This document shows positions 1 through 64,000 of a stretch of DNA of 64,000 nt, one piece after another. The position numbers and the translations under genes are program-made. Numbering within the stretch: the first letter of the stretch is position 1; every line of letters begins with the position of its first letter. Source of the stretch: Candidatus Hydrogenedentota bacterium (GTDB taxonomy: Bacteria > Hydrogenedentota > Hydrogenedentia > Hydrogenedentales > JAEUWI01); contig JAHBVV010000021.1 in NCBI GenBank assembly GCA_019637335.1, positions 1 through 64,000 of the forward strand. The letters are read 5' to 3'. The notes under the pieces are model-generated. The model was not told the DNA's origin, made no database searches, and saw nothing but the letters and a program-made list of their open reading frames with translations.

Positions 1-123
1 GGGAATCTTGTATACGCTCATAGCATCGCCGTCCGGAAAAGAGAACCGAGCAAACTACCCATATTTGCCGCCATCGTTGCCGATGTACCTTCAAACCGGA
101 TGAGCCTCCTTTCCTTGTGGCTG

Positions 124-1077
124 TCAGCCCGCGCCGGGGGCAACCGCGTCGGCCGCTTCGCCGCGCGGGCGAATGATCAGGGTGCTCATGTAACCCGTGT
201 GGTCGCTTAACTCCAGCACCGTGTCGCCAAGCCGCACGGCCGCCTCGATCGGCTCCGTGGACTCCACCTCGACGGTATACGCGTCGCTTTCCGCCGCGAA
301 CAGGTGATCGATCCGGGACTCGCCAATCATAACGCGCGCAAGGCCCGCCCCGCTGACGGCGATCTCAAACTCGGGGTCGCCCGGGCGGCAGTTCATGTCC
401 CCCGCGAGAAGCGCCGGGGCCGTCGGGCACCGGCTCGCGTTCATAAAATCCGCCAGCTCGCGCATCTGCTGCGCCCGCACCGCGTCGTAGGCCGGATTCC
501 CGTACCCCGCCTGCGCGTGCGTGTTGTAGAAATCGATCAGGCCCCCCTCCGGCAGCGCGATCCGCGCCAGCGCCACGCCCTTCCCCGCCCACCAGTCGCC
601 CTCCCAGACCTTGTAAAACGGATTGGACGCCGTGAAACGGTGAAACCACGCTTCCTGGATCGGGAACGCGCTCGCGATCAGCAGCCCGCTCCCCACCGTG
701 CCGCTCGGGTAGTACTCGAAGTACTTCAGCCGCGACGGGGCAAGCTCCCGCATCAGGATTTCCCTATCCGCCGCGATAAACGCCTCCTGGAAGCCCACAA
801 TGTCCGGATCGAGCGTGTATAGCTTGGCCGCTATCGCCTTCATACGGCGCGGGCGGTCCTGGCTGCGCAGATACAAATCCTGGATGTTGAACGTCACTAC
901 CCGCAAGGTCACAGGAGCCGGCGCCGCCGGCGGCGGCTCCCGCAGCGCGGCGCTCTCCGCAAAATCGGTCGGAGCCCCCGTGCGGCCGTTGAAAAGCGCG
1001 GCGCCGCACAGCAAAACCAGCGGCGCCGCGGCAATCAGACACAGAACCAACAGCGCTATCTTGAGAAGCCGGGGCAC
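124..1077 (-). CDS. Endonuclease/exonuclease/phosphatase-family phosphodiesterase, membrane anchored
   Basis: 317 aa, GTG start with a GAGGAGA ribosome site 5 nt upstream. An N-terminal hydrophobic segment (about residues 5-30) suggests a signal anchor or signal peptide. The EEP fold is readable in order: FNIQ, GFQEA (catalytic Glu), GSGLLIAS, KGVALARI, NTHAQA, GDMNCRPGDPE and a C-terminal LSDHTGY with the catalytic Asp-His. The KGV, NTHxxA and GDMN combination resembles neutral sphingomyelinase and related secreted phosphodiesterases more than DNA-repair exonuclease III. The substrate cannot be told from sequence; a phosphodiester in the envelope is the inference. It lies 21 bp downstream of the sugar-isomerase-like gene and may share its transcript. 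Confidence 0.85.
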   Translation of the reverse strand: MPRLLKIALLVLCLIAAAPLVLLCGAALFNGRTGAPTDFAESAALREPPPAAPAPVTLRVVTFNIQDLYLRSQDRPRRMKAIAAKLYTLDPDIVGFQEAFIAADREILMRELAPSRLKYFEYYPSGTVGSGLLIASAFPIQEAWFHRFTASNPFYKVWEGDWWAGKGVALARIALPEGGLIDFYNTHAQAGYGNPAYDAVRAQQMRELADFMNASRCPTAPALLAGDMNCRPGDPEFEIAVSGAGLARVMIGESRIDHLFAAESDAYTVEVESTEPIEAAVRLGDTVLELSDHTGYMSTLIIRPRGEAADAVAPGAG

Positions 1078-1098
1078 GGGGTCTCCTCGGGGCGCCGG

Positions 1099-2052
1099 CT
1101 ACACGCCCGCCCGCGCGATGCACTCGCGCATGCGGCGCAGTCCCGTTTCCGAGACGATCTTCGGGTCGGTCTTCCAGTGCTCCTCGTTGAAAAGCTCCAG
1201 CGAAAGCGTCCGGGTAAAGCCGATCGCCTTCAGATCGCGCAACGCCTGCTCGAGCGGCAACGCGCCGTCGCCCGGATACACGCGCGCGCCGTCGCCCGTG
1301 CCCTCCATCGGCGTGCCATCCGGGATGTCGTTCCAGTGGAAATTCGCGATGGACTTCCCGTTCAGCAGGCCCAGCCCGCCGAATCCGGAACCGCCGCGCC
1401 ACATGTGGAACGTGTCGGCGATGATGCAGGCCGTCGGGTCGTCCGCGTCCACCGCCAGGGCCGCCGCCATGCCAAGCTTGTTCAGGCCCTTCAAGAAACC
1501 GATGAACTCAATCGCCACCACTATGTTGTAATCCTCCCGGCCGATACGGAGCAATTCGCGATACCGCTCCGCGCCCCACTTCACATCGAAGTCATCGCGA
1601 TCCGGCGTCGGGATCGACGCCACGTGCAGCGACCCCACATCCGCCGACTGCCTCATCCGCTTCCGCGTAATCTCCAGCGTCGCGTCCCACTCCTCCTGTG
1701 TCGCCGGGATGCTGTTCCACAGCCCGATCACATTGGGGACAAAGAGCCCGCGATCCTTGATCTCGCGGCCCAGCGCCTTCAGGTCGCCGCCTTCTTCTTC
1801 GTACTTCTCCAGATCGTTGATCCAGAGTTCGATCGCGTCCCATCCCGCTTCCGCGGTAACCCGGATCTTGTCCTCAAGCGACGCGGGCCGGATCGTGCTC
1901 GTATTCATGGCAAGCGGCCAGGGGCTCGCGCCGCCCTGGTACGCGGCGGGCGCCGCGGAAGCTCCCGCGCTCACGGTGGCGGCCGCGCCGATGGCGGCGC
2001 CCGCGGTGGCGGTCTGCTGGAGGAACCCGCGGCGGCTGACGGGATTGGACAT
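1099..2052 (-). CDS. Sugar phosphate isomerase/epimerase-like TIM barrel, Tat-exported
   Basis: 317 aa from the ATG at 2052, which has GGAGAT about 8 nt upstream; an ATG 33 nt earlier lacks a site. The N-terminus carries a twin-arginine motif (SRRGFLQQ) and an Ala-rich hydrophobic stretch ending near residue 36, so export by Tat is expected. The rest is an AP-endonuclease-2/xylose-isomerase-like barrel: GWDAIELW near the start, then VAIEFI, IADTFHMW and NFHWNDIPDG, residues that normally bind divalent metal. The ending GFTRTLSLELFNEEHW is typical. Substrate unknown; such proteins commonly act on keto-sugars or inositols beside Gfo/Idh/MocA enzymes. Confidence 0.85.
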   Translation of the reverse strand: MSNPVSRRGFLQQTATAGAAIGAAATVSAGASAAPAAYQGGASPWPLAMNTSTIRPASLEDKIRVTAEAGWDAIELWINDLEKYEEEGGDLKALGREIKDRGLFVPNVIGLWNSIPATQEEWDATLEITRKRMRQSADVGSLHVASIPTPDRDDFDVKWGAERYRELLRIGREDYNIVVAIEFIGFLKGLNKLGMAAALAVDADDPTACIIADTFHMWRGGSGFGGLGLLNGKSIANFHWNDIPDGTPMEGTGDGARVYPGDGALPLEQALRDLKAIGFTRTLSLELFNEEHWKTDPKIVSETGLRRMRECIARAGV

Positions 2053-2136
2053 GGTGGCGATCTCCGTAAAGCGTGTGTTCGTCAATATCAGGGGTCGGAA
2101 GAAACGCGGGTAGTGTACCGCCCGCCCGCCCCCAGT

Positions 2137-2367
2137 GCAAGGCCCAGGGAAATCGCATTTAAGGCAAATGGGCGCAATCTCGAGTCGATTTGGAACCTTG
2201 AATCAAGGAAAGTGAGCAACCTGGAGCGCCGGCATCTCTGGCAAGGTCCGGGATTGGCCATGGGCGAAATGCCAGCGTTCCAACACGGGCTCTTTTCTGA
2301 GCTTCCGGTGGTTCGTATGGCGATTGGCTCGTAAACGAAGTTTAAACTCGATTGCCCTGGCAAGGCC
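2137..2367. mobile_element. Family-A TIR element, copy A1 (MITE-like)
   Basis: The element itself spans 2145-2359, with ends CAGGGAAATCGC and CGATTGCCCTG, flanked by the 8-bp direct repeat GCAAGGCC (2137-2144 and 2360-2367). The interior holds a long imperfect inverted repeat around the GCGCCGGCAT core (2225-2285), matching copies at 41.8, 46.6 and 57.6 kb in the opposite orientation. Its ends have diverged more than those of the other copies, so it is probably the oldest. It codes for nothing. Confidence 0.75.
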
Positions 2368-2625
2368 CCGCCGCACGAAAGGATCAACCAAGGGAGGCCG
2401 TGGCGGGCCATGGGGAGGGAGGGGGAGGGAAGGGAAGCGACCCGCCACGGCTCCGTTGGTTGTTGGGAAGCATACTCGCCGCGCAAGGGCCTTACGGCGT
2501 CGGGACCCCTTCATTCCGGAATCCCCGCGCGCCCCAGTGAGGCGCCGCCTTGCGCGTCTGCCTTTTCTATTCGCGCCGGGGATCGATCCATGTCAGCCCG
2601 TGCAGGCCGCTACCCCGGGGTCAAA

Positions 2626-3420
2626 TCAGGTCAAATTGCCGCGAATGGGCTGAACCAGCCTCGCCAGCTCCAGGGACGAATGGCCGCCGACCACGGCCGC
2701 AACGAAATCGTCCGTCGAAAGGCATTCCAGAGCCTCGCCCTCGTCGAAAGCGGCGCGAAGAATCTGTTCGCCCTCCGTCCCGCGGCGCGCGACAAACAGC
2801 TTAGCGGGCTCGTCACAACACCAGAAACGCAGCTCGAACAGGGTGCCCTCCGGGCAGCGCCCGCGGCAGATCCCCAGGAACTCGATATCGTGCCCGTGCC
2901 CCGACTCCGCCCCGATCGAATGCGCGAGACGCAGCGGAATGTTGTGATCGTGGAGGAATTTCTGCGCCGCCGCAAGCGAAGCCGGAGCCTGAAGCCCCTG
3001 CGAGAACTGCGCGCGGGTCGTATTCTTCGTGATCGCCACCACGCTGCCCGGGCGGTGGCCCTCCGTGAAGAAAAACGCCTCGTAATACGGCGCGCCCACG
3101 ACGATGGCAAGCGTCGCCGCCACCACGACCGACGTCCGCGAAACCCAGTATGCCAAACGGCTCGGGCGCGCGGGAGGAGCCGCAAGCGGCACGACATTGT
3201 CCGGAGCCAGCTGCGCCGCCAGGGACTCCCAGAGCGCCGCGGGACATCCCCCCCCGCCGGACGACAGGCTCTCGCCGATGGCCGCTTCGAGGCGCACTTC
3301 GCCCTGAAGCCGGGCGCGATCACGCTCGGCCAGCGAAGCCTCGAAGTCCAGCGCTTCCGAAGCGGACATCTGTCCGTCCAGATACGCCATCCACCGTCTG
3401 TCCTGATCGTCGCACTTCAT
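2626..3420 (-). CDS. Anti-sigma factor-like single-pass membrane protein
   Basis: 264 aa. The start is the ATG at 3420, which shares one base with the stop of the sigma-factor gene (TAATG), so translation is coupled. The N-terminal 60 residues look like an anti-sigma domain (WMAYLDGQMSASEALDFEASL) but lack the HxxxCxxC zinc motif of ZAS proteins. One transmembrane segment is at about 94-110. The C-terminal 150 residues form an extracytoplasmic domain with several cysteines (CRGRC, WCC) that could be a redox or ligand sensor. Role inferred from position and N-terminal pattern: it would hold the co-encoded ECF sigma factor inactive at the membrane. Confidence 0.75.
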   Translation of the reverse strand: MKCDDQDRRWMAYLDGQMSASEALDFEASLAERDRARLQGEVRLEAAIGESLSSGGGGCPAALWESLAAQLAPDNVVPLAAPPARPSRLAYWVSRTSVVVAATLAIVVGAPYYEAFFFTEGHRPGSVVAITKNTTRAQFSQGLQAPASLAAAQKFLHDHNIPLRLAHSIGAESGHGHDIEFLGICRGRCPEGTLFELRFWCCDEPAKLFVARRGTEGEQILRAAFDEGEALECLSTDDFVAAVVGGHSSLELARLVQPIRGNLT

Positions 3421-4028
3421 TATGCAGTTCCGCTTTTTTGCAGCTCCATGTCGTCCGATTTGCTTCCGCGCGGCAGGAGGCGCGGCATGTCGCGCACGAT
3501 GCCCTGCTCCCGAGCGTAATCCACCAGCTCCTTGCGAAGCTTGGCGCGGCCCCGGCTCAGGTGCGTCATCACCGTCCCGACCGGGATATCCATGATCTCG
3601 GCGATTTCCTTGTAGGAGAATTTCTCCACCCCGCGCAGCAGCAAACACGTGCGCTGAGCCGGAGACAAATTCTCCATCGCCTGATTCAACTCGTCGCCGC
3701 ACGCTTCCATCACCCGCTCGGGGTTGTCGAGCACATCGTAATACGCCCGATCATCCGTCAGCGAGACAAACGCCGACTCCGGAACATCGTCCAGCGGCGC
3801 GGGACGCCGGCCCGTCACCCGGTTGGCCACGTAACACTTGTTCGTGATGATCCGGTACATCCAGGCCCGGAAGTTCGTCCCCGGCGTAAACTTGTGCCGG
3901 TTCTCCCAGGCCGCCAGGACTGCCGACGAAAACACGTCGTCGGCCACCCCCGGATCCCACAGGGTACGCGTTACGTAGCGGTAGAATTCATCTCGGTAGC
4001 GATCAACTTGTTCGAGAAAGTCGTTCAT
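3420..4028 (-). CDS. ECF-type RNA polymerase sigma factor
   Basis: 202 aa. Region 2 is seen in DPGVADDVFSSAVLAAWENRHKF followed by FRAWMYRIITNKCY; region 4 in LSPAQRTCLLLRGVEKFSYKEIAEIMDIPVGTV, the helix-turn-helix that reads the -35 box, ending in THLSRGRAKLRKEL. Region 3 is absent, as expected for the ECF class. The gene overlaps the following anti-sigma gene by one base. It is divergent from argH across about 230 bp. The downstream regulon cannot be deduced here. Subgroup not assigned. Confidence 0.92.
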   Translation of the reverse strand: MNDFLEQVDRYRDEFYRYVTRTLWDPGVADDVFSSAVLAAWENRHKFTPGTNFRAWMYRIITNKCYVANRVTGRRPAPLDDVPESAFVSLTDDRAYYDVLDNPERVMEACGDELNQAMENLSPAQRTCLLLRGVEKFSYKEIAEIMDIPVGTVMTHLSRGRAKLRKELVDYAREQGIVRDMPRLLPRGSKSDDMELQKSGTA

Positions 4029-4038
4029 GGCGCCTTCT

Positions 4039-4068
4039 TAATTCGTTGACTACACGGTTTAATGTCAA
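4039..4068 (-). promoter_or_regulatory. Candidate sigma-70 promoter for the ECF sigma operon
   Basis: On the minus strand a perfect -35 TTGACA (4063-4068) is followed after 18 bp by GAATTA (4039-4044), a weak -10. The -35 begins a small TTGAC...GTCAA inverted repeat that could bind a regulator. The gene start follows 10 nt later, so a transcript from here would have a very short leader. Confidence 0.4.
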
Positions 4069-4261
4069 GTTTACTGGCCACCGCTAGCAACATTCCCGGT
4101 GTGTGGAATATTCCAGCGGTAATCGCAGTCCGCCCCCTACGGGCACGGGGACCACACGCCCCGGCATCGAATCAATGCCGGTCAATACGCTAAAATGACC
4201 GCCGCGGGAGGGCCGCTGCGGCTCTTTGTCTATTTCGCATACTATAACCCGAGGAGTCGAA

Positions 4262-5632
4262 ATGAGCAAGCTTTGGGGTGGGCGTTTTGAGGGCAAAACC
4301 GACGCCCTCGTGGAACAACTCGGCGAATCCGTCAGTTTTGACGCCCGGCTGGCCCCCTGGGACATCCGCGCCAGCATCGCGCACGCCACCATGCTCGGCG
4401 ATCGCGGCATCATCAGCCAGAAAGACGCCCGGGACATCGTGCGGGGCCTCAAAGCCATTGATCGCGACATCGCCGCCGGAAAAATGGCCTGGGATACCGG
4501 CCTGGAGGACGTCCACACCAACATCGAGGCCGCCCTGGTCGCCCGCGTCGGCGAAGCCGGCAAGCGCCTCCACACCGGACGCAGCCGAAACGACCAGATC
4601 GCCACTGACATGCGGCTCTGGATGCGCGACCAGATCGACGCCATTACCGGGCTCCTCGCGCATCTCCGAGCGGCCCTGCTCGACCTCGCCGAGGCCCACC
4701 AGGACGTGATCCTCCCCGGGTTTACCCACCTCCAGCCCGCCCAGCCCGTCCTCCTGGCGCACCACCTCCTCGCCTACGTGGAAATGTTCGCGCGCGACGG
4801 CGATCGCTTCTCCGAGCTCCGCGCCCGGGTGAACGTCCTCCCCCTCGGTTCCGCCGCCATGGCCGGAACACCGTATCCCATTGACAGGAAACAGGTTGCG
4901 AAGCTGCTCGATTTCGCCGCCATCTCCCGAAACAGCATGGATGCCGTCTCCGATCGCGATCACATGATCGAATTCTGCGCCCACGCCGCCCTCGTCATGA
5001 TGCACCTCTCCCGCATCAGCGAAGAACTCATCCTCTGGTCCAGCCCCGCCTTCGGTTTCGTCGAAATCGGCGACGCCTTCACCACCGGCTCCAGCATCAT
5101 GCCCCAGAAGAAAAACCCCGATGTCGCCGAACTCGTCCGCGGTAAAACGGGCCGCGTCTACGGGGACCTGCACGCCCTCCTCACCCTCATGAAGGGCCTC
5201 CCCATGACCTACAACCGCGACCTCCAGGAGGACAAGGAAGCCCTTTTCGACGCCTCCGATACTGTCCAGCTCTGCGTGGCCGTGTTCGCCCGCATGATCC
5301 CTTCCATCGCGATCAACCGCGAGGCCATGGAGCGGGCCACGCGCCACGGCTTCATGGAAGCCACCGACCTGGCCGACTATCTCGCCATGAAGGGCGTGCC
5401 CTTCCGCGAGGCCCATGGCATCGTCGGACGCATCGTCCGCCATTGCGTCGCCGCAAAGACCACCCTGCCCGATCTCCCGCTGGACGTATACCAGCAGCAT
5501 TCACCCCATTTCGAGCGGGACGTCTACCAGGTGCTGGACCCCCGCGCCATTGTCTCCCGGCGAAACAACCCGGGGGCCACCGCGCCATCCCAGGTGGCGC
5601 GCGCCCTCAAGCAGGCCCGCAAACGGGGATAA
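4262..5632 (+). CDS. argH: Argininosuccinate lyase
   Basis: 456 aa from ATG 4262, with GAGGAG 7 nt upstream; an in-frame ATG 36 nt earlier has no site and adds residues the family lacks. It cleaves argininosuccinate to arginine and fumarate, the last step of arginine synthesis. Recognition is direct: WGGRFEGKTDALV start, LEDVHTNIEAAL, TGRSRNDQIATDMRL, FTHLQPAQPV and the fumarase/aspartase signature GSSIMPQKKNPD. Length is normal. No other arg gene is adjacent, so it is an orphan of the pathway. A hairpin (CCGGCAT...ATGCCGG, about 4160-4190) lies in the upstream region shared with the divergent sigma gene. Confidence 0.97.
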   Translation: MSKLWGGRFEGKTDALVEQLGESVSFDARLAPWDIRASIAHATMLGDRGIISQKDARDIVRGLKAIDRDIAAGKMAWDTGLEDVHTNIEAALVARVGEAGKRLHTGRSRNDQIATDMRLWMRDQIDAITGLLAHLRAALLDLAEAHQDVILPGFTHLQPAQPVLLAHHLLAYVEMFARDGDRFSELRARVNVLPLGSAAMAGTPYPIDRKQVAKLLDFAAISRNSMDAVSDRDHMIEFCAHAALVMMHLSRISEELILWSSPAFGFVEIGDAFTTGSSIMPQKKNPDVAELVRGKTGRVYGDLHALLTLMKGLPMTYNRDLQEDKEALFDASDTVQLCVAVFARMIPSIAINREAMERATRHGFMEATDLADYLAMKGVPFREAHGIVGRIVRHCVAAKTTLPDLPLDVYQQHSPHFERDVYQVLDPRAIVSRRNNPGATAPSQVARALKQARKRG

Positions 5633-5716
5633 ACATCTGACATTATTTCACTTTGCGGAGTTTCCGCCGGAGTATGGTATGATTAGCACGTGTCGTCTTG
5701 GCACATGGGAGACGGT

Positions 5717-7234
5717 ATGGCGAAATCGGAGCGCATTCTAATCGTTGATGACGAAATCGTCATCCGCGAGCTGATGTCCGATATCCTCACGGATGAGGGG
5801 TTCAACGTAGAGTCCGCGCCCAATGGCGTGGCGGCGCTCGAAATCCTCCGCGCGGCCAACGACTTCGCCGTTCTCTTCACGGATATCATGATGCCCGAAA
5901 TGGATGGCATCGAGCTCATCCGCAAGGCCCGCCAGGTCGCCCCGGCCCTCGTTCCCATCGTCATGACCGGCTACGCCACCCTCGAAACCGCCCGCGCCGC
6001 CGTCAAGGAAGGGGCCTACGACTACGTCCTTAAACCCTTTAATCTCAGCGAGATAAAGATGGCGGTCACCAACGCGCTCGAGCGATGCCGCCTCTCCAAT
6101 GAAAACGCATCCCTACGCGAAATCACCGAACTCTTCCGCATCAGCGAGCGGATCGCATCCATACGGACCGAAGATGATCTGCTCGATTACGTCCTCGAGG
6201 CCTCGCTGGAGCGCGTAAACGCGCGCCGGGGCTCGCTCATGCTCGTCTCCGAGGACGGCCAGCAACTCGAAGTCGCCCGCGGCGTCGGCATCCCGCAGGA
6301 CTTCGACCGCGCCGCGATTCACGTCAAGAACACCATCTCCGGCTGGGTCGCCGAAAACGTCAAGCCCCTCTTCATCGAGGACATCCGCCGCGAACCCACC
6401 GTGGACAAGCTCAGCTGGCAGCTTCGAGACAACTCCTTCATCTCCGTGCCCCTCGAACGGAAGTCGTCCGCCCTGGCCGAGACGCAGAATGCCCGCAGCA
6501 AGGTCGTCGCGGTGCTCAACGTCACCGAAAAAGAGGGCGGCGCCAGTTTCTCGGAGGCCGACCTCAAAATCCTCAGCATCATGGCCAACCACGCCGCCGC
6601 AGCCCTCGAAAACGTCCGCCTCCTGCGCGACGTCGAGGATGCCCAGCGCGAAATCGTCTTCACCCTCGGCGAAATCGTCGAAACCCGCTCCCAGGAGACC
6701 GGCTTCCACGTCAAGCGGGTCGCCGAATACTGCAAATTGATCGGCCTCAAGTGCGGGCTGAACCCAAGCGAGGCCGAAGTCCTCCGCCTCGCGTCCCCCC
6801 TCCACGACGTCGGCAAGGTCGGCATCCCCGACGCCATCCTCAACAAGCCCGGAAAACTCACCCCCGAAGAGTTCGACGTCATCAAGACCCACGCCACCAT
6901 CGGCTACGACATGCTCAAGGTCACCAAGGGCCATGTCCTGCGCGCCGCCGCCGTCATCGCCCTCCAGCACCACGAGCGCTACGACGGAAATGGGTACCCC
7001 CACGGCCTCGCCGGCAAGGAAATCCACCTCTTCGGCCGCATCACCTGCATCGCGGACGTCTTCGACGCCCTCGGCGTCAAGCGCGTCTACAAGGACGCCT
7101 GGGATCTCGACCGTATCCTCGCCCTCTTCCGCGAAGAGCGCGGACGCCAGTTCGACCCCGAAATAACCGACGTCTTCTTCGAAAACCTCGACGAAATCCT
7201 CGCCATACGCGCCGCCCTCGCCGACGTCGACTAA
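5717..7234 (+). CDS. Response regulator with GAF and HD-GYP domains (cyclic-di-GMP phosphodiesterase type)
   Basis: 505 aa from ATG 5717, preceded by GGGAGA; two earlier in-frame ATGs are less well placed. Receiver domain at 1-120 with acidic pair at 11-12 and phosphoacceptor Asp56 (FTDIMMPEMDG). A GAF domain covers about 140-300. An HD-GYP domain follows, with HDVGKVGIPDAIL and HHERYDGNGYP clearly present. HD-GYP proteins hydrolyse cyclic-di-GMP, which would couple an unknown kinase and a small-molecule or redox GAF signal to second-messenger turnover. No cognate kinase is adjacent. The gene at 7306 follows after 71 bp on the same strand. Confidence 0.92.
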   Translation: MAKSERILIVDDEIVIRELMSDILTDEGFNVESAPNGVAALEILRAANDFAVLFTDIMMPEMDGIELIRKARQVAPALVPIVMTGYATLETARAAVKEGAYDYVLKPFNLSEIKMAVTNALERCRLSNENASLREITELFRISERIASIRTEDDLLDYVLEASLERVNARRGSLMLVSEDGQQLEVARGVGIPQDFDRAAIHVKNTISGWVAENVKPLFIEDIRREPTVDKLSWQLRDNSFISVPLERKSSALAETQNARSKVVAVLNVTEKEGGASFSEADLKILSIMANHAAAALENVRLLRDVEDAQREIVFTLGEIVETRSQETGFHVKRVAEYCKLIGLKCGLNPSEAEVLRLASPLHDVGKVGIPDAILNKPGKLTPEEFDVIKTHATIGYDMLKVTKGHVLRAAAVIALQHHERYDGNGYPHGLAGKEIHLFGRITCIADVFDALGVKRVYKDAWDLDRILALFREERGRQFDPEITDVFFENLDEILAIRAALADVD

Positions 7235-7305
7235 CGGCTTCGCCCGAGACGACGCCAACCACGGTGGCGACGTTTCCTCCAACTTCCAAAACTGCGGGAC
7301 AATAA

Positions 7306-8133
7306 ATGCGTCAGTCGGGTCGTTACTTCCTCGTCATTGGCCCGTTTGCCGTCATTGTCGCGGCGATGGTGCTCTTGGATGTGGAATCCGTCTCAGAACG
7401 GATTGGAAAGACACAGGCCGGCATCAATCTGCGCCGTCTCGACAGCGAGACAATCCGGATATCGTGGGGAACGGGAAGTGGCGTGAATGTCTCTCCTGAG
7501 GGAGCACTAGGATTCTGGGGGTTTGTACTCGAATCAGCACGCGGGAATGGCACGCCGCAGGAATTGGCTCAGGCGCTACCCCCGCTTTCTCCTCTCGACG
7601 GCGTTTGGATGTATTTGGTGAAACCCGAACGAATGGGGGAGACCGTGCCTGCAGAATTTGTAAACCCGAAGCTCGACGGGGCCATTGACCATATGTTTCA
7701 CTTAATCGCGCTTGGAGGCGAGGGAAACCAAAACGGGGACAGGATCACGCGCCTGGCGGCACGAAGTTACATCTATCTTGGATATGTGGTATTGAATGAA
7801 AGCGATGTTGTCGCGCTGCTCACCGCGCTCGCAGACCGATCCAGGATCAATCTGGAGGAAGATATCGAAACACCTGAAAGGCGCTTGTACCGATTGCGCC
7901 CTGGCGTGGAACATATCTTTGCGGATGACCCCAATGACGAAAAGGCGCTTGCTGACGCCAGAAGAAATATTCCGATTATGTATGAGTCGATCAACTTGGA
8001 CGCCGGGCATCCGGGTGATGTGATGCATGTCCTCTATCTCGATGGGCACGTCGAAGCCATACCGTACGGAGAACGATTTCCGGCGCTTCCAAGCTTCATG
8101 GATGCCTTTCCGCCCCCTACGGTGTCGGAGTAG
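7306..8133 (+). CDS. Hypothetical secreted protein with H-X9-DG-like C-terminus
   Basis: 275 aa. A hydrophobic N-terminal segment (residues about 7-24) suggests a signal peptide or anchor. The C-terminus HPGDVMHVLYLDGHVEAI resembles the DUF1559/prepilin-associated H-X9-DG box of Planctomycetes and Lentisphaerae, though here ten rather than nine residues lie between His and Asp-Gly. No prepilin cleavage motif is visible at the start. Codon choice looks less C-biased than in the neighbouring genes, which may point to separate ancestry. No good ribosome site is visible before the ATG. Function unknown. Confidence 0.7.
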   Translation: MRQSGRYFLVIGPFAVIVAAMVLLDVESVSERIGKTQAGINLRRLDSETIRISWGTGSGVNVSPEGALGFWGFVLESARGNGTPQELAQALPPLSPLDGVWMYLVKPERMGETVPAEFVNPKLDGAIDHMFHLIALGGEGNQNGDRITRLAARSYIYLGYVVLNESDVVALLTALADRSRINLEEDIETPERRLYRLRPGVEHIFADDPNDEKALADARRNIPIMYESINLDAGHPGDVMHVLYLDGHVEAIPYGERFPALPSFMDAFPPPTVSE

Positions 8134-8236
8134 CCCGCGCCAATGATCCGGGAAAAGCCGGTCGGTGTTGACCACGGCTGTCGACAACGGATTGTTATTA
8201 GCGCGCCTGCGGCCCGGAATTCACGCGGTGACGCGC

Positions 8237-8587
8237 TCACGAACGGTCTTCACTCGCCAACAGGGCTTCAATTATGGGAACGAGCTTTGGCAGGGCTTGC
8301 GTAACCGTGGCCCATATGATGTCGTGATCGATATCAAAGTACGCGTGCACGAGACGGTTTCGGGCGCCAATGATGGGCTGCCATGGTATCTCCGGGTGGG
8401 CCGTGCGAAACGCGGGCTCGATCCGGCTCGCCGCCTCGCCGATTATCTCCAGCGCGCGAATCACCGCGAATCGGAGTTGGGCATCCGTGTCCAGGTCGGA
8501 CCGCGTTCGAGAATGCACAAAAGCCATGCCCTCGCGCGCGGCTTCCAACATGTGCCGGACTCGGTTGCGATCAGAATCAAGCAGCAT
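8237..8587 (-). CDS. HEPN-domain toxin of a HepT/MntA pair (DUF86)
   Basis: 116 aa, the usual size. The HEPN RNase motif R-x4-H-x-Y is present as R76, H81 and Y83 (RNRLVHAY). The start overlaps the end of the nucleotidyltransferase gene by 11 bp, the standard arrangement of HepT/MntA modules. In characterised pairs HepT is an RNase toxin neutralised when MntA adds AMP to the Tyr of this motif. Activity here is inferred from the motif and gene order. Confidence 0.88.
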   Translation of the reverse strand: MLLDSDRNRVRHMLEAAREGMAFVHSRTRSDLDTDAQLRFAVIRALEIIGEAASRIEPAFRTAHPEIPWQPIIGARNRLVHAYFDIDHDIIWATVTQALPKLVPIIEALLASEDRS

Positions 8588-8876
8588 ACTGAATCAACGC
8601 GTTTCGCACCACTTCGTCCCGAAAGTGGCGGCTGAGATCCCGTGGGGTTCGCATATCGGCTTTGCGGCCAAGTATTTCGCTCAGCTCGGCTTCCATCGCC
8701 GCCACATCGAACAAGGTCGGTATGTGATCGGGATGATACTCGAAGAGCACATCGATGTCGCTTTCGGGACTGAACCGGTCGGTAAGTATCGACCCAAAGA
8801 ACGCCAGCTGGGTCAAATGATGGCGGCGGCAGAAGGCCTCAATGGCGCCCGGTTGAATCGTCACTGGCAAGTTCAT
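8577..8876 (-). CDS. MNT-family nucleotidyltransferase antitoxin (MntA-like)
   Basis: 99 aa from the ATG at 8876; a longer frame exists but adds about 43 residues that the family lacks. The minimal nucleotidyltransferase motif GS-x10-DxD is exact: G28 S29, then D40 and D42 (GSILTDRFSPESDID). It is the first gene of the two-gene unit and overlaps the HEPN gene. The expected role is AMP transfer onto the toxin. The pair lies directly downstream of a methylase/nuclease pair on the same strand. Confidence 0.88.
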   Translation of the reverse strand: MNLPVTIQPGAIEAFCRRHHLTQLAFFGSILTDRFSPESDIDVLFEYHPDHIPTLFDVAAMEAELSEILGRKADMRTPRDLSRHFRDEVVRNALIQYAA

Positions 8877-9071
8877 GCGAAACCCTTTCCACGTCAATCC
8901 TGGGTGGATTAAGTATAGCAGAGCGGGTATCAGGTAGCGGAAAAACCATGGCATTCTCGGAACTTGCGAAAAAAGCCGCGGATGCGAGACGTCCATGGAG
9001 CGCAAACTGCCTGGGGTAGCATTTCATCCCTGTTGGGCGATGCAATGCCTCAAGATCGCTCACGCAGAGGC

Positions 9072-9893
9072 TCAAAAATTTCGCACCAGCACTTCCCGCA
9101 CCTTGCCGCGCTTGTCCGCGTCCCGGTTCACCAGCCGGGCCGCCATCACATAGTCCACCCGGAACCCGCGATACAGCTCCTTGATAAGTGGCGTATCGGA
9201 ATTGGACAGCAACGCCTTCACCCCCCGTCGGTCGAGCTCCCGGAAGACCTCCGCCAATTCCGCCTGGGCCGCCTCGCCAAATTGCTCCTGGTGGTAGCTC
9301 GTGAAATTGGCCGTCTTGGACACCGGATCGTAGGGCGGATCGAAATACACAAAATCACCGGGTTCCGCGTGTTCAAGCACCGCCTGAAACGGGCGGCATT
9401 CGAGCGTGCAGTTCCCAAGCGCCGCCGAGACCGCCCGCATGTTCGCCGCGTCGCAAATGCGCGGGTTCTTGTACCGCCCCATCGGCACATTGAACGCGCC
9501 CTTGCTGTTTTCCCGGTAGAGCCCGTTAAAACAGGTTCGGTTCAGGTAGATCACCCGCGCCGCCCGCGCGAGCGGATCCTCCGGTGTGCTGGCGCGCACG
9601 GCGTAGTAGTGCTCCTGGCAATGCGCGGCCTGGTGTTTTTCCAACAGCGCGATGACGCCCTCCACATCCTGCTGGACGCCCTGGTAGGCCTCGATCAGCC
9701 GCGGGTTGTTGTCCGAGAGGAACGCCGCCGCATCGCCGAGCGCGCCCCGCCGGCACAGGTGGAAAAACAGCGCCCCGCCCCCGACGAAGGGCTCATGGTA
9801 GCGCCCGTGCGGGCGCGCCTTCGCCACGCGCTTCTCCAGCTCGGGCAGAAGCTGCCGCTTCCCGCCCGCCCACTTCAGGAACGGCCGCGGCAT
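9072..9893 (-). CDS. D12-class N6-adenine DNA methyltransferase (Dam-like)
   Basis: 273 aa from the ATG at 9893; an in-frame ATG at 9944 would overlap the upstream gene by 28 bp and adds 17 residues before the conserved beginning. It methylates adenine N6 using S-adenosylmethionine. Visible motifs: PFLKWAGGKRQLLP at the N-terminus, motif I PFVGGGALFF (about 35-44), RTCFNGLYREN and the catalytic DPPY at 185-188. This class includes Dam, DpnM and EcoRV methylases. The preceding PD-(D/E)XK gene suggests a restriction-modification pair; the recognition site cannot be predicted. Confidence 0.93.
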   Translation of the reverse strand: MPRPFLKWAGGKRQLLPELEKRVAKARPHGRYHEPFVGGGALFFHLCRRGALGDAAAFLSDNNPRLIEAYQGVQQDVEGVIALLEKHQAAHCQEHYYAVRASTPEDPLARAARVIYLNRTCFNGLYRENSKGAFNVPMGRYKNPRICDAANMRAVSAALGNCTLECRPFQAVLEHAEPGDFVYFDPPYDPVSKTANFTSYHQEQFGEAAQAELAEVFRELDRRGVKALLSNSDTPLIKELYRGFRVDYVMAARLVNRDADKRGKVREVLVRNF

Positions 9894-9916
9894 GGCGTCT
9901 CGCAGGTTCACGCGCT

Positions 9917-10306
9917 TCACAGGCCGAAATACAGCTCCAACCATTTCTTGAGGTCACACAGCTCCACCGCCTTCCCGGTGGACAGCAGATACGCCTTCAG
10001 GTTCGCCGAGAAACCGTCCCCAGCGTAGACCACAATCCCGCGAATTGGCCAGGCGCGGATATCCTCGATCGTCGCCGGGATCTTCTCTTCCGCCGAACCC
10101 GCGCCGCCCTGGTACTTGCACTCCAGGCCGAGGCTCGTGCGGGTCTCCCGGTGCTTCAGCACCACGTCGATCCGGCGCCGCGCACCCCAGATGCGCCGCC
10201 CGACCTCCACCTGCCGCTCCACCACGAGGCCCAGCGCCGCGCCAATTTCGGCGACAGCGGCCTCCAGGTCGTTTCCAGATTCTACGGCGGCGGCTTTCCC
10301 GGGCAT
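9917..10306 (-). CDS. Small PD-(D/E)XK nuclease-like protein, candidate restriction partner
   Basis: 129 aa. A PD-(D/E)XK core can be read: Asp47 in RRRIDVVLK, then Glu62-x-Lys64 in LGLECKYQ, with a preceding helix rich in Glu that could supply the first acidic residue. It is short for a type II restriction enzyme. It ends 23 bp before the adenine methylase gene, which is the main argument for a restriction role. Alternatives are a stand-alone nuclease or an accessory factor. I do not recognise a named subfamily. Confidence 0.65.
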   Translation of the reverse strand: MPGKAAAVESGNDLEAAVAEIGAALGLVVERQVEVGRRIWGARRRIDVVLKHRETRTSLGLECKYQGGAGSAEEKIPATIEDIRAWPIRGIVVYAGDGFSANLKAYLLSTGKAVELCDLKKWLELYFGL

Positions 10307-10603
10307 GTGATCTCAATGGGGGTTGGGGTTGCAGCGGGAGTATGTCCGAAAGGCCGCCGAAGGATCAAGGCGCGGAGCCATTCCGGGCGGTGGCGGCCCG
10401 CCCCGGAAGTGAGTTCCCGCACCCGACCACATCCTACGGTTTGGTAGGTTGGATGCTCTGAGACTACGCCGCTGTAGTTTTCCAGCAAGCGACCGGCCCA
10501 GGCCCACGAGAACCCGCCGCGGAGCCCACGCCGCTCGCAATGCCCCAGCCTGAAACAGGTTACACGCCATTTCGATCCAGGGCGAAGGGCCACAAATCAA
10601 GTT
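10307..10603. other. Gene-free interval upstream of the amtB promoter
   Basis: About 300 bp between the nuclease start and the sigma-54 site. Short open frames occur on both strands but none has a credible ribosome site or recognisable protein pattern. NtrC-type enhancer sites would be expected here; I see no clear NtrC palindrome. Confidence 0.5.
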
Positions 10604-10619
10604 TGGCACGCTAGTTGCC
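10604..10619 (+). promoter_or_regulatory. Sigma-54 (-24/-12) promoter upstream of amtB-glnK
   Basis: TGGCACGCTAGTTGCC matches the consensus TGGCACGnnnnTTGCW at every fixed position except the last W. The GG (10605-10606) and GC (10617-10618) doublets are exactly 10 bp apart. Transcription would begin near 10630, leaving a leader of about 175 nt before the amtB GTG. In enteric and many other bacteria amtB-glnK transcription uses sigma-54 and NtrC under nitrogen limitation, so the site fits the genes. Confidence 0.8.
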
Positions 10620-10805
10620 CTAGAGCCCGCAAGATGTTTCCTGGAGAGTAATCAGGCGTGTTGGAGACGCCGGGGAACATCGGGCAATGGGATGGGCGTA
10701 GAGACGCGCCCTGGCGCCGGGCGTTTTCACGCGCGACCTTCCCCTCTTTTTGCTTTGCGAGTAGTCTGTTACACGCCCTAATCAGTTCCACAGGAGGAGC
10801 GATAC

Positions 10806-12595
<1,790 letters not shown>

Positions 12596-12623
12596 GGCCC
12601 ACCGCCCCCGGACGCTGACCAAG

Positions 12624-12663
12624 GGACCCCCGGACCTGGCAAACCCGCCAGCGCCGGGGGTCC
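12624..12663 (+). terminator. Hairpin after glnK
   Basis: GGACCCCCGG (12624-12633) pairs with CCGGGGGTCC (12654-12663), with an inner CTGGC/GCCAG stem in the loop. No clear T tract follows, so it may be a Rho-type or RNA-stability hairpin rather than a strong intrinsic terminator. Confidence 0.5.
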
Positions 12664-12711
12664 GCTTGCCTTCCGCGTCACCGCCGTTCAAGCAGCCCAC
12701 CAATAAGCCGT

Positions 12712-12971
12712 CCCCCTTCAAGTGTGCCACGGCCAAGCGGCGCGGCCCCAGCCGCGCGGTAGCTTGACCGTGACTCCTGTGACCGTCAAACGTCAAACGT
12801 CAAACGTCAAACGTCTACCGTCAACCGTCAACCGTCAACTGTCAACTGTCAACTGTCAACTGTCAACTGTCAACTGTCAACTGTCAACTGTCAACTGTCA
12901 ACTGCCCCGCCCCCCTCCAAGTGTGCCACGGCCAAGCGGCGCGGCCCCAGCCGCGCGGTAGCTTGACCGTG
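12712..12971. repeat. Pair of 61-bp direct repeats flanking a heptamer array
   Basis: The segments 12712-12772 and 12911-12971 are identical except for one base (TTCA against TCCA). Each contains the hairpin GCGCGGC-CCCA-GCCGCGC. They bracket the 7-bp array at 12784-12902, so the whole unit looks like repeat - minisatellite - repeat. It lies in a 1.2-kb stretch without genes. Confidence 0.85.
12784..12902. repeat. Heptamer tandem repeat, 17 units
   Basis: Exactly 119 bp made of 17 heptamers. Units change in order along the array: four CGTCAAA, one CGTCTAC, three CGTCAAC, then nine identical TGTCAAC. The homogeneous right-hand block indicates recent local expansion. There are no spacers, so this is not CRISPR. 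It holds no gene. Confidence 0.9.
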
Positions 12972-13840
12972 CCCTAAAGCCTCCAGCCTAAAGTCTCCAG
13001 CCTAAAGCCTCCCCCAAAAAGTGCAACGCCCCATCCCAATTAATAGGTGATTGACGGGGAAACTTCGATCGCGTTTGCCACCTCGTCCCCTTTCAACGTT
13101 CAGACGCGGGCTCTGTACTGGCGGATTACCACTGGGCGTATGCCGGCTATTCCGCACCACGATACTGCCAGACACCCCCGCGCGTCGTTAGTCTGACCCA
13201 AGGTTAAAACCGCCAATCACCCGCATAAGTCCGGCGCCGGACAACCTTCTAAAACCACAACTGCAACCAGGGGACTGGAGCCCGCGACGCCAACCACCCC
13301 AGCCGCGAAAGCGCCCCAAACCACCCCAGAATCGCGGGTGCCTGTACCCGCAGAAAAACGCCCCCCGTCCCACGCGCACCCGCCCCAGGGACCGCGGCGC
13401 CCCATCACCCCGGGTACCAGCAGCCCGAACGCGACCCCAGGGACTGCAGCGCCCCATCACCTCAGGTACCAACAGCCCACACGCGACCCCAGGGACTGCG
13501 GCGCCCCATCACCTCAGGTACGAGCAGCCTGCGCGGTACCGAAAGCGAGCCCAACCAAGCCGCTACACGGCCAACCGGCGCGGCTGTCCCGTCGCCCGCC
13601 AGGCAAAAGCCACCCAAGCCGCGTACGCGCCCCAAACCACCCCAAAATCGCGGGCGCCGCCAAGGGGACTGGCTCCCGCGACAAAAACCACCCAAGCCGC
13701 GTAAGCGCCCAAAGACCACCCCAAAATCGCGGGTGCCTGTACCCGCAGAAAAGCACCCCCCCGTCCCACGCGATTCCGCCTCGGGCGTATTCCCGTCCCT
13801 CCAGCCTACAGCCTAAAAGCCTAAAGCCTGCAGCCCAAAG
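12972..13840. repeat. Gene-free repeat block between glnK and uvrA
   Basis: Contains short AGCCTAAAG-type repeats (12976-13013 and 13803-13838), three tandem 52-bp units starting at 13383, 13435 and 13487, and an approximately 80-bp dispersed unit present about three times (around 13263-13345, 13600-13660 and 13670-13745) with the core AATCGCGGGTGCCTGTACCC in two of them. Open frames here are composition artefacts. No RNA gene is recognised. Confidence 0.75.
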
Positions 13841-16696
13841 CTACACCTTATCCTTCAAAAACTGCCCCGTATAACTCTGCTTACACGCCACAATCGCCGC
13901 CGGCGGCCCCACCGCAATCACCCGGCCCCCCGCATCCCCGCCTTCCGGGCCAATGTCAATGATCCAGTCGGAGGTCTTGATCACGTCCAGATTGTGTTCG
14001 ATAACCACCACCGTATTGCCATGATCCGCCAGGCGGTGGAGCACCTGCAAGAGCTTGTCCACGTCCGCCGCATGCAGACCCGTCGTCGGCTCGTCGAGAA
14101 TGTACAGCGTGCGCCCGGTCTGGCGTTTGGCCAGCTCCGACGCGAGCTTCACCCGCTGGGCCTCGCCCCCGGAAAGCGTCGTCGCCGCCTGGCCCAGCGT
14201 GATGTACCCCAGGCCCACATCCATCAGCGTCTGCACGGGCCGGTAGACCGCGGGGATGTGCTTGAAGAACGCGCACGCGTCCTCCACCGTCATTTCGAGG
14301 ACCTCGGCGATGTTCTTGCCCTTGTAGCGCACTTCCAGCGTGTCCCGGTTGTAGCGGTGGCCATCGCATGTGTCGCACGGCACATACACATCCGGCAGGA
14401 AATGCATCTCGATGGTAATCAGCCCGTTGCCTTCGCACGCCTCGCAGCGCCCGCCCTTGACATTGAAGCTGAAGCGCCCGGGCTTGTACCCGCGGGCCTT
14501 CGCCTCGGGAAGCTGGGCAAACAAATCTCGGATGGGCCCGAACATCCCCGTGTACGTCGCCGGGTTGGATCGCGGCGTCCGCCCGATCGGCGACTGGTCG
14601 ATATCGATGATCTTGTCGATGTGGTCCAGCCCCTCGATCCGATCGTGCTTCCCGGGCTTCTTCTTCGCGCCGCCATGCAGCGCCCGCGACACCGCCGGGT
14701 AGAGCGTCTCGTTAATCAGGCTCGACTTGCCGGACCCGGATACGCCGGTAATGCAGACGAACTGGCCCAGCGGAATCTCCACGTCCACCTTCTTGAGGTT
14801 GTTGTGTTCCGCACCGTAGATCGCGATCGACTTACCGTTGCCCGACCGCCGCTCTGCCGGGCAGTGGATCGACAGCTTCCCCGTGAGGTACTGGCCCGTG
14901 AGCGACTTCTTCGACGCCATGATCTGCTTCGGCGTGCCCTGCGCCACCACGCGTCCGCCATGCACGCCCGCGCCGGGCCCCATATCCACCACGAAATCCG
15001 CTGTGCGGATCGTATCTTCGTCATGCTCGACCACAATCACGGTATTGCCCAGATTGCGCAGGCGCTCCAGCGTTGCGATGAGCTTGGCGTTGTCCCGCTG
15101 GTGAAGCCCGATACTGGGCTCGTCGAGGATATACACCACGCCCACGAGGCCCGATCCGATCTGCGTCGCCAGCCGGATCCGCTGCGATTCCCCGCCGGAA
15201 AGCGTCCCCGCCTGGCGGTCGAGCGAAAGGTAGTTCAGCCCGACGCTCGAGAGAAAGCCAAGGCGCTCGCGGATTTCCTTGAGGATGCGTTCGGCGATGA
15301 TCTTCTGCGACTTCTCCAGCTTGAGCGACTTCGTGTATTCCAGCGCGTCGCCAATCGACATCCGGGTCACGTCGATGATGTTGTGGTTGTCGATCTTCAC
15401 CGCCATCGACTCCGGACGCAGGCGCGCCCCCGCGCAATGCGGGCAGGGGCGGCTGGCCATGAATTCGCTGATGGTCTCTCGCGCGCGGTTCGACTCCGTG
15501 TCGCGGTAACGGCGCTCGAGATTCGGGATCACGCCTTCGAAAGGCCGCATGACCTCGTAGGTGCGCTTCGCGTTGGAATACGAAAACGCCACCTCTTCGT
15601 CGCCGGACCCGTACAGCACGATCTGCTGGAACGTCTCCGAAAGCTGGCGCCAGGGCGTATACACGCTCTCGCCGTAGTGCTTGCACACCGATTCCAGCGC
15701 CTTCCGGTACATCCCGTCCATCAGCCGGTGCATGCTCCACGGCCGTACCGCGCCGTCCTCGATGCAGATCGACGTGTCGGGCACCACGAGCTCCGGGTCG
15801 ACCTCCATCACGGATCCCAGGCCCGTACAGTGGGCGCAGGCCCCGTGCGGGTTGTTGAAGGAGAATGCGCGCGGCTCCAACTCCTCCGAGGCGATGCCGC
15901 ACTCGACGCACGCCAGGCGCTCGCTCTGCAGCATCTCCTTCTCTTCGCCATCGGGCGTCTGATACCAGATGCGTATCAGGCCCTTGCCGTGCTTCAGACA
16001 GGTTTCCACCGAATCCGTGAGCCGTTTCCGTGCGCCGTCCTTGACCACCACGCGATCCACCACCACGTCGATATCGTGCTTGACGTAGCGCTCCATCTCG
16101 ATGTCGTCGTCCACGTGGTGGAACGCGCCGTCCACGCGGACCCGCGTGAAGCCCTGGCGCTTCACGTCCTCAAACACCTTCTGGTACGTGCCCTTGCGCT
16201 GGCGGATGACCGGCGCGAGCAGCTGGACCTTCGCGCCCTCGGGGAACGCGAGGATTGTGTCCACGATGCTCTGCGGCGTCTGCGACTGGATCACCTTGCC
16301 GCACTGGTAGCAGTGGGGCGTGCCCACGCGCGCGAACAGGAGGCGCAGGTAGTCGTAGATCTCCGTTACCGTCCCCACGGTCGATCGCGGGTTCCGGTGC
16401 GTCGTCTTCTGCTCGATCGAGATCGCGGGGCTCAGCCCCTCGATGTGGTCCACATCCGGCTTGTCCATCTGATCCAGGAACTGCCGCGCGTACGCGGAAA
16501 GGCTCTCGACGTAGCGCCGCTGGCCCTCGGCGTAAAGCGTGTCGAACGCGAGGCTGGACTTGCCGGAGCCGCTCAGGCCCGTGATCACCACGAGTTTGTC
16601 CCGCGGGATCTCGAGATTCAGATCCTTCAGGTTGTGTTCCCGGGCGCCCTTGATCGAGATCACGTTCGACGGGGATGTTTTCTTCTTCGGGGGCAT
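13841..16696 (-). CDS. uvrA: Excinuclease ABC subunit A
   Basis: 951 aa, the normal length. UvrA is the dimeric ABC-type ATPase that finds bulky DNA lesions and loads UvrB. Both nucleotide-binding sites are visible ([26 protein letters not shown] near residue 40 and [18 protein letters not shown] near 650), each with its signature motif ([19 protein letters not shown] and [18 protein letters not shown]). Zinc-binding cysteine pairs occur at CYQCG, CVECG and [14 protein letters not shown]. The gene stands alone; purA lies 160 bp upstream on the same strand. Confidence 0.97.
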
Positions 16697-16746
16697 CGCG
16701 CGCTGGCGCCTCGTGGTCTTGGAATGGGTACCGGGCCAATACAGGC

Positions 16747-16777
16747 CACCCCGGCGCGATACCGGGGCGCCGGGGTG
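16747..16777 (-). terminator. Hairpin between purA and uvrA
   Basis: CACCCCGGCGC (16747-16757) pairs perfectly with GCGCCGGGGTG (16767-16777) around a 9-nt loop. It lies about 80 bp downstream of the purA stop. No strong T tract follows on the minus strand, so termination is probable but not certain. Confidence 0.45.
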
Positions 16778-16856
16778 AGTGAAGCATTCAGAATACTAAA
16801 TATTGGTTCAGTGAATCCAGCCGCATCACCGTTCGGAACGGCCGCGCGCCGCCGGA

Positions 16857-18128
16857 TCAAACCCCGCGATCGATCAGCGATTCGCGCTCGGGCCCGACGG
16901 ATACGTAGCGGATGCGGCACTGGATCTGCCGCTCGATCTCGAGGACGTAGTCCCGGGCCGCCTGGGGAAGGCCGTCGAAGGTCCGCACGCCCGTAATGTC
17001 CTCGTCCCAGCCGGGCATGTCCTCGTACACCGCCGTGGCTTCGTCGAGCACTGCGTTGATCGGGAATCGGTCGATCCGCTGGCCCCGGAAATCGTAGTGC
17101 GTGCAGATCTTCAGCGTCTTCAGCCCGCTGAGGCTGTCAAGCTTCGTGAGCGCGACCTCCGACGCCCCCTGCACCTGCACGCCATACCGCGTGGCGACCG
17201 CGTCGAAGTGGCCGATGGTGCGCGGGCGCCCCGTGGCCGCGCCGTATTCCTCCGCGATCTCGCGCAGCGCGTTGGCCTCGGCGTCGTTCATCCGCGTCAC
17301 GAAGGGCCCCTCGCCGACGCACGTCGAGAAGGCCTTCACCACCGCCATGACGCGGTCCAGCCCGCGGCCGAAGAGGCCGCCGCCCACCGGTGCATAGGCC
17401 GCCAGCGCGCAGGAGGACGTCGTGAACGGGTAGATGCCGAAGTTCAGATCGCGCAGGGTGCCGAGCTGCGCCTCAAACAGGATGTTCTTGCCCGCCGCCG
17501 CCGCCTCTTCAAGCACCACCGTGGTATCGCAGATCAGGTGGCGGATCTTGTCGCCGTACGTCTCCGCCCACGCCATCGTCTCGTCGAAGGAAATCTCGCC
17601 GTTCTTGCCGTAAATGCCGGACTGCAGCTCCTTCCACTCCAGCAGGTGCAGAAGACGCTCCCGGAAACGCTCGGGATAGAGCAACTCCCCGATCTGGATG
17701 CCCTTTTTCATCGTGCGATCGCCATAGGCCGGCGCGATGCCCCGGCGCGTCGACCCGTAGGCCTGCGCGCCCAGGCGCTCCTCTTCCCACGCGTCCTGAA
17801 GGCGGTGGAACGGAAAACAGATCGTGGCGCGATCCGAAACGCGAATCACGGGATCGATGCCGCGCGATTTCAGGTCGTCCAGTTCGTCGGCGAGGCCCTG
17901 GATATCGATCACCATGCCCGGCCCCAGAATATTCGTGGCCTTCGGATTGAATACGCCGGAGGGGAGCAGGTGCAGCTTGAAGGTCCCGAATTCGTTCACG
18001 ACGGTGTGGCCGGCATTGTTGCCGCCCTGAAACCGAACAACGAAATCCGCGTTCTGCGCAAGGTAGTCCACCATGCGCCCCTTGCCCTCATCCCCCCAGT
18101 TGGCTCCTACGACGATGTCTATGCTCAT
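16857..18128 (-). CDS. purA: Adenylosuccinate synthetase
   Basis: 423 aa from the ATG at 18128; an upstream in-frame ATG at 18185 adds 19 non-conserved residues. It joins IMP and aspartate with GTP hydrolysis in the first committed step to AMP. Marks: VVGANWGDEGKGRMVDYLAQ at the start (GTP-binding P-loop-like and catalytic Asp), QGGNNAGHTVV, STRRGIAPAYGDR and FEAQLGTLRDLNFGIYPFTTSS. The C-terminus has the TKLDSLSGL guanine-specificity segment. Single gene between rpsD and uvrA. Confidence 0.96.
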   Translation of the reverse strand: MSIDIVVGANWGDEGKGRMVDYLAQNADFVVRFQGGNNAGHTVVNEFGTFKLHLLPSGVFNPKATNILGPGMVIDIQGLADELDDLKSRGIDPVIRVSDRATICFPFHRLQDAWEEERLGAQAYGSTRRGIAPAYGDRTMKKGIQIGELLYPERFRERLLHLLEWKELQSGIYGKNGEISFDETMAWAETYGDKIRHLICDTTVVLEEAAAAGKNILFEAQLGTLRDLNFGIYPFTTSSCALAAYAPVGGGLFGRGLDRVMAVVKAFSTCVGEGPFVTRMNDAEANALREIAEEYGAATGRPRTIGHFDAVATRYGVQVQGASEVALTKLDSLSGLKTLKICTHYDFRGQRIDRFPINAVLDEATAVYEDMPGWDEDITGVRTFDGLPQAARDYVLEIERQIQCRIRYVSVGPERESLIDRGV

Positions 18129-18260
18129 ATCACGGCCCTTGCGCCATTGGATCGAATTCGCGGGAAAGCGCCCGATGCCGGGCAAACATGAAATGGGCGG
18201 GCCACGGTGTGCGCAGCCCGCCGCATGCGGTGAAAAATTTCCGGGAAAAGCGCGCGGCCC

Positions 18261-18869
18261 TTACCGGGAGTAGAAACCGATGACCCCGGCCGTCTCGGCC
18301 TTGAACGGGAGCGTCTCGGCGTTCGGAAGCGCCGTCATGCGCCCCTCGAACGACTTCGACGCGCGGTCCAGGTATTCCGGGATGTGCACCGGCGGGTGCT
18401 CGACGCCCTCCGCGATCATCGGGACCTTCTTGCTGCGTTCGCGGATGCCGATGGTCATGCCGGGCAATACGCGGAACGAGGGGATGTCAACCTTCTTGCC
18501 GTTTACCAGGATGTGGCCGTGGTTCACCAGCTGGCGCGCCGCAGTGATGGTGGGGGCGTAGCCCAGGCGGAAACAGATGCAGTCCAGGCGGCTTTCCAAT
18601 AGCATCAACAGGTTGGTGCCCGTCACGCCGCCCATGCGTTGGGCTTCCTTGAAGGTCTTGCTCATCTGGCGCTCCAGAAGCCCGTAGTGCATACGGATCT
18701 TCTGCTTCTCCACCAGCTGCTGCCCGTAAACCGACATCTTGCGGCGGATGTTCTGGCCGTGCTGCCCGGGGGCGTACGGGCGCTTGTTCGACGGGCATTT
18801 CGCACTGCCCCAGATGCATGACCCGAGGCGGCGGCAGAGTTTGTGTTTGGGTCCTAGATACTTGCCCAT
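18261..18869 (-). CDS. rpsD: 30S ribosomal protein S4
   Basis: 202 aa from the ATG at 18869; the 26 residues upstream in frame are not part of the family. S4 binds the 5' domain of 16S rRNA early in 30S assembly. Recognised by MGKYLGPKHKLCRRLG, KRPYAPGQHGQ, YGLLERQM, the S4 RNA-binding domain SRLDCICFRLGYAPTITAARQLVNHGHILVNGKKVDIPS and the terminal GFYSR. Several extra cysteines near the start only partly match the zinc-binding form. It stands outside the usual alpha operon. Confidence 0.95.
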   Translation of the reverse strand: MGKYLGPKHKLCRRLGSCIWGSAKCPSNKRPYAPGQHGQNIRRKMSVYGQQLVEKQKIRMHYGLLERQMSKTFKEAQRMGGVTGTNLLMLLESRLDCICFRLGYAPTITAARQLVNHGHILVNGKKVDIPSFRVLPGMTIGIRERSKKVPMIAEGVEHPPVHIPEYLDRASKSFEGRMTALPNAETLPFKAETAGVIGFYSR

Positions 18870-19162
18870 ATCGCTCGCGTTTTTCCTTTTCGTTGGACAG
18901 AAAATACCGTCTAAGTGGCGCGCCCGCCGCAATCGCGCGACCGGCACAACAGGGCATATTTCGCCCTGACAGGATGACAGAGTTGCGTATATTACGCGCT
19001 GAAGGCGGGTGAAGTCAAGTTAAGATCACGCGCCGGCAGACCACGGACGCACCCGCGCCCCGCATTTCACGGTTTTGTACCGTCACCCCCCCCAGCGGCA
19101 CGCGCCACAACGCGGGGTTATGTCCCGGCAGGAGTCAATGCCCCGGATTCTTGCCACCATGC

Positions 19163-19208
19163 ATGTCTAAAAAATGTCCTACCATTTTTTAGACATTCCT
19201 GCTATAAT
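19163..19208 (+). promoter_or_regulatory. Palindromic operator and -10 box of the CarH-like regulator gene
   Basis: A perfect 14-bp inverted repeat, ATGTCTAAAAAATG (19163-19176) and CATTTTTTAGACAT (19183-19196), with a 6-bp centre, sits over the -35 position of a consensus -10 TATAAT (19203-19208). The regulator ATG at 19215 is 7 nt after the -10, where transcription should begin. The layout fits autorepression by a dimeric or tetrameric MerR-type protein. Confidence 0.75.
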
Positions 19209-19214
19209 CCCGCC

Positions 19215-20153
19215 ATGGCCTACGAAGAACCGCGACACCCCATCAATTTTGTGGCAAACCGAACCGGATTGTCAACCCACGTCATCCGCGTCTGGGAGCG
19301 CCGCTACGGCGCCATTCAGCCGCAACGAAGCGACACCAACCGGCGCCTTTACAGCGATGCCGAAGTGGACCGGCTGAAACTGCTCAACCAGGTCAAGTCG
19401 CAGGGGCAGTCCATCCGCCTCATAGCGCAGCTCCCGAATGATGAGCTCAAGCGGATGCTGGTCGCGGTCGAAGGGGATCGCCTCGCGGCCGCGCGCGCGC
19501 CGAGCAACGGAGAGCACGGCGCACGGATCGACACCCTGATGGAAACCTGTAAGAGCGCCATACTCGGGCTCGACGAGGACGCGCTCGCCCGGGCGCTGCT
19601 GGAAGCGAGCGTGCAACTGCCGCTGCTGCCGCTGCTGGACAATCTGATAGGCCCGCTGATGACCTGGATCGGGGATCGCTGGCACGCGGGCGCCCTGCGC
19701 GTGGCCCACGAGCACATGGCCACCGCGGCGATCCGCAGTTTCATCGGGCGCATCAAGCCAATCCGCCGCGCCGGAGCAGGCGCGCCGTGCGTGGTGATCG
19801 CCACGCCGGCCGGCCAGGACCACGAGATAGGGGCGCTGATGGCCGCGACCATGGCCGCGAACGAAGGGTGGCGCGATCTGTATCTCGGCCCCAACCTGCC
19901 CGCCCACGAGATCGCGCTGGCGGCCATGGAATCGGGCGCCCGCGCCGTGGCGGTGAGCGTTGTGGCGCCGGGTAACAACCCGGAGACCATCCAGGAGTTT
20001 CACACCCTGCGGCACGTGCTCGAGGAACGCATCCCGATCATCGCCGGCGGCGGCGGCGTCACCCGAAACCGGCTCCACTACGAAATGGACGGCGTGCGCT
20101 GCGTGGACGACCTGGCGGGATTTCGGCTGGAGCTCGCGCGGCTGAACCCGTAG
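19215..20153 (+). CDS. MerR-family regulator with B12-binding domain (CarH/LitR-like photoreceptor type)
   Basis: 312 aa. The N-terminal winged helix (residues 8-75) has NFVANRTGLSTHVIRVWERRYG and RRLYSDAEVDRL. A helical bundle carries the CarH motif W-x9-E-H exactly (W156, E166, H167; RWHAGALRVAHEHMATAAIRS). The C-terminal Rossmann-like domain has His203 in QDHEIGALM, placed as the lower cobalt ligand, then YLGPNLPAHEI. Known CarH proteins bind adenosylcobalamin, repress in the dark and release DNA when light breaks the cobalt-carbon bond. The usual targets (carotenoid genes, photolyase) are not adjacent. No ribosome site precedes the ATG, consistent with a leaderless mRNA. Confidence 0.88.
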   Translation: MAYEEPRHPINFVANRTGLSTHVIRVWERRYGAIQPQRSDTNRRLYSDAEVDRLKLLNQVKSQGQSIRLIAQLPNDELKRMLVAVEGDRLAAARAPSNGEHGARIDTLMETCKSAILGLDEDALARALLEASVQLPLLPLLDNLIGPLMTWIGDRWHAGALRVAHEHMATAAIRSFIGRIKPIRRAGAGAPCVVIATPAGQDHEIGALMAATMAANEGWRDLYLGPNLPAHEIALAAMESGARAVAVSVVAPGNNPETIQEFHTLRHVLEERIPIIAGGGGVTRNRLHYEMDGVRCVDDLAGFRLELARLNP

Positions 20154-20182
20154 CAAGCCGCGTGCGGGCCCGCGCAAAAATT

Positions 20183-20212
20183 TTGACAAGCGCCGCGATC
20201 TTCGGATAAACT
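20183..20212 (+). promoter_or_regulatory. Sigma-70 promoter of the tRNA pair
   Basis: TTGACA (20183-20188), 18-bp spacer, TAAACT (20207-20212). Transcription would start around 20219, just before tRNA-Gln at 20226. Confidence 0.6.
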
Positions 20213-20225
20213 TCTCATCCGCCGT

Positions 20226-20301
20226 AGCCGCATGGCCAAATTGGTAAGGCACCAGATTCTGGTTCTGGGTATTCTAGGTTCGAGTCCTAGTGCGGCTGCC
20301 A
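20226..20301 (+). tRNA. tRNA-Gln (anticodon CTG)
   Basis: 76 nt with encoded CCA. Acceptor AGCCGCA pairs with TGCGGCT; anticodon stem CCAGA/TCTGG encloses the loop TTCTGGT, giving anticodon CTG; the T arm CTAGG-TTCGAGT-CCTAG is perfect. Discriminator G73 is as expected for glutamine. Confidence 0.95.
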
Positions 20302-20346
20302 TTTTATACACATAGACGGCCCTCGGGCCGTAGCCACGTTTTCGGT

Positions 20347-20422
20347 GGCCCGTTCATCTAGGGGTTTAGGATGCGGGATTCTCAGTCCCGTCACAGGGGT
20401 TCGAATCCCCTACGGGCTACCA
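20347..20422 (+). tRNA. tRNA-Glu (anticodon CTC)
   Basis: 76 nt with encoded CCA. Acceptor GGCCCGT/ACGGGCT has one G-T pair at position 1; anticodon stem CGGGA/TCCCG encloses TTCTCAG, giving CTC; T arm AGGGG-TTCGAAT-CCCCT is perfect. It lies 45 bp after tRNA-Gln and probably shares its transcript. Confidence 0.95.
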
Positions 20423-20434
20423 TATAGATTGCAG

Positions 20435-20462
20435 GGCCCCGGCTTCCGCCGGGGTCTTTTTT
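20435..20462 (+). terminator. Intrinsic terminator after the tRNA pair
   Basis: CCCCGGC-TTCC-GCCGGGG hairpin with flanking GG/TC pairs, followed by TTTTTT at 20457-20462. A textbook intrinsic terminator closing the tRNA unit. Confidence 0.9.
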
Positions 20463-20581
20463 GTCTCCGCCTTACCAAAATCCCGCACGCCAATACGGGG
20501 GCCTGGGCTACGCGCTGGGGCGAAATTCGGCTCATACGCCGCGGTGGGCCGCTGGTGGATTGAAATGGAAGAGGTTTCCGC

Positions 20582-21928
20582 TCAGGGTCTTTCCAGCCCA
20601 TAATCTTCGATTTTCTTGCGCAGGGTCACGCGCGTAATGTCGAGGATTTCGGACGTTTGCTTGATGTTCCAACCGGTGGCGCGCAGCACACGGGTGACAT
20701 ACGCCTTTTCCATATCACGCAATGATTTGAGCTCGGAATCTTCGCCTTCCGGCACGGCCTCGTCGCCGATGGCGGTCTGGACGAGGTCCGCGGTGACAAT
20801 CGGGCCGCGGGATAGCAGGGCGGCCCGGGTCAGCACGTTATTCAGTTCGCGTATGTTACCCGGCCAGGGATAGCGTTCGCAGCGGCTGAGCGCCTCGGCG
20901 GATATGCCCTGAATGTCCTTGTGGAGCTCCCTTCCGAGGCGCGCGAGCATGCTATTGGCGAGGATGGCGATATCGGAGCGCCTTTCGCGAAGCGCGGGCA
21001 CGTAAATGGTGGACACCGCGAGCCGGTAGTACAGGTCGTCGCGGAAAGTCTTTTCCGCCACCATGGATTTCAGGTCCCGGTGCGTGGCGGCGATGACCCG
21101 CGCGCGAAATGGGATCGACTTGGTGCTACCGACCCGTTCAAACTCTTTTTCCTGCAGCACGCGAAGCAATTTTGCCTGAAGCTCGAGAGGCATATCCCCG
21201 ATCTCATCGAAGAAAACCGTCCCCTCTCCGGCGGCCTCCAGCCTTCCCGGCCTGTCAGCGTCCGCACCCGTGAACGCGCCCTTCACGTGTCCGAACAATT
21301 CGCTTTCCAGCAACGTGGAAACGACGGCGGAGCAGTTCACCGCGACAAAAGGCCGTTCCGGAGCGCCTGTTTCGTGCAGGGCCCTCGCCACGAGCTCTTT
21401 TCCGGTTCCCGTCTCACCTTGAACCAATACGGGCACGTGGCTTCCCGCGGTAATCGCGATCTGTTTCAGCACTTCGATTGTGCGGGGGTGCGACCCGATG
21501 ATTTCGTGTGGATTCCAAGCAGCCTCGCCCGTTTCGGGCTGCGACCGCCGCACGGCCACTCCAGCTCCCCGGCTGGCCGCCTTCTCAATTGAAAGCATGA
21601 CGGCATCGAGATCGAGCGGCTTCCGTATATAGTCGAACGCGCCGAGGCGCACGGCTTCAATCGTAGCCTTATAATCCTGCACGCCGGTAATCATCACCGG
21701 AACGGTCAGCGCGCTCCGCGGAAGTTCCCGGAACTTGCGCAGTATATCGAGGCCGGTGGTGTCCGGCAGGTTCAGGTCGATGAATGCGAGGTCGTAGGGT
21801 TCGGCGGCGAGCCGGTCAAGGCCTTCGGCGCCGGAGTTGCAGGTATCGGCGCGGTGTCCGGCTCGCTCCAGGTGGATCTGGAGCGAGCGGCACAACGCGC
21901 GATCATCATCGATGACGAGTATGTTCAT
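20582..21928 (-). CDS. NtrC-family sigma-54-dependent response regulator
   Basis: 448 aa. Receiver domain 1-120 with Asp51 as phosphoacceptor (FIDLNLPD) and Lys in IRKPLD. AAA+ domain: Walker A GETGTGKE at 171-178, the sigma-54 contact loop GAFTGA at 217-222, Walker B FFDEIGD at about 240-246. A Fis-type helix-turn-helix closes the protein (NIKQTSEILDITRVTLRKKIEDYG). Phosphorylated forms use ATP to open sigma-54 promoters. The kinase gene ends 36 bp upstream, so the two are co-transcribed. A sigma-54-like site in front of the divergent gene at 24224 is a plausible target. It does not look like the PrsR regulator of PEP-CTERM systems. Confidence 0.94.
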   Translation of the reverse strand: MNILVIDDDRALCRSLQIHLERAGHRADTCNSGAEGLDRLAAEPYDLAFIDLNLPDTTGLDILRKFRELPRSALTVPVMITGVQDYKATIEAVRLGAFDYIRKPLDLDAVMLSIEKAASRGAGVAVRRSQPETGEAAWNPHEIIGSHPRTIEVLKQIAITAGSHVPVLVQGETGTGKELVARALHETGAPERPFVAVNCSAVVSTLLESELFGHVKGAFTGADADRPGRLEAAGEGTVFFDEIGDMPLELQAKLLRVLQEKEFERVGSTKSIPFRARVIAATHRDLKSMVAEKTFRDDLYYRLAVSTIYVPALRERRSDIAILANSMLARLGRELHKDIQGISAEALSRCERYPWPGNIRELNNVLTRAALLSRGPIVTADLVQTAIGDEAVPEGEDSELKSLRDMEKAYVTRVLRATGWNIKQTSEILDITRVTLRKKIEDYGLERP

Positions 21929-21964
21929 GACAGCTTTCCGTATGGCCGGTAGCGGCCCATACGC

Positions 21965-23737
21965 TCAATGTTCGGCGCGCGGCAATCCAATGCAGAACGC
22001 CGCGCCGCCTTGGGGAGACGCACCGGCGTAGATGCGCCCGCCGTGAAGTTCCACAATTTTTTTCGCGTTTGCCAGGCCCAGCCCGGTTCCGTCGCTCTTG
22101 GTCGTGAAGAAGGGCTTGAACAGTATCGCCCGGTGTTCGGGGCGTATTCCGGCGCCCGAATCAAGTACTTCCACGATTACCTCGCCCCCATGAACGCGCG
22201 CGCCGATTTCCACGGCGGATCCGTTGGGTGACGCGTCAACAGCGTTCTTAACCAGGTTTTCAAGGACGCGGGAGAATTGCTCGACATCGACATTTACCGA
22301 GGCCATGTCCGTATAATCTTCGAAGGCGATCTGGATGCCCTTTTCCGCGGCCAGCCGCCTCAGGTTTTGCATCAGGTTCGCAAGCAGCGCGCCTGCGGGG
22401 AAGGGCTCCAAGTTCAAATCTATGGGCCGCCCGTATTGAAGGAGTTCATGGAGCATTCCTTCGAGCCGGGCGGATTGGCCAGACGCGATTTCCGCCAGCT
22501 CCCGATCATCCGCATCCAGTCTGGCCGAGGATTTCAGAGCATGCAGGTTCATCTTGATTGACGATAGCGGGTTTCTCATCTCGTGAACGACCCGGGACGT
22601 CAGCTCGCCGACGGTAGCGAGCGTGGCGGATCGCACGATGACGTTTTCCTTATCCCGGAGATCGTCCAGCATGCCATTGAACGCCGAACGCACCTCCTCG
22701 ACCTCGCGGAGCGTGGCGGGCTCCATGCGAGCATCGGTGTTCCCGCTGGAAATCCCGCGGGCGACCCTGGCGAGGTTGGCCAGCGGGCCACCGAGGGAGC
22801 CGGAGAGCCACGCCGATACAAACGTAACGGCAAGAAGCGCAACGACCACAACGACCGTTGCGCGAAACAGCAACACCCTGACTGGGCGCATGGCCTCGTC
22901 CTGGCGAATTTCCACGACCAGCCACCAATCGCTCCCCAACGGGAGGGGAAGGGTGGCTCCAATTGTATCGCCTGTTTGGAAAGTGGAGTCCCTGGTCTGA
23001 GCCGCGCCCGGATCGCCGGAATCGAGGTGATCAAATGCGAGGAACTCATCCGCGCTCCCGTGGGTGGCGGCAAGAGGCGCCGCGCCGCGCCGCTTGTCCG
23101 AGCTCGCCAGATACACCGTGCCGGTACGACCGAGCCCGGCCCGGTCCTCCAGAATTGGGGACACCGCCCGGGTTACATTGAGGCGGGCCACGACGAAGCC
23201 GGCTATTGCGCCCTGGCCGCGTCTGACTGGGATGCTCAATCGCATCATTGCTTCGCGGCCATCCGCCGCGCCTTCCGGTTCGCTGTAGACCTTCTCGGCG
23301 CTGGCGGCCCGATCGCGGAACTCGGCGTCAACGGCCGTTTGTCCCGGATCGCCGTCCACCTCCGCAGCCGCAAGTAAAGTCCATTCCGGACCGTAGAGCG
23401 CAAGGCTCTCATACTCGCTGCCCGCACCTTGAATCGAGTTCAGCGTTTCTCGCCAGTGCGAAAAAGCCTTTTCACGACGCCCCGATTGGAGTTCTTCCAG
23501 CGCCGAGGAGAGGCCAGGGAGACTTGCCAGCGCGGCCAGGTCACGCTCGCGCTCGATGAGCCAAAGCTGGATCATGGCCCGTCGCGAAGCCGCTATCGAC
23601 AGGACGTGTTGCTCCAACAACGCGTGAACGGCCATTCGTCCACAGTGATAGCCCTGATACGCAACGATGGTCAGCGGTATCAGTGAAAGCAGGGTCAGTG
23701 CGGCGAATATGCGGTGGCGCAGGCTACTACCTGGCAT
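21965..23737 (-). CDS. Membrane sensor histidine kinase, partner of the NtrC-type regulator
   Basis: 590 aa from the ATG at 23737 (AGGA 8-9 nt upstream, signal anchor begins at once); earlier in-frame ATGs extend it by up to 43 residues. Layout: membrane segment near residues 10-28, an extracytoplasmic sensor of about 270 residues (Cache-like by position), second membrane segment (about 295-320), HAMP, HisKA with the phosphorylated His in VVHEMRNPLSSIKMN, then HATPase_c with ENLVKNAVDASPNG, VLDSGAGI and GTGLGLANAKKIVELHGG. Similar in plan to ZraS/AtoS kinases. Signal unknown. Confidence 0.9.
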   Translation of the reverse strand: MPGSSLRHRIFAALTLLSLIPLTIVAYQGYHCGRMAVHALLEQHVLSIAASRRAMIQLWLIERERDLAALASLPGLSSALEELQSGRREKAFSHWRETLNSIQGAGSEYESLALYGPEWTLLAAAEVDGDPGQTAVDAEFRDRAASAEKVYSEPEGAADGREAMMRLSIPVRRGQGAIAGFVVARLNVTRAVSPILEDRAGLGRTGTVYLASSDKRRGAAPLAATHGSADEFLAFDHLDSGDPGAAQTRDSTFQTGDTIGATLPLPLGSDWWLVVEIRQDEAMRPVRVLLFRATVVVVVALLAVTFVSAWLSGSLGGPLANLARVARGISSGNTDARMEPATLREVEEVRSAFNGMLDDLRDKENVIVRSATLATVGELTSRVVHEMRNPLSSIKMNLHALKSSARLDADDRELAEIASGQSARLEGMLHELLQYGRPIDLNLEPFPAGALLANLMQNLRRLAAEKGIQIAFEDYTDMASVNVDVEQFSRVLENLVKNAVDASPNGSAVEIGARVHGGEVIVEVLDSGAGIRPEHRAILFKPFFTTKSDGTGLGLANAKKIVELHGGRIYAGASPQGGAAFCIGLPRAEH

Positions 23738-24037
23738 GATCCAATCCTGGGATTTTCGTCTGGGCTGTTTCCGGGTGCTGATGGATTCGAGACTCCCCAT
23801 TATAGTGCGCGTTGCCGCTCCGCGCGACCACCCGAATTCGATTGACGGGCAACGGGGTTGACTCACGCTTGGCGTTGATTTTTGGGACGGGACTCCCCGG
23901 CGGGCGCGGAATTACCGAATACAGCCGGCCCCGTGTGGCCAGATTCTGACCAGCGATCGTGGTTAGAAGCTTTTCCGCGGATTTCGGATGTTCTTCGAAA
24001 GCACCCTTTTTATTGGTGTTTTCCGCGGTTTTTCGTT

Positions 24038-24053
24038 TGGCATGATACATGCT
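24038..24053 (+). promoter_or_regulatory. Candidate sigma-54 promoter for the small repeat-protein gene
   Basis: TGGCATGATACATGCT agrees with TGGCAYGnnnnTTGCW except for one base of the -12 element (ATGC). GG and GC doublets are 10 bp apart. The TTTTCCGCGG decamer occurs at 23971-23980 and again at 24019-24028; the upstream copy could be part of an activator site. The gene start is about 160 nt downstream of the expected transcription start. Confidence 0.55.
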
Positions 24054-24223
24054 TTCGCTTAGGCAAGGCCCGCAAGCCCTGGCGCGGACGGCGGCGGTTG
24101 AAGAAACCGGCTGACCACTCCAGCGAGCGGCGGCACAATTGAAACCCACTGTCGAACGGGGTATACAGCGCCACCGCGCTTACTACCCCAAACACCCCCA
24201 ACGGGGTATTAAGGAGAGCAGCC

Positions 24224-24607
24224 ATGTACAAATCTCTGATTCTCACCGCCACCGCCCTCACCTTTGTTGCCATGAGCGCCTCGGCCCACGCCGGAACGAT
24301 CATTGACAAGGGCGAACTCGGCAAGTACGAGCGCCGGGGCCAGTTTCTCAAGCCCGTGCTGGCCGCGGCCCCGCGCAATGTCGCCTCGGACCAGAAGGTC
24401 GCGGCGCGCAATGAGGCCGGGAACATCGTCGACAAGGGCGAGCTCGGCAAGTACGAGCGCCGGGGCCAGTTTCTCAAGCCCGTACTGGAAGTTGGCCCCC
24501 AGGGTTGGGCAAACATGGGCCGTGTGGCCCCGGCCAGCAGCGTCACGCACAAACACGGGCTGAATGGAAAGGAACACCGAAACATCGGGCGCAAACGCGC
24601 CTACTGA
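24224..24607 (+). CDS. Small secreted protein with two near-identical internal repeats
   Basis: 127 aa, ATG after AAGGAGAGC. Signal peptide of about 23 residues ending AHA. The mature protein carries the segment DKGELGKYERRGQFLKPVL twice (28-46 and 70-88), 42 residues apart. The DNA of the two units is almost identical (58 bp with two silent differences), so the duplication is recent or under gene conversion. The C-terminal 35 residues are basic. I do not recognise the family. It faces the two-component system at 20.6-23.7 kb and may be its target, possibly an envelope-associated binding or stress protein; that is inference. Confidence 0.75.
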   Translation: MYKSLILTATALTFVAMSASAHAGTIIDKGELGKYERRGQFLKPVLAAAPRNVASDQKVAARNEAGNIVDKGELGKYERRGQFLKPVLEVGPQGWANMGRVAPASSVTHKHGLNGKEHRNIGRKRAY

Positions 24608-25081
24608 ATATGGTGTGGAGCGGCGCCTGGAGGCCACCAACGGCTTCCGGGCGCCGTGGGCGTTTTGCGGTATGTGGCAGGGCGGGGAGGTCAAGGAGGG
24701 GTGGCCGAAGGTATGCTCTCGAACGCGCGAAAGGCCTATTTGGCGTAACCTCCCGACAATAGTCTGGTTCTGAGGCTGCCGGGTGTCGCACTCTGGTCGC
24801 CGCCTTACGAGAATCCGGTCCGCGCCGTTATTGGGGTGGAACCAACGGCAACAATCAGGCGAGGGCGACGGTTTGTCTCGGACGTATCGAGCAATGTTTT
24901 ATCGTTGGATCGCGCACCGGGACGCGGAGGATGTCACACAGGCAGGGTGCGAGAAGCTCGCGTTTCAATCCAAGCGGTCGGGTCCCCGATAAGCCGGTGG
25001 CTACACCGCATCGCGAGGAAGCCGTGAACTGGAAGCGATCGCTGCCGTGAAGTTCCGCCAGGACCGTGAGGCGCGGGGCGG
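24608..25081. other. Gene-poor interval with a possible sigma-factor remnant
   Basis: No intact gene is supported. The part at 24888-25024 resembles a broken ECF sigma region 2 and is listed separately. The remainder shows no repeat shared with other parts of the window. Confidence 0.5.
24888..25024 (+). pseudogene. Frameshifted ECF sigma factor fragment
   Basis: In one frame the translation reads RAMFYRWIAHRDAEDVTQ then CEKLAFQSKRSG; after a shift near 24970 another frame continues SPISRWLHRIARKP and stops. Together these match the order of ECF region 2 (DAEDVTQ followed by the RAWLYRIARN-type helix). Region 4 is not found. If real it is a decayed gene; similarity is by eye only. Confidence 0.35.
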
Positions 25082-28000
25082 CTATTCCCCCGTGGCTTCG
25101 AGGGCGGCGGCGCATTTTTTCACGAAGGCGTCCTGCGCGTCGTTTACGCTGATGAAGGGTAGCTTTGGCGCCTCTTTTGTTGGCTGCGCGGCGCCGATGG
25201 CCCAGGCTTCACGGGCTTCGTCGTGGCGGCCGAGTTTGGCGAGGCTCTGGCCCTGCCAGTAGCGGATTTCGGCGTCGGTGAGGACGTATCGGCGGCCGAC
25301 GTTGAGGTATTCCGGGTAGGTGAGGGCTTCGGAGAAGTCCGCCAGGGCGGGTTCGAATGCGCCGGCCTCGTAGTGCTGAAGCCCGCGGGCGAGCAGGGCC
25401 GCCTCGAAGATGTCGTGCGGGCGGGTGGAACCTTCGTAGTTGGTGAAGGTGGCGTCTTTCAGGAGCGCGAGGCAGTTGTCGTACCGGCCCTCGCCCAGGT
25501 AGGCCTCGGCGAGCCACAGGACGATATCGAAGCGCGTGGGCGCCTCGCGGGGCATGGTTTCGAGGAGCGCGATGGCTTCGGCCTTCTTGCCGGCGGCGGC
25601 GAGCACGAGCGCGAGATCGCGGTGGTTTACCTGGTGGTTGGTAACGGGGAACACGCCATGGGGCAGGTAGGCCTTGTATTCGACGGCGTCTGGGTTTTCG
25701 GCGGCGGCGGCCCGCGCCGCCTCGTCCTCGGCGGCGCGCGCCATGGCGTTACCGAGGCACTCTTCGGCGCGCGCGAGGTCGTTCCCGCGTTTCCAGGCAT
25801 CCAGCCCGAGGAGGCGCCAGGCGACGGCGGGGGCGTCGGGCTGCTGGACCGCGGATTCCCAGAGGGCGACGGCGTCATCCATCGCGAAGAGTGCGGCTTC
25901 GAGGCATCCGGCGGCGGTGAGGATGTTTGCGTCTTGCGGGTCGACGCTTCGGGCGTAGGCGAGCACGGGGCGCGTCTCTGGGCGGGAGGGGAAGGTGTAG
26001 GTGTGGGGCATGCGCTTCGCGAGATCGACGAGGGCGGCGGCATGGGCCTCGTTCCCAATGCGCGCGCGGCACCAGGCGAGGTAGTAGACGGGGAGTGGCC
26101 CCAGGAAATGGCGTCCGTCCTTCACGCGCTCGAGGATGGCGATGGCGTCGTGGTAGCGGCCGAGATTCGTGAAGAAGGTCACGGTTTCAATGAGGGTGAA
26201 AAGGCGCTCGCCGCAGTTCTGCTCGAAATAGGCGACCGCTTCGCCGGCCTTGCTCGAATCCGCCAGGGCGTAGAGCGCGTTGAGCACGAAGTTGGTGGGG
26301 TCGTCCGCGTCGCGCGCGGCGGCGATTTCGGCGGCGATGTTCTCGCCGGCGGCGAGCCGGGCGGCGAACTCCCAGTCGCGGAAGCGCGTGTTTTCGGGGG
26401 CCAGCGCGCGCGCGGCGGCGAAATCGCTTACGGCGGCCGGGTAGTCGCCGAGGTTCATGCGGGCGCGCCCGGCGAGGCTGTATCCCTCGGCGCGGAGCGC
26501 CAGTCCGCGCACGGCGGCATAGCCGCTGTCGATGGCGCCGCGGAAATCGCCGGAAGCGAGTTGCGCCGCGCCCAGGAGGTAGCGCGCGCGGTGGGCCTCC
26601 TCATCGACCCGGAGGGCCTCCTGGCAGTGGAGGATGGCGCGGGTGTAGTCCCCGCGTTCCAGGTGGAGGGCGGCGAGGGCTTCCAGGGCGCCGGTGTGCC
26701 CCGGCGATACGGCGAGGACTTCTTCGTACTTGGTTTTCGCCTCTTCCGGGCGGTTCTCGCGGTTGAGCAGTTCGGCCTGGTGATAGAGGCGGGTGGCTTC
26801 GGGGAGGGTTTCGCGCCAGGCCTTTTCCGCGGCGAGGTCCGGCGCTTCCACGGGGGTGATCGCCAGGGGGGTGGCATAGGCGAGCAGGGTGGCGTCTCCC
26901 TGCGTCACGCGAACGTCGACGGGGCCCGAGGCGACTCCGCTCACGGCCACGGACACGGGCGCGACCGGGGACAGAGAGGCGGGCTGGTCGAGCAGGACCT
27001 TGTTCCCCTGCGAAAGGACGACGCGGGCATCGGGGAAAATGCCGGTGGCGAGCATCTTGATGGTGAGGTTGTCGCCGCTGCGGACGGCGTTTACGGCGAG
27101 GTCGCGGTTGGCGAATTCGAATCCGTCACCGAGGCCATGGACGGGGTACCAGTACTCGCGCCAGGCGACTTCCTGGTGCGGGTGGAGGAACCCGTAGTCC
27201 GCCTGGGTGAGGAGCGGCCCGGACTGCACTTCGATGTAGGGAGCGTCTTCCGGACCGCTGTCGGTAAGGCCCATCTGGCTGACAACGCCGAAGTCGTCCT
27301 CGCCCCAGGTCCAGGCTTTCTTGCCGGGCAGGAGGCGGTGGTCGGCGTGGGAGACGACGCCGCGGTCGAGATCGACGTCGTAGGCCCCGAAGAAGTCCTG
27401 ATCGCAGCCGTAGGCGAAGACCGAGCTCATGGTGGGGTAGTTGCGGAGCCAGGTCATGTCCTTCCCTTCGTGGACGGGCCACGAGAAGAACTCCTCGCCG
27501 TTGTGGTCGCTGCCGAGGGACATGGGGAAGATGAAGCGGGTTCCATCGAGGTTGGGGAAGGCGGTGTTGTTCCAGAAGTAGTAGGTGTGGGTGCCGTCGG
27601 TCGGGTTGAACATCCGGATCGACTCGTCGAGATAGGCCTTGCCGGGGTGCAGGGTGAGCTGGACGGTCCAGCGGGTGCGGAAGTTCTTTTCGGTATTGCC
27701 CACCACGAGCGTTGCGGATCCGTCGCCGTTTTGCAGCAGGGCGGCGTCGACGGGGGAGACGATGGTGACGGTGTGGCCCTGGGGTCCGGCATTCCATTCG
27801 ATGCCGCCGGCGATCCAGGCGCCGCGCATGGCGATCAGGGCGGGCTTGATCACGCCGGGGGTATGAAAGACCTCGGTGTCCGTGGTCTTGTTCCATACGG
27901 AGTGGATGCGCCCGCCGAGCTCGGGCAGGCAGGTGATCTTGAGGTATTCGTTTTCGAGAAAGAGCGCGCGATAGGTGCGCGTTTCGGCGTGTCTCAGAAG

Positions 28001-28192
28001 GTGGTCCTGGCGGGTGTAGGGGTAATAGATGCTGTTTTCGTAGGCCGAAAAGACGGGATTCGGGTCGTCGATCCAGGGGTAGGTCTTGAGGTCGAGGGTA
28101 CCCTCCCAGGCCTTGACCGGTTCCCCGTGCGCCGCCCCCGTGAGCAGCAGCAGCGACACCAGAACAGCCAACACGCGCGGTTTCTGAATCAT
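25082..28192 (-). CDS. DUF5107 domain and TPR protein, secreted
   Basis: 1036 aa from ATG 28192 (GAAGGAAC upstream; an earlier in-frame ATG adds 13 charged residues before the signal peptide). Signal peptide ends near AHGEP. Residues about 30-370 resemble the DUF5107 beta-sandwich found in carbohydrate-active proteins (LFLENEYLKITCLPELGGRIHSVWNKTT, WIAGGIEWNAGPQGH, a galactose-mutarotase-like fold). From about 470 onward come repeated tetratricopeptide units (ALEALAALHLERGDYTRAILHCQEALRVDEEAHRARYLLGAAQLASGDF and later copies). Probably binds or processes a sugar polymer at the surface. Divergent from the DUF255 gene. Confidence 0.82.
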   Translation of the reverse strand: MIQKPRVLAVLVSLLLLTGAAHGEPVKAWEGTLDLKTYPWIDDPNPVFSAYENSIYYPYTRQDHLLRHAETRTYRALFLENEYLKITCLPELGGRIHSVWNKTTDTEVFHTPGVIKPALIAMRGAWIAGGIEWNAGPQGHTVTIVSPVDAALLQNGDGSATLVVGNTEKNFRTRWTVQLTLHPGKAYLDESIRMFNPTDGTHTYYFWNNTAFPNLDGTRFIFPMSLGSDHNGEEFFSWPVHEGKDMTWLRNYPTMSSVFAYGCDQDFFGAYDVDLDRGVVSHADHRLLPGKKAWTWGEDDFGVVSQMGLTDSGPEDAPYIEVQSGPLLTQADYGFLHPHQEVAWREYWYPVHGLGDGFEFANRDLAVNAVRSGDNLTIKMLATGIFPDARVVLSQGNKVLLDQPASLSPVAPVSVAVSGVASGPVDVRVTQGDATLLAYATPLAITPVEAPDLAAEKAWRETLPEATRLYHQAELLNRENRPEEAKTKYEEVLAVSPGHTGALEALAALHLERGDYTRAILHCQEALRVDEEAHRARYLLGAAQLASGDFRGAIDSGYAAVRGLALRAEGYSLAGRARMNLGDYPAAVSDFAAARALAPENTRFRDWEFAARLAAGENIAAEIAAARDADDPTNFVLNALYALADSSKAGEAVAYFEQNCGERLFTLIETVTFFTNLGRYHDAIAILERVKDGRHFLGPLPVYYLAWCRARIGNEAHAAALVDLAKRMPHTYTFPSRPETRPVLAYARSVDPQDANILTAAGCLEAALFAMDDAVALWESAVQQPDAPAVAWRLLGLDAWKRGNDLARAEECLGNAMARAAEDEAARAAAAENPDAVEYKAYLPHGVFPVTNHQVNHRDLALVLAAAGKKAEAIALLETMPREAPTRFDIVLWLAEAYLGEGRYDNCLALLKDATFTNYEGSTRPHDIFEAALLARGLQHYEAGAFEPALADFSEALTYPEYLNVGRRYVLTDAEIRYWQGQSLAKLGRHDEAREAWAIGAAQPTKEAPKLPFISVNDAQDAFVKKCAAALEATGE

Positions 28193-28410
28193 GACCCGTT
28201 CCTTCCTCTTGAATTTCGCAACCGGCGGCATCCCCGACCGCCGGGGTTTATTTTAGTAAGGAGGCGCGGGAATGTACAGTTGGGGGTTAGGCTGGAGTGG
28301 ACGGCAGGGACAACAGGGACAGCGGGGGCGGCGGGGGTGGAATGTGGTATGGTGGTGTCAGCAGAACCGTCTTGAAACTCCGCAATCAACCCGCCATTTG
28401 GGAGGCCGCC

Positions 28411-30543
28411 GTGACCCACGATGACGCCCAGCCGCTGTATATCAACCACCTGATCCACGAGACGAGCCCGTATTTGCTCCAGCACGCGCACAACCCGGTG
28501 GAGTGGTATCCGTGGGGGGAGGCGGCGTTCAAGAAGGCGCGGGAGGAGGACAAGCCGATCTTCCTGTCGATCGGGTATGCGGCGTGCCACTGGTGCCACG
28601 TGATGGAGCACGAGTCGTTCGAGAACGAGGAGATCGCGCAGTTTCTGGCGGAGTATTTCGTGAGCATCAAGGTGGATCGGGAGGAACGCCCGGATCTGGA
28701 CGATATTTACATGACGGCGGTGATGGGTCTTACGGGGCACGGGGGCTGGCCAATGACGGTGTTTCTGACGCCGGACCTGCACCCGTTTTACGGGGGCACG
28801 TATTACCCGCCGGTGGACCGCCACGGGCATATTGGCTTTCCGACGCTGCTGCGGGGCATCGCGCAGAGCTGGGAGGAGAAGCGGGAGGAGATCCTGAAGG
28901 GCGCGGAGAACATTACGAATTTCCTGAAGGAGCAATCGCGCAAGGCGCTGCCGGACGAGACGGTGCTGGCGTCGAAGCTGGTTGAGAAGGCGCGCCAGCA
29001 ATTGAAGAACAGTTTTGACGCCGAACGCGGGGGCTGGGGGGGGGCGCCGAAGTTTCCGAACAGCGGCGCGATCGGGCTGCTGCTGCGGTCGCACCGGGCG
29101 ACGGGCGATCCGGAGCTGCTGGAGATTGCGACGGCGACGCTGGACAAGATGGCGCGCGGGGGGATGTACGACCAGATCGGCGGCGGGTTTCACCGGTATT
29201 CGGTGGATGCGGAATGGCTCGTGCCGCATTTTGAGAAGATGCTGTATGACAATGGCCAGCTGGCGCAGGTGTACCTGGAGGCGTGGCAGGCGACGGGCGA
29301 CCCGTATTACCGTCAGATTACGCGGGAAATCCTCGATTACGAGATCCGCGATATGCTTGATTCGCTCGGGGGCTTTCACAGCACGGAGGACGCGGACAGC
29401 GAGGGGGAGGAGGGCAAGTTTTACCTCTGGACGCACCGCGAGATCCTGGATACGCTGGGCGAGGAGGATGGGCGGCTGATCTGCGCGTATTACAACATCA
29501 TGGAGCGCGGGAACTTTTCGTCGCACGAGACCTACCACCGGGGGCTGAATATCCCGCATATCTCGCGGCCGCCGGCGCGGATCGCGGCGGAGCAGGGCCT
29601 CGATCCGGAGGTGCTGGAGGCGCGTGTCGCGCCCTTGCGCCAGAAGCTGCTGGAGATACGCGCGGTGCGGACGCGCCCGGGGCTGGACGATAAAGTGCTG
29701 ACATCGTGGAACGCGCTGCTGATCACGCCGCTGGCGCTGGCGGGGGCGGTGCTTGGGGAGCCGCGCTACACGATCGCGGCGGAGAACGCGGGGCGCTTTC
29801 TGATGGAGCGGATGTTGCGGGAGAACGGGCTGCTGCGGACGCACCGGCATGGCGAAAGCCGGATTCCGGGCTACCTGGACGACTACGCGTTCACGACGAA
29901 TGCGTTTGTGGATCTGTACGAGGGGACGCTGGACCCGGTCTGGATCGAACACGCGGCCGCGATTGCGGAGCAGATGATTGCGCGTTTTGGCGACGAGGAC
30001 GGGACGAGTTTCTATTTCACCGAGGCGGCGCACACCGACCTGATTCTGCGGACGCGACCGACGTATGACGGGGCGGAGCCATCGGGCAATTCGGTGGCGG
30101 CGCTGGCGCTGCTGCGCCTGGGTCTGGTGACGGGCCGCGAGGATTTTCAGTCGTGGGGCCGGAAGGTGGTGGAGACGGCGCAGCCGCAGGCGAACCAGGC
30201 GCCGCAGGGGTATCTGCGGATGCTGTGGGCGGTTGACTTCCTGTTGCACGCGCCGGTGGAGATCACACTGGTCGGGCCGCGGGACGACGCGACGATCCGG
30301 GCGATGCACGCGGCGGTGTTTGCGCGGTACCTGCCGAACCGGGCGATCGTGCTGCTCGATCCGGACAATCCGGGGCCTGTCGAGTCGTCGCCGCTGGCGC
30401 GGGAGAAGACGCTGGTGGATGGGCAGCCGGCGGCGTATGTGTGCGTAAACCAGACGTGCCTGGCCCCGGTGCGCAGTCCCGAGGCGCTTGGGGCGCTGCT
30501 GGACGGGCTCGGCGCCGGGGATGCTTCTGAGATGGCCGAATAG
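28411..30543 (+). CDS. DUF255 thioredoxin-fold protein (YyaL/SSP411 family)
   Basis: 710 aa from GTG 28411 with GGGAGG 5 nt upstream; the longer open frame upstream is Gly-rich filler without a site. The N-terminal thioredoxin-like domain shows [29 protein letters not shown] and the active-site pair Cys59-His-Trp-Cys62 ([14 protein letters not shown]), then [12 protein letters not shown] and [10 protein letters not shown]. The rest is an (alpha/alpha)6 barrel like N-acylglucosamine epimerases ([24 protein letters not shown]). Biochemical role of the family is not settled. Third codon positions are strikingly G-rich, unlike the C-rich genes around. Confidence 0.92.
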
Positions 30544-30582
30544 GGCGCAGAATCTCGACCAGGCCGCTCAGTCGGCGAGGAT

Positions 30583-30860
30583 GTGACCTGGTAACACTTT
30601 AGCGATCTGAAGTGCGGAACAGTATGTGTTTTTACTGATGGAGCCGGTGTGCATGGAACGCCGGCGGGCCGCCGGCGCTCCATAGTTGTCTTGCGCCGGG
30701 GGCGCAATGCCGGCGGGCCGCCGGCGCTCCATAGCTGTCTTGCGCCGGGGGCGCAATGCCGGCGGGCCGCCGGCGCTCCATAGTTGCACGTAGCCTTTAT
30801 TCAACGAGTCGCTCTGGTTTGGCCACTGTGCTTCGTTCGGCTAAAGTGATACGTAACCTG
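30583..30860. mobile_element. Family-B TIR element, copy B1, with three 49-bp hairpin units
   Basis: Element 30591-30852 (262 bp): left end GTAACACTTTAGC, right end GGCTAAAGTGATAC, flanked by GTGACCTG (30583-30590) and GTAACCTG (30853-30860), an 8-bp target duplication with one change. The interior has three units with period 49 bp (GCTCCA at 30677, 30726, 30775), each with TTGCGCC-GGG-GGCGCAA and GCCGGCGG-G-CCGCCGGC hairpins. Outer sequence matches the larger copy at 41.8-42.4 kb. Confidence 0.85.
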
Positions 30861-30882
30861 AGACTTTTCCGGTGGCATAAAA

Positions 30883-30913
30883 GGCGGCGGCGCACCGGAT
30901 GGCGCGCCGCCGT
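30883..30913 (-). terminator. Terminator after the YnbE-YdbL gene
   Basis: Read on the minus strand, CGGCGGCGCGCC and GGTGCGCCGCCG form a 12-bp stem with one mismatch around a 4-nt loop, and TTTTAT follows. It lies 27 bp beyond the lipoprotein stop codon. Confidence 0.7.
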
Positions 30914-30939
30914 TTCATAGTCTCACGAATTCGGGACGG

Positions 30940-31617
30940 TCAGGGAATCGTCACCCAGGCATCCGGCTTGCACTGGTCGCCGAGCTTCTTGCCAATGTCG
31001 GATCCCTTGACGTCATTGAAGAGCTCGCCGGCCGGCGGGAGCTGGTAACGTTCGCCGGCCTTGCCCCGCTTCAGGCGCTCGACCGCATAAATCTGCTCCA
31101 CCTTCGTCACGGTCACGCCGTCGTCCTTGTTCAGGCGCGCGATCTCGTTGTAGAGCGCCTTGCGCCCCTGGTTCTCGTCCGCCACGAGCTGCTGCGCCGC
31201 ATTCTTCGCCGCCGCATCGGCCAGGGCGTCGCAGTCGCGCAACTCAACATAGCCGCGGTTCGTCTCCCCGAGGCAGCCATCCTTCTTCAGCTTCGCGATG
31301 GCGTCGTTGTTCTTCCGCAGCGCCGTGGCGATTTCCTCCACCTTCGCCGACTTCGTGTTCATCTGCGCATGCGCGGTCTCGAACGGGTCGATGGCGTCCA
31401 GCGCGCGCCGCAGCCACGACGTGGGTTCGCCCGCGTCCTCAAATCCGGGCAGGGTGTCGGACTTGCCCTCAATGAAGTCCAATACCCCTTCGGCCTGTTG
31501 CTGGACGTGCCGTATGTCCAGGGTGATGTGGGCGTCGATCTTGTGCTCCGTGCGAATGACACAACCGGCCAGAACAAGTATGGCCGCGGTACTCAGGAAC
31601 CAGCTGTTTTTTTTCAT
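30940..31617 (-). CDS. YnbE-YdbL fusion lipoprotein
   Basis: 225 aa. Lipoprotein signal with lipobox LAGC (Cys19). Just after it, RTEHKIDAHITLDIRHVQQQAEGVLDFIE resembles the short lipoprotein YnbE. The C-terminal 100 residues match YdbL/DUF1318 (RDCDALADAAAKNAAQQLVADENQGRKALYNEIARLN, then AVERLKRGKAGERYQLPPAG). In E. coli ynbE and ydbL are separate genes after ydbH; here they are one protein, after a ydbH-like gene. In the known system YnbE joins the end of the YdbH periplasmic bridge and YdbL modulates it, in phospholipid traffic to the outer membrane. The YnbE part is the weaker call. Confidence 0.78.
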   Translation of the reverse strand: MKKNSWFLSTAAILVLAGCVIRTEHKIDAHITLDIRHVQQQAEGVLDFIEGKSDTLPGFEDAGEPTSWLRRALDAIDPFETAHAQMNTKSAKVEEIATALRKNNDAIAKLKKDGCLGETNRGYVELRDCDALADAAAKNAAQQLVADENQGRKALYNEIARLNKDDGVTVTKVEQIYAVERLKRGKAGERYQLPPAGELFNDVKGSDIGKKLGDQCKPDAWVTIP

Positions 31618-31705
31618 GAGATATCCTTCCTTTCGTCACACGAGACGCAAACGCGCCAAACCTTATTCACGTATTCTATACCGGGCGGCGGAAGCGCCGC
31701 GAGTT

Positions 31706-34648
31706 TTAGCGTTCCTGTTGTGCGGTGGACCGCATGGCCTCGAGGATGGCGGCCGGTTCCGCGCTGATATCAACCGTCACGTCGAGCGATTTGCTTTCCA
31801 GGCGGGCGACGCCCTTGATCAGCCCCCCTTCAAGCCGGAGCTGGAGCGTGGCCTTCTCGAAGGGGCGCTGCTCGTCATTGCCGATCACCTTTTCGATTAC
31901 CCGCTGCACCGATTTACTGCCCACCGCATCATTGACGTACTGCGACATGAGAATCTGCCGGACCATGCCGCGGTTCATGCTCAGGTTTTCGGAAGCGACC
32001 AAGTCCACGTGCAGATCGCGGAGCCCATCCAGGGACAGCGATATTTCCGCATCTCCACTGACCTTGCCGGTTAGCATGAGGTCCGGCGGCTTGAAGATAC
32101 GCGTGAATTCGGCCAGGTCCAGCCCCGCCACTTCGACGTCCAGCGTTCCCGGAATGGCGGGATCCAGGTAGTCGAAACGCCCGCTCGCGACCAGGTTCCC
32201 GCCCAGAAACGTGGTGGCCAGTCTGTCACACGCCAGATGGTCCGGCCCTATCCGGATGAAGGTATCCGCCGCGCCAAAGGGGATTTCATAGATCGTGAAA
32301 TTCGCCGCCGTCAGGCGCCCGCCGCTCTCGCCGCCCGCCGGGCTGAACTGGCCCGCCCAGGCGATCGTATCAAACGACGCCATTTTCTCGGGAAGCGCCA
32401 GCGAGGCCGCGCGCAGGTCCCAATTGACGGCGCCGGAAAAAGCTTCCCCGGTCCAGGCGAAATCCTCGCCGCGCAGGGTGGCGCGGCCGCTCTCGGCGGC
32501 GCCCAGCATCCCGCGGCGGACCAGCAGGTCGAGATCGGTCTCCAGCGCGAAGGCGGAGGCCCGCATGGAGAAGGGCGTTTCGCCCGTCGGAAACTGGAAC
32601 GCGAGCGCGCCGAGCTCCCATGCGGCCAGGGCGCCGATCGTGGCCCGAACCGGCGCCAGCTTGAGCGAGTTCGGTGTGTAGGCGTAGGCTAGACTCCCCG
32701 CCAGCTCCAGTTCCTCGCCGTAGGGAACGCTGTAGTCGCCATACCCGAAGGACCCCGACCGCGCCGTGAAATCCCCGAGCGAGGTTTCCTCCGCTGTGAT
32801 GGACAGGGCGCCCTGGATCGCGGCGTCCCCATAGAGGTCGGACAGGTCGAACATGCGGGCGACGGCGTCGAGCGAGAGCGTGCCGCCGATCCCGCCGCGC
32901 ATCGCCGCCCGCGCGATGTCGAAGGACCAGCGGGACACCGAGGCGTCGAGCAATCCCTCCTGCTTTACGCGCAGGCGCTCGCTCGCCAGGCGGCTGGCGT
33001 CGAGGTCCAGCGCCACGCGCCCGGAAGCTTCCACCGGGGCCTCCTCCGGGAGCACGACATCGCCATACCGCAGCCCGGCGCCCTTGAGGTCCAGGTCCAG
33101 GGCGACGGGGGCGTCCGGCGGCAGGGTAGCCAGCGCGGATCCCGATATCGCGCCGGAAAACCCGGGCAAGATCGCGTCCCCCAGCAGCGAGGCGGTCCAG
33201 GGATTGACCTGCACCCCGGACAGCGCACTCGCGATAGATACCGGCGCGTCCGGCGGCACAACGATACGGCTCTTCACGTTGCCGCCGTGAAGCGACAACG
33301 CGGTCTCGAGTTCCAGGGCGCCGGAGGCGTCCCGCGACACGGCCAGCGGCGCCTCCACGGGCGCGGCGTCCCCGAAGGCGAGCGCCAGGGTGGCGTCAAT
33401 GCGCAGCCCATCGGCGCCATACGCGAAGTCGCCGCGGGCTCCGAGACGGTTCAGTGGCTTCAGAATCTCCAGCGCGCTGGCGTAGGCTTCGGGCGCGAGT
33501 TGCGCAATCAGTTCCCGTGGCCACGGGTCCCACGTGAAACTGCCCTCCGCGCCTTCGCCCGCATGGCGGACCGAGGCCTCCACCTTCGCATTGTTCAGCA
33601 GGGTGGCCTTCCCGGTGATCGTCGTTTCGTCACCGTACTGGCCGCGCACCGCCACGTCAAGCGGCCCTTGATAGTACGGGTCTTCCGCCGGCCCCACGGT
33701 AAGCAACGGTATCCGCGCATCCACATTGGCCTGGTCGATCACGATGCCCGAATCGCTCCGGTGCAGGTGCACGTCGGTGTCCGCGAGCGCGAGGCGTTCG
33801 AAATGAAAAGGCACGGAAGAGAGATCCGTCACCATCGCCGCCCAGAGCGGATCCTCGAAGGCGGCTTCGGGCACGGAAAAGGACAGGAATGGCTGGCCGC
33901 CGCGCTGCATCCAGGAGGCGGTCCCGCGCAGGCGCGCGAGCGGTCCCAGATCGATTTCGGCGTCGAGGTCCGCGCTCTGGCCGTCCCAGACCGCGTCGAC
34001 GCGCACGGCGCCCGCGCCGGATTGCGGGCCGCCCGGGGCGTGGACGGAGGACCACGCCAGGCCGGCAACCGGGGCGTTCAGGGCGATGGATCCCCGGTCC
34101 AGCGCCGCCAGCTCCGCCTGGAATCCGAGGTTATTGGCGCGGAGGTAGTAGCTTGGAAAGTCGATTTCGACCCAGAGGTCGCTCAGGGAAACGCGTTCCG
34201 GCAGAAACGGCGTGATATCCATTTCGCCGCCGCCCGGCTGGCGGAATCGGTCGGCGAGGAATTGAAAGTTGTTTTCCGCGACGCCCTGCTGGATCGCGAT
34301 CTGTAACCCGTCCAGCGCCACGCTGGCGAGATAGCGGCCGCTTTCGGGGCGCAGGGCATAGGCGACGCGCGCTTCCTCCAGCCGCAGGGGCGGCCCGTAG
34401 ATGGACGCGCCGCGGGCCGCGATCGTGAGGCCCTGTACCGTGAGCGGATTACGCAGCGACACCGATTCGACGGTGGCGACGCCGCCAAGCTGCGAAGAGA
34501 GCGCGTATTGGAGGCCCAGGCGCTGGGGCGTTCCGGTGTAGAGCAGGCCCGCCCCCAGGGCCGCGAGCCCCAGCGCGGACAGCAGGGCCACGGCGGCCAC
34601 GCGCCGGCCGCAACCGCGCCGCGTTCGTGTCGTCTCCTCGTTGGCCAT
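31706..34648 (-). CDS. ydbH: YdbH-like AsmA-family intermembrane lipid-transport bridge protein
   Basis: 980 aa. One N-terminal membrane anchor (about 16-38) followed by a very long, almost helix-free beta repeat region, as in AsmA-like bridge proteins. The C-terminal part (DVEVAGLDLAEFTRIFKPPDLMLTGKVSGDAEISLSLDG, then SMNRGMVRQILMSQYVNDAVGSKSVQRVIEKVIGNDEQRPFEKATLQLRLEGGLIKGVARLESKSLDVTV) fits the YdbH domain. Length is slightly above the E. coli protein (879). The upstream transglutaminase gene is 26 bp away and the YnbE-YdbL fusion follows after 88 bp, so the three form one operon. Presence of an outer membrane in this organism follows from this set. Confidence 0.8.
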   Translation of the reverse strand: MANEETTRTRRGCGRRVAAVALLSALGLAALGAGLLYTGTPQRLGLQYALSSQLGGVATVESVSLRNPLTVQGLTIAARGASIYGPPLRLEEARVAYALRPESGRYLASVALDGLQIAIQQGVAENNFQFLADRFRQPGGGEMDITPFLPERVSLSDLWVEIDFPSYYLRANNLGFQAELAALDRGSIALNAPVAGLAWSSVHAPGGPQSGAGAVRVDAVWDGQSADLDAEIDLGPLARLRGTASWMQRGGQPFLSFSVPEAAFEDPLWAAMVTDLSSVPFHFERLALADTDVHLHRSDSGIVIDQANVDARIPLLTVGPAEDPYYQGPLDVAVRGQYGDETTITGKATLLNNAKVEASVRHAGEGAEGSFTWDPWPRELIAQLAPEAYASALEILKPLNRLGARGDFAYGADGLRIDATLALAFGDAAPVEAPLAVSRDASGALELETALSLHGGNVKSRIVVPPDAPVSIASALSGVQVNPWTASLLGDAILPGFSGAISGSALATLPPDAPVALDLDLKGAGLRYGDVVLPEEAPVEASGRVALDLDASRLASERLRVKQEGLLDASVSRWSFDIARAAMRGGIGGTLSLDAVARMFDLSDLYGDAAIQGALSITAEETSLGDFTARSGSFGYGDYSVPYGEELELAGSLAYAYTPNSLKLAPVRATIGALAAWELGALAFQFPTGETPFSMRASAFALETDLDLLVRRGMLGAAESGRATLRGEDFAWTGEAFSGAVNWDLRAASLALPEKMASFDTIAWAGQFSPAGGESGGRLTAANFTIYEIPFGAADTFIRIGPDHLACDRLATTFLGGNLVASGRFDYLDPAIPGTLDVEVAGLDLAEFTRIFKPPDLMLTGKVSGDAEISLSLDGLRDLHVDLVASENLSMNRGMVRQILMSQYVNDAVGSKSVQRVIEKVIGNDEQRPFEKATLQLRLEGGLIKGVARLESKSLDVTVDISAEPAAILEAMRSTAQQER

Positions 34649-34674
34649 GGCGCTCTCTTACCTCGTCCGGGCCG

Positions 34675-36132
34675 CTACTGATCTTCCGCCTCCCGAATTT
34701 GAAGCTGTCCGATGATCGGGATGATGCGGGCCTGCTGAAAAAGATCGCCCTCCGCCAGCTTGATGTGCGTGGCGTCCACCAGCGGCTGGTTGAAGGTCGG
34801 GTCCACATCGATCCACTTGCCCACCCACACCTTCGCCCACTGGTGGAAGTAGAAGCCGGGCTGGACGCCCTCCACATACACGAGGCCGGCGACTTCGCGC
34901 GCGGGCAGCCCCGCGGCGCGCGCCAGCCCGATAAACAGGATGCTGTGCTCCGTACAATCGCCCTCCAGGTGCTCCAGCACCTCGATCGCGTTTGTCAGCC
35001 GGGCGGAGAAGGTGCTGTTCATGTTCTTGTAGACCCACTCGCAAAGGAGCTTCGAGACGGCCAGGCTGTCGCTCGCGTCCTTGAGCGCGCCGGAGGCCGT
35101 CGCCTCGTCGATGATCGACTTCGCCTTTTCGATCAGCTTCGGGTGATCGCTCTGAACGAACTGCGTCGCCTCGATCCACGGCGCCAGCGCCTCGTCGGTG
35201 ATGGGAAGCGGCGCGGGCTTGAACCCCTTCATGTCGTAGCGCCGCCCCTCGAAACGGTAGTAGCCGTCCGCCGGCGTCACCGTCTGGCGCTCGTCGTTGA
35301 ACACATGCGCGTCCGACAGGGGGCCGCGCATTTCCAGCGCGAGCGAATTCCGCTTTCGCGCATCCTGGATCGGGGTTTCGACCAGGGCCGCGTTGCCCGC
35401 GATTACATCGTTACTGTAGGAAACGTCGCGCGCGAGCTGTTCGTCTTCCAGGCGCAGCTTGATCAGGCCCGCCACCTCGTCTTCCAGCGTCACGCCGTCC
35501 TCTGTGACATAGGACACCGAGTTTACACCCATCTCCCGGAGTTCCGTGGAGATCTTGAAGACCTTCGTGTGCACCCCCTGCATCTCGCGTTCTTCCACCG
35601 CCACAATCGTACTGATGCCCGTGATTTCCTTCCGGTACATGGGCTCGAAGGTGGTGAACTCAATCGCGGCGCCAACCTTCGCGTCTCCGGAAACCAGCTG
35701 GGCGAGCTTCATGGCGTCCTGGAGCGACTCCCTGGGCTTCGGATGCACCCCCTCCGACTCCGCCCCCCCGATGACCGTCTTGAGATGCAATTCGTCGCCG
35801 CGCACGACGCCATTGAAGCGGTTGGATCCGGCGGGATCCACGACTTCCGAGACGATGGAAAGCAATGCGCCGTCGGCAGCGTAGGTGCGCGTCGCCTCGA
35901 TCCGCATGTCCTGCTTCACGCCCGCCATGTTGATCTGAAAGCGCATATTCTCGATAACGGATACGCTCCCGTCGTCGTTCTGCTCGACCTTGTTAACCGC
36001 GTAGCCCGCCTTCTGGTCGTTCATGTAGACGCCGTACCAGCTCTCGCCGAGGTAGGCCGCGATATCGATCGGCTGGGATAGCGCCGCGGGCGCGAGCAGA
36101 AAGAAGAATAGCGCCACAATCCGTCGTGTCAT
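34675..36132 (-). CDS. Secreted transglutaminase-like protein
   Basis: 485 aa from ATG 36132, with AGGAG 9 nt upstream; an earlier start adds 16 residues before the signal peptide. Signal peptide MTRRIVALFFFLLAPAALSQ. The N-terminal 300 residues are beta-rich and unassigned. The C-terminal transglutaminase core has the triad in order: Cys in LEGDCTEHS, His in FYFHQWAKVWVG, Asp in WIDVDPTFNQ. Such periplasmic domains may be proteases or amide-forming enzymes. It is the first gene of an operon with ydbH and the YnbE-YdbL fusion, an association that suggests a role in envelope lipid transport or its quality control. Confidence 0.85.
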   Translation of the reverse strand: MTRRIVALFFFLLAPAALSQPIDIAAYLGESWYGVYMNDQKAGYAVNKVEQNDDGSVSVIENMRFQINMAGVKQDMRIEATRTYAADGALLSIVSEVVDPAGSNRFNGVVRGDELHLKTVIGGAESEGVHPKPRESLQDAMKLAQLVSGDAKVGAAIEFTTFEPMYRKEITGISTIVAVEEREMQGVHTKVFKISTELREMGVNSVSYVTEDGVTLEDEVAGLIKLRLEDEQLARDVSYSNDVIAGNAALVETPIQDARKRNSLALEMRGPLSDAHVFNDERQTVTPADGYYRFEGRRYDMKGFKPAPLPITDEALAPWIEATQFVQSDHPKLIEKAKSIIDEATASGALKDASDSLAVSKLLCEWVYKNMNSTFSARLTNAIEVLEHLEGDCTEHSILFIGLARAAGLPAREVAGLVYVEGVQPGFYFHQWAKVWVGKWIDVDPTFNQPLVDATHIKLAEGDLFQQARIIPIIGQLQIREAEDQ

Positions 36133-36517
36133 ATGCGGAAACTCCTGCGTTCGTTCAATACGCCATTGTACTGTATTCACCGGGCGGGGAAAAGCGGGGC
36201 CGGATCAGGCCCGGGCCCGGAAGCCAGGCTCGATGAGGACCCCTGTCGCAACCCCCAATTCCAGACCGCGCCCGAAAGATGGCGGTCTGATGAAGCGCAG
36301 GATATTGATCTGCGTGGTCCCCGCCCAGACTCCCGCGAGTATTCCCGCAGTATCGTCATGAATCTTCGCATCGGCGTGGGTCGCGGGGTAAAAAAACACT
36401 CATTCGTGATAAACGATCATCGGCTGATGTGCCGAATGCGTTTCGGTTGGGACGAGTCAACGCAAAGAATCGCACCCGTCCCGCACCGTAAAACCCGTAT
36501 CTCCCTGCTGTTCCGCT
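36133..36517. other. Intergenic region between divergent transglutaminase and PEP-CTERM genes
   Basis: No gene is supported. The region should hold the promoter of the transglutaminase operon and activator sites for the sigma-54 promoter that follows; I see no unambiguous example of either. Confidence 0.45.
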
Positions 36518-36533
36518 TGGCATGAAAATTGCG
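36518..36533 (+). promoter_or_regulatory. Sigma-54 promoter of the PEP-CTERM gene
   Basis: TGGCATGAAAATTGCG matches TGGCAYGnnnnTTGCW apart from the final W, with GG and GC doublets 10 bp apart. Expected transcription start is near 36544, 80 nt before the gene. Sigma-54 control of PEP-CTERM proteins through PrsK/PrsR is established in other bacteria. Confidence 0.75.
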
Positions 36534-36623
36534 GTGGTTTGCGCATCGGGGAGCGCGTGGTCACGCCGTCGCCGCCTCGGTGTCGCTGTTTGGAAGTACC
36601 TATTGATAAAGGAGTTATGCGAA

Positions 36624-37544
36624 ATGGGAATCAAGAAATGTCCCGGTCTGGGTTGTGTGCCGCCACGGGTGGCCGTTTCGACGTTGATGGCGCTCGCATT
36701 GGGCGGAATCTTCTCGGCTACGGCCGGCGCCGTTACGGTGACGACCAACGCCGAATACGAAGTGACAACGACCACGCCCGAAACCGTTACCGATCAGGAC
36801 GGCCCGAATTCCACGAATTCCGGATGGATCTGGTCCCAGGTTTGGTATGGCGCCGAGAGCCTCCCCACGCAGGTGACTGAAGGGGTCGGGCCGCTGGACT
36901 ATTATTACACCAGCTACGGCTACGCGGGCGGATTCGGGGAAACCTCCGGCAATCTGGCCGCCAACGCCGCGCTGGACATGGGCGATGACGTCCTCGACAT
37001 GTGGTTCCAGGGCTCTTCGACTTGGACCGATACCTTTTCCAACAATAGCGGCGGGCCGCTGTCCTACGATTTCAGCTATTATGTGAATGGCGGATGGCTG
37101 TCGTTGTACGGAAACGGCGGGACGGCGGGTTTCAGCCTGGAGATCCTGCTGAATGGTTCGTCCGTCTGGTCGCGCACGGCAACCGCGTCCGGCAGCCCGA
37201 TTGACGACAACGTTGTTCTGGATCCGGATGGCCTTACCCACACGATCTACTATGAGCCCATGTACGGCTATTATGACGTCTACTTTGAGCCCTTTGGGGG
37301 CGAGGTCGCGCTCGGCGAGTTCGCCGCGGGCGAGCAGTTCGATATCACTTACAATCTGGATGTGTGGGCCTGGAGCGAATCGCAATACGGTGGAGTATAC
37401 GCCAACATCGGCGACCCGTTCGGTTTGGGATTCTCGGGCGAGCTGAACGCGAGCGCGCCAATCCCGGAGCCCGCGACGGTAGCGCTGCTGGCCCTCGGCC
37501 TCGGAGGCCTGGGCGTGCGGCGCTGGCGCGGTACGCCCCGGTAG
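36624..37544 (+). CDS. PEP-CTERM sorting-signal protein
   Basis: 306 aa from ATG 36624 with AAAGGAG 9 nt upstream. Signal peptide region at about 16-36. The mature part is Gly, Tyr, Ser and Asn rich, beta-type and low in charge. The C-terminus is a full PEP-CTERM: PIPEPATVALLALGLGGLG then VRRWRG, i.e. PEP motif, hydrophobic helix and Arg cluster. Exosortase cuts such tails and the product goes to the surface or extracellular matrix. No exosortase gene is in the window. A hairpin follows the gene. Confidence 0.92.
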   Translation: MGIKKCPGLGCVPPRVAVSTLMALALGGIFSATAGAVTVTTNAEYEVTTTTPETVTDQDGPNSTNSGWIWSQVWYGAESLPTQVTEGVGPLDYYYTSYGYAGGFGETSGNLAANAALDMGDDVLDMWFQGSSTWTDTFSNNSGGPLSYDFSYYVNGGWLSLYGNGGTAGFSLEILLNGSSVWSRTATASGSPIDDNVVLDPDGLTHTIYYEPMYGYYDVYFEPFGGEVALGEFAAGEQFDITYNLDVWAWSESQYGGVYANIGDPFGLGFSGELNASAPIPEPATVALLALGLGGLGVRRWRGTPR

Positions 37545-37578
37545 TCGCGAGCTACCGTACACCACGTTGAAGAACCTC

Positions 37579-37603
37579 GAAGCCCCGCCGCTGGCGGGGC
37601 TTC
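37579..37603 (+). terminator. Hairpin after the PEP-CTERM gene
   Basis: GAAGCCCCGCC pairs with GGCGGGGCTTC around a 3-nt loop, then TTCGTTCGTT. It lies between convergent genes (PEP-CTERM and asnB) and may serve both. Confidence 0.7.
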
Positions 37604-37635
37604 GTTCGTTCTGGCACGCAACGAGGGAACTCCGC

Positions 37636-39519
37636 CTATCGGGACGGTCCTGAAGCCATGGACGCCCGGGCCCGCCACCGGAGCCACAGTTCGAAAACGA
37701 GGAGCGCCCACAGGTGGTGGCCGAGGTTCTCGCGTGCCGCGGCGTGGCGTTCCTGTAGTGAACGGACGAAATCGGGATTCAGGTATTCACGGCAGCGCGC
37801 ATCCGCCGCGAGGACCGTATCGCGTACGAGATCCTCCAGGTCCTCCCGCATCCAGCGGTGAACGGGCAGGGAGAAGCCCCGCTTGCGCTGCGCGAGCGCC
37901 GCCGCCGGCAGGCGATCGCGCATGAGGTGTTTCAAGACGCGCTTCGACTGGCCGCGGGCATATTTCAAGGAAAACGGCAGCGTGGCGGCGAACTCGGCGA
38001 TGCGGTGGTCGAGCAGGGGCACGCGCGCCTCCAGGCCGTGGGCCATGCTCATGCGGTCCACCTTTGTCAGGATATCGTCCGGGAGGTACATGCGCGTATC
38101 GATAAACAGCATCTGATCCTCGGGCGATAGATCAGCGCATTCGGCGCAGATCGCGTCAAATCGCTCCGTATTCTCCACGCGCCACTCCGGCCGGATCAGC
38201 GCCGCGCGCTGCGCGCCCGTGAAGCAGGAAAGCCGCCGCTGGAATCCCCGCGCCGGCGCGAGAAAACTGTCCTCGTGAAAGCGTTGGAGGCGTTGCGCCG
38301 CCGGGCGGTCCGGCAGGCGCCCGATCAGGCCGCCCGCCGCGCGGCGCATCCACGCCGGGACGCGGCGGTACTGGTGTACGCGCCGCGCCATATGCGTCCA
38401 GGTGTAGCCGGCGAACAGTTCGTCGCCGCCATCGCCGGACAGCGCCACGGTCACCTGTTCCCGCGCAAGCTGGGATACGAGCCACATGGGCAGGAGCGAG
38501 GAATCGGCGAAGGGCGCGCCAACGTGCGCGAGCATCCGGGGGAGCAGATCCGCGAGATCGGGTTGCAGGATGGCTTCGGTATGATCCGTATTGAAGTGTG
38601 CGGCGACCGCCCGGGCGTAGGGCCGTTCGTCGGCCTCCGGGTCCTCGAATCCGATGCTGAACGTCTTGAGCGGCGCCGCGCGATCCCGGCAAACCGCCGC
38701 CACCACGCTGCTGGAGTCGATGCCGCCGCTCAGGAAGGCGCCCAGCGGCACGTCGCTCCGCTGGCGCAGGCGCACGCTGTCCGCGAGTAGCTCATCCAGG
38801 CGGTCGGACGCGCGCTCCAGGGTCCACGATGGGTCTGGGGCGTAGCGCAGCGTCCAGTAGGGCGAAATGCGGAACGTCCCGCCGCGCCACACCAGCATGC
38901 AGCCGGGTTCCAGCGCGTGGATGCCGCGGTAGATCGTCTCCGGACCCGGCGTATAGAGGTACTGGAAGTACGCGTCCATTGCGGCGGGATTGATCGCGGA
39001 ATCCACCAGGCCGGATCGAAGCAGCGGGGCCAGTTCCGACGCGAAGGCCAGCCCGCCGGGGATCTCGGCGTAGTAGAGCGGCTTGATCCCGAGCCGGTCG
39101 CGAACCAGGACCAGGGTCTCCGCATCGGGATTGTAGAACCCCGCCGCAAACATGCCATTGCACCTGGGGAAGAAGCCCTCGCCCCGCGTGGCGAAGCCCT
39201 CCAGCAGCACCTCGGTGTCGCCGGCCGTCTGGAAACACGTTCCCGCGCCTTGGAGTTCGGCGCGCAGCTCGCGGAAGTTGTACACCTCGCCGTTGTACGT
39301 GATGATCTGCCGCCCGTCCGCGCTCGTCATGGGCTGGTGGCTCGCCGACGTGGGATCGATCACGCTCAGGCGCCGGTGGCCGATCTCCGCGCGCGGGCCA
39401 ACCCAGCGGCCCGCGTTGTCCGGGCCGCGGTGCGCCAGTTCGCCCGACATTGCGCGGACCCGTGCGCGCGTTTCGTCATCCGGCGCCTCCCGCCAGACCG
39501 CGCCGCTTATTCCGCACAC
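37636..39519 (-). CDS. asnB: Asparagine synthase (glutamine-hydrolysing)
   Basis: 627 aa, GTG start giving MCGISGAVW so Cys2 is the glutaminase nucleophile. The N-terminal class II amidotransferase domain has LAHRGPDNAGRW, IGHRRLSVID and NGEVYNFRELRAEL; the synthase domain has the ATP pyrophosphatase loop LGAFLSGGIDSSSVVA (SGGxDSS) and ALSGDGGDELFAGY. The gene follows the glycosyltransferase stop by 2 nt, as third gene of an operon. Paralogues in exopolysaccharide/exosortase loci modify sugars or peptides rather than making free asparagine, and that is likely here. Confidence 0.93.
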   Translation of the reverse strand: MCGISGAVWREAPDDETRARVRAMSGELAHRGPDNAGRWVGPRAEIGHRRLSVIDPTSASHQPMTSADGRQIITYNGEVYNFRELRAELQGAGTCFQTAGDTEVLLEGFATRGEGFFPRCNGMFAAGFYNPDAETLVLVRDRLGIKPLYYAEIPGGLAFASELAPLLRSGLVDSAINPAAMDAYFQYLYTPGPETIYRGIHALEPGCMLVWRGGTFRISPYWTLRYAPDPSWTLERASDRLDELLADSVRLRQRSDVPLGAFLSGGIDSSSVVAAVCRDRAAPLKTFSIGFEDPEADERPYARAVAAHFNTDHTEAILQPDLADLLPRMLAHVGAPFADSSLLPMWLVSQLAREQVTVALSGDGGDELFAGYTWTHMARRVHQYRRVPAWMRRAAGGLIGRLPDRPAAQRLQRFHEDSFLAPARGFQRRLSCFTGAQRAALIRPEWRVENTERFDAICAECADLSPEDQMLFIDTRMYLPDDILTKVDRMSMAHGLEARVPLLDHRIAEFAATLPFSLKYARGQSKRVLKHLMRDRLPAAALAQRKRGFSLPVHRWMREDLEDLVRDTVLAADARCREYLNPDFVRSLQERHAAARENLGHHLWALLVFELWLRWRARASMASGPSR

Positions 39520-39521
39520 GA

Positions 39522-40652
39522 TCAGTCCCCCCGCCGCGGCGCCGGCCGCAGGAGCTCGTGGTACAGCGCCCGGTGCGCGTCCACCATGCGGTCCACGGGC
39601 AGGTTTTCCCGCACCCAGGCGCCGGCCGCGGCCCCGAGCGTTTGCCGCAACGCCGCGTTCTCAAGCAGCAGGCCCACCGCACGCGCAAAGGCTTCCGGCG
39701 TCCGCTCGTCAAGCAGGAGCCCGGTCCTCTTGTCCGCAATCAACTCCGGCAACCCGCCCACGCGCGCCGCGACGCAGGGTTTTCCCGCGGCCATCGCTTC
39801 CATAATTGCGTTCGGAAAGCCTTCGATCGATGAAGTCAGCACCACGACATCCATGATGTGCAGCAAGTCGGCCACTTCGCTTACCGTGCCCGCGCGCGTG
39901 AAGAACCGTTCCTGGCCGCGACGCCGGATCAGGTTGCCGATGGCGTTGACCTCGCGCCCCGTGCCCACCAGCACGAAGTGCAGGTCCTGGCGCTGCGCGA
40001 GGAGCCGGTCGGCCATGTCCAGAAACAGCCGGTGATCCTTCACCGGGCTGAAATTGGCCACCATCCCCACATTCAGCGTGTCCGGCGGCAGGCGGAAGCG
40101 GTCTGTGCTCTGGTGGCGCGGGACGGTGCTGATAAACTGGTCCGCGTCGACGCCATTGTGAATCACGCGAAAGCGCGCGCGCGTCAGGCCTTCCTGTTCC
40201 GCGGCATAGCCGGCAACCGCCTCGCTGTTGGCCACGATGCAATCGACATAGTGGTTCGCGCGGCGCTGCATGAAGCGGTGGCGCGGCTTCTGCCAGGTCG
40301 CCAACTCCCGGCGGCTCGATACGATGACGGGCACGCCGGCCGCCCGCGCGGCCCGGTTCGCAAAAAGATCAAATCCCGAAAGGAAGGTGTGGAGAATATC
40401 CGGCGTGTGCGCGGCGAGAATCCTGCGCATCCGCCGCTCGACGCGGAAATCCCAGCCCGACGGCGAATCCAGCACGCGCACATAGGCCCCGGCGCGCCGC
40501 GCGTCGCCGATAAGCGCGCCCTCGCTCCGCGTGCAGATCAGCGTGGTCTCGAAATCGTGCGCAAGTCCCTTGAGCAGGTGGAGCAGTTGCATCTCCGTGC
40601 CGCCCACCCGCATCGTGGGGATGGCCCAGGCGATTCGTGGCCGCCGGTCCAT
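39522..40652 (-). CDS. Glycosyltransferase family 4
   Basis: 376 aa, ATG overlapping the stop of the upstream gene by one base (TGATG). GT-B fold: N-terminal RIAWAIPTMRVGGTEMQLLHLLKGL, then HTPDILHTFLSGFD, the linker VIHNGVD, LNVGMVANFSPVKDHRLFLDMA and the E-x7-E site SIEGFPNAIMEAMAAGKPCVA. Transfers a sugar from a nucleotide donor, probably onto a lipid-linked or surface glycan. Middle gene of the GT - GT - asnB operon. Confidence 0.92.
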   Translation of the reverse strand: MDRRPRIAWAIPTMRVGGTEMQLLHLLKGLAHDFETTLICTRSEGALIGDARRAGAYVRVLDSPSGWDFRVERRMRRILAAHTPDILHTFLSGFDLFANRAARAAGVPVIVSSRRELATWQKPRHRFMQRRANHYVDCIVANSEAVAGYAAEQEGLTRARFRVIHNGVDADQFISTVPRHQSTDRFRLPPDTLNVGMVANFSPVKDHRLFLDMADRLLAQRQDLHFVLVGTGREVNAIGNLIRRRGQERFFTRAGTVSEVADLLHIMDVVVLTSSIEGFPNAIMEAMAAGKPCVAARVGGLPELIADKRTGLLLDERTPEAFARAVGLLLENAALRQTLGAAAGAWVRENLPVDRMVDAHRALYHELLRPAPRRGD

Positions 40653-41695
40653 CAGGCCTCCTCCAGAAGCCGGGCGAGGCGCGGGGCGGCCACAGACAGC
40701 GAGAAGTCCGCCTCGGCGGTCGCCCGCGCGGCTTCGCCAAGCCGATTGCGCAGCGCCGGATCGCGCAGCGCGGCGAGCGCGGCGCGCCATTCCGCGGGGG
40801 TTTCCGCAAACCAGCCGTTTTCCCCGTGGCGGATGATGTCCGTTATCGCGCCATACGGTGTCGCAATGCACGGGACGCCCGCCGCCATGTACGTCAGCGC
40901 CTTGAGCGCGCACTTGCCGCGGGTCCAGGCGTCCCGGGCGAGCGGCATCAGGCCCACACTGAATTGCTGCACGATTTCGACCTCCGTGTCGTAGCGCCAG
41001 GGTACCGTCCGGGCGGCCTCCCAGTGTACCTGCGCGGGATCGGCCCCCGCCACCAGCAATTCGCCCGGCGCCAGTTCGTCCAGCGCTTCGCCGATGGTGT
41101 CCAGCGCCGGGGCGGTGGCCGGCGCGCCCATCCAGCCGGCGCGGAAGGCGGTCGGGGCCGGGCCGGGTGTAAACCGATCGGTGTCCACCACCGTGGGGAA
41201 GCAGGTCGCGTTGCCGCCCAGCGCCGCCGCCTCGTCGGCCAGCCAGCGGTTGCCCGCAAGCACCCGGTCGGCGCACGCCATCAGCCGCCGCGCCTGGTTC
41301 CGGTCCTCCAGCAGCGACCACGGCATCCGCAGTGGGTGCGGCGGCGCCAGGTGCACCGCGTCGTCGATATCGTAAATAAGCCGGCGCGCCCCCGCGCGAA
41401 GCACCCGGTCGAGCCCGGGGAGGTAGGCCGTGGTGATAGCCTTTTGCAGAAACACGGCGTCGTAGCGCCGCGCCAGGAGAATCTGGCGGATGCGCCGGGG
41501 CGTCTCGAGCGCGTGGTACCAGAACGCGCGCCCCTGGCGGCTGGGACCGCTGTGACGCCGCCATTCGGCCTCGCTCAGGGGGGCGCGCACGTCGCACGCG
41601 ATGCCCGCCGCTTCGAGGTGCGGCAGGAACTGGTGCACGCGGTAGCGGGGGCTGGCGGCGGCTTCCGGATAGAGGGTGAGAAAGAGAACGCGCAT
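40652..41695 (-). CDS. Glycosyltransferase (GT-B, family 4-like)
   Basis: 347 aa. Starts MRVLFLTLYPEAAASPRYRVHQFLPHLEAAGI, a pattern seen in surface-glycan glycosyltransferases. Contains DIDDAVHL, a VVDTDRF linker, and the C-terminal donor-binding helix CALKALTYMAAGVPCIATPYGAITDII. It is the first gene of the operon and shares one base with the next. Acceptor and donor unknown. Confidence 0.87.
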   Translation of the reverse strand: MRVLFLTLYPEAAASPRYRVHQFLPHLEAAGIACDVRAPLSEAEWRRHSGPSRQGRAFWYHALETPRRIRQILLARRYDAVFLQKAITTAYLPGLDRVLRAGARRLIYDIDDAVHLAPPHPLRMPWSLLEDRNQARRLMACADRVLAGNRWLADEAAALGGNATCFPTVVDTDRFTPGPAPTAFRAGWMGAPATAPALDTIGEALDELAPGELLVAGADPAQVHWEAARTVPWRYDTEVEIVQQFSVGLMPLARDAWTRGKCALKALTYMAAGVPCIATPYGAITDIIRHGENGWFAETPAEWRAALAALRDPALRNRLGEAARATAEADFSLSVAAPRLARLLEEA

Positions 41696-41807
41696 CGTGG
41701 GCCTGATCTGGCGCCCGAGCCAAGCGGCGCGGGCCGTGAAGAGTGCGTCGCCATTGTAGCCCGCCGCGCCCCCCGGCGCCTATCCCAGGGCAATCGCTTC
41801 TAAACTT

Positions 41808-42419
41808 CCAGTTCGGTAACACTTTAGCGTTCTGAAGTGCGGAACAGTATGTGTTTCTACGAATGGATCCGGTGTGCATGGAGCGCTGGCGGCCCGCCGG
41901 CATTGCACCGAAGGTGCGAGAACTCATTGCCGGATCCCTCCGGCGGCACGCCGCTTCTGATGCAACGGCGGCATTTCCAGAACGCTGTATTGCGCCTGCG
42001 GCGCAATCTGCCGGCGGGCCGCCGGCGCTCCATAGTTGTCTTGCGCCTGCGGCGCAATCTGCCGGCGGGCCGCCGGCGCTCCAAAGTTGTCTTGCGCCCG
42101 CGGCGCAATCTGCCGGCGGGCCGCCGGCGCTCCATAGTTGTCTTGCGCCCGCGGCGCAATCTGCCGGCGGGCCGCCGGCGCTCCATAGTTGTCTTGCGCC
42201 TGCGGCGCAATCTGCCGGCGGGCCGCCGGCGCTCCATAGTTGTATTGCGCCCGCGGCGCAATCTGCCGGCGGGCCGCCGGCGCTCCATGGTTGTCTTGCG
42301 CCTTGCGGCGCAATCTGCCGGCGGGCCGCCGGCGCTCCATAGTTGCACGTTGCCTTTATTCCGCAAGTCGCTCTGGTTTGACCACTTTACTTGGCTCGGC
42401 TGAAGTGTTACCCAGTTCG
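41808..42419. mobile_element. Family-B TIR element, copy B2, nested in copy A2
   Basis: Element 41816-42411 (596 bp) with ends GTAACACTTTAGC and GCTGAAGTGTTAC, flanked by the perfect 8-bp duplication CCAGTTCG (41808-41815, 42412-42419). The duplicated bases belong to the family-A sequence, showing insertion after A2 was in place. The interior is mainly the seven-unit hairpin array. Confidence 0.9.
41988..42345. repeat. Seven-unit 51-bp double-hairpin array
   Basis: Units end at GCTCCA at 42027, 42078, 42129, 42180, 42231, 42282 and 42334: five periods of 51 bp and one of 52. Each unit holds two perfect dyads, TTGCGCC-nnn-GGCGCAA and GCCGGCGG-G-CCGCCGGC. Differences between units are single bases. 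Frames through it read as long repeated peptides on both strands, which are not genes. No spacers vary, so it is not CRISPR. Confidence 0.92.
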
Positions 42420-42736
42420 AGCCGAGCACCATACGAACCACGAGAAATGTTGGCAAGGGCGCGTGTTGGAGCGCTGGCATTTCGCCCGCGGCGAATCCCG
42501 GACCTTGCCGGCAGAAATGCCGGCGCTCCAACACGCTCACTTTCATTGAATCAAGGATCCGAATCAAGTCAAGCTTACGCCCAAATGCCGCGATCGGGTT
42601 TAATTGCGATTGCCCCCGGCGCCTATCCGGGACCGCGCCGAAAACTCTTGCCTCCCGGCGCGGCCTGTGCTTAAATGAACGCGCCCTGCTGGTACAAAAA
42701 CCCGGCGCTCTCCCGCCGGTAAGGAAGGAGTACCGA

Positions 42737-44116
42737 ATGAAAACCCCGCAACCCCCAACAACCAGCCCATCTCCCGCCACGGGCCCTTTCCGGCGCCGGG
42801 ATTTCCTCAAGACCGCCGCCGCCGGCGCGGGGCTTCTCATTTTGCCCAGCGGCGCCTTCGCGGGGCCGAATGCGCCCAGCAACAAGCTCAATGTCGCGCT
42901 GATCGGCGCTGATGGTCGCGGGCGCGCGCACTATGAGGCGCTCGCCACCGAGAACGTGGTGGCGCTGTGCGACGTGGATGAGACCCACCTCGACTTTGCG
43001 CAGCAGACCTTCCCCGACGCCAAGCGCTATATCGACTGGCGCGAGTGCCTGGACCACCCGGAGCTGGACGCCATCGTCTGCTGCACGACGGACCAGACGC
43101 ACGCCTTCATTTCCAGCTGGGCGCTCGATCGCGACCTGCACATCTACTGCGAAAAGCCGCTGGCCATCAGCGTGGAGGAAGCGCGGCTCGTCCGGGCGAA
43201 ATACCTGCCGAAGAAGGACAAACTCGCGACCCAGGTTGGCATGCAGCGCCACGCCAAGGAGAACTTCAACCGTATTCGCGAAATGATCCTTGACGGGGCC
43301 ATTGGCGAATTGCGCGAGGTCAGCGCCTGGGGCGATCGCCAGATCCCGCGCGATGGTTACCTGCCCGCCGCCGGCGATCCGCCCAAGCACCTGCACTACG
43401 ATCTCTGGCTCGGGCCGGCGCCCTTCCACCCCTATAACCCGGGCTATTTCAAGGGCGATACCGGCATGAACTGCCTGGAGTGGAACATGTTCTGGGATTT
43501 CGGCGTCGGCCAGGTGGGCGATATGGGCAGCCACACGATGGACATCGTGTGGAACGCGATCGACGCCACGCTACCCATTTCCGCCGAAGGGGTTGGCGAA
43601 CCCTTCAACCCCGAGGTGACCCCCGTCCGCATGACATCGACGTTTGTGAATCCGGCGAACGACTGGCGGCCGGAAATCGTGGTTAAATGGTATCAGGGCG
43701 GCGACATGCCCGCCTCGCCCGAGAAATACATCGACCTCAACGCCATCGGGCACGGCGCCATGTTCCGCGGCACGCACGGCTACCTGATCGCCAATTTCGA
43801 CACGCGGATCCTCTATCCGTACGGCGCAAAGACGGACATGACCTACTACAAGCCGCGCGCGGAGAAGGATCTCCTCCCTGAAGTTGGCCATTTCCAGAAA
43901 CAGTGGATCAACGCCTGCAAGGGCGGCAGCCTGAAGACCGCCTGCGATTTCGAGTACAGCGCCAATATGATCGAGCAGTTGATCCTCGGCCTCGTCGCCT
44001 ACCGGCACGGCGGCAAGATCGAATACGACGGCGCCGCCGGCCGCGTGACGAACAGCGAATCGGCCAACGCCCTGCTGAAGCGCCCCTACCGCGACGGCTG
44101 GACGCTCGAAGGCTGA
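42737..44116 (+). CDS. Gfo/Idh/MocA-family oxidoreductase, Tat-exported
   Basis: 459 aa, ATG after GGAAGGAG. Tat signal FRRRDFLKTAAAGAGLLILPSGAFAG. NAD(P)-binding Rossmann domain: LNVALIGADGRGRAHYEAL, then VVALCDVDE, and the conserved CEKPLAISVEEARLV with the Lys of the EKP motif. The C-terminal domain has GDMGSHTMDIVWNAI. Such enzymes oxidise or epimerise sugars and inositols; substrate unknown. It converges with a second family member at 44.2 kb across a strong bidirectional terminator. Confidence 0.92.
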   Translation: MKTPQPPTTSPSPATGPFRRRDFLKTAAAGAGLLILPSGAFAGPNAPSNKLNVALIGADGRGRAHYEALATENVVALCDVDETHLDFAQQTFPDAKRYIDWRECLDHPELDAIVCCTTDQTHAFISSWALDRDLHIYCEKPLAISVEEARLVRAKYLPKKDKLATQVGMQRHAKENFNRIREMILDGAIGELREVSAWGDRQIPRDGYLPAAGDPPKHLHYDLWLGPAPFHPYNPGYFKGDTGMNCLEWNMFWDFGVGQVGDMGSHTMDIVWNAIDATLPISAEGVGEPFNPEVTPVRMTSTFVNPANDWRPEIVVKWYQGGDMPASPEKYIDLNAIGHGAMFRGTHGYLIANFDTRILYPYGAKTDMTYYKPRAEKDLLPEVGHFQKQWINACKGGSLKTACDFEYSANMIEQLILGLVAYRHGGKIEYDGAAGRVTNSESANALLKRPYRDGWTLEG

Positions 44117-44139
44117 TCGACGCCCCGACCAAGAAACCT

Positions 44140-44171
44140 GGCGGCCCGATCCCGGGAGGGATCGGGCCGCC
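44140..44171. terminator. Bidirectional terminator between convergent oxidoreductase genes
   Basis: A perfect 14-bp stem GGCGGCCCGATCCC (44140-44153) / GGGATCGGGCCGCC (44158-44171) with a GGGA loop, placed between two convergent stop codons. TGATCATTT follows on the plus strand. Confidence 0.8.
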
Positions 44172-44206
44172 TGATCATTTCCGCGAGGCGCGCGTGAATG
44201 CGCCGA

Positions 44207-45367
44207 TCAGAATTTGACCCAGGATGCGCCGGCGTTGGCCGATTCGACGGCTTTCGTGATGAATTCCATCCCGCGCAGGCCGTCGTAAACCGTGGGGAAG
44301 TCGTATTCCTCGGTCTTCAGGGGCGCGCCGTCGATATGTGCGCGAATCGCCTTCACTGCGTCGCAGTAGATTGTCGCGAAGGCCCCGATATAGCCCTCGG
44401 GATGGCCCGTGGGGACGCGTGTGGCCCCCGCCGCCGGCACCGACAGGTAGCCGTGTCCCCGCGTAAGGGTATGGCGGGGCTCGCCGTAGCGGTACATCTC
44501 CATGTAGTTCGGGTTTTCCTGCGCCCACTTGATGGCGCCCTTCTCGGCGTAGACCCGGATGGTCAACCCGTTCTCCTCGCCTGTCGCCACCTGGCTGATG
44601 GTCAGCACGCCCTTGCCGCCGCCCTTCAGCCGCAGCAACGTGTTCACGTCCTCGTCCAGCGTGCGATCGGGCAGGAAGGTGCTGGAGTCCGCGCACATCT
44701 CCACAACCGGGTCGCCCGTGATGAACTCCATCAGGTTCAGGCAGTGGCTACCGATGTCGCCCAGCGTTCCGCCGAGGCCCGATTGCGCCGGGTCCACGCG
44801 CCACGCGGCCTGCTTCTGGCCCAGCTTCTCGTGGGGCACCATCAGGAAGTCCTGCAGGTATTCCACGATCACCTTGCGCACCTGGCCCATCCCGCCCGAC
44901 TCGAAGAGGTGCTTCGCATGGCGGACCAGCGGATGGCCCGTGTAGTTGTGGGTGAGCGCGAAGACGAGCCCGGTCTTCTCCACGAGCGCCACCAGTTCCC
45001 GGGCTTCTTCCACCGTATACGTCATGGGCTTGTCGCACACCACGTGAAAGCCCGATTCCAGGAACTTCTTCGCCACGGGGAAGTGGAGGTTGTTCGGCGT
45101 GACGATGCTCACGAAGTCGATGCGCTCGCCCTCGGGCAGCGCGGCCTCTTTCTCGGCCATCTCCTCGTAGCTCGTGTAACACCGCGCGGGGTCCAGGTAA
45201 AGCTCCGCGCCCGTGGTCTTCGTGTTTTCGTAGTCCCGGGAAAAACAACCGGCAACCAGGTCGATCTGCTGGTCCAGGGCCGCCGCCATCCGGTGCACGC
45301 CGCCAATAAACGCGCCCTGGCCGCCGCCGACCATTCCCATCTTCAGTTTACGCTTCCAGGATTCCAT
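44207..45367 (-). CDS. Gfo/Idh/MocA-family oxidoreductase, cytoplasmic
   Basis: 386 aa, no signal peptide. Rossmann start LKMGMVGGGQGAFIGGVHRMAAAL, then LVAGCFSRD, VSIVTPNNLHFPVAKKFLESGFHVVCDKPMTYTVEEA (DKP in place of EKP) and LGDIGSHCLNLMEFITG. It is followed 81 bp upstream-wise by the isomerase-like gene at 45.4-46.5 kb on the same strand, a frequent pairing for catabolism of inositol-like or keto-sugars. Substrate unknown. Confidence 0.92.
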   Translation of the reverse strand: MESWKRKLKMGMVGGGQGAFIGGVHRMAAALDQQIDLVAGCFSRDYENTKTTGAELYLDPARCYTSYEEMAEKEAALPEGERIDFVSIVTPNNLHFPVAKKFLESGFHVVCDKPMTYTVEEARELVALVEKTGLVFALTHNYTGHPLVRHAKHLFESGGMGQVRKVIVEYLQDFLMVPHEKLGQKQAAWRVDPAQSGLGGTLGDIGSHCLNLMEFITGDPVVEMCADSSTFLPDRTLDEDVNTLLRLKGGGKGVLTISQVATGEENGLTIRVYAEKGAIKWAQENPNYMEMYRYGEPRHTLTRGHGYLSVPAAGATRVPTGHPEGYIGAFATIYCDAVKAIRAHIDGAPLKTEEYDFPTVYDGLRGMEFITKAVESANAGASWVKF

Positions 45368-45448
45368 AGCCTCGCATTCTCCGTGTTTACCGTGATTGAT
45401 TGTTGTGCGTTCGGGTTGTTCCGGCGCCGCGCGGACCGCCGGGAACCG

Positions 45449-46498
45449 TCAGTCCAGCCCGAGCATGCGGCGGTTGCGCGCCGTGTCCGTCGCGCCGCCG
45501 GCAAAGTCGTCAAACGCGACCGCGGTCTTCTCGATCAGGTGCGCTTCGATGAAGGCCGCGCCCTCTTCCGCGCCCTGTTCGGGGCTCTTGATGCAGCATT
45601 CCCACTCCAGCACCGCCCAGCCCTCGTAGCCGATCTCCGTCATCAGCGTGAACACGCGCGTGAAGTCGACGTCGCCGTCGCCCAGCGAGCGGAAGCGGCC
45701 CGCGCGGTCGGTCCAGCCCTGGTAGCCGCCATACACGCCCACGCGTCCGGTCGGGTTGAACTCCGCGTCCTTCACGTGGAAGGCCTTGATGCGGTCCGCG
45801 TAGATCTTGATGAATTCGAGGTAGTCGAGCTGCTGCAGGACGAAGTGGCTCGGGTCATAGTTGATGCAGGCCGCCGGGTGGTTGTTCGTGTGCTCCAGGA
45901 ACAACTCGAAGGTCGCCCCGTCAAACACATCCGAACCCGGGTGCAGTTCGTACCCGAAGGTGCAGCCCTTTTCCGTCGCAAAGTCGAGGATCGGGCGCCA
46001 GCGGTTCGCAAGCTCCTTGAAGGACTCCTCGATCAGCCCCGCCGGGCGCTGCGGCCACGGATAGATCATGTGCCAGGCGAAGCCGCCCGACATCGCCGGG
46101 ATGCAGCTCAGGCCCAGGTTCGCGGACGCGGATACGCACTTCTTCAGCTGGTCCGTGGCCCAGGCGGTGCGCTCGGCGCCCTTCAGCCCCGCCGGATGGA
46201 AGCCCGCGAAGCCTTCTTCATAGGCCGGATGAATCGCCAGCACCTGGCCCTGCAGGTGCGCCGCGATCTCGGTGGGTTCCAGGCCGATCTTGTCCAGGAT
46301 CCCGCGAAAATCGTCGCAATACGCTTTCGACTCCGCCGCCTTCTCCAGATCGAAGCAGCGTCCGTCCCACGAGGGGATCTGCACGCCCTTGTAGCCCAGG
46401 TCCGCGACCCATTTTCCAATGCTCTCCAGCGAATTGTAGGGCGCCTCATCGCGCATGAACTGCGCCAGAAAGATTGCCGGTCCCTTAATCGATGCCAT
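45449..46498 (-). CDS. Sugar phosphate isomerase/epimerase (xylose-isomerase-like TIM barrel)
   Basis: 349 aa from ATG 46498, preceded by AAGGAGAG; the frame continues upstream into the family-A element but has no site there. Barrel marks: LGYKGVQIPSWDGRCFDL, LSCIPAMSGG, FGYELHPGSDVFDG (metal-binding Glu and His), INYDPSHFVLQQLDYLEFI, KAFHVKDAEF and YEGWAVLEWECC. Likely acts on a keto-sugar made by the oxidoreductase encoded downstream, to which it is probably transcriptionally joined. Confidence 0.9.
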   Translation of the reverse strand: MASIKGPAIFLAQFMRDEAPYNSLESIGKWVADLGYKGVQIPSWDGRCFDLEKAAESKAYCDDFRGILDKIGLEPTEIAAHLQGQVLAIHPAYEEGFAGFHPAGLKGAERTAWATDQLKKCVSASANLGLSCIPAMSGGFAWHMIYPWPQRPAGLIEESFKELANRWRPILDFATEKGCTFGYELHPGSDVFDGATFELFLEHTNNHPAACINYDPSHFVLQQLDYLEFIKIYADRIKAFHVKDAEFNPTGRVGVYGGYQGWTDRAGRFRSLGDGDVDFTRVFTLMTEIGYEGWAVLEWECCIKSPEQGAEEGAAFIEAHLIEKTAVAFDDFAGGATDTARNRRMLGLD

Positions 46499-46621
46499 GA
46501 TCGCTCTCCTTATGCCTGGTTGGTTGGGATAGTCGGGGCGCGGCACGGCCCGACAATCCGCGGGGGATTTCGCGGTACCGCACGCCCGCAGTGCACTATA
46601 GCGAAATCGCCCGGTCGTTTC

Positions 46622-46872
46622 CAGACGCACCCCCCAGGGCAATCGCATTTAAACTTCCAACTCGGGCCGAGCGCCACATGATCCACCTTCAACGTTAGAA
46701 AGGGCGCGTGTTGGAGCGCTGGCATTTCGCCTGCGGCGAATCCCCGACCTTGCCGGCACAGATGCCGGCGCTCCAAAACGCTCGCTATCGTTGATTCAAG
46801 GTTCCAAATCTACTCAAGTTTACGCCCATATACCGAGATCGAGTCTAAATGCGATTGCCCAGACGCGTCCCC
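46622..46872. mobile_element. Family-A TIR element, copy A3 (intact)
   Basis: Element 46635-46859 (225 bp), ends CAGGGCAATCGCATTTA and TAAATGCGATTGCC, flanked by CAGACGCACCCCC (46622-46634) and CAGACGCGTCCCC (46860-46872), a 13-bp duplication with two changes. The inner inverted repeat is at about 46708-46780. This is the simplest copy and gives the reference length of the family. Confidence 0.88.
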
Positions 46873-46937
46873 GCCGCCGTTGCCCCGATCCGTCGCCCTG
46901 CCGTACAATGGAGGGCCGCGGTAAGGAATCCAATCCC

Positions 46938-47534
46938 ATGAACAAACTCGAACGCACCTGGCTCACGTGGAAACACCGCCGCAAGTTCGCGCGGCTCGGC
47001 AAGGGCTGCCAGTTCCCCATTCCGCAGCTCTGCGTTCAGGGCCACGTGGAAATGGGCGACTATTGCCGTTTCCGCAACGACGTCACCCTGCGCACCCACG
47101 GCAACGGCAAGATCATCTTCGGAACCCGGTCCGGGCTCAGCTGGGGCTGCCTGGCCGAGGCCTGGGATCGCATCGAAATCGGTAATTACACCGCCATCGC
47201 GGAGTTCTCCTGGCTCTGCGACAGCATGCCCGTGCTCCAGGGCGCGCCACAGCCCCGCGGCCGCGAAGCGCGCATCACGAAACCCATCCGCATCGGCGAC
47301 AACGTCTTCGTCGGGAGCGGGTGCATCATCGGGCCCGGCGTCACCATCGGCGATGGCGCCGTGGTCGGACCCTTCTCCATCGTCACGCGCGACGTGGGCC
47401 CCATGGAGATCTGGACCGGCGCGCCCGCCCGAAAAATGGGACACCGCACCGAGGGCGTATCCGAGGAGCAGTTGCAGGCCTACCGCGACATGCTCGAACA
47501 GCAAGGCCTGCTTCAGGACCGCTACCTGGAATGA
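46938..47534 (+). CDS. Acyltransferase with left-handed beta-helix (hexapeptide repeats)
   Basis: 198 aa from ATG 46938, with AAGGAA 8 nt upstream; upstream in-frame codons run through the transposable element and are not conserved. Hexapeptide repeats are visible in VEMGDYCRFRNDVTLRTHGNGKIIFG, IEIGNYTAIAEFSWL and IRIGDNVFVGSGCIIGPGVTIGDGAVVGPFSIVTRDV, the last typical of WbbJ/maltose O-acetyltransferase-like enzymes, then WTGAPARKMG. Acetylates a sugar, probably of a surface glycan. The stop overlaps the next start by 4 bp. Confidence 0.9.
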   Translation: MNKLERTWLTWKHRRKFARLGKGCQFPIPQLCVQGHVEMGDYCRFRNDVTLRTHGNGKIIFGTRSGLSWGCLAEAWDRIEIGNYTAIAEFSWLCDSMPVLQGAPQPRGREARITKPIRIGDNVFVGSGCIIGPGVTIGDGAVVGPFSIVTRDVGPMEIWTGAPARKMGHRTEGVSEEQLQAYRDMLEQQGLLQDRYLE

Positions 47535-48247
47535 GTATACGCGCGATTACATTCGACTTCTGGATGACGCTCTTCGAGGAGCGGAACCGCCACGAACGGC
47601 ACGCCTGCCGCGTGGAAGCCTTCTGCAAGGCCACGGGCGCCCCCCGCGAAGAAACCAGCCAGGCCCTGCGGGCCGCCCACGACTACTTTTTTCACATCCA
47701 CGAGCACGAACAGCGCACACTGACGCCGCGCGACGCCGTGGATATGGTCTGCGACGCCCTCGGCATCGCCCTGGACCCCGAGGAGGCCGACGCCATGGCC
47801 GACGTCTTCGGCACGGCGATTCACGTCTTTCCGCCGGTCCCCATCCCGGGCGCGCTCGACGCCGTCAAGGCGGCGTCGGAACGCGTCCCCGTCGGGCTCA
47901 TATCCGACAGCGGCATGAGCCCGGGCGCCTCGTTGAGGAAGCTGCTCGACGACAACGGATTCACGCCGCACTTCACCGTGCTGACCTTTTCCGACGAGGT
48001 CGGCGTGGCCAAGCCGCAGGCCCCCATGTTCCACCGTACCGCGGCGGCGCTCGGAGTTGCGCCGTCCGAACTGTTTCACGTTGGCGACCTGGAGCCGACC
48101 GACATCCGGGGCGTTCAAGCCGTCGGCGGCGTGGCCGCGCTCTTCGCCGGCGCCAATCCGCGCTTCGCCAGCGACACCCGGGCGGAGCATACGTTTCACC
48201 GCTGGGAGGAGTTCCTCGACCTCCTCCCAGGGCTCCTGGATCGCTGA
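47531..48247 (+). CDS. HAD-superfamily hydrolase
   Basis: 238 aa; start ATGA overlaps the acyltransferase stop, so the two are coupled. Motif I is FDFWMTLFE (the usual DxDGT shape changed to DFWMT, with the first Asp retained); motif II S in LISDSGMS, motif III Lys in VAKPQAPMF, motif IV HVGDLEPTDIRGVQ. Resembles subfamily I phosphatases such as phosphoglycolate or 2-haloacid-dehalogenase-like enzymes. Substrate unknown; context suggests a sugar phosphate. Confidence 0.88.
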   Translation: MSIRAITFDFWMTLFEERNRHERHACRVEAFCKATGAPREETSQALRAAHDYFFHIHEHEQRTLTPRDAVDMVCDALGIALDPEEADAMADVFGTAIHVFPPVPIPGALDAVKAASERVPVGLISDSGMSPGASLRKLLDDNGFTPHFTVLTFSDEVGVAKPQAPMFHRTAAALGVAPSELFHVGDLEPTDIRGVQAVGGVAALFAGANPRFASDTRAEHTFHRWEEFLDLLPGLLDR

Positions 48248-48259
48248 TCGCGGACCCTT

Positions 48260-48582
48260 CTACTTTCGGAATTCGTTAGCGGAATGAAGCGGGCTTGATT
48301 CTTCGACGAATAAACCCCGCGCCGCAACGGAAGTGCGGACGAATGGGAGCGCGGGCGGCCCGCCCGCACCGCGCCGGAGGCGCGAATCTGTTAAACAGCG
48401 GTAGTCCGAGTCCAATCGTCTCCCCGATCAAATGTGTCGATATTGCAAACACGCAATGCACCTCCGGTGCATTGCAGGCGGGGACGCCTGCGCTCCCAGC
48501 CTTGCGCGCTCTCGTCGTAGTATCGCGGTATGACAAGAATGGGCTGGCGCCACTTCATTCGGCTAAAATGTTACCTACTTTC
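48260..48582. mobile_element. Family-B TIR element, copy B3, inserted at the stop codon of the GH-like gene
   Basis: Element 48268-48574 (307 bp) between perfect 8-bp repeats CTACTTTC (48260-48267, 48575-48582). Right end GGCTAAAATGTTAC; left end is diverged (GGAATTCGTTAGC). Shared subterminal GAATGAAG on both sides. The interior carries different hairpins from B1/B2: GCGGGCGGCCCGCCCGC, GCGCCGGAGGCGC and TGCACCTCCGGTGCA. The right repeat includes the TAG stop of the gene at 48575-50986. Confidence 0.85.
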
Positions 48583-50986
48583 GAATAAGCCAGACCTCCG
48601 CCACCTGCGTCCCGCGTCCCGCGCCGCCCACGCCCGGCGTCTGCGTCCATTCGAGCGCCAACGTCCCGTCCGCAGTCGCCGCGCGCGGCACATCGAACTG
48701 CACCGGCGCCACGGGCATCGGCTTCGTCATGTAGCCGTGGATCTCGTGCTCGCCGTCGGCCACCAGCCGCAGTTCCGCGGTGAGCCGGTCGCCCGTATAC
48801 GTCGCCTTCACGGCGTACTGCGCGCCCGGATCGAGATTCGTATACTCCATCCGCAGCGGCTGATCGCGCAGGGTCTCCGCGTAGGTGACCCAGGACATCC
48901 GCCAGTCCGGCATGGAATGGATCGCGTCGTGGGGGGTCTCGCGGCGCTCGGGATCCAGGCGCCAGCCGACGCCCGGATGCAGGTGCGGCTGCGCGCCCGG
49001 CTGGCCCAGGTCGTCGTAGAAGCCGCCCGGCCCGGGGTTGTCCCAGTTCACGATGACGTCCAGCGCGGCCCGCTTTTCGGCCTCCGTATCGAGGTTCCGG
49101 ATCGCTTCAAACTCGTTGTTGAGCCAGATCCGGCTGTTCAGCGGATAATCCACCAGGTCCAGGTTCGCTCCCCGCCGCACCGCGATTGCCTGATACCGCT
49201 CCACGCTGTGCTGCATCCGGATGCTCTGGTACAGCGCCTCCGCCATCTCGAAAACGCGCGCGCGTATGTCCTGCGCCACGGGCTCCGTCAGCGAACGCTC
49301 CAGGATCGCGGTGGCCCGCTTCATGGCCACGTCCGCGCCAAGCCGGTCCGCCTGCCGCAGCGCGTCCATCGCCTGCTGCTCCAGGGACGTCTCATAGTGG
49401 AGCCGGCGCCGGTTGTACTCATCGTAATTGGCGCGGTAGATCGCCTGCTGGAAGCGCCACTTCAGCTTCACCTGCGGGCTCGCCTCCGCCAGCATCTGTT
49501 CAAACTGCTTCCACGTCGTCTCCACCCCCGCGTTCGTCGCCAGCGGTCCGATCCAGTTGCGCTCCAGCGCGAGGAGGCCCTGCGCAAACGATTCTTCCAG
49601 TTCCGGGCCGATGAAATACCGCGCGTATGCGCGCATAACCCCGTTCACATCCACATCCGGGTCCCAGCCGAGCGCGCTCCAAAGGATCTTGTTCACGTCG
49701 TCGTTGCAGCCCTCGGAATAGGTCAGGAAACCGTAGGCCAGGTGATCCCAGAGGCGGTAGATCTCCGCGAATTGCGTCGGCCGCGGATTGATCACCTCCC
49801 GGTTCTCCGTCAGCGCGTACGCCGGATCCCAGTTTGGGACGGCGAACTGGCTCGCAATGCTGTGCGTGATGTCAGGATAGCGCCGGATCGGGTAGTTGGA
49901 AGGCACGCGCTCGCGCAGCGCCGGCAGCATCGCAAAATTCTGCGGGCCGTACACAATCCCGCTGAGCCACTTCGGCTGCTTTTCCATCAGCGCGTAGAAT
50001 TCCTCCGTGCCCGCCGCGTCGAAGCTCTGCGGCGACATCCACATCTGCGCGTCCGGGTGGTGCTTTTGCAGGTTAGCCGTCTGCTTTTCTAGCAGGTTGA
50101 AGAGCACCCCCGGCGGCGTGTGTCCCGGGTCGCCCCCCGGCACGAACACCACGCTGATGTGCGGCAGCCTTTCGAAGACCTCGCCCCATTCCCGTAAGGC
50201 GAATTCCACCGTCTCCGGCTTCGTGTAATCCTCGTCCAGCGCCGGATACCAGATCCAGAGATCCAGCCCGTAGTCCTTCGCCAGTTGGGACATCTCGGCC
50301 ATCATGTCGATCTGCGGCAACGGGAAATGCGGGCTGTCCGCCGCGTCGTCGGTCCGCGGCGGCATGAGCTCCACCGCGTTCGTCCCGAACACGATCAGGT
50401 CGCGGTAATACTGCTCCCACATCGGCGCCGTCCAGCCATCGTACGAATTCACCTTCGGGCGAAAGCCGAGCTGGTGCCCGCGCAGGGGCGTCACCGGAGC
50501 CGTGTCGATATCCACCGCCGCATCCAGTTGCACCGACTCCCGCGTCATCCGCATCTCCTGGAGGAGTCGCCCGCACCCGAACAACACCCCGCGTGCGTCG
50601 TTCCCAACCACCAGCACCGTCGGCGCGCCACGCCCCGAAACGGTCTTCACCCGGTAGCCCTCGGCCTTACCGCCGGCCGGCGCCTCGCCCACCGCGTTCG
50701 CGGCCGCTTCGCCATAAGACGTCAGCACCGAATGACGCCCGACCACGATGACCGGCACGTTGTCCGCCGGCAGTTCCCGCCGCACTTCCCAGCGCGCCAG
50801 CGACCGCGCCGCCACCTCCTCCACCAGCATCTCCACGGCCTTCTGCTCCGGCGTCGAATCGGGCTCCGGTGTCACCACCACCGCGTTAAACAAATCCAGC
50901 GGCGCGGCCCCCGCCGGCAACGCCAGCGAGCCCACGGCAACCAACAGACCAACAAAAACACGCATGGGGCCAACGGCAAGGTTCAT
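48575..50986 (-). CDS. Large secreted glycoside-hydrolase-like protein (alpha-glucuronidase/hexosaminidase-type fold)
   Basis: 803 aa, ATG after GGGAGAGAAG. Signal peptide ends near LPAGAAP. Residues about 35-150 look like the N-terminal alpha/beta domain of GH67/GH20-type enzymes (VGNDARGVLFGCGRLLQEMR). A TIM-barrel-like part follows: LRGHQLGFRPKVNSYDGW, FGTNAVELMPPRTDD, YGLDLWIWYPAL, FVPGGDPGHTPP and MWMSPQSF. The C-terminus is beta-rich. Glucuronoxylan or host-glycan breakdown is inferred. Its stop codon TAG is inside the target duplication of a mobile element. Confidence 0.75.
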   Translation of the reverse strand: MNLAVGPMRVFVGLLVAVGSLALPAGAAPLDLFNAVVVTPEPDSTPEQKAVEMLVEEVAARSLARWEVRRELPADNVPVIVVGRHSVLTSYGEAAANAVGEAPAGGKAEGYRVKTVSGRGAPTVLVVGNDARGVLFGCGRLLQEMRMTRESVQLDAAVDIDTAPVTPLRGHQLGFRPKVNSYDGWTAPMWEQYYRDLIVFGTNAVELMPPRTDDAADSPHFPLPQIDMMAEMSQLAKDYGLDLWIWYPALDEDYTKPETVEFALREWGEVFERLPHISVVFVPGGDPGHTPPGVLFNLLEKQTANLQKHHPDAQMWMSPQSFDAAGTEEFYALMEKQPKWLSGIVYGPQNFAMLPALRERVPSNYPIRRYPDITHSIASQFAVPNWDPAYALTENREVINPRPTQFAEIYRLWDHLAYGFLTYSEGCNDDVNKILWSALGWDPDVDVNGVMRAYARYFIGPELEESFAQGLLALERNWIGPLATNAGVETTWKQFEQMLAEASPQVKLKWRFQQAIYRANYDEYNRRRLHYETSLEQQAMDALRQADRLGADVAMKRATAILERSLTEPVAQDIRARVFEMAEALYQSIRMQHSVERYQAIAVRRGANLDLVDYPLNSRIWLNNEFEAIRNLDTEAEKRAALDVIVNWDNPGPGGFYDDLGQPGAQPHLHPGVGWRLDPERRETPHDAIHSMPDWRMSWVTYAETLRDQPLRMEYTNLDPGAQYAVKATYTGDRLTAELRLVADGEHEIHGYMTKPMPVAPVQFDVPRAATADGTLALEWTQTPGVGGAGRGTQVAEVWLIRK

Positions 50987-51716
50987 GGCTCTTCTCTCCC
51001 GTTAAACGGACACAACCCGCGGCGCCCACGCGCCGGACGGCAATCCATTTAAGCACAAGTCGATCCCGCTGGCAAGCAAAATCTCGAAAAACACGGATCG
51101 CCCCAGGAGGAGATCGACGCGCGCGACACGACGCCGGTGGCGGCGTCCAAAAAAAAGAAACGCCACAACAATGGGACTCGTTATGGCGCCACTTCAGGAG
51201 GAATGTGCGTTGCGACGGCGGTTCCGCGTGCCGGGACAAGCACCCGAGACCGCCTTTGCGTGTCACAACACACGCTTTGGGAAGACTTCCGTGTCTACTT
51301 CGTCGCCTCAACATCCTTGTTTCGGCCTGATACCTGAACTATCGGCATCGCCGTGGGAATCTTTAGTCTCGATACCGAGCGCTTGAGAAACTGGGTAACC
51401 GTTCAGCCGTACGAAGTAGCGCCAGATCTTTTTTGTCGTGCCTCGAAACTACGACGAGCGTACGCAAAGCTGGGAACGCACCTCTGTTGCGGCGCGGATT
51501 TGTGTCCTCGTGGCCGCGGGAATGCCCGCGATCCCTATGCCGCGCTACCTTGCGAGTTACCGGGACGCCCCGCGCGACCTCGCCGATGCCGGTTGTCCGG
51601 TTCGGGTGTTTGCATGCCCGCGCGGGGCGGTGGTATACTCCGCAATTTGGCAAAACGCAGCTTGCCATATATTCTAAGTTCTTTTGTTTGAACGAATTAC
51701 GTAAAGGTACACGCCC
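50987..51716. other. Intergenic region with a decayed family-B fragment
   Basis: About 730 bp without a supported gene. The segment 51395-51560 begins GTAACCGTTCAGCCG and for its first 95 bp follows the same base order as one end of copy B3 (GCGCCAG, then ACTACGACGAG, then GCTGGGA), and ends GCGAGTTAC. No matching 8-bp repeats flank it, so it is an old or truncated copy. The rest shows nothing recognised. Confidence 0.6.
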
Positions 51717-53129
51717 GTGGGGAAGTTTTACTGCGGTGTCGATTTCGGCACGTCCAATTCCAGTGTCGCCCTGTCCGACGGCGAGAAGGTGCAGGTGCTC
51801 GCGCTGGATGAAGCGAATGTCAGCCCGACATCGCTGCCCTCCCTGCTTTACATCACCAACGACGGCGAAAAGATCATCGGTCGCGGGGCCGCGAACGCCT
51901 TTATCGACCGCAATGTTGATCGTGAGGTTCTCCTCCAGCAGGTGGACCTGGGCGTGAGTATCGAGGCCTATGTCGCGTCGGAGCCGGACAAAAGCGAGGG
52001 CTACCGGCCGCACACGACGGACGGATCCGCCCGCGAGGCCGTGCGCGCGCGCGCCGTGGTGGAGGTGAACTCCCCGGGGCGCCTGTTTCAATCGCTCAAG
52101 ACGCTCCTGCGCCACGACGGATTCCGGGGCACCGAGGTTTTCGGTACGCATTACCAGATCGAAGAACTGGTGGCCATGATCCTCGAGCCGATCAAGAATG
52201 CGGCGGACGCGGCGGCCGGCGAGTCCATTGAGCATGCCGTTTTCGGGCGGCCGGTGCGCTTTTCCCAGCGGGATACGGAAAACGAGGTCGCTGAACGCCG
52301 GCTGCGTACCGCCGCCGGCCTGGCGGGCTTCAAGGACGTCACCTTCTTCTACGAACCCGTCGGCGCCTGCGTGGAGTACGCCATGGCCGCGGAAGAGCGG
52401 CAGCGGCTGATGGTCGTGGATATCGGCGGCGGCACCTGCGACGTGTGCATCATGGAGTTTGGCGGATCCCACGGCTTCAAGGACCGGCTCGCGGAAAGCA
52501 AGATCCTCAGCGTGTCCGGCGTGCCCGTGGCGGGCGACGCCATCGACCGGGAAATCATCCGCAGCAAACTGTTTCCGGTATTCGGGAGCCGCGCGCGCTA
52601 CGGCCCGTCGCGCCTGCCCATGCCCCAGTACCTGTACAACCAGATTCTGGACTGGCAGAACCTTTACAAGCTGAACAACGAAGAGACGACAAACTGGCTC
52701 ATCGCGGCGGAAGCGACCTCGGACAACCCCGCCGCGCTGCGTGCGCTCCGCTGCCTCATCCAGCGCAACTTCGGCTACCCGGTCGCGCGGGAAGTGGAGG
52801 CGGCAAAGCGGCGCCTTTCCGTCGATATGGAAACCGAGATCCGCATCGAGAAGGAATCGATCGAGATCCAGGAGCGCCTGGAGCGCGAGGAATTCGCCCA
52901 CATTATCGAAGAGAACCTCGAACTCATGCTGAACAGCATCGAGGAGGCGGAATCGCTCGCCGGCATCAAGGCGAGCGATCTGGATCTCGTGCTCACCACC
53001 GGCGGCACCAGCCTGATCCCGGCCATCCGCAGCATGCTCGAAGACCGCTTCGGCCCCGAGAAACTCAAGGCGCGGGACACGTTCACCAGCGTCGCCACGG
53101 GCCTCGCAATCGTCGCGCAGTACACCTGA
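51717..53129 (+). CDS. Hsp70-family protein (YegD-like, no substrate-binding domain)
   Basis: 470 aa, GTG start after AAAGG. The actin-like ATPase halves are complete: phosphate-1 CGVDFGTSNSSVALSD, phosphate-2 MVVDIGGGTCDVCIMEFG, adenosine motif LVLTTGGTSLIPAIRSMLEDRFG. A substrate-binding domain as in DnaK is absent, and the length (about 450-470) fits YegD-type proteins. A charged coiled region (about 370-420) separates the last motifs. Role is unknown; these are considered ATP-dependent chaperone-like factors. No co-chaperone gene is near. Confidence 0.88.
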   Translation: MGKFYCGVDFGTSNSSVALSDGEKVQVLALDEANVSPTSLPSLLYITNDGEKIIGRGAANAFIDRNVDREVLLQQVDLGVSIEAYVASEPDKSEGYRPHTTDGSAREAVRARAVVEVNSPGRLFQSLKTLLRHDGFRGTEVFGTHYQIEELVAMILEPIKNAADAAAGESIEHAVFGRPVRFSQRDTENEVAERRLRTAAGLAGFKDVTFFYEPVGACVEYAMAAEERQRLMVVDIGGGTCDVCIMEFGGSHGFKDRLAESKILSVSGVPVAGDAIDREIIRSKLFPVFGSRARYGPSRLPMPQYLYNQILDWQNLYKLNNEETTNWLIAAEATSDNPAALRALRCLIQRNFGYPVAREVEAAKRRLSVDMETEIRIEKESIEIQERLEREEFAHIIEENLELMLNSIEEAESLAGIKASDLDLVLTTGGTSLIPAIRSMLEDRFGPEKLKARDTFTSVATGLAIVAQYT

Positions 53130-53142
53130 TATCGGCGCGCGC

Positions 53143-53883
53143 CTACTCCGCCGCGTGATCCGCCGCCGGCGCCTTTTCGGGGACGCCGAGCAGGGGCGCC
53201 AACACGGGCTCCATTGAAGAGGCCCAGACCTGGTAGCCCGCCTCGTTCGGGTGGAGCAGATCCGGCATCAGCGATTCCGGGACTTGTCCCTGAAGATCAC
53301 GGAAGGCCGGTCCCAGATCGAGAAACGTCACCATCGGGTCAGCGGCCAGATCGGCGATGAGCGTGTTGGCCTGGTTGAGCTTCTCCACGATCTTCTCGGG
53401 CTTGTCGCCGCGCGGGAAGATTGCCAGGAGCAGCACCTTCGTGTCCGGCAGGCCGTTGCGCAGCCGCCGCACGATCGCGGTAACCCCCTCGGAGATTTCC
53501 TCGGCGGAATTGTCCTTGTGGTTGTTCGTGCCGATCATGACCACGGCGACTTTCGGGGATATTCCGTCGATATTCCCGTTTTCGAGCCGCCAGATCACAT
53601 GCTGGGTGCGATCGCCGCCGATACCCAGGTTCACGGCGTTCCGGTCCGCGTAGTAGTGGTCCCAAACGGGTTTCCCCGCGCCTTCCCACCCGTGCGTGAT
53701 GGAATCGCCGATGAATACGAGGTCGGCGTTGCCCTGTTTCACGCGCTCGTTCATCTGTTCGTGCCGGGCCATCCAGCCCTCCTGCTTTTCGCGGGGCTCG
53801 GGCGCGACGGCCGTGTTTGCGGCGGCGGCAACGAGGGCCGTCAGACACCAGGCGGCGCAGGCGGCGGCGTACATTCGCTTCAT
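53143..53883 (-). CDS. SGNH/GDSL-family hydrolase, secreted
   Basis: 246 aa, ATG after GGAAG, signal peptide of about 22 residues. Block I VFIGDSITHGW with nucleophile Ser, block II NLGIGGDRTQHVIWRL, block III GTNNHKDN, block V LLHPNEAGYQVWA with catalytic His and Asp. Closest in pattern to the platelet-activating-factor acetylhydrolase-like group of SGNH esterases. Probably removes acetyl or acyl groups from extracellular glycans. Converges with the Hsp70-like gene. Confidence 0.92.
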   Translation of the reverse strand: MKRMYAAACAAWCLTALVAAAANTAVAPEPREKQEGWMARHEQMNERVKQGNADLVFIGDSITHGWEGAGKPVWDHYYADRNAVNLGIGGDRTQHVIWRLENGNIDGISPKVAVVMIGTNNHKDNSAEEISEGVTAIVRRLRNGLPDTKVLLLAIFPRGDKPEKIVEKLNQANTLIADLAADPMVTFLDLGPAFRDLQGQVPESLMPDLLHPNEAGYQVWASSMEPVLAPLLGVPEKAPAADHAAE

Positions 53884-54015
53884 CGCGATATCTTCCTTTC
53901 ACGGGTCGGGACTCAGACTTGCCAGGGGGATTACTCCATAGTGTACGCTACCCCTTTGCTGTTTGTCGCCAATTTTTTTTGCGCGCGAGATGGCCGAGAG
54001 GCCGGGAGGATAATC

Positions 54016-55263
54016 ATGATGATTCGACTGACGTGCTGCCTGGCGGCCCTGGCGATGGCCGGGGGCGCGCTGTGCGAGGCAACGTGGTACAAGGGCGCGA
54101 CGCACCTGCACAGCCTCTGGAGCGACGGCGACGCCGCGCCGGAGTACATAATCCAATGGTACCGTGACAACGGCTGGGACTTCGTGTGCCCGTCGGATCA
54201 CAACGTGCTCCTGCAGGGCGAGCGGTATTACGACATCACGGAGGACAAGCACCTGACCCCGGCCCGCGTGGACGAGTTGAAGGCCATGTTCGGCGCGGAC
54301 TGGGTCGTGGTGAACGACGGGAAGATGCGCCTGAAGACGCTGGAGGAGCTTCGCGCGCATTTTCAGAAGCCGGGCGAGTTCATCCTGATTGAGGCGGAGG
54401 AGATGACGACGCGGGGCGGCAACCCGCACATCAATGCGCTGAATCTGCGCGAGCCCGTGGATGGCCTTCCGAACGAAGGCGAGAAACCGGGCCTCATCCA
54501 GCACTATATCGACGTCATCGCCGCGCAGAGCAAGAAGTACGGCATCCCGATGATCGTCCACCTGAACCACGTGAACTTCGCCGACCGTATCACCACGGAG
54601 GAGATCATCGAGGCGCGCGGCCTCCACTTTTTCGAGGTCTACAACGGCCACCGGTCGGTGTACTCGTGGGGCATTCCCGATCAGGGCGTGCCGTCCCACG
54701 AGCGGCACTGGGACGTGGTCAATTCCATGAAGCAGCTCCGCGAGCCGGGCTACATCATGTATGGCGTCGCGACCGACGACAGCCACAACTACTTCAAAGC
54801 GCCCGGCGGCGTTTCGAACCCGGGCCGCGGCTGGATCATGGTGCGCTCGGAGGCGCTGGAGGCGAACGCGCTGATCGAAGCGATGCAACGCGGCGACTTC
54901 TACAGCTCGACCGGGGTGACCCTGAAGGACGTGCGCGCGGCGGACAGGTCGCTGGGCGTGACGGTCGCCGGCGAACCGGGCGTAACCTACACAACGCAGT
55001 ACGTCGGCACGCGCCGGGGCTTCAACCAGGAGACGCGCCCCGCGCTCGATGCGGAGGGGAACCCGCTGAAGCGCAGCTCGCTGATTTACAGCGACAGCAT
55101 CGGGGAAGTCCTGCACGAGACCACCGACCTGGAATCGGACTATACGTTCCAAGGCGACGAACTGTACGTCCGCGCGCGGGTCGTTTCCGACAAGCTCCAG
55201 CCGAACCCCCACGAGGAAGGCGACTACGAAATGGCCTGGGTACAGCCCGTGCTCGTGAAATAG
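54016..55263 (+). CDS. Secreted PHP-domain (CehA/McbA-like) metallohydrolase
   Basis: 415 aa from ATG 54016, five nt after GGGAGGA. Signal peptide ends ALCEA. PHP motifs follow: GATHLHSLWSDGDAAPEYIIQWYRDNGWDFVCPSDHN (metal-binding His pairs and Asp), FILIEAEEMTT, PMIVHLNHVNF, FFEVYNGHRS, and GVATDDSHNYF. The arrangement matches PHP phosphoesterases with a C-terminal beta domain. Metal-dependent phosphoester hydrolysis outside the cytoplasm is the inferred role. Confidence 0.88.
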   Translation: MMIRLTCCLAALAMAGGALCEATWYKGATHLHSLWSDGDAAPEYIIQWYRDNGWDFVCPSDHNVLLQGERYYDITEDKHLTPARVDELKAMFGADWVVVNDGKMRLKTLEELRAHFQKPGEFILIEAEEMTTRGGNPHINALNLREPVDGLPNEGEKPGLIQHYIDVIAAQSKKYGIPMIVHLNHVNFADRITTEEIIEARGLHFFEVYNGHRSVYSWGIPDQGVPSHERHWDVVNSMKQLREPGYIMYGVATDDSHNYFKAPGGVSNPGRGWIMVRSEALEANALIEAMQRGDFYSSTGVTLKDVRAADRSLGVTVAGEPGVTYTTQYVGTRRGFNQETRPALDAEGNPLKRSSLIYSDSIGEVLHETTDLESDYTFQGDELYVRARVVSDKLQPNPHEEGDYEMAWVQPVLVK

Positions 55264-55293
55264 GCGGGGATCGGGCCTGTATTCTTTCTGCCG

Positions 55294-55328
55294 CGGCCGC
55301 CCGCGCGAATCCCGCGCGCGGGCGGCCG
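55294..55328. terminator. Bidirectional terminator between the PHP gene and trpB
   Basis: A perfect 14-bp stem CGGCCGCCCGCGCG (55294-55307) / CGCGCGGGCGGCCG (55315-55328) with a 7-nt loop and TTTCTCGTTT after it; on the other strand the hairpin is followed by a pyrimidine-poor tract. It separates convergent genes. Confidence 0.8.
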
Positions 55329-55336
55329 TTTCTCGT

Positions 55337-56536
55337 TTACAGGCCCAATTTATCCGCCACAAAGTCCGCGTCTTTGTCGCCCCGGCCGGAAAGATTGATC
55401 AGGATCGTCTTGTCCGGCGGAAGATCCGGGGCGATACGCATCGCATAGGCGACCGCGTGCGCACTCTCCAGGGCGGGGATGATGCCCTCGAGGCGCGACA
55501 GGTTCATGAACGCGTCGAGACACCCCTGGTCGTCCACCGTAACGTACTGCGCGCGGCCGATGTCCTTCAGGTAGCAGTGCTGCGGGCCCACCGCCGGATA
55601 ATCGAGCCCGGAGGCGATGGAGTATACCGGGAGGGGCTCGCCGGCGTCGTCCTGGAGGTTGTAGCAGCGGAATCCGTGCAGCGACCCCTTCGTTCCGAGG
55701 GTCAGCGTGGCCGCGTGATCCGGGGTGTCCAGACCGCGCCCGGCCGGTTCCACGCCAATGAGCGCAACGTCCTCGTCCTCCAGAAACGCGCTGAAAAGGC
55801 CCATCGCGTTGGAGCCGCCGCCGACACAGGCCATCAGGTAGTCGGGAAGACGGCCTTCGCGCTGCAGGAACTGCGCGCGTGATTCGCGGCCCACGATGCT
55901 CTGGAAATCGCGCACCATCTTCGGAAAGGGGTGCGGCCCGACCACGGAACCAATGGCGTAAAAGAAGTGCTCGGGATCCTTGAGGTACTCCTCGAAGGCG
56001 CTGTCGACGGCGTCCTTCAGGGTGCGCGTGCCGCGCGTAACCGGCACGAGCGTACACCCGAGGATCTTCATCTTGGTGACGTTCGGGTGCTCCTTTTGAA
56101 TATCGACCTCGCCCATGTGAATTTCGCAGGGAATGCCCGCCAGCGCACAGGCCGTGGCGAGCGCGACCCCGTGCTGCCCGGCCCCCGTCTCGGCGAGCAC
56201 CTTCGTCTTGCCCATGTGCTTGGCGAGCAGCGCCTCGCCGAGGCAGTGGTTAATTTTGTGTGCCCCCGTGTGGTTGAGGTCTTCCCGCTTGAGGAAGATC
56301 CGCGCGCCGCCGCCCGCCGCGGTCAGGCGCCGGGCGAAGTACAGCGGGCTGGGCCGCCCCACGTAATCCGTGTACAGTTCCTCCAGCTCGTCCTGAAAGG
56401 CCTGTGTTTGCGTGACCTGATCGTAGGCGACATTGATGTCATCCATGATCTTCTTCAGTTCGGGCGGGATGATCTGGCCCCCGTATTCCCCGAAATAGCC
56501 GGCTTCATCCGGCATGGCGCCCAGGTGCATGGTCAT
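55337..56536 (-). CDS. trpB: Tryptophan synthase beta chain
   Basis: 399 aa from ATG 56536, with GGGGAGAG 7 nt upstream; the long frame upstream is not conserved. It condenses indole and serine to tryptophan with pyridoxal phosphate. The cofactor Lys is Lys94 in [12 protein letters not shown]; the phosphate cradle is [25 protein letters not shown] and the substrate Glu region [10 protein letters not shown] are typical of the TrpB1 class. No trpA or other trp gene is adjacent, so it is separated from its usual operon. Confidence 0.96.
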
Positions 56537-56692
56537 GGTCGGCTCTCCCCGATGGTTGGTGTGTAGGTCCGCGGGCGCGGTTCGGGGATGGGCTCCCGGC
56601 GTCTGGTTTGCCCCCCCGGGCGGGCCGCGATTCCCCGATTCTCCCCCCTTGGACCACGCCCAATACGATACCGGTTGCGGCGCGCGGAATCC

Positions 56693-57797
56693 AGATTTGC
56701 TCCCCCGGGCAATCGCATTTGAACTTGGTGTAGGAGCCGATCGCCGTACGAACCACTGGAACATCAGAAAAGGTGGCTCATCCGGTTTGAGCGTGATTTT
56801 TCGGGTGCTGGCGGAGAGCAACCGTAACGATGGTTCGCGGAGCTGGGGAGAACGGAGCGGTAAAGCTTGACTGACGCGTTCCATGGTGCGCCAACGTGTG
56901 TTGGGCATCTTGCCTGACACGGCGGCAGCCCGCTTTTCCGCCGTGATCTGCCGCTGGGACGGGTGGCGCGGCGCCCTTCGTCAGCCTGAAAGGCTAAGCC
57001 ACGTTGGCGGGCGTTGAAGGATTGCGGTAATTTTGGATCCACGGCGGCTCTGTCGGAATTGGCCGGGAATTGTTGTCCGGCAGTCGGGACGTTAATGAAG
57101 CGTGGCGCGGATTCATTGGGCCAGCCTCTGGCGGCGGCCAAAGAAATGATCACCACGAAGGGCAGTTAGAGATGAAGTTTTTGAAGGCGGCCGTGCCAAT
57201 GTGTTTGTTATGGAGCCGAGTCGGGATGCGAGGTCGATGCGCGGGGGGGATTGGATCGGGGGCCACAAAGAGCACAGAGAACACAAAAGATTTGTTTGAA
57301 CCGGAAGTGAGCGCGAATGGACTGAGCGCGGCCTTTGGCCGCGATCTGGAGTTTTGACCACGGATTACACGGATTGCACGGATAGAAGGAATTCGATGAG
57401 TTCCAACCGCGATTGGTAACGAATGAAGGAAGTATCGTATCGCCTTGGGAGTCCGAGGCTGTGTTTTGTGGCGTTGATGGGCCGTTCGAAGGCGCCGCTC
57501 GCGCTGCGTCAGCCTGGAAGGCTAACCCACGTTGGCCACCCATGTAGAGACTGGGGTTATCTTCGTTCGGCCAGACATTAATCGTCGGTCCAAGTACGCC
57601 AAGACGGGATGAACCAGAAAATGGCTCGTGTTGGAGCGCTGGCGTTTCGCCCGCGGCGCATCCCTGACCTTGCCGGCAGAGATGCCGGCGCTCCAGCACG
57701 CTCACTTTCGTTGATTCAAGGCTCTGAATCAGCACAAGTTTACGCGCCCATTTGCCACGATCGGGTATAAGTGCGATTGCCCTGAGATTTGCTCCCC
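56693..57797. mobile_element. Family-A TIR element, copy A4, with a large internal insertion
   Basis: Ends CGGGCAATCGCATTTGAAC (from 56706) and GTGCGATTGCCCTG (to 57784), flanked by a perfect 13-bp repeat AGATTTGCTCCCC (56693-56705, 57785-57797). The outer parts match other family-A copies; about 800 bp in the middle do not. Within that insert a segment of roughly 45 bp recurs with the core CGTCAGCCTG (about 56977-57017 and 57510-57545). A phrase GACCACGGATTACAC at 57356 recurs at 62993. No gene is supported inside. Confidence 0.78.
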
Positions 57798-58105
57798 GGG
57801 TAATCGGGTATAGAGGAGTTCTGTTCGGTGGCGAGCTTGGGGCGTCGACCGGACTTGGTATATCTTTGTGTCAGACGGTGGCGCTTCGCCGGAATGCCCA
57901 ACCCCCTGTTGAGTCGCTCGTGCGGGGCGGTGTTGGCGGAACTGGGTGGGCGTTGCTCCAGGCACACGAACGCGCGGGGGCGCGATCGCGCTGCACAGGA
58001 GTCGGGGCGATTGAACGACGGGACGGCCTGGCGTAATCTTGGACGGGCCACGTGTCGGGCAAGATCCCCAACCTCCTGGCGGCGCGATAGGCCGAACCCG
58101 ATGGG
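57798..58105. other. Intergenic region downstream of the membrane protein gene
   Basis: About 300 bp between the family-A element and the stop of the polytopic protein gene. No gene, tRNA or strong hairpin seen. Confidence 0.5.
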
Positions 58106-59713
58106 TCAGGGCTGTACGCGGTAGACGGTCACGTCTCCCGTTGTGTGGAGCGGTTGCAGCCACGCGTGCGCGGCCGGATCGAAATCCCCGAGCGCGCGCT
58201 CCCAGGGACCGTGCAGCACATACGCGACCCCGTGTCGGGCGCGGAGCCAGCGCTTGAAGCCGTCGTCGTCGCCACTTTGGAAAAAGCGCGCCATGTGCGC
58301 GTTGGCCTCCCGATAATTCGGGGTCAGCGCGTCCTGGCCCGTGACCACCTTGAAATTGGCGTAGCGCGGAATGAACTGGCTGGTGTCGTGGCTCGCGAGT
58401 ACAACCGCCTCTTCCGGCGCGTTCTCCGACAGCCAATCGAGCGCGCTCAGCACTTCCGAGGAAACGAAGTAGCGCCACGGCGGCGTGGGTGCGTGCAATC
58501 CGCGAAAGAAATCCGCGTAGACCAGCAGGTTGGTCGGGAGGGCCGCCAAGGCAATCAGGCATGCCGTCAGCAGTCGCCGGGACGGTCCCGCGCCAGTCCA
58601 CCCGATCAAGGCGGGCGCCGTATGCCGCATGAACAGGAGCGGCGGCGCGAGTACCCAGGCGAAATAGCTTTCGACGCCCCAGGGGAACCACGGAGCGGCC
58701 TGCCCGAGCAGGGCCGCCGCGGCCAGCCAGATGACCGGGGCGGAAAGGGATGGCTTCCAGCCTTCGCCGCGGACGACAACGAACCCCAGGTGGATCAGGA
58801 TGGCGGCCAGCGGCAGGCCGAACCAGCCGATCAACTCGAATACGCCGGGCGCGCTCCAGGCGTCCATCGCGCCGAGGCCGAGGGGGTTGCGCAGGAAGAT
58901 CCAGGCCTGCCAGGCGATGGCGGGAGCGTGCGCTGCCAAGGCGATTGCGGCCCGGATGCTTACGGGCCGGAACAGGGCCGGATCGCGCAGGGACCGCGCC
59001 GCCACATAGAGCGCGAGCACGAGGCAGGACTCGGGAATGTGGTACGGGCGGATCACGCTGTGGCCCGCGGCCGCCAGCCCGGAAAGGGCAAAGTACCGGC
59101 GGCGGCCCGTCTGGTCGCCCCGGATGAGCCAGGCGTATTGCAACGCCGCAAAGGCCCCGGCCCGCATGAAGTGCGGCTTGTTCATGAGGTAGCCGAAAAC
59201 CGTGACCCCCTGGGCGTCGTTGGTCGGGGGCAGGCCCGCGCCGGTAAGGGCGTTGGCCGCCACGACGATCCAGCCGAAGCCCGCGCCAAACGCGATCAGC
59301 AGCAGCGCGGCCTGGCGATCGCGCTCCCGGGCGAGAAAGACCGCGCAGAGGTGATAGGCCGCCAGCAGGAACGCGGCGGCCGAGATCGCGCGCCCGATGT
59401 GAAACCACGTTTCCAGCGTCCAGCCCGACCAGCGCGCCGCCTGGCCCATCACCCACCATTCGGGATTGAAGTAGGCGCGGGACGGCGATTCGGGCGCGTA
59501 CAGGTTGGTGACGAGCGCCGGCCCCTCGGCCGCCTGCCGCGCGAACGCGAAGTAGCTGTTGGCCCCGGGCGTCCCCCGCCCGACGAAGCCGGCGAAGACT
59601 TCGTCCTCATCGGCGATGGCGTATCCGTAGAGGTAGGGCGCGCTTCCCACGGCCACAAAAAACACCGCCAGAAGCAGCGGAAATCCCCACGCGCGTGATT
59701 GGTTGGGTCGCAT
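58106..59713 (-). CDS. Polytopic membrane protein, GT-C-like
   Basis: 535 aa with about 10 hydrophobic segments between residues 10 and 420 and a soluble C-terminal domain (WLSENAPEEAVVLASHDTSQFIPRYANFKVVTG...). The first external loop has acidic residues (AIADEDEVFAGF) placed like the Asp/Glu catalytic pair of GT-C glycosyltransferases, and a PYLYGY start. No family is firmly recognised. A lipid-linked sugar transferase role is inferred from topology. It is 31 bp downstream of the sulfatase-like gene on the same strand. Confidence 0.75.
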   Translation of the reverse strand: MRPNQSRAWGFPLLLAVFFVAVGSAPYLYGYAIADEDEVFAGFVGRGTPGANSYFAFARQAAEGPALVTNLYAPESPSRAYFNPEWWVMGQAARWSGWTLETWFHIGRAISAAAFLLAAYHLCAVFLARERDRQAALLLIAFGAGFGWIVVAANALTGAGLPPTNDAQGVTVFGYLMNKPHFMRAGAFAALQYAWLIRGDQTGRRRYFALSGLAAAGHSVIRPYHIPESCLVLALYVAARSLRDPALFRPVSIRAAIALAAHAPAIAWQAWIFLRNPLGLGAMDAWSAPGVFELIGWFGLPLAAILIHLGFVVVRGEGWKPSLSAPVIWLAAAALLGQAAPWFPWGVESYFAWVLAPPLLFMRHTAPALIGWTGAGPSRRLLTACLIALAALPTNLLVYADFFRGLHAPTPPWRYFVSSEVLSALDWLSENAPEEAVVLASHDTSQFIPRYANFKVVTGQDALTPNYREANAHMARFFQSGDDDGFKRWLRARHGVAYVLHGPWERALGDFDPAAHAWLQPLHTTGDVTVYRVQP

Positions 59714-59744
59714 GGCCGGTAGTATGCGCCGGCCCCCGGGATCG

Positions 59745-61346
59745 TTACAAATACCCCAGAGTCTGGAGCATTTCCTCGTCGAGCGGCACGGGGTCCAGCA
59801 GGCGGCGCCAGGCCGGATCGACGGTTTCGAGCAGGCGGGTATGCTCCGGTGTCAGCCGCGACGGATCGCGCGTGGCCTTATACGCATCCGGCAATTGCGG
59901 CGGACAAGTCTCCCGGTACTCCCGCAGGTATCGCCGCCACCGCGCCACCTCCCCGGGCCGTTCCGCCGCGAGATTATTTTGGCAGCCCGGGTCCCGCGCG
60001 AGGTCGTAGTACTCTTCCCGCACAATCGGCCCCCACGGATCGACCTCCGCGCGCACGCCGTCGCGCAATTCCCGGCGGATGGCGCGCAGGTTCCCAGCGG
60101 TCTCCGCGCATTCGGCTGGGCTCAGGTACTTCCAATACGCCAGGTAGAGCGAACTCTCGGTCACGACCCCGCGAATCAGCATGCGGCTCTGGATCAGTTG
60201 CTCCAGAATACGCGGGCCGGCGGGCGTCCGGGCGCGCCACATGCCATCCGTTTTTTCCAACAGATTGACCCCGCTGATGGTGTCTGGATGTCGCGGCAGA
60301 TCCTGCAATGCGACGAGCGTGGGGAAGAGGTCCACCAGGGACACCACGCCCGCCTGTCGGCCCGGCGCAATATGTCCCGGCGCCCAAAGCAGGAGCGGTA
60401 TGCGGTAGGTCTCGGGATACAGCGACCATGCGTGCTCGACGAAGCCGTGTTCGAGGAATTCCTCGCCGTGATCGGCGGTAACCACCGCGAGGCTTTGGCG
60501 TTCCAGCCCGAGATCGGCCAGCCCTTCGAAACACGCCCGGATCGCCCGATCCACGTCGAATATCTCCGCGTCATAGCGCTGCACCAGGTCCTCAAATCGC
60601 GCCTCGCCCGGCCCGAAGCCTTCCTCAAGCAATGCGGGCAGGCCCGATCGCAGGGCGCCATCCATCGTGACGGGATCGCCGGGGCGCGCGCCGCCGAATC
60701 GATCGTAGGCGTCGTCCGGCGGGTCGTACGGCGCGTGCGGGTCGAGAAAATGGAGGTAGATCAGCGTTTTTTGCGTCCGGCGCTCACCGAGCCACGCGAG
60801 CGCCTTCTCCGCCAGGCGCGCGCTCTGGCGGCTCAGCCCGAATTCCGTATCGCAGACCGCCGTGTCGAAGCCGCGGTGGAACTCCGGGTGATCAAGCATC
60901 GGCGTGGCCGAAAACAGCGCGGTGTGGTACCCCGCGTCGCGAAAACGCATCGCCAGCGTGTTGTGGTTGAGCGAGGGTCTGGCGTGCCAGCCCGCGCCCC
61001 AGGGGGTGGCGGACGGGTAGAGGCCCGTGAAGAGCGCGGAAATCGACTCCGGCGTGTAGGAGGACACGCTGGCCGCGTCGGTAAAGACCAGGCTTTCCTC
61101 GGACAGGGAGGTGAGGAACGGCGCGGTGTCGCGATCGTAACCGTGGAGGGGCAGGTGATCCGCCCGAAGCGCGTCGATCACGATGATGACGACGTGATCG
61201 GGCAGGGTCTGGATCGGGCCGGGCAGGGGAGGCGTTCGGGGCTCCCGACACCCCGCGACGAAGCACGCGCCCAAGACGATCAGAGCCGGAACGCCAAAAA
61301 CTGAGAATAACGAGGAAAGTCCGCCGTATCGTTTTTTTCTTGGCAT
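59745..61346 (-). CDS. Sulfatase-fold lipoprotein lacking the formylglycine motif
   Basis: 533 aa. Lipoprotein-like signal with FVAGC (Cys33). Alkaline-phosphatase superfamily core: VVIIVIDALRADHLPLHGY (metal Asp), FLDPHAPYDPP, VVTADHGEEFLEHGFVEHAWSLYPETYRIPLLLWAPG and LVDLFPTLVALQDL. The segment where sulfatases have C/S-x-P-x-R reads SSYTPESISALFTGLYP, so neither the Cys/Ser nor the Arg is at the expected place. It could use Thr or Ser as in phosphoethanolamine or phosphonate-type relatives, or be inactive. Possibly co-transcribed with the GT-C-like gene. Confidence 0.85.
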   Translation of the reverse strand: MPRKKRYGGLSSLFSVFGVPALIVLGACFVAGCREPRTPPLPGPIQTLPDHVVIIVIDALRADHLPLHGYDRDTAPFLTSLSEESLVFTDAASVSSYTPESISALFTGLYPSATPWGAGWHARPSLNHNTLAMRFRDAGYHTALFSATPMLDHPEFHRGFDTAVCDTEFGLSRQSARLAEKALAWLGERRTQKTLIYLHFLDPHAPYDPPDDAYDRFGGARPGDPVTMDGALRSGLPALLEEGFGPGEARFEDLVQRYDAEIFDVDRAIRACFEGLADLGLERQSLAVVTADHGEEFLEHGFVEHAWSLYPETYRIPLLLWAPGHIAPGRQAGVVSLVDLFPTLVALQDLPRHPDTISGVNLLEKTDGMWRARTPAGPRILEQLIQSRMLIRGVVTESSLYLAYWKYLSPAECAETAGNLRAIRRELRDGVRAEVDPWGPIVREEYYDLARDPGCQNNLAAERPGEVARWRRYLREYRETCPPQLPDAYKATRDPSRLTPEHTRLLETVDPAWRRLLDPVPLDEEMLQTLGYL

Positions 61347-61539
61347 GTTGTGTATACTAGGGTATACTCAAGGCAAATGGGAAGTCACTTGACGCCCGCG
61401 GCATTTGGCCTCGGTTGCCCAGTGATGCTGGTGTGTTTTGAAGTCCCGGCGTTCTGTATAGCGTGCCGCGATGGGCCGGCCCGGCGGGAACCGGGTGCGC
61501 CTTCCTGTTGTGATTATTGACCAGAGGAGATTGTTGGAC

Positions 61540-62115
61540 ATGAGAAAGTTGGGTGTTCTCGCGTTGATGTTGGTTGTGGGGACCTCGCTCGCTTTTGCGG
61601 GTTCCATAAGTATTCCGTGGTTTGTGGACAACGCCCCGGTGGCGAACTTCATCCCGGGCGTCTCCAGTGGCGTAACGGGGATCGTCTACCTGAAGAGCAA
61701 CGTGGGTACGCCGCTGACCTGCGAGATCGAGTATTTCAGCCAGAGCGGCGTGCCCCTGGGACCGGCAAACAACGCTACGCTGGCCGATACCAGCAACTCG
61801 TTCACGATCCCGCCGTTTGCGGCTGTGGCCTTCCGGCCCGCCACCCATGATCCCGACACCACGCCGGGCGGCCAGGAAAGCACGCTGGCGATTACGGTGC
61901 CGGACCGGCCCGCGACGGGCGTGAACAGCGTGCTCGCGCAGCCCGGGCAGGACAACGACGGCAAGCGGAACGGGTCGATCACGATTTCCTGGACCGGCGA
62001 TCCCACGGATGTCCAGGGTACTTTTGTGTACTATCAAACCTTCATTCCGCCGAGCGGCGATTCCCGCTTTCCGACGACGATGTCCTACGGCCACCTTCTG
62101 CCCAGCGGCCTGTAA
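61540..62115 (+). CDS. Hypothetical secreted protein
   Basis: 191 aa from ATG 61540 with GAGGAGA about 10 nt upstream. Signal peptide MRKLGVLALMLVVGTSLAFAG. The mature part is beta-rich, with Pro, Ser and Thr in high share (IPWFVDNAPVANFIPGVSSGVTGIVYLKS, then TFVYYQTFIPP). No sorting tail. I do not recognise a family. A strong terminator follows, so it is a single-gene unit, divergent from the sulfatase-like gene. Confidence 0.75.
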   Translation: MRKLGVLALMLVVGTSLAFAGSISIPWFVDNAPVANFIPGVSSGVTGIVYLKSNVGTPLTCEIEYFSQSGVPLGPANNATLADTSNSFTIPPFAAVAFRPATHDPDTTPGGQESTLAITVPDRPATGVNSVLAQPGQDNDGKRNGSITISWTGDPTDVQGTFVYYQTFIPPSGDSRFPTTMSYGHLLPSGL

Positions 62116-62141
62116 GCCGATATCGGCGTAACACGAATTCC

Positions 62142-62178
62142 CGGCGGGCGCACCAGTGCGGTGCGCCCGCCGTTTCTT
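62142..62178 (+). terminator. Intrinsic terminator after the secreted protein gene
   Basis: Perfect 13-bp stem CGGCGGGCGCACC (62142-62154) / GGTGCGCCCGCCG (62160-62172), loop AGTGC, then TTTCTT. Confidence 0.88.
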
Positions 62179-62302
62179 GTGATCCCTGCGAGGTGCGCTC
62201 GCTTCGGGAATCTGAGAAAGCCCCCGGAAGGGCGAAAATCCCGAGTCCACTGCACGCATCATCGCCGCGCCTTCGCGTGAATATCGGTCCTTCTCCAACG
62301 TC

Positions 62303-62844
62303 ATTTCTTCGTAACATTTTAGCCGTCTGAAGCAGCGAGCAAGTAAAGTTCCCGGCCCTCCGGTGATTTCCGAGAAAGCACGGCAAAAGGATCGCAGGCA
62401 TTTCCGCCACGGCGCACCTTCGGCCTGCCGGCGGCAACGTCTGCTTCGGCTATCAGCGGGTACGGCTGGCCTGGAACAAATTCCCCGCGTACCCTAATCC
62501 GGAATGCAACGGGGACCGGGGCCATTTCTCAAGCGCAGCGATCACATGAAGTCTTGCGCTCTTCCTGCCGCGGACAAGAATGTCCGCGATCCTTTGCGCC
62601 TTTCGGGGCTTTGGACAGGCGGGACGCCTATCCTACATTTGCGCCTTTCGGCGCTGAACACAGGCGAGACGCCTGTGCCACTTTCTTTTCGAGGTGGTTT
62701 TGGTGGGGGGCAGGGGATTTATTTGGCAGCGGGCTTACTTTGCCGCGGACAAGAATGTCCGCGATCCTTCGCTCCACGCTCTCTTGTCCGAGACATGCGT
62801 TCACAGCAGAAGCACCTCATTCCGCTAAAGTGTTACATTTCTTC
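62303..62844. mobile_element. Family-B TIR element, copy B4
   Basis: Element 62311-62836 (526 bp), ends GTAACATTTTAGCC and CCGCTAAAGTGTTAC, flanked by the perfect 8-bp duplication ATTTCTTC (62303-62310, 62837-62844). The interior has a 29-bp repeat at 62566-62594 and 62741-62769 holding the dyad GCGGACA-AGAA-TGTCCGC, and AGGCGGGACGCCT-type hairpins. No gene. Confidence 0.85.
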
Positions 62845-63360
62845 GTACTACTATCCGTCAAGTTCCTTCTCTGCGGGCTCTTGCGTCGAATTACCCCTTA
62901 ACTATTTGTCGCAAAGGCATTTACGAAGCGGAAACTCCAGAGAAAGCTTCCGGGCTTTTCCGTGAGTTTCCTAGCCGGGGTTCTTTTTCCTGACCACGGA
63001 TTACACCGATGACACGGATTGCAGCGGCGCTCGATCCAGATCGAGACCGATCAGCCCGACGCCCCAACAACCCCGCGACAATTCCGATGCTGAGCAACCC
63101 GAGGAGGCCACCTTGGAAATCGCATCCGGCAGCAGTTCGCGGCCTCTCTGATCGCGCCCTTCCCGTCCCGTTCGACTCCCGGGGCGCAGATTTCGTACAA
63201 TGCCAACCGGCATCAGCACCGGCGCCTTCGTCCCGGTCAGCCAGTCATGCGGTCGGGCCCCGGCATGGCGGGCAACCTGACGGCCATAACACGCCGTTAG
63301 CAGCCGTAACCACATCCCACCCCGCGCGACTCGCAACAACCCGAGGGGAGTCTATCCGCC
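62845..63360. other. Intergenic region before the last gene
   Basis: About 500 bp with no supported gene. It includes the phrase GACCACGGATTACAC at 62993, also found at 57356, a kind of short dispersed sequence common in environmental genomes. Confidence 0.45.
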
Positions 63361-64000
63361 GTGAGCCAGACCGATCCGTACCCAAACGCCACCTCCATAT
63401 CCGAGGTCCCACCAACGCCCATTGATCGGCAACACCTGATCCGCTACATCAGCCTGAAGCTGGCGGCGCAGGGCCTCCCGACCTATGCGGGAGCGGGCGA
63501 GGAGTTTCTCGACCTCACCGGCGACCTCGTGCGGAGTTACCGGGAGAAAAGCCGTTTGCTCTCCGGCCATCTCTGCCCGGTGGACCAGCGGATACAGGAT
63601 TTCCTGGACGATTACCTGGCCGGAGAATCCTTTCATCAGCCTCCCCGGCTTCCCGGCTCGACCTTCGTGCTGGATCGCCCCGGGCTGGCCCGGGAACTGT
63701 CGCTGCCGGTGGAGGGCGACCACGTGCGGACGGAACTCCTCGAGTCTTACCGGCTTCAGCAGGGCGTGCTGCACAACCCGCGGAGCGATCGGCGCACCAC
63801 GAAGGGCGTGTTCCACGTGGCCGCCGGCGGGCTGCCCGTGCCCCTGGACAAGAAGGAAACGCCCCGGCGCACCTTTGGCAACCTGCTGATCGCGGCGCTG
63901 GACCCGCCGGCGGAAATGCTCGAGCTGCCGTTTCTCGCGGGCCAGCCGGAACCGGCGCGCACCCTGGTGTCGCTCCTGCTCCGCCCCCTGGTCGCGCCGG
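63361..64000 (+). CDS. Unrecognised protein, truncated by the window end
   Basis: At least 213 residues from GTG 63361 (GGGGAG about 12 nt upstream), open to the last base. No signal peptide. The sequence is soluble and conserved-looking: YISLKLAAQGLPTYAG near residue 30, then VLHNPRSDRRTTKGVFHVAAGGLPVPLDKKE (about 135-165), TFGNLLIAALDPP and TLVSLLLRPLVAP. The Arg/Lys-rich DRRTTKG region looks like a nucleotide- or phosphate-binding segment but I cannot name a family. Codon use matches the host. Confidence 0.7.
   Translation, partial: MSQTDPYPNATSISEVPPTPIDRQHLIRYISLKLAAQGLPTYAGAGEEFLDLTGDLVRSYREKSRLLSGHLCPVDQRIQDFLDDYLAGESFHQPPRLPGSTFVLDRPGLARELSLPVEGDHVRTELLESYRLQQGVLHNPRSDRRTTKGVFHVAAGGLPVPLDKKETPRRTFGNLLIAALDPPAEMLELPFLAGQPEPARTLVSLLLRPLVAP

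Follow-up and report, generated by a model that had tools for sequence, protein, structure and literature searches.

The 64,000-bp stretch of a Candidatus Hydrogenedentota genome analyzed here (the window) contains a MITE of IS4 type (family A) that is split by a MITE of IS66 type (family B), and at least 13 A copies in the genome carry IS66-type inserts. The sequence-only reading of the window, which described the nested locus at 41773 to 42628, missed this recurrence of nesting, at least a dozen times and at preferred positions. The history that we favor, with a probability of roughly 0.9, is that A came first and B later entered it at A position 23, and that nesting recurs because A carries target sequences preferred by the IS66-type transposase and insertions into this non-coding DNA are probably tolerated.

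Anatomy and history of the nested locus

The family-A element extends from window position 41786 to 42617 and is split by the family-B element at 41816 to 42411. Read from left to right, the locus starts with CCGGCGCCTATCC (41773 to 41785) and enters the left part of A (41786 to 41815, plus strand, A positions 1 to 30), which opens with the terminal repeat CAGGGCAATCGC and closes with CCAGTTCG (41808 to 41815, A positions 23 to 30). It continues with the 596-bp B element (plus strand, ends GTAACACTT and AAGTGTTAC), a second CCAGTTCG (42412 to 42419), the right part of A with its hairpin core and terminal repeat GCGATTGCCC (42420 to 42617, plus strand), and a second CCGGCGCCTATCC (42616 to 42628). 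No strand applies to the duplications or to the tandem array within B described below. The two copies of CCAGTTCG border the insert exactly as a perfect 8-bp duplication and CCGGCGCCTATCC stands at both outer edges, which confirms the proposal that one mobile element lies inside another with both duplications present. The restored sequence is also collinear with A, as had been claimed: with the A flanks joined, 195 of 230 positions match the 228-bp family-A consensus, and the alignment holds across the junction, so the misalignment at the insertion point that would have refuted the sequence-only reading did not occur. An uninterrupted A copy is located at 46635 to 46862 (plus strand), where the flanking repeat is imperfect.

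The outer repeat was first described as a 13-bp duplication, and it is indeed perfect over 13 bp; its length as a duplication is doubtful given the family norm of 10 bp (here GCGCCTATCC, 41776 to 41785), with 14 exact duplications at 10 bp and 1 at 11 bp among 57 solo A copies with flanks. Family A usually ends in ...GCCCTG, but the terminal TG is missing from the nested copy, the last two bases of which overlap the 13-bp repeat. The boundaries first assigned to A (41786 to 42615) agree with ours to within this ambiguity of the right end. The 13-bp repeat is probably a 10- to 11-bp duplication lengthened either by chance or because the tip has changed, although a true duplication of 12 to 13 bp could also be present because the A-ended element at about 56706 to 57785 seems, by eye, to have a 12-bp flanking repeat. 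The identity of the restored copy to the consensus (195/230), compared with a median of 96% for solo copies, places it among the more diverged, and probably older, members of the family.

B contains a tandem array (41986 to 42345, folding z = -3.1) of seven 51-bp units with two hairpins each, and slippage is the likely cause of this array alone. An account in which slippage expanded the array and the flanking repeats are there by coincidence would fit the true tandem structure of the seven units and the different lengths of B copies. However, the array is internal to B and away from its ends, and many sites have far shorter elements with an 8-bp duplication and these terminal repeats, so that this account has next to no chance of being correct. 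Both families moved by insertion with target duplication rather than by slippage, as the sequence-only reading held, and B entered an A that was already in place. In the history that we favor, a non-autonomous IS4-type A would have inserted between two divergent genes with duplication of about 10 to 13 bp, and an IS66-type B would then have inserted at A position 23, duplicating 8 bp; the chemistry of these transposition steps, as well as which transposase moved which copy, is what we infer from the elements.

Two MITE families and their transposase-bearing partners

Family A has a 228-bp non-coding consensus with CAGGGCAATCGCATT ends. When 46635 to 46860 was used as a query, at least 40 genomic places matched over most of the query length, and, with up to two mismatches allowed, the genome has 213 occurrences of the 15-bp terminal repeat and 5 of the reversed control. 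Flanking repeats of 10 bp with no more than two mismatches were found in 38 of 57 distinct solo copies, while 0.5 are expected when flanks are re-paired at random, which places the family-A duplication at about 10 bp. A 2,066-bp element at C28:81109-83174 carries perfect copies of both A terminal repeats and encloses a broken transposase with DDE_Tnp_1/IS4 matches. Its frame contains the IS4 Y(2)R(3)E(6)K (YREK) signature (YRIRWQIELVFKRFK); its NF033592 match (E value of 5e-19) is under the family cut-off because the gene is broken. Positions 1 to 22 of A align to the left 22 bp of this element and positions 47 to 228 to its right 171 bp, with the right 182 bp of A at 79%. Judged by these shared ends and flanks, the YREK signature and the IS4Sa-like ends, A derives by internal deletion from a decayed IS4-family element of this genome. 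Because that partner is decayed, no active source for A was seen.

IS4 elements are defined by the YREK signature and duplications of about 10 bp, and the IS4Sa subgroup has 5′-CA ends with T at position 9 (PMC2266710). Family A shares the 5′-CA ends, the T at position 9 and the duplications of about 10 bp, and its partner shares the YREK motif. Unlike IS4Sa elements, A is non-coding and, as a deletion derivative, 228 bp long, and its decayed partner, at 2,066 bp, is above the listed IS4Sa size range (PMC2266710). The window holds two further loci with A sequences. One is a diverged A copy on the minus strand at 2145 to 2359 with an 8-bp flanking repeat, and the other is the A-ended element at 56706 to 57785 (∼1.08 kb), the flanks of which seem, by eye, to have the 12 bp AGATTTGCTCCC in common and most of the middle of which matches locus L092 at 90%.

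Family B is part of a group of MITEs of IS66 type (ISBst12-like) that have GTAACACTT ends and duplicate 8 bp of their target. B and related elements number dozens in the genome and have GTAACACTTYAGC ends in common, with 88 perfect 15-bp ends compared with 1 for the reversed control. Exact 8-bp duplications are present in many B-type copies, and 43 rows, in which a few elements are counted twice, show the duplication with at most one mismatch. The length of B copies is variable, in the nested copy through the 51-bp units. An intact single-ORF IS66 element of 1,525 bp at C4:200366-201890 has the same ends as B and encodes a 493-aa transposase that matches NF033517 with 280 bits (cut-off, 180). 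The terminal 22 to 24 bp of B are at 91 to 92% to the ends of this element, which start with GTAA; a matching target duplication around the element was looked for and none was found. The mobilizer of B was most likely a transposase like the one encoded there. Six other transposase candidates (L108 to L111, L114, and L115) carry neither the ends of A nor those of B and were not retained as partners.

The ISBst12 group includes ISDge4, for which the reported features are one ORF, an end with GTAAC and a repeat of 8 bp (PMC12898284). The intact IS66 element agrees with this group in its single transposase ORF and in ends of GTAAC or similar, but lacks the 8-bp direct repeat, while family B agrees in both ends and direct repeat. 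B differs from the group in having no transposase gene and in carrying tandem 51-bp hairpin units, and a further point of difference is the symmetric target consensus seen in the present genome. Elsewhere in the window, another B copy of 262 bp is found at 30591 to 30852 with the duplication GTGACCTG/GTAACCTG, and an IS66-type element of 526 bp at 62311 to 62836 with the exact duplication GAAGAAAT. Despite their different IS families, B (41878 to 42340) and A (42455 to 42542) have a common hairpin core, GGAGCGC-GGC...GCCGGCGCTCC, short matches to which are also present in congeners; both families may have captured a dispersed hairpin.

Recurrent nesting and target preference

An unbiased set was obtained from the sequences flanking the 88 perfect B-type ends, which represent 87 distinct ends, and 9 of its about 81 B-type elements lie inside A. 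Together with loci fetched via A ends, this set yielded the count of at least 13 nested A copies; in L103/L125, L118, and L080 the insertion was verified from one side only. The inserts occupy A positions 9 (six), 56 or within one base of it (four), 156 (two), 164 (one), and 23 (one, the window locus). The A copy in L119 apparently has an IS66-type element inserted at position 9 and a second insert, 284 bp long and not of IS66 type, at position 63. Formation of a single composite that then spread by the ends of A, with the recurrent nestings as copies of one event, would explain why the outer element is always of one type and why the positions are few. However, the inserts at position 9 differ in IS66-type subfamily and in length, those at position 56 are of at least three types, and the position-23 case of the window was seen only once. 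Since different IS66-type insert families are present at the same A position, these are separate insertions, and we regard a single copied composite as extremely improbable.

A symmetrized matrix of the duplicated target sites shows a central octamer rich in A/T, bordered by T-rich sequence on the left and A-rich sequence on the right, with a preferred target of roughly TTT-(8 bp, SAAWWTTS)-AAA. A test matrix, built from 37 insertions outside A only and scored along the A consensus (209 positions), ranks A positions 9, 23, 56, 156, and 164 as 9th, 17th, 2nd, 7th, and 4th of 209, and none of 200,000 permutations did as well. The target weight of A is 12 times the window mean and 7 times the mean of the non-coding part of the window; G+C content is 64% in the genome and 53% in the A element. 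Expected counts were estimated from about 81 elements, an A copy number of about 107 and a non-coding share of 15%, the last a crude value from the window. With weighted targets and survival in non-coding DNA only, 11.1 of 81 elements are expected in A, compared with the 9 observed, while uniform models predict 0.3 (genome) or 1.8 (non-coding; P of about 1e-4).

The excess of B-type elements in A might instead come from selection alone, with A marking safe non-coding DNA and no target preference involved, since surviving insertions would be expected to gather outside genes. This is very unlikely, as the uniform non-coding model falls well short of the observed count and the insertions fall on only a few positions in A, which a matrix built from insertions elsewhere predicts. 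We retain target preference plus tolerance: the IS66-type transposase favors a symmetric A/T-rich target that is scarce in the genome and present several times in A, where insertion into non-coding DNA would probably do little harm.

Position 9 received 6 of the 14 insertions, compared with about 0.2 expected, an excess that the matrix does not explain and that comes from a small sample, picked after looking, and a matrix that pools several subfamilies. This position is within the left terminal repeat, and the equivalent place in the right repeat has no insertions. Position 17 is the best-scoring site, yet it has none, which the matrix likewise does not explain. The ends of other transposons are targeted by some elements, as by IS4321/IS5075 in repeats of Tn21 type. 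It is thus conceivable that IS66-type transposases treat the left terminal repeat of A (positions 9 to 16) as a special target beyond base preference, one family having become specialized for insertion into the ends of a second; we consider this unlikely and offer it as a tentative suggestion.

Spread among relatives and significance

The nearest named relatives are Candidatus Hydrogenedentota genomes, and the closest genomes compared belong to different species, with the best coding matches at the locus at about 77% DNA identity. In congeners, matches to the two genes flanking the locus are on different contigs, and the intergenic DNA has no alignment. Family A was not found in three congeners and 56 further relatives beyond short matches of 22 to 49 bases. 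The perfect B-type end, with its 88 occurrences here, occurs twice in one congener and is absent from the two others. On these genome comparisons, the expansions of A and B look essentially confined to one species. REP/RAYT-type dispersed hairpins go with a RAYT (Y1) transposase and have no terminal repeats and no target duplication; A and B have both, and on these two features this assignment was rejected. MITEAba12 and other bacterial MITEs (PMC6382973) are likewise short, non-autonomous, IS-derived elements; they differ in host, and in the present genome two unrelated MITE groups nest repeatedly. The literature searched contained no account of MITEs in Hydrogenedentota and no paper on IS66 MITEs. 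The two MITE families are new, their kind is already known and the mechanism is ordinary; their value is as an example of nesting brought about by target preference.

IS66-family transposition has been called insufficiently characterized (PMC12898284). The present genome offers dozens of mapped IS66-type insertions that have duplications; these allow a symmetric target preference to be deduced and checked against an independent set. One hot spot in the terminal repeat, A position 9, is left to explain. For most cases special targeting is not needed, and the numbers show that nesting can follow from target preference together with tolerance of non-coding insertion. The analysis also records how two MITE families expanded, for the most part within a single species of a phylum that has received little study.
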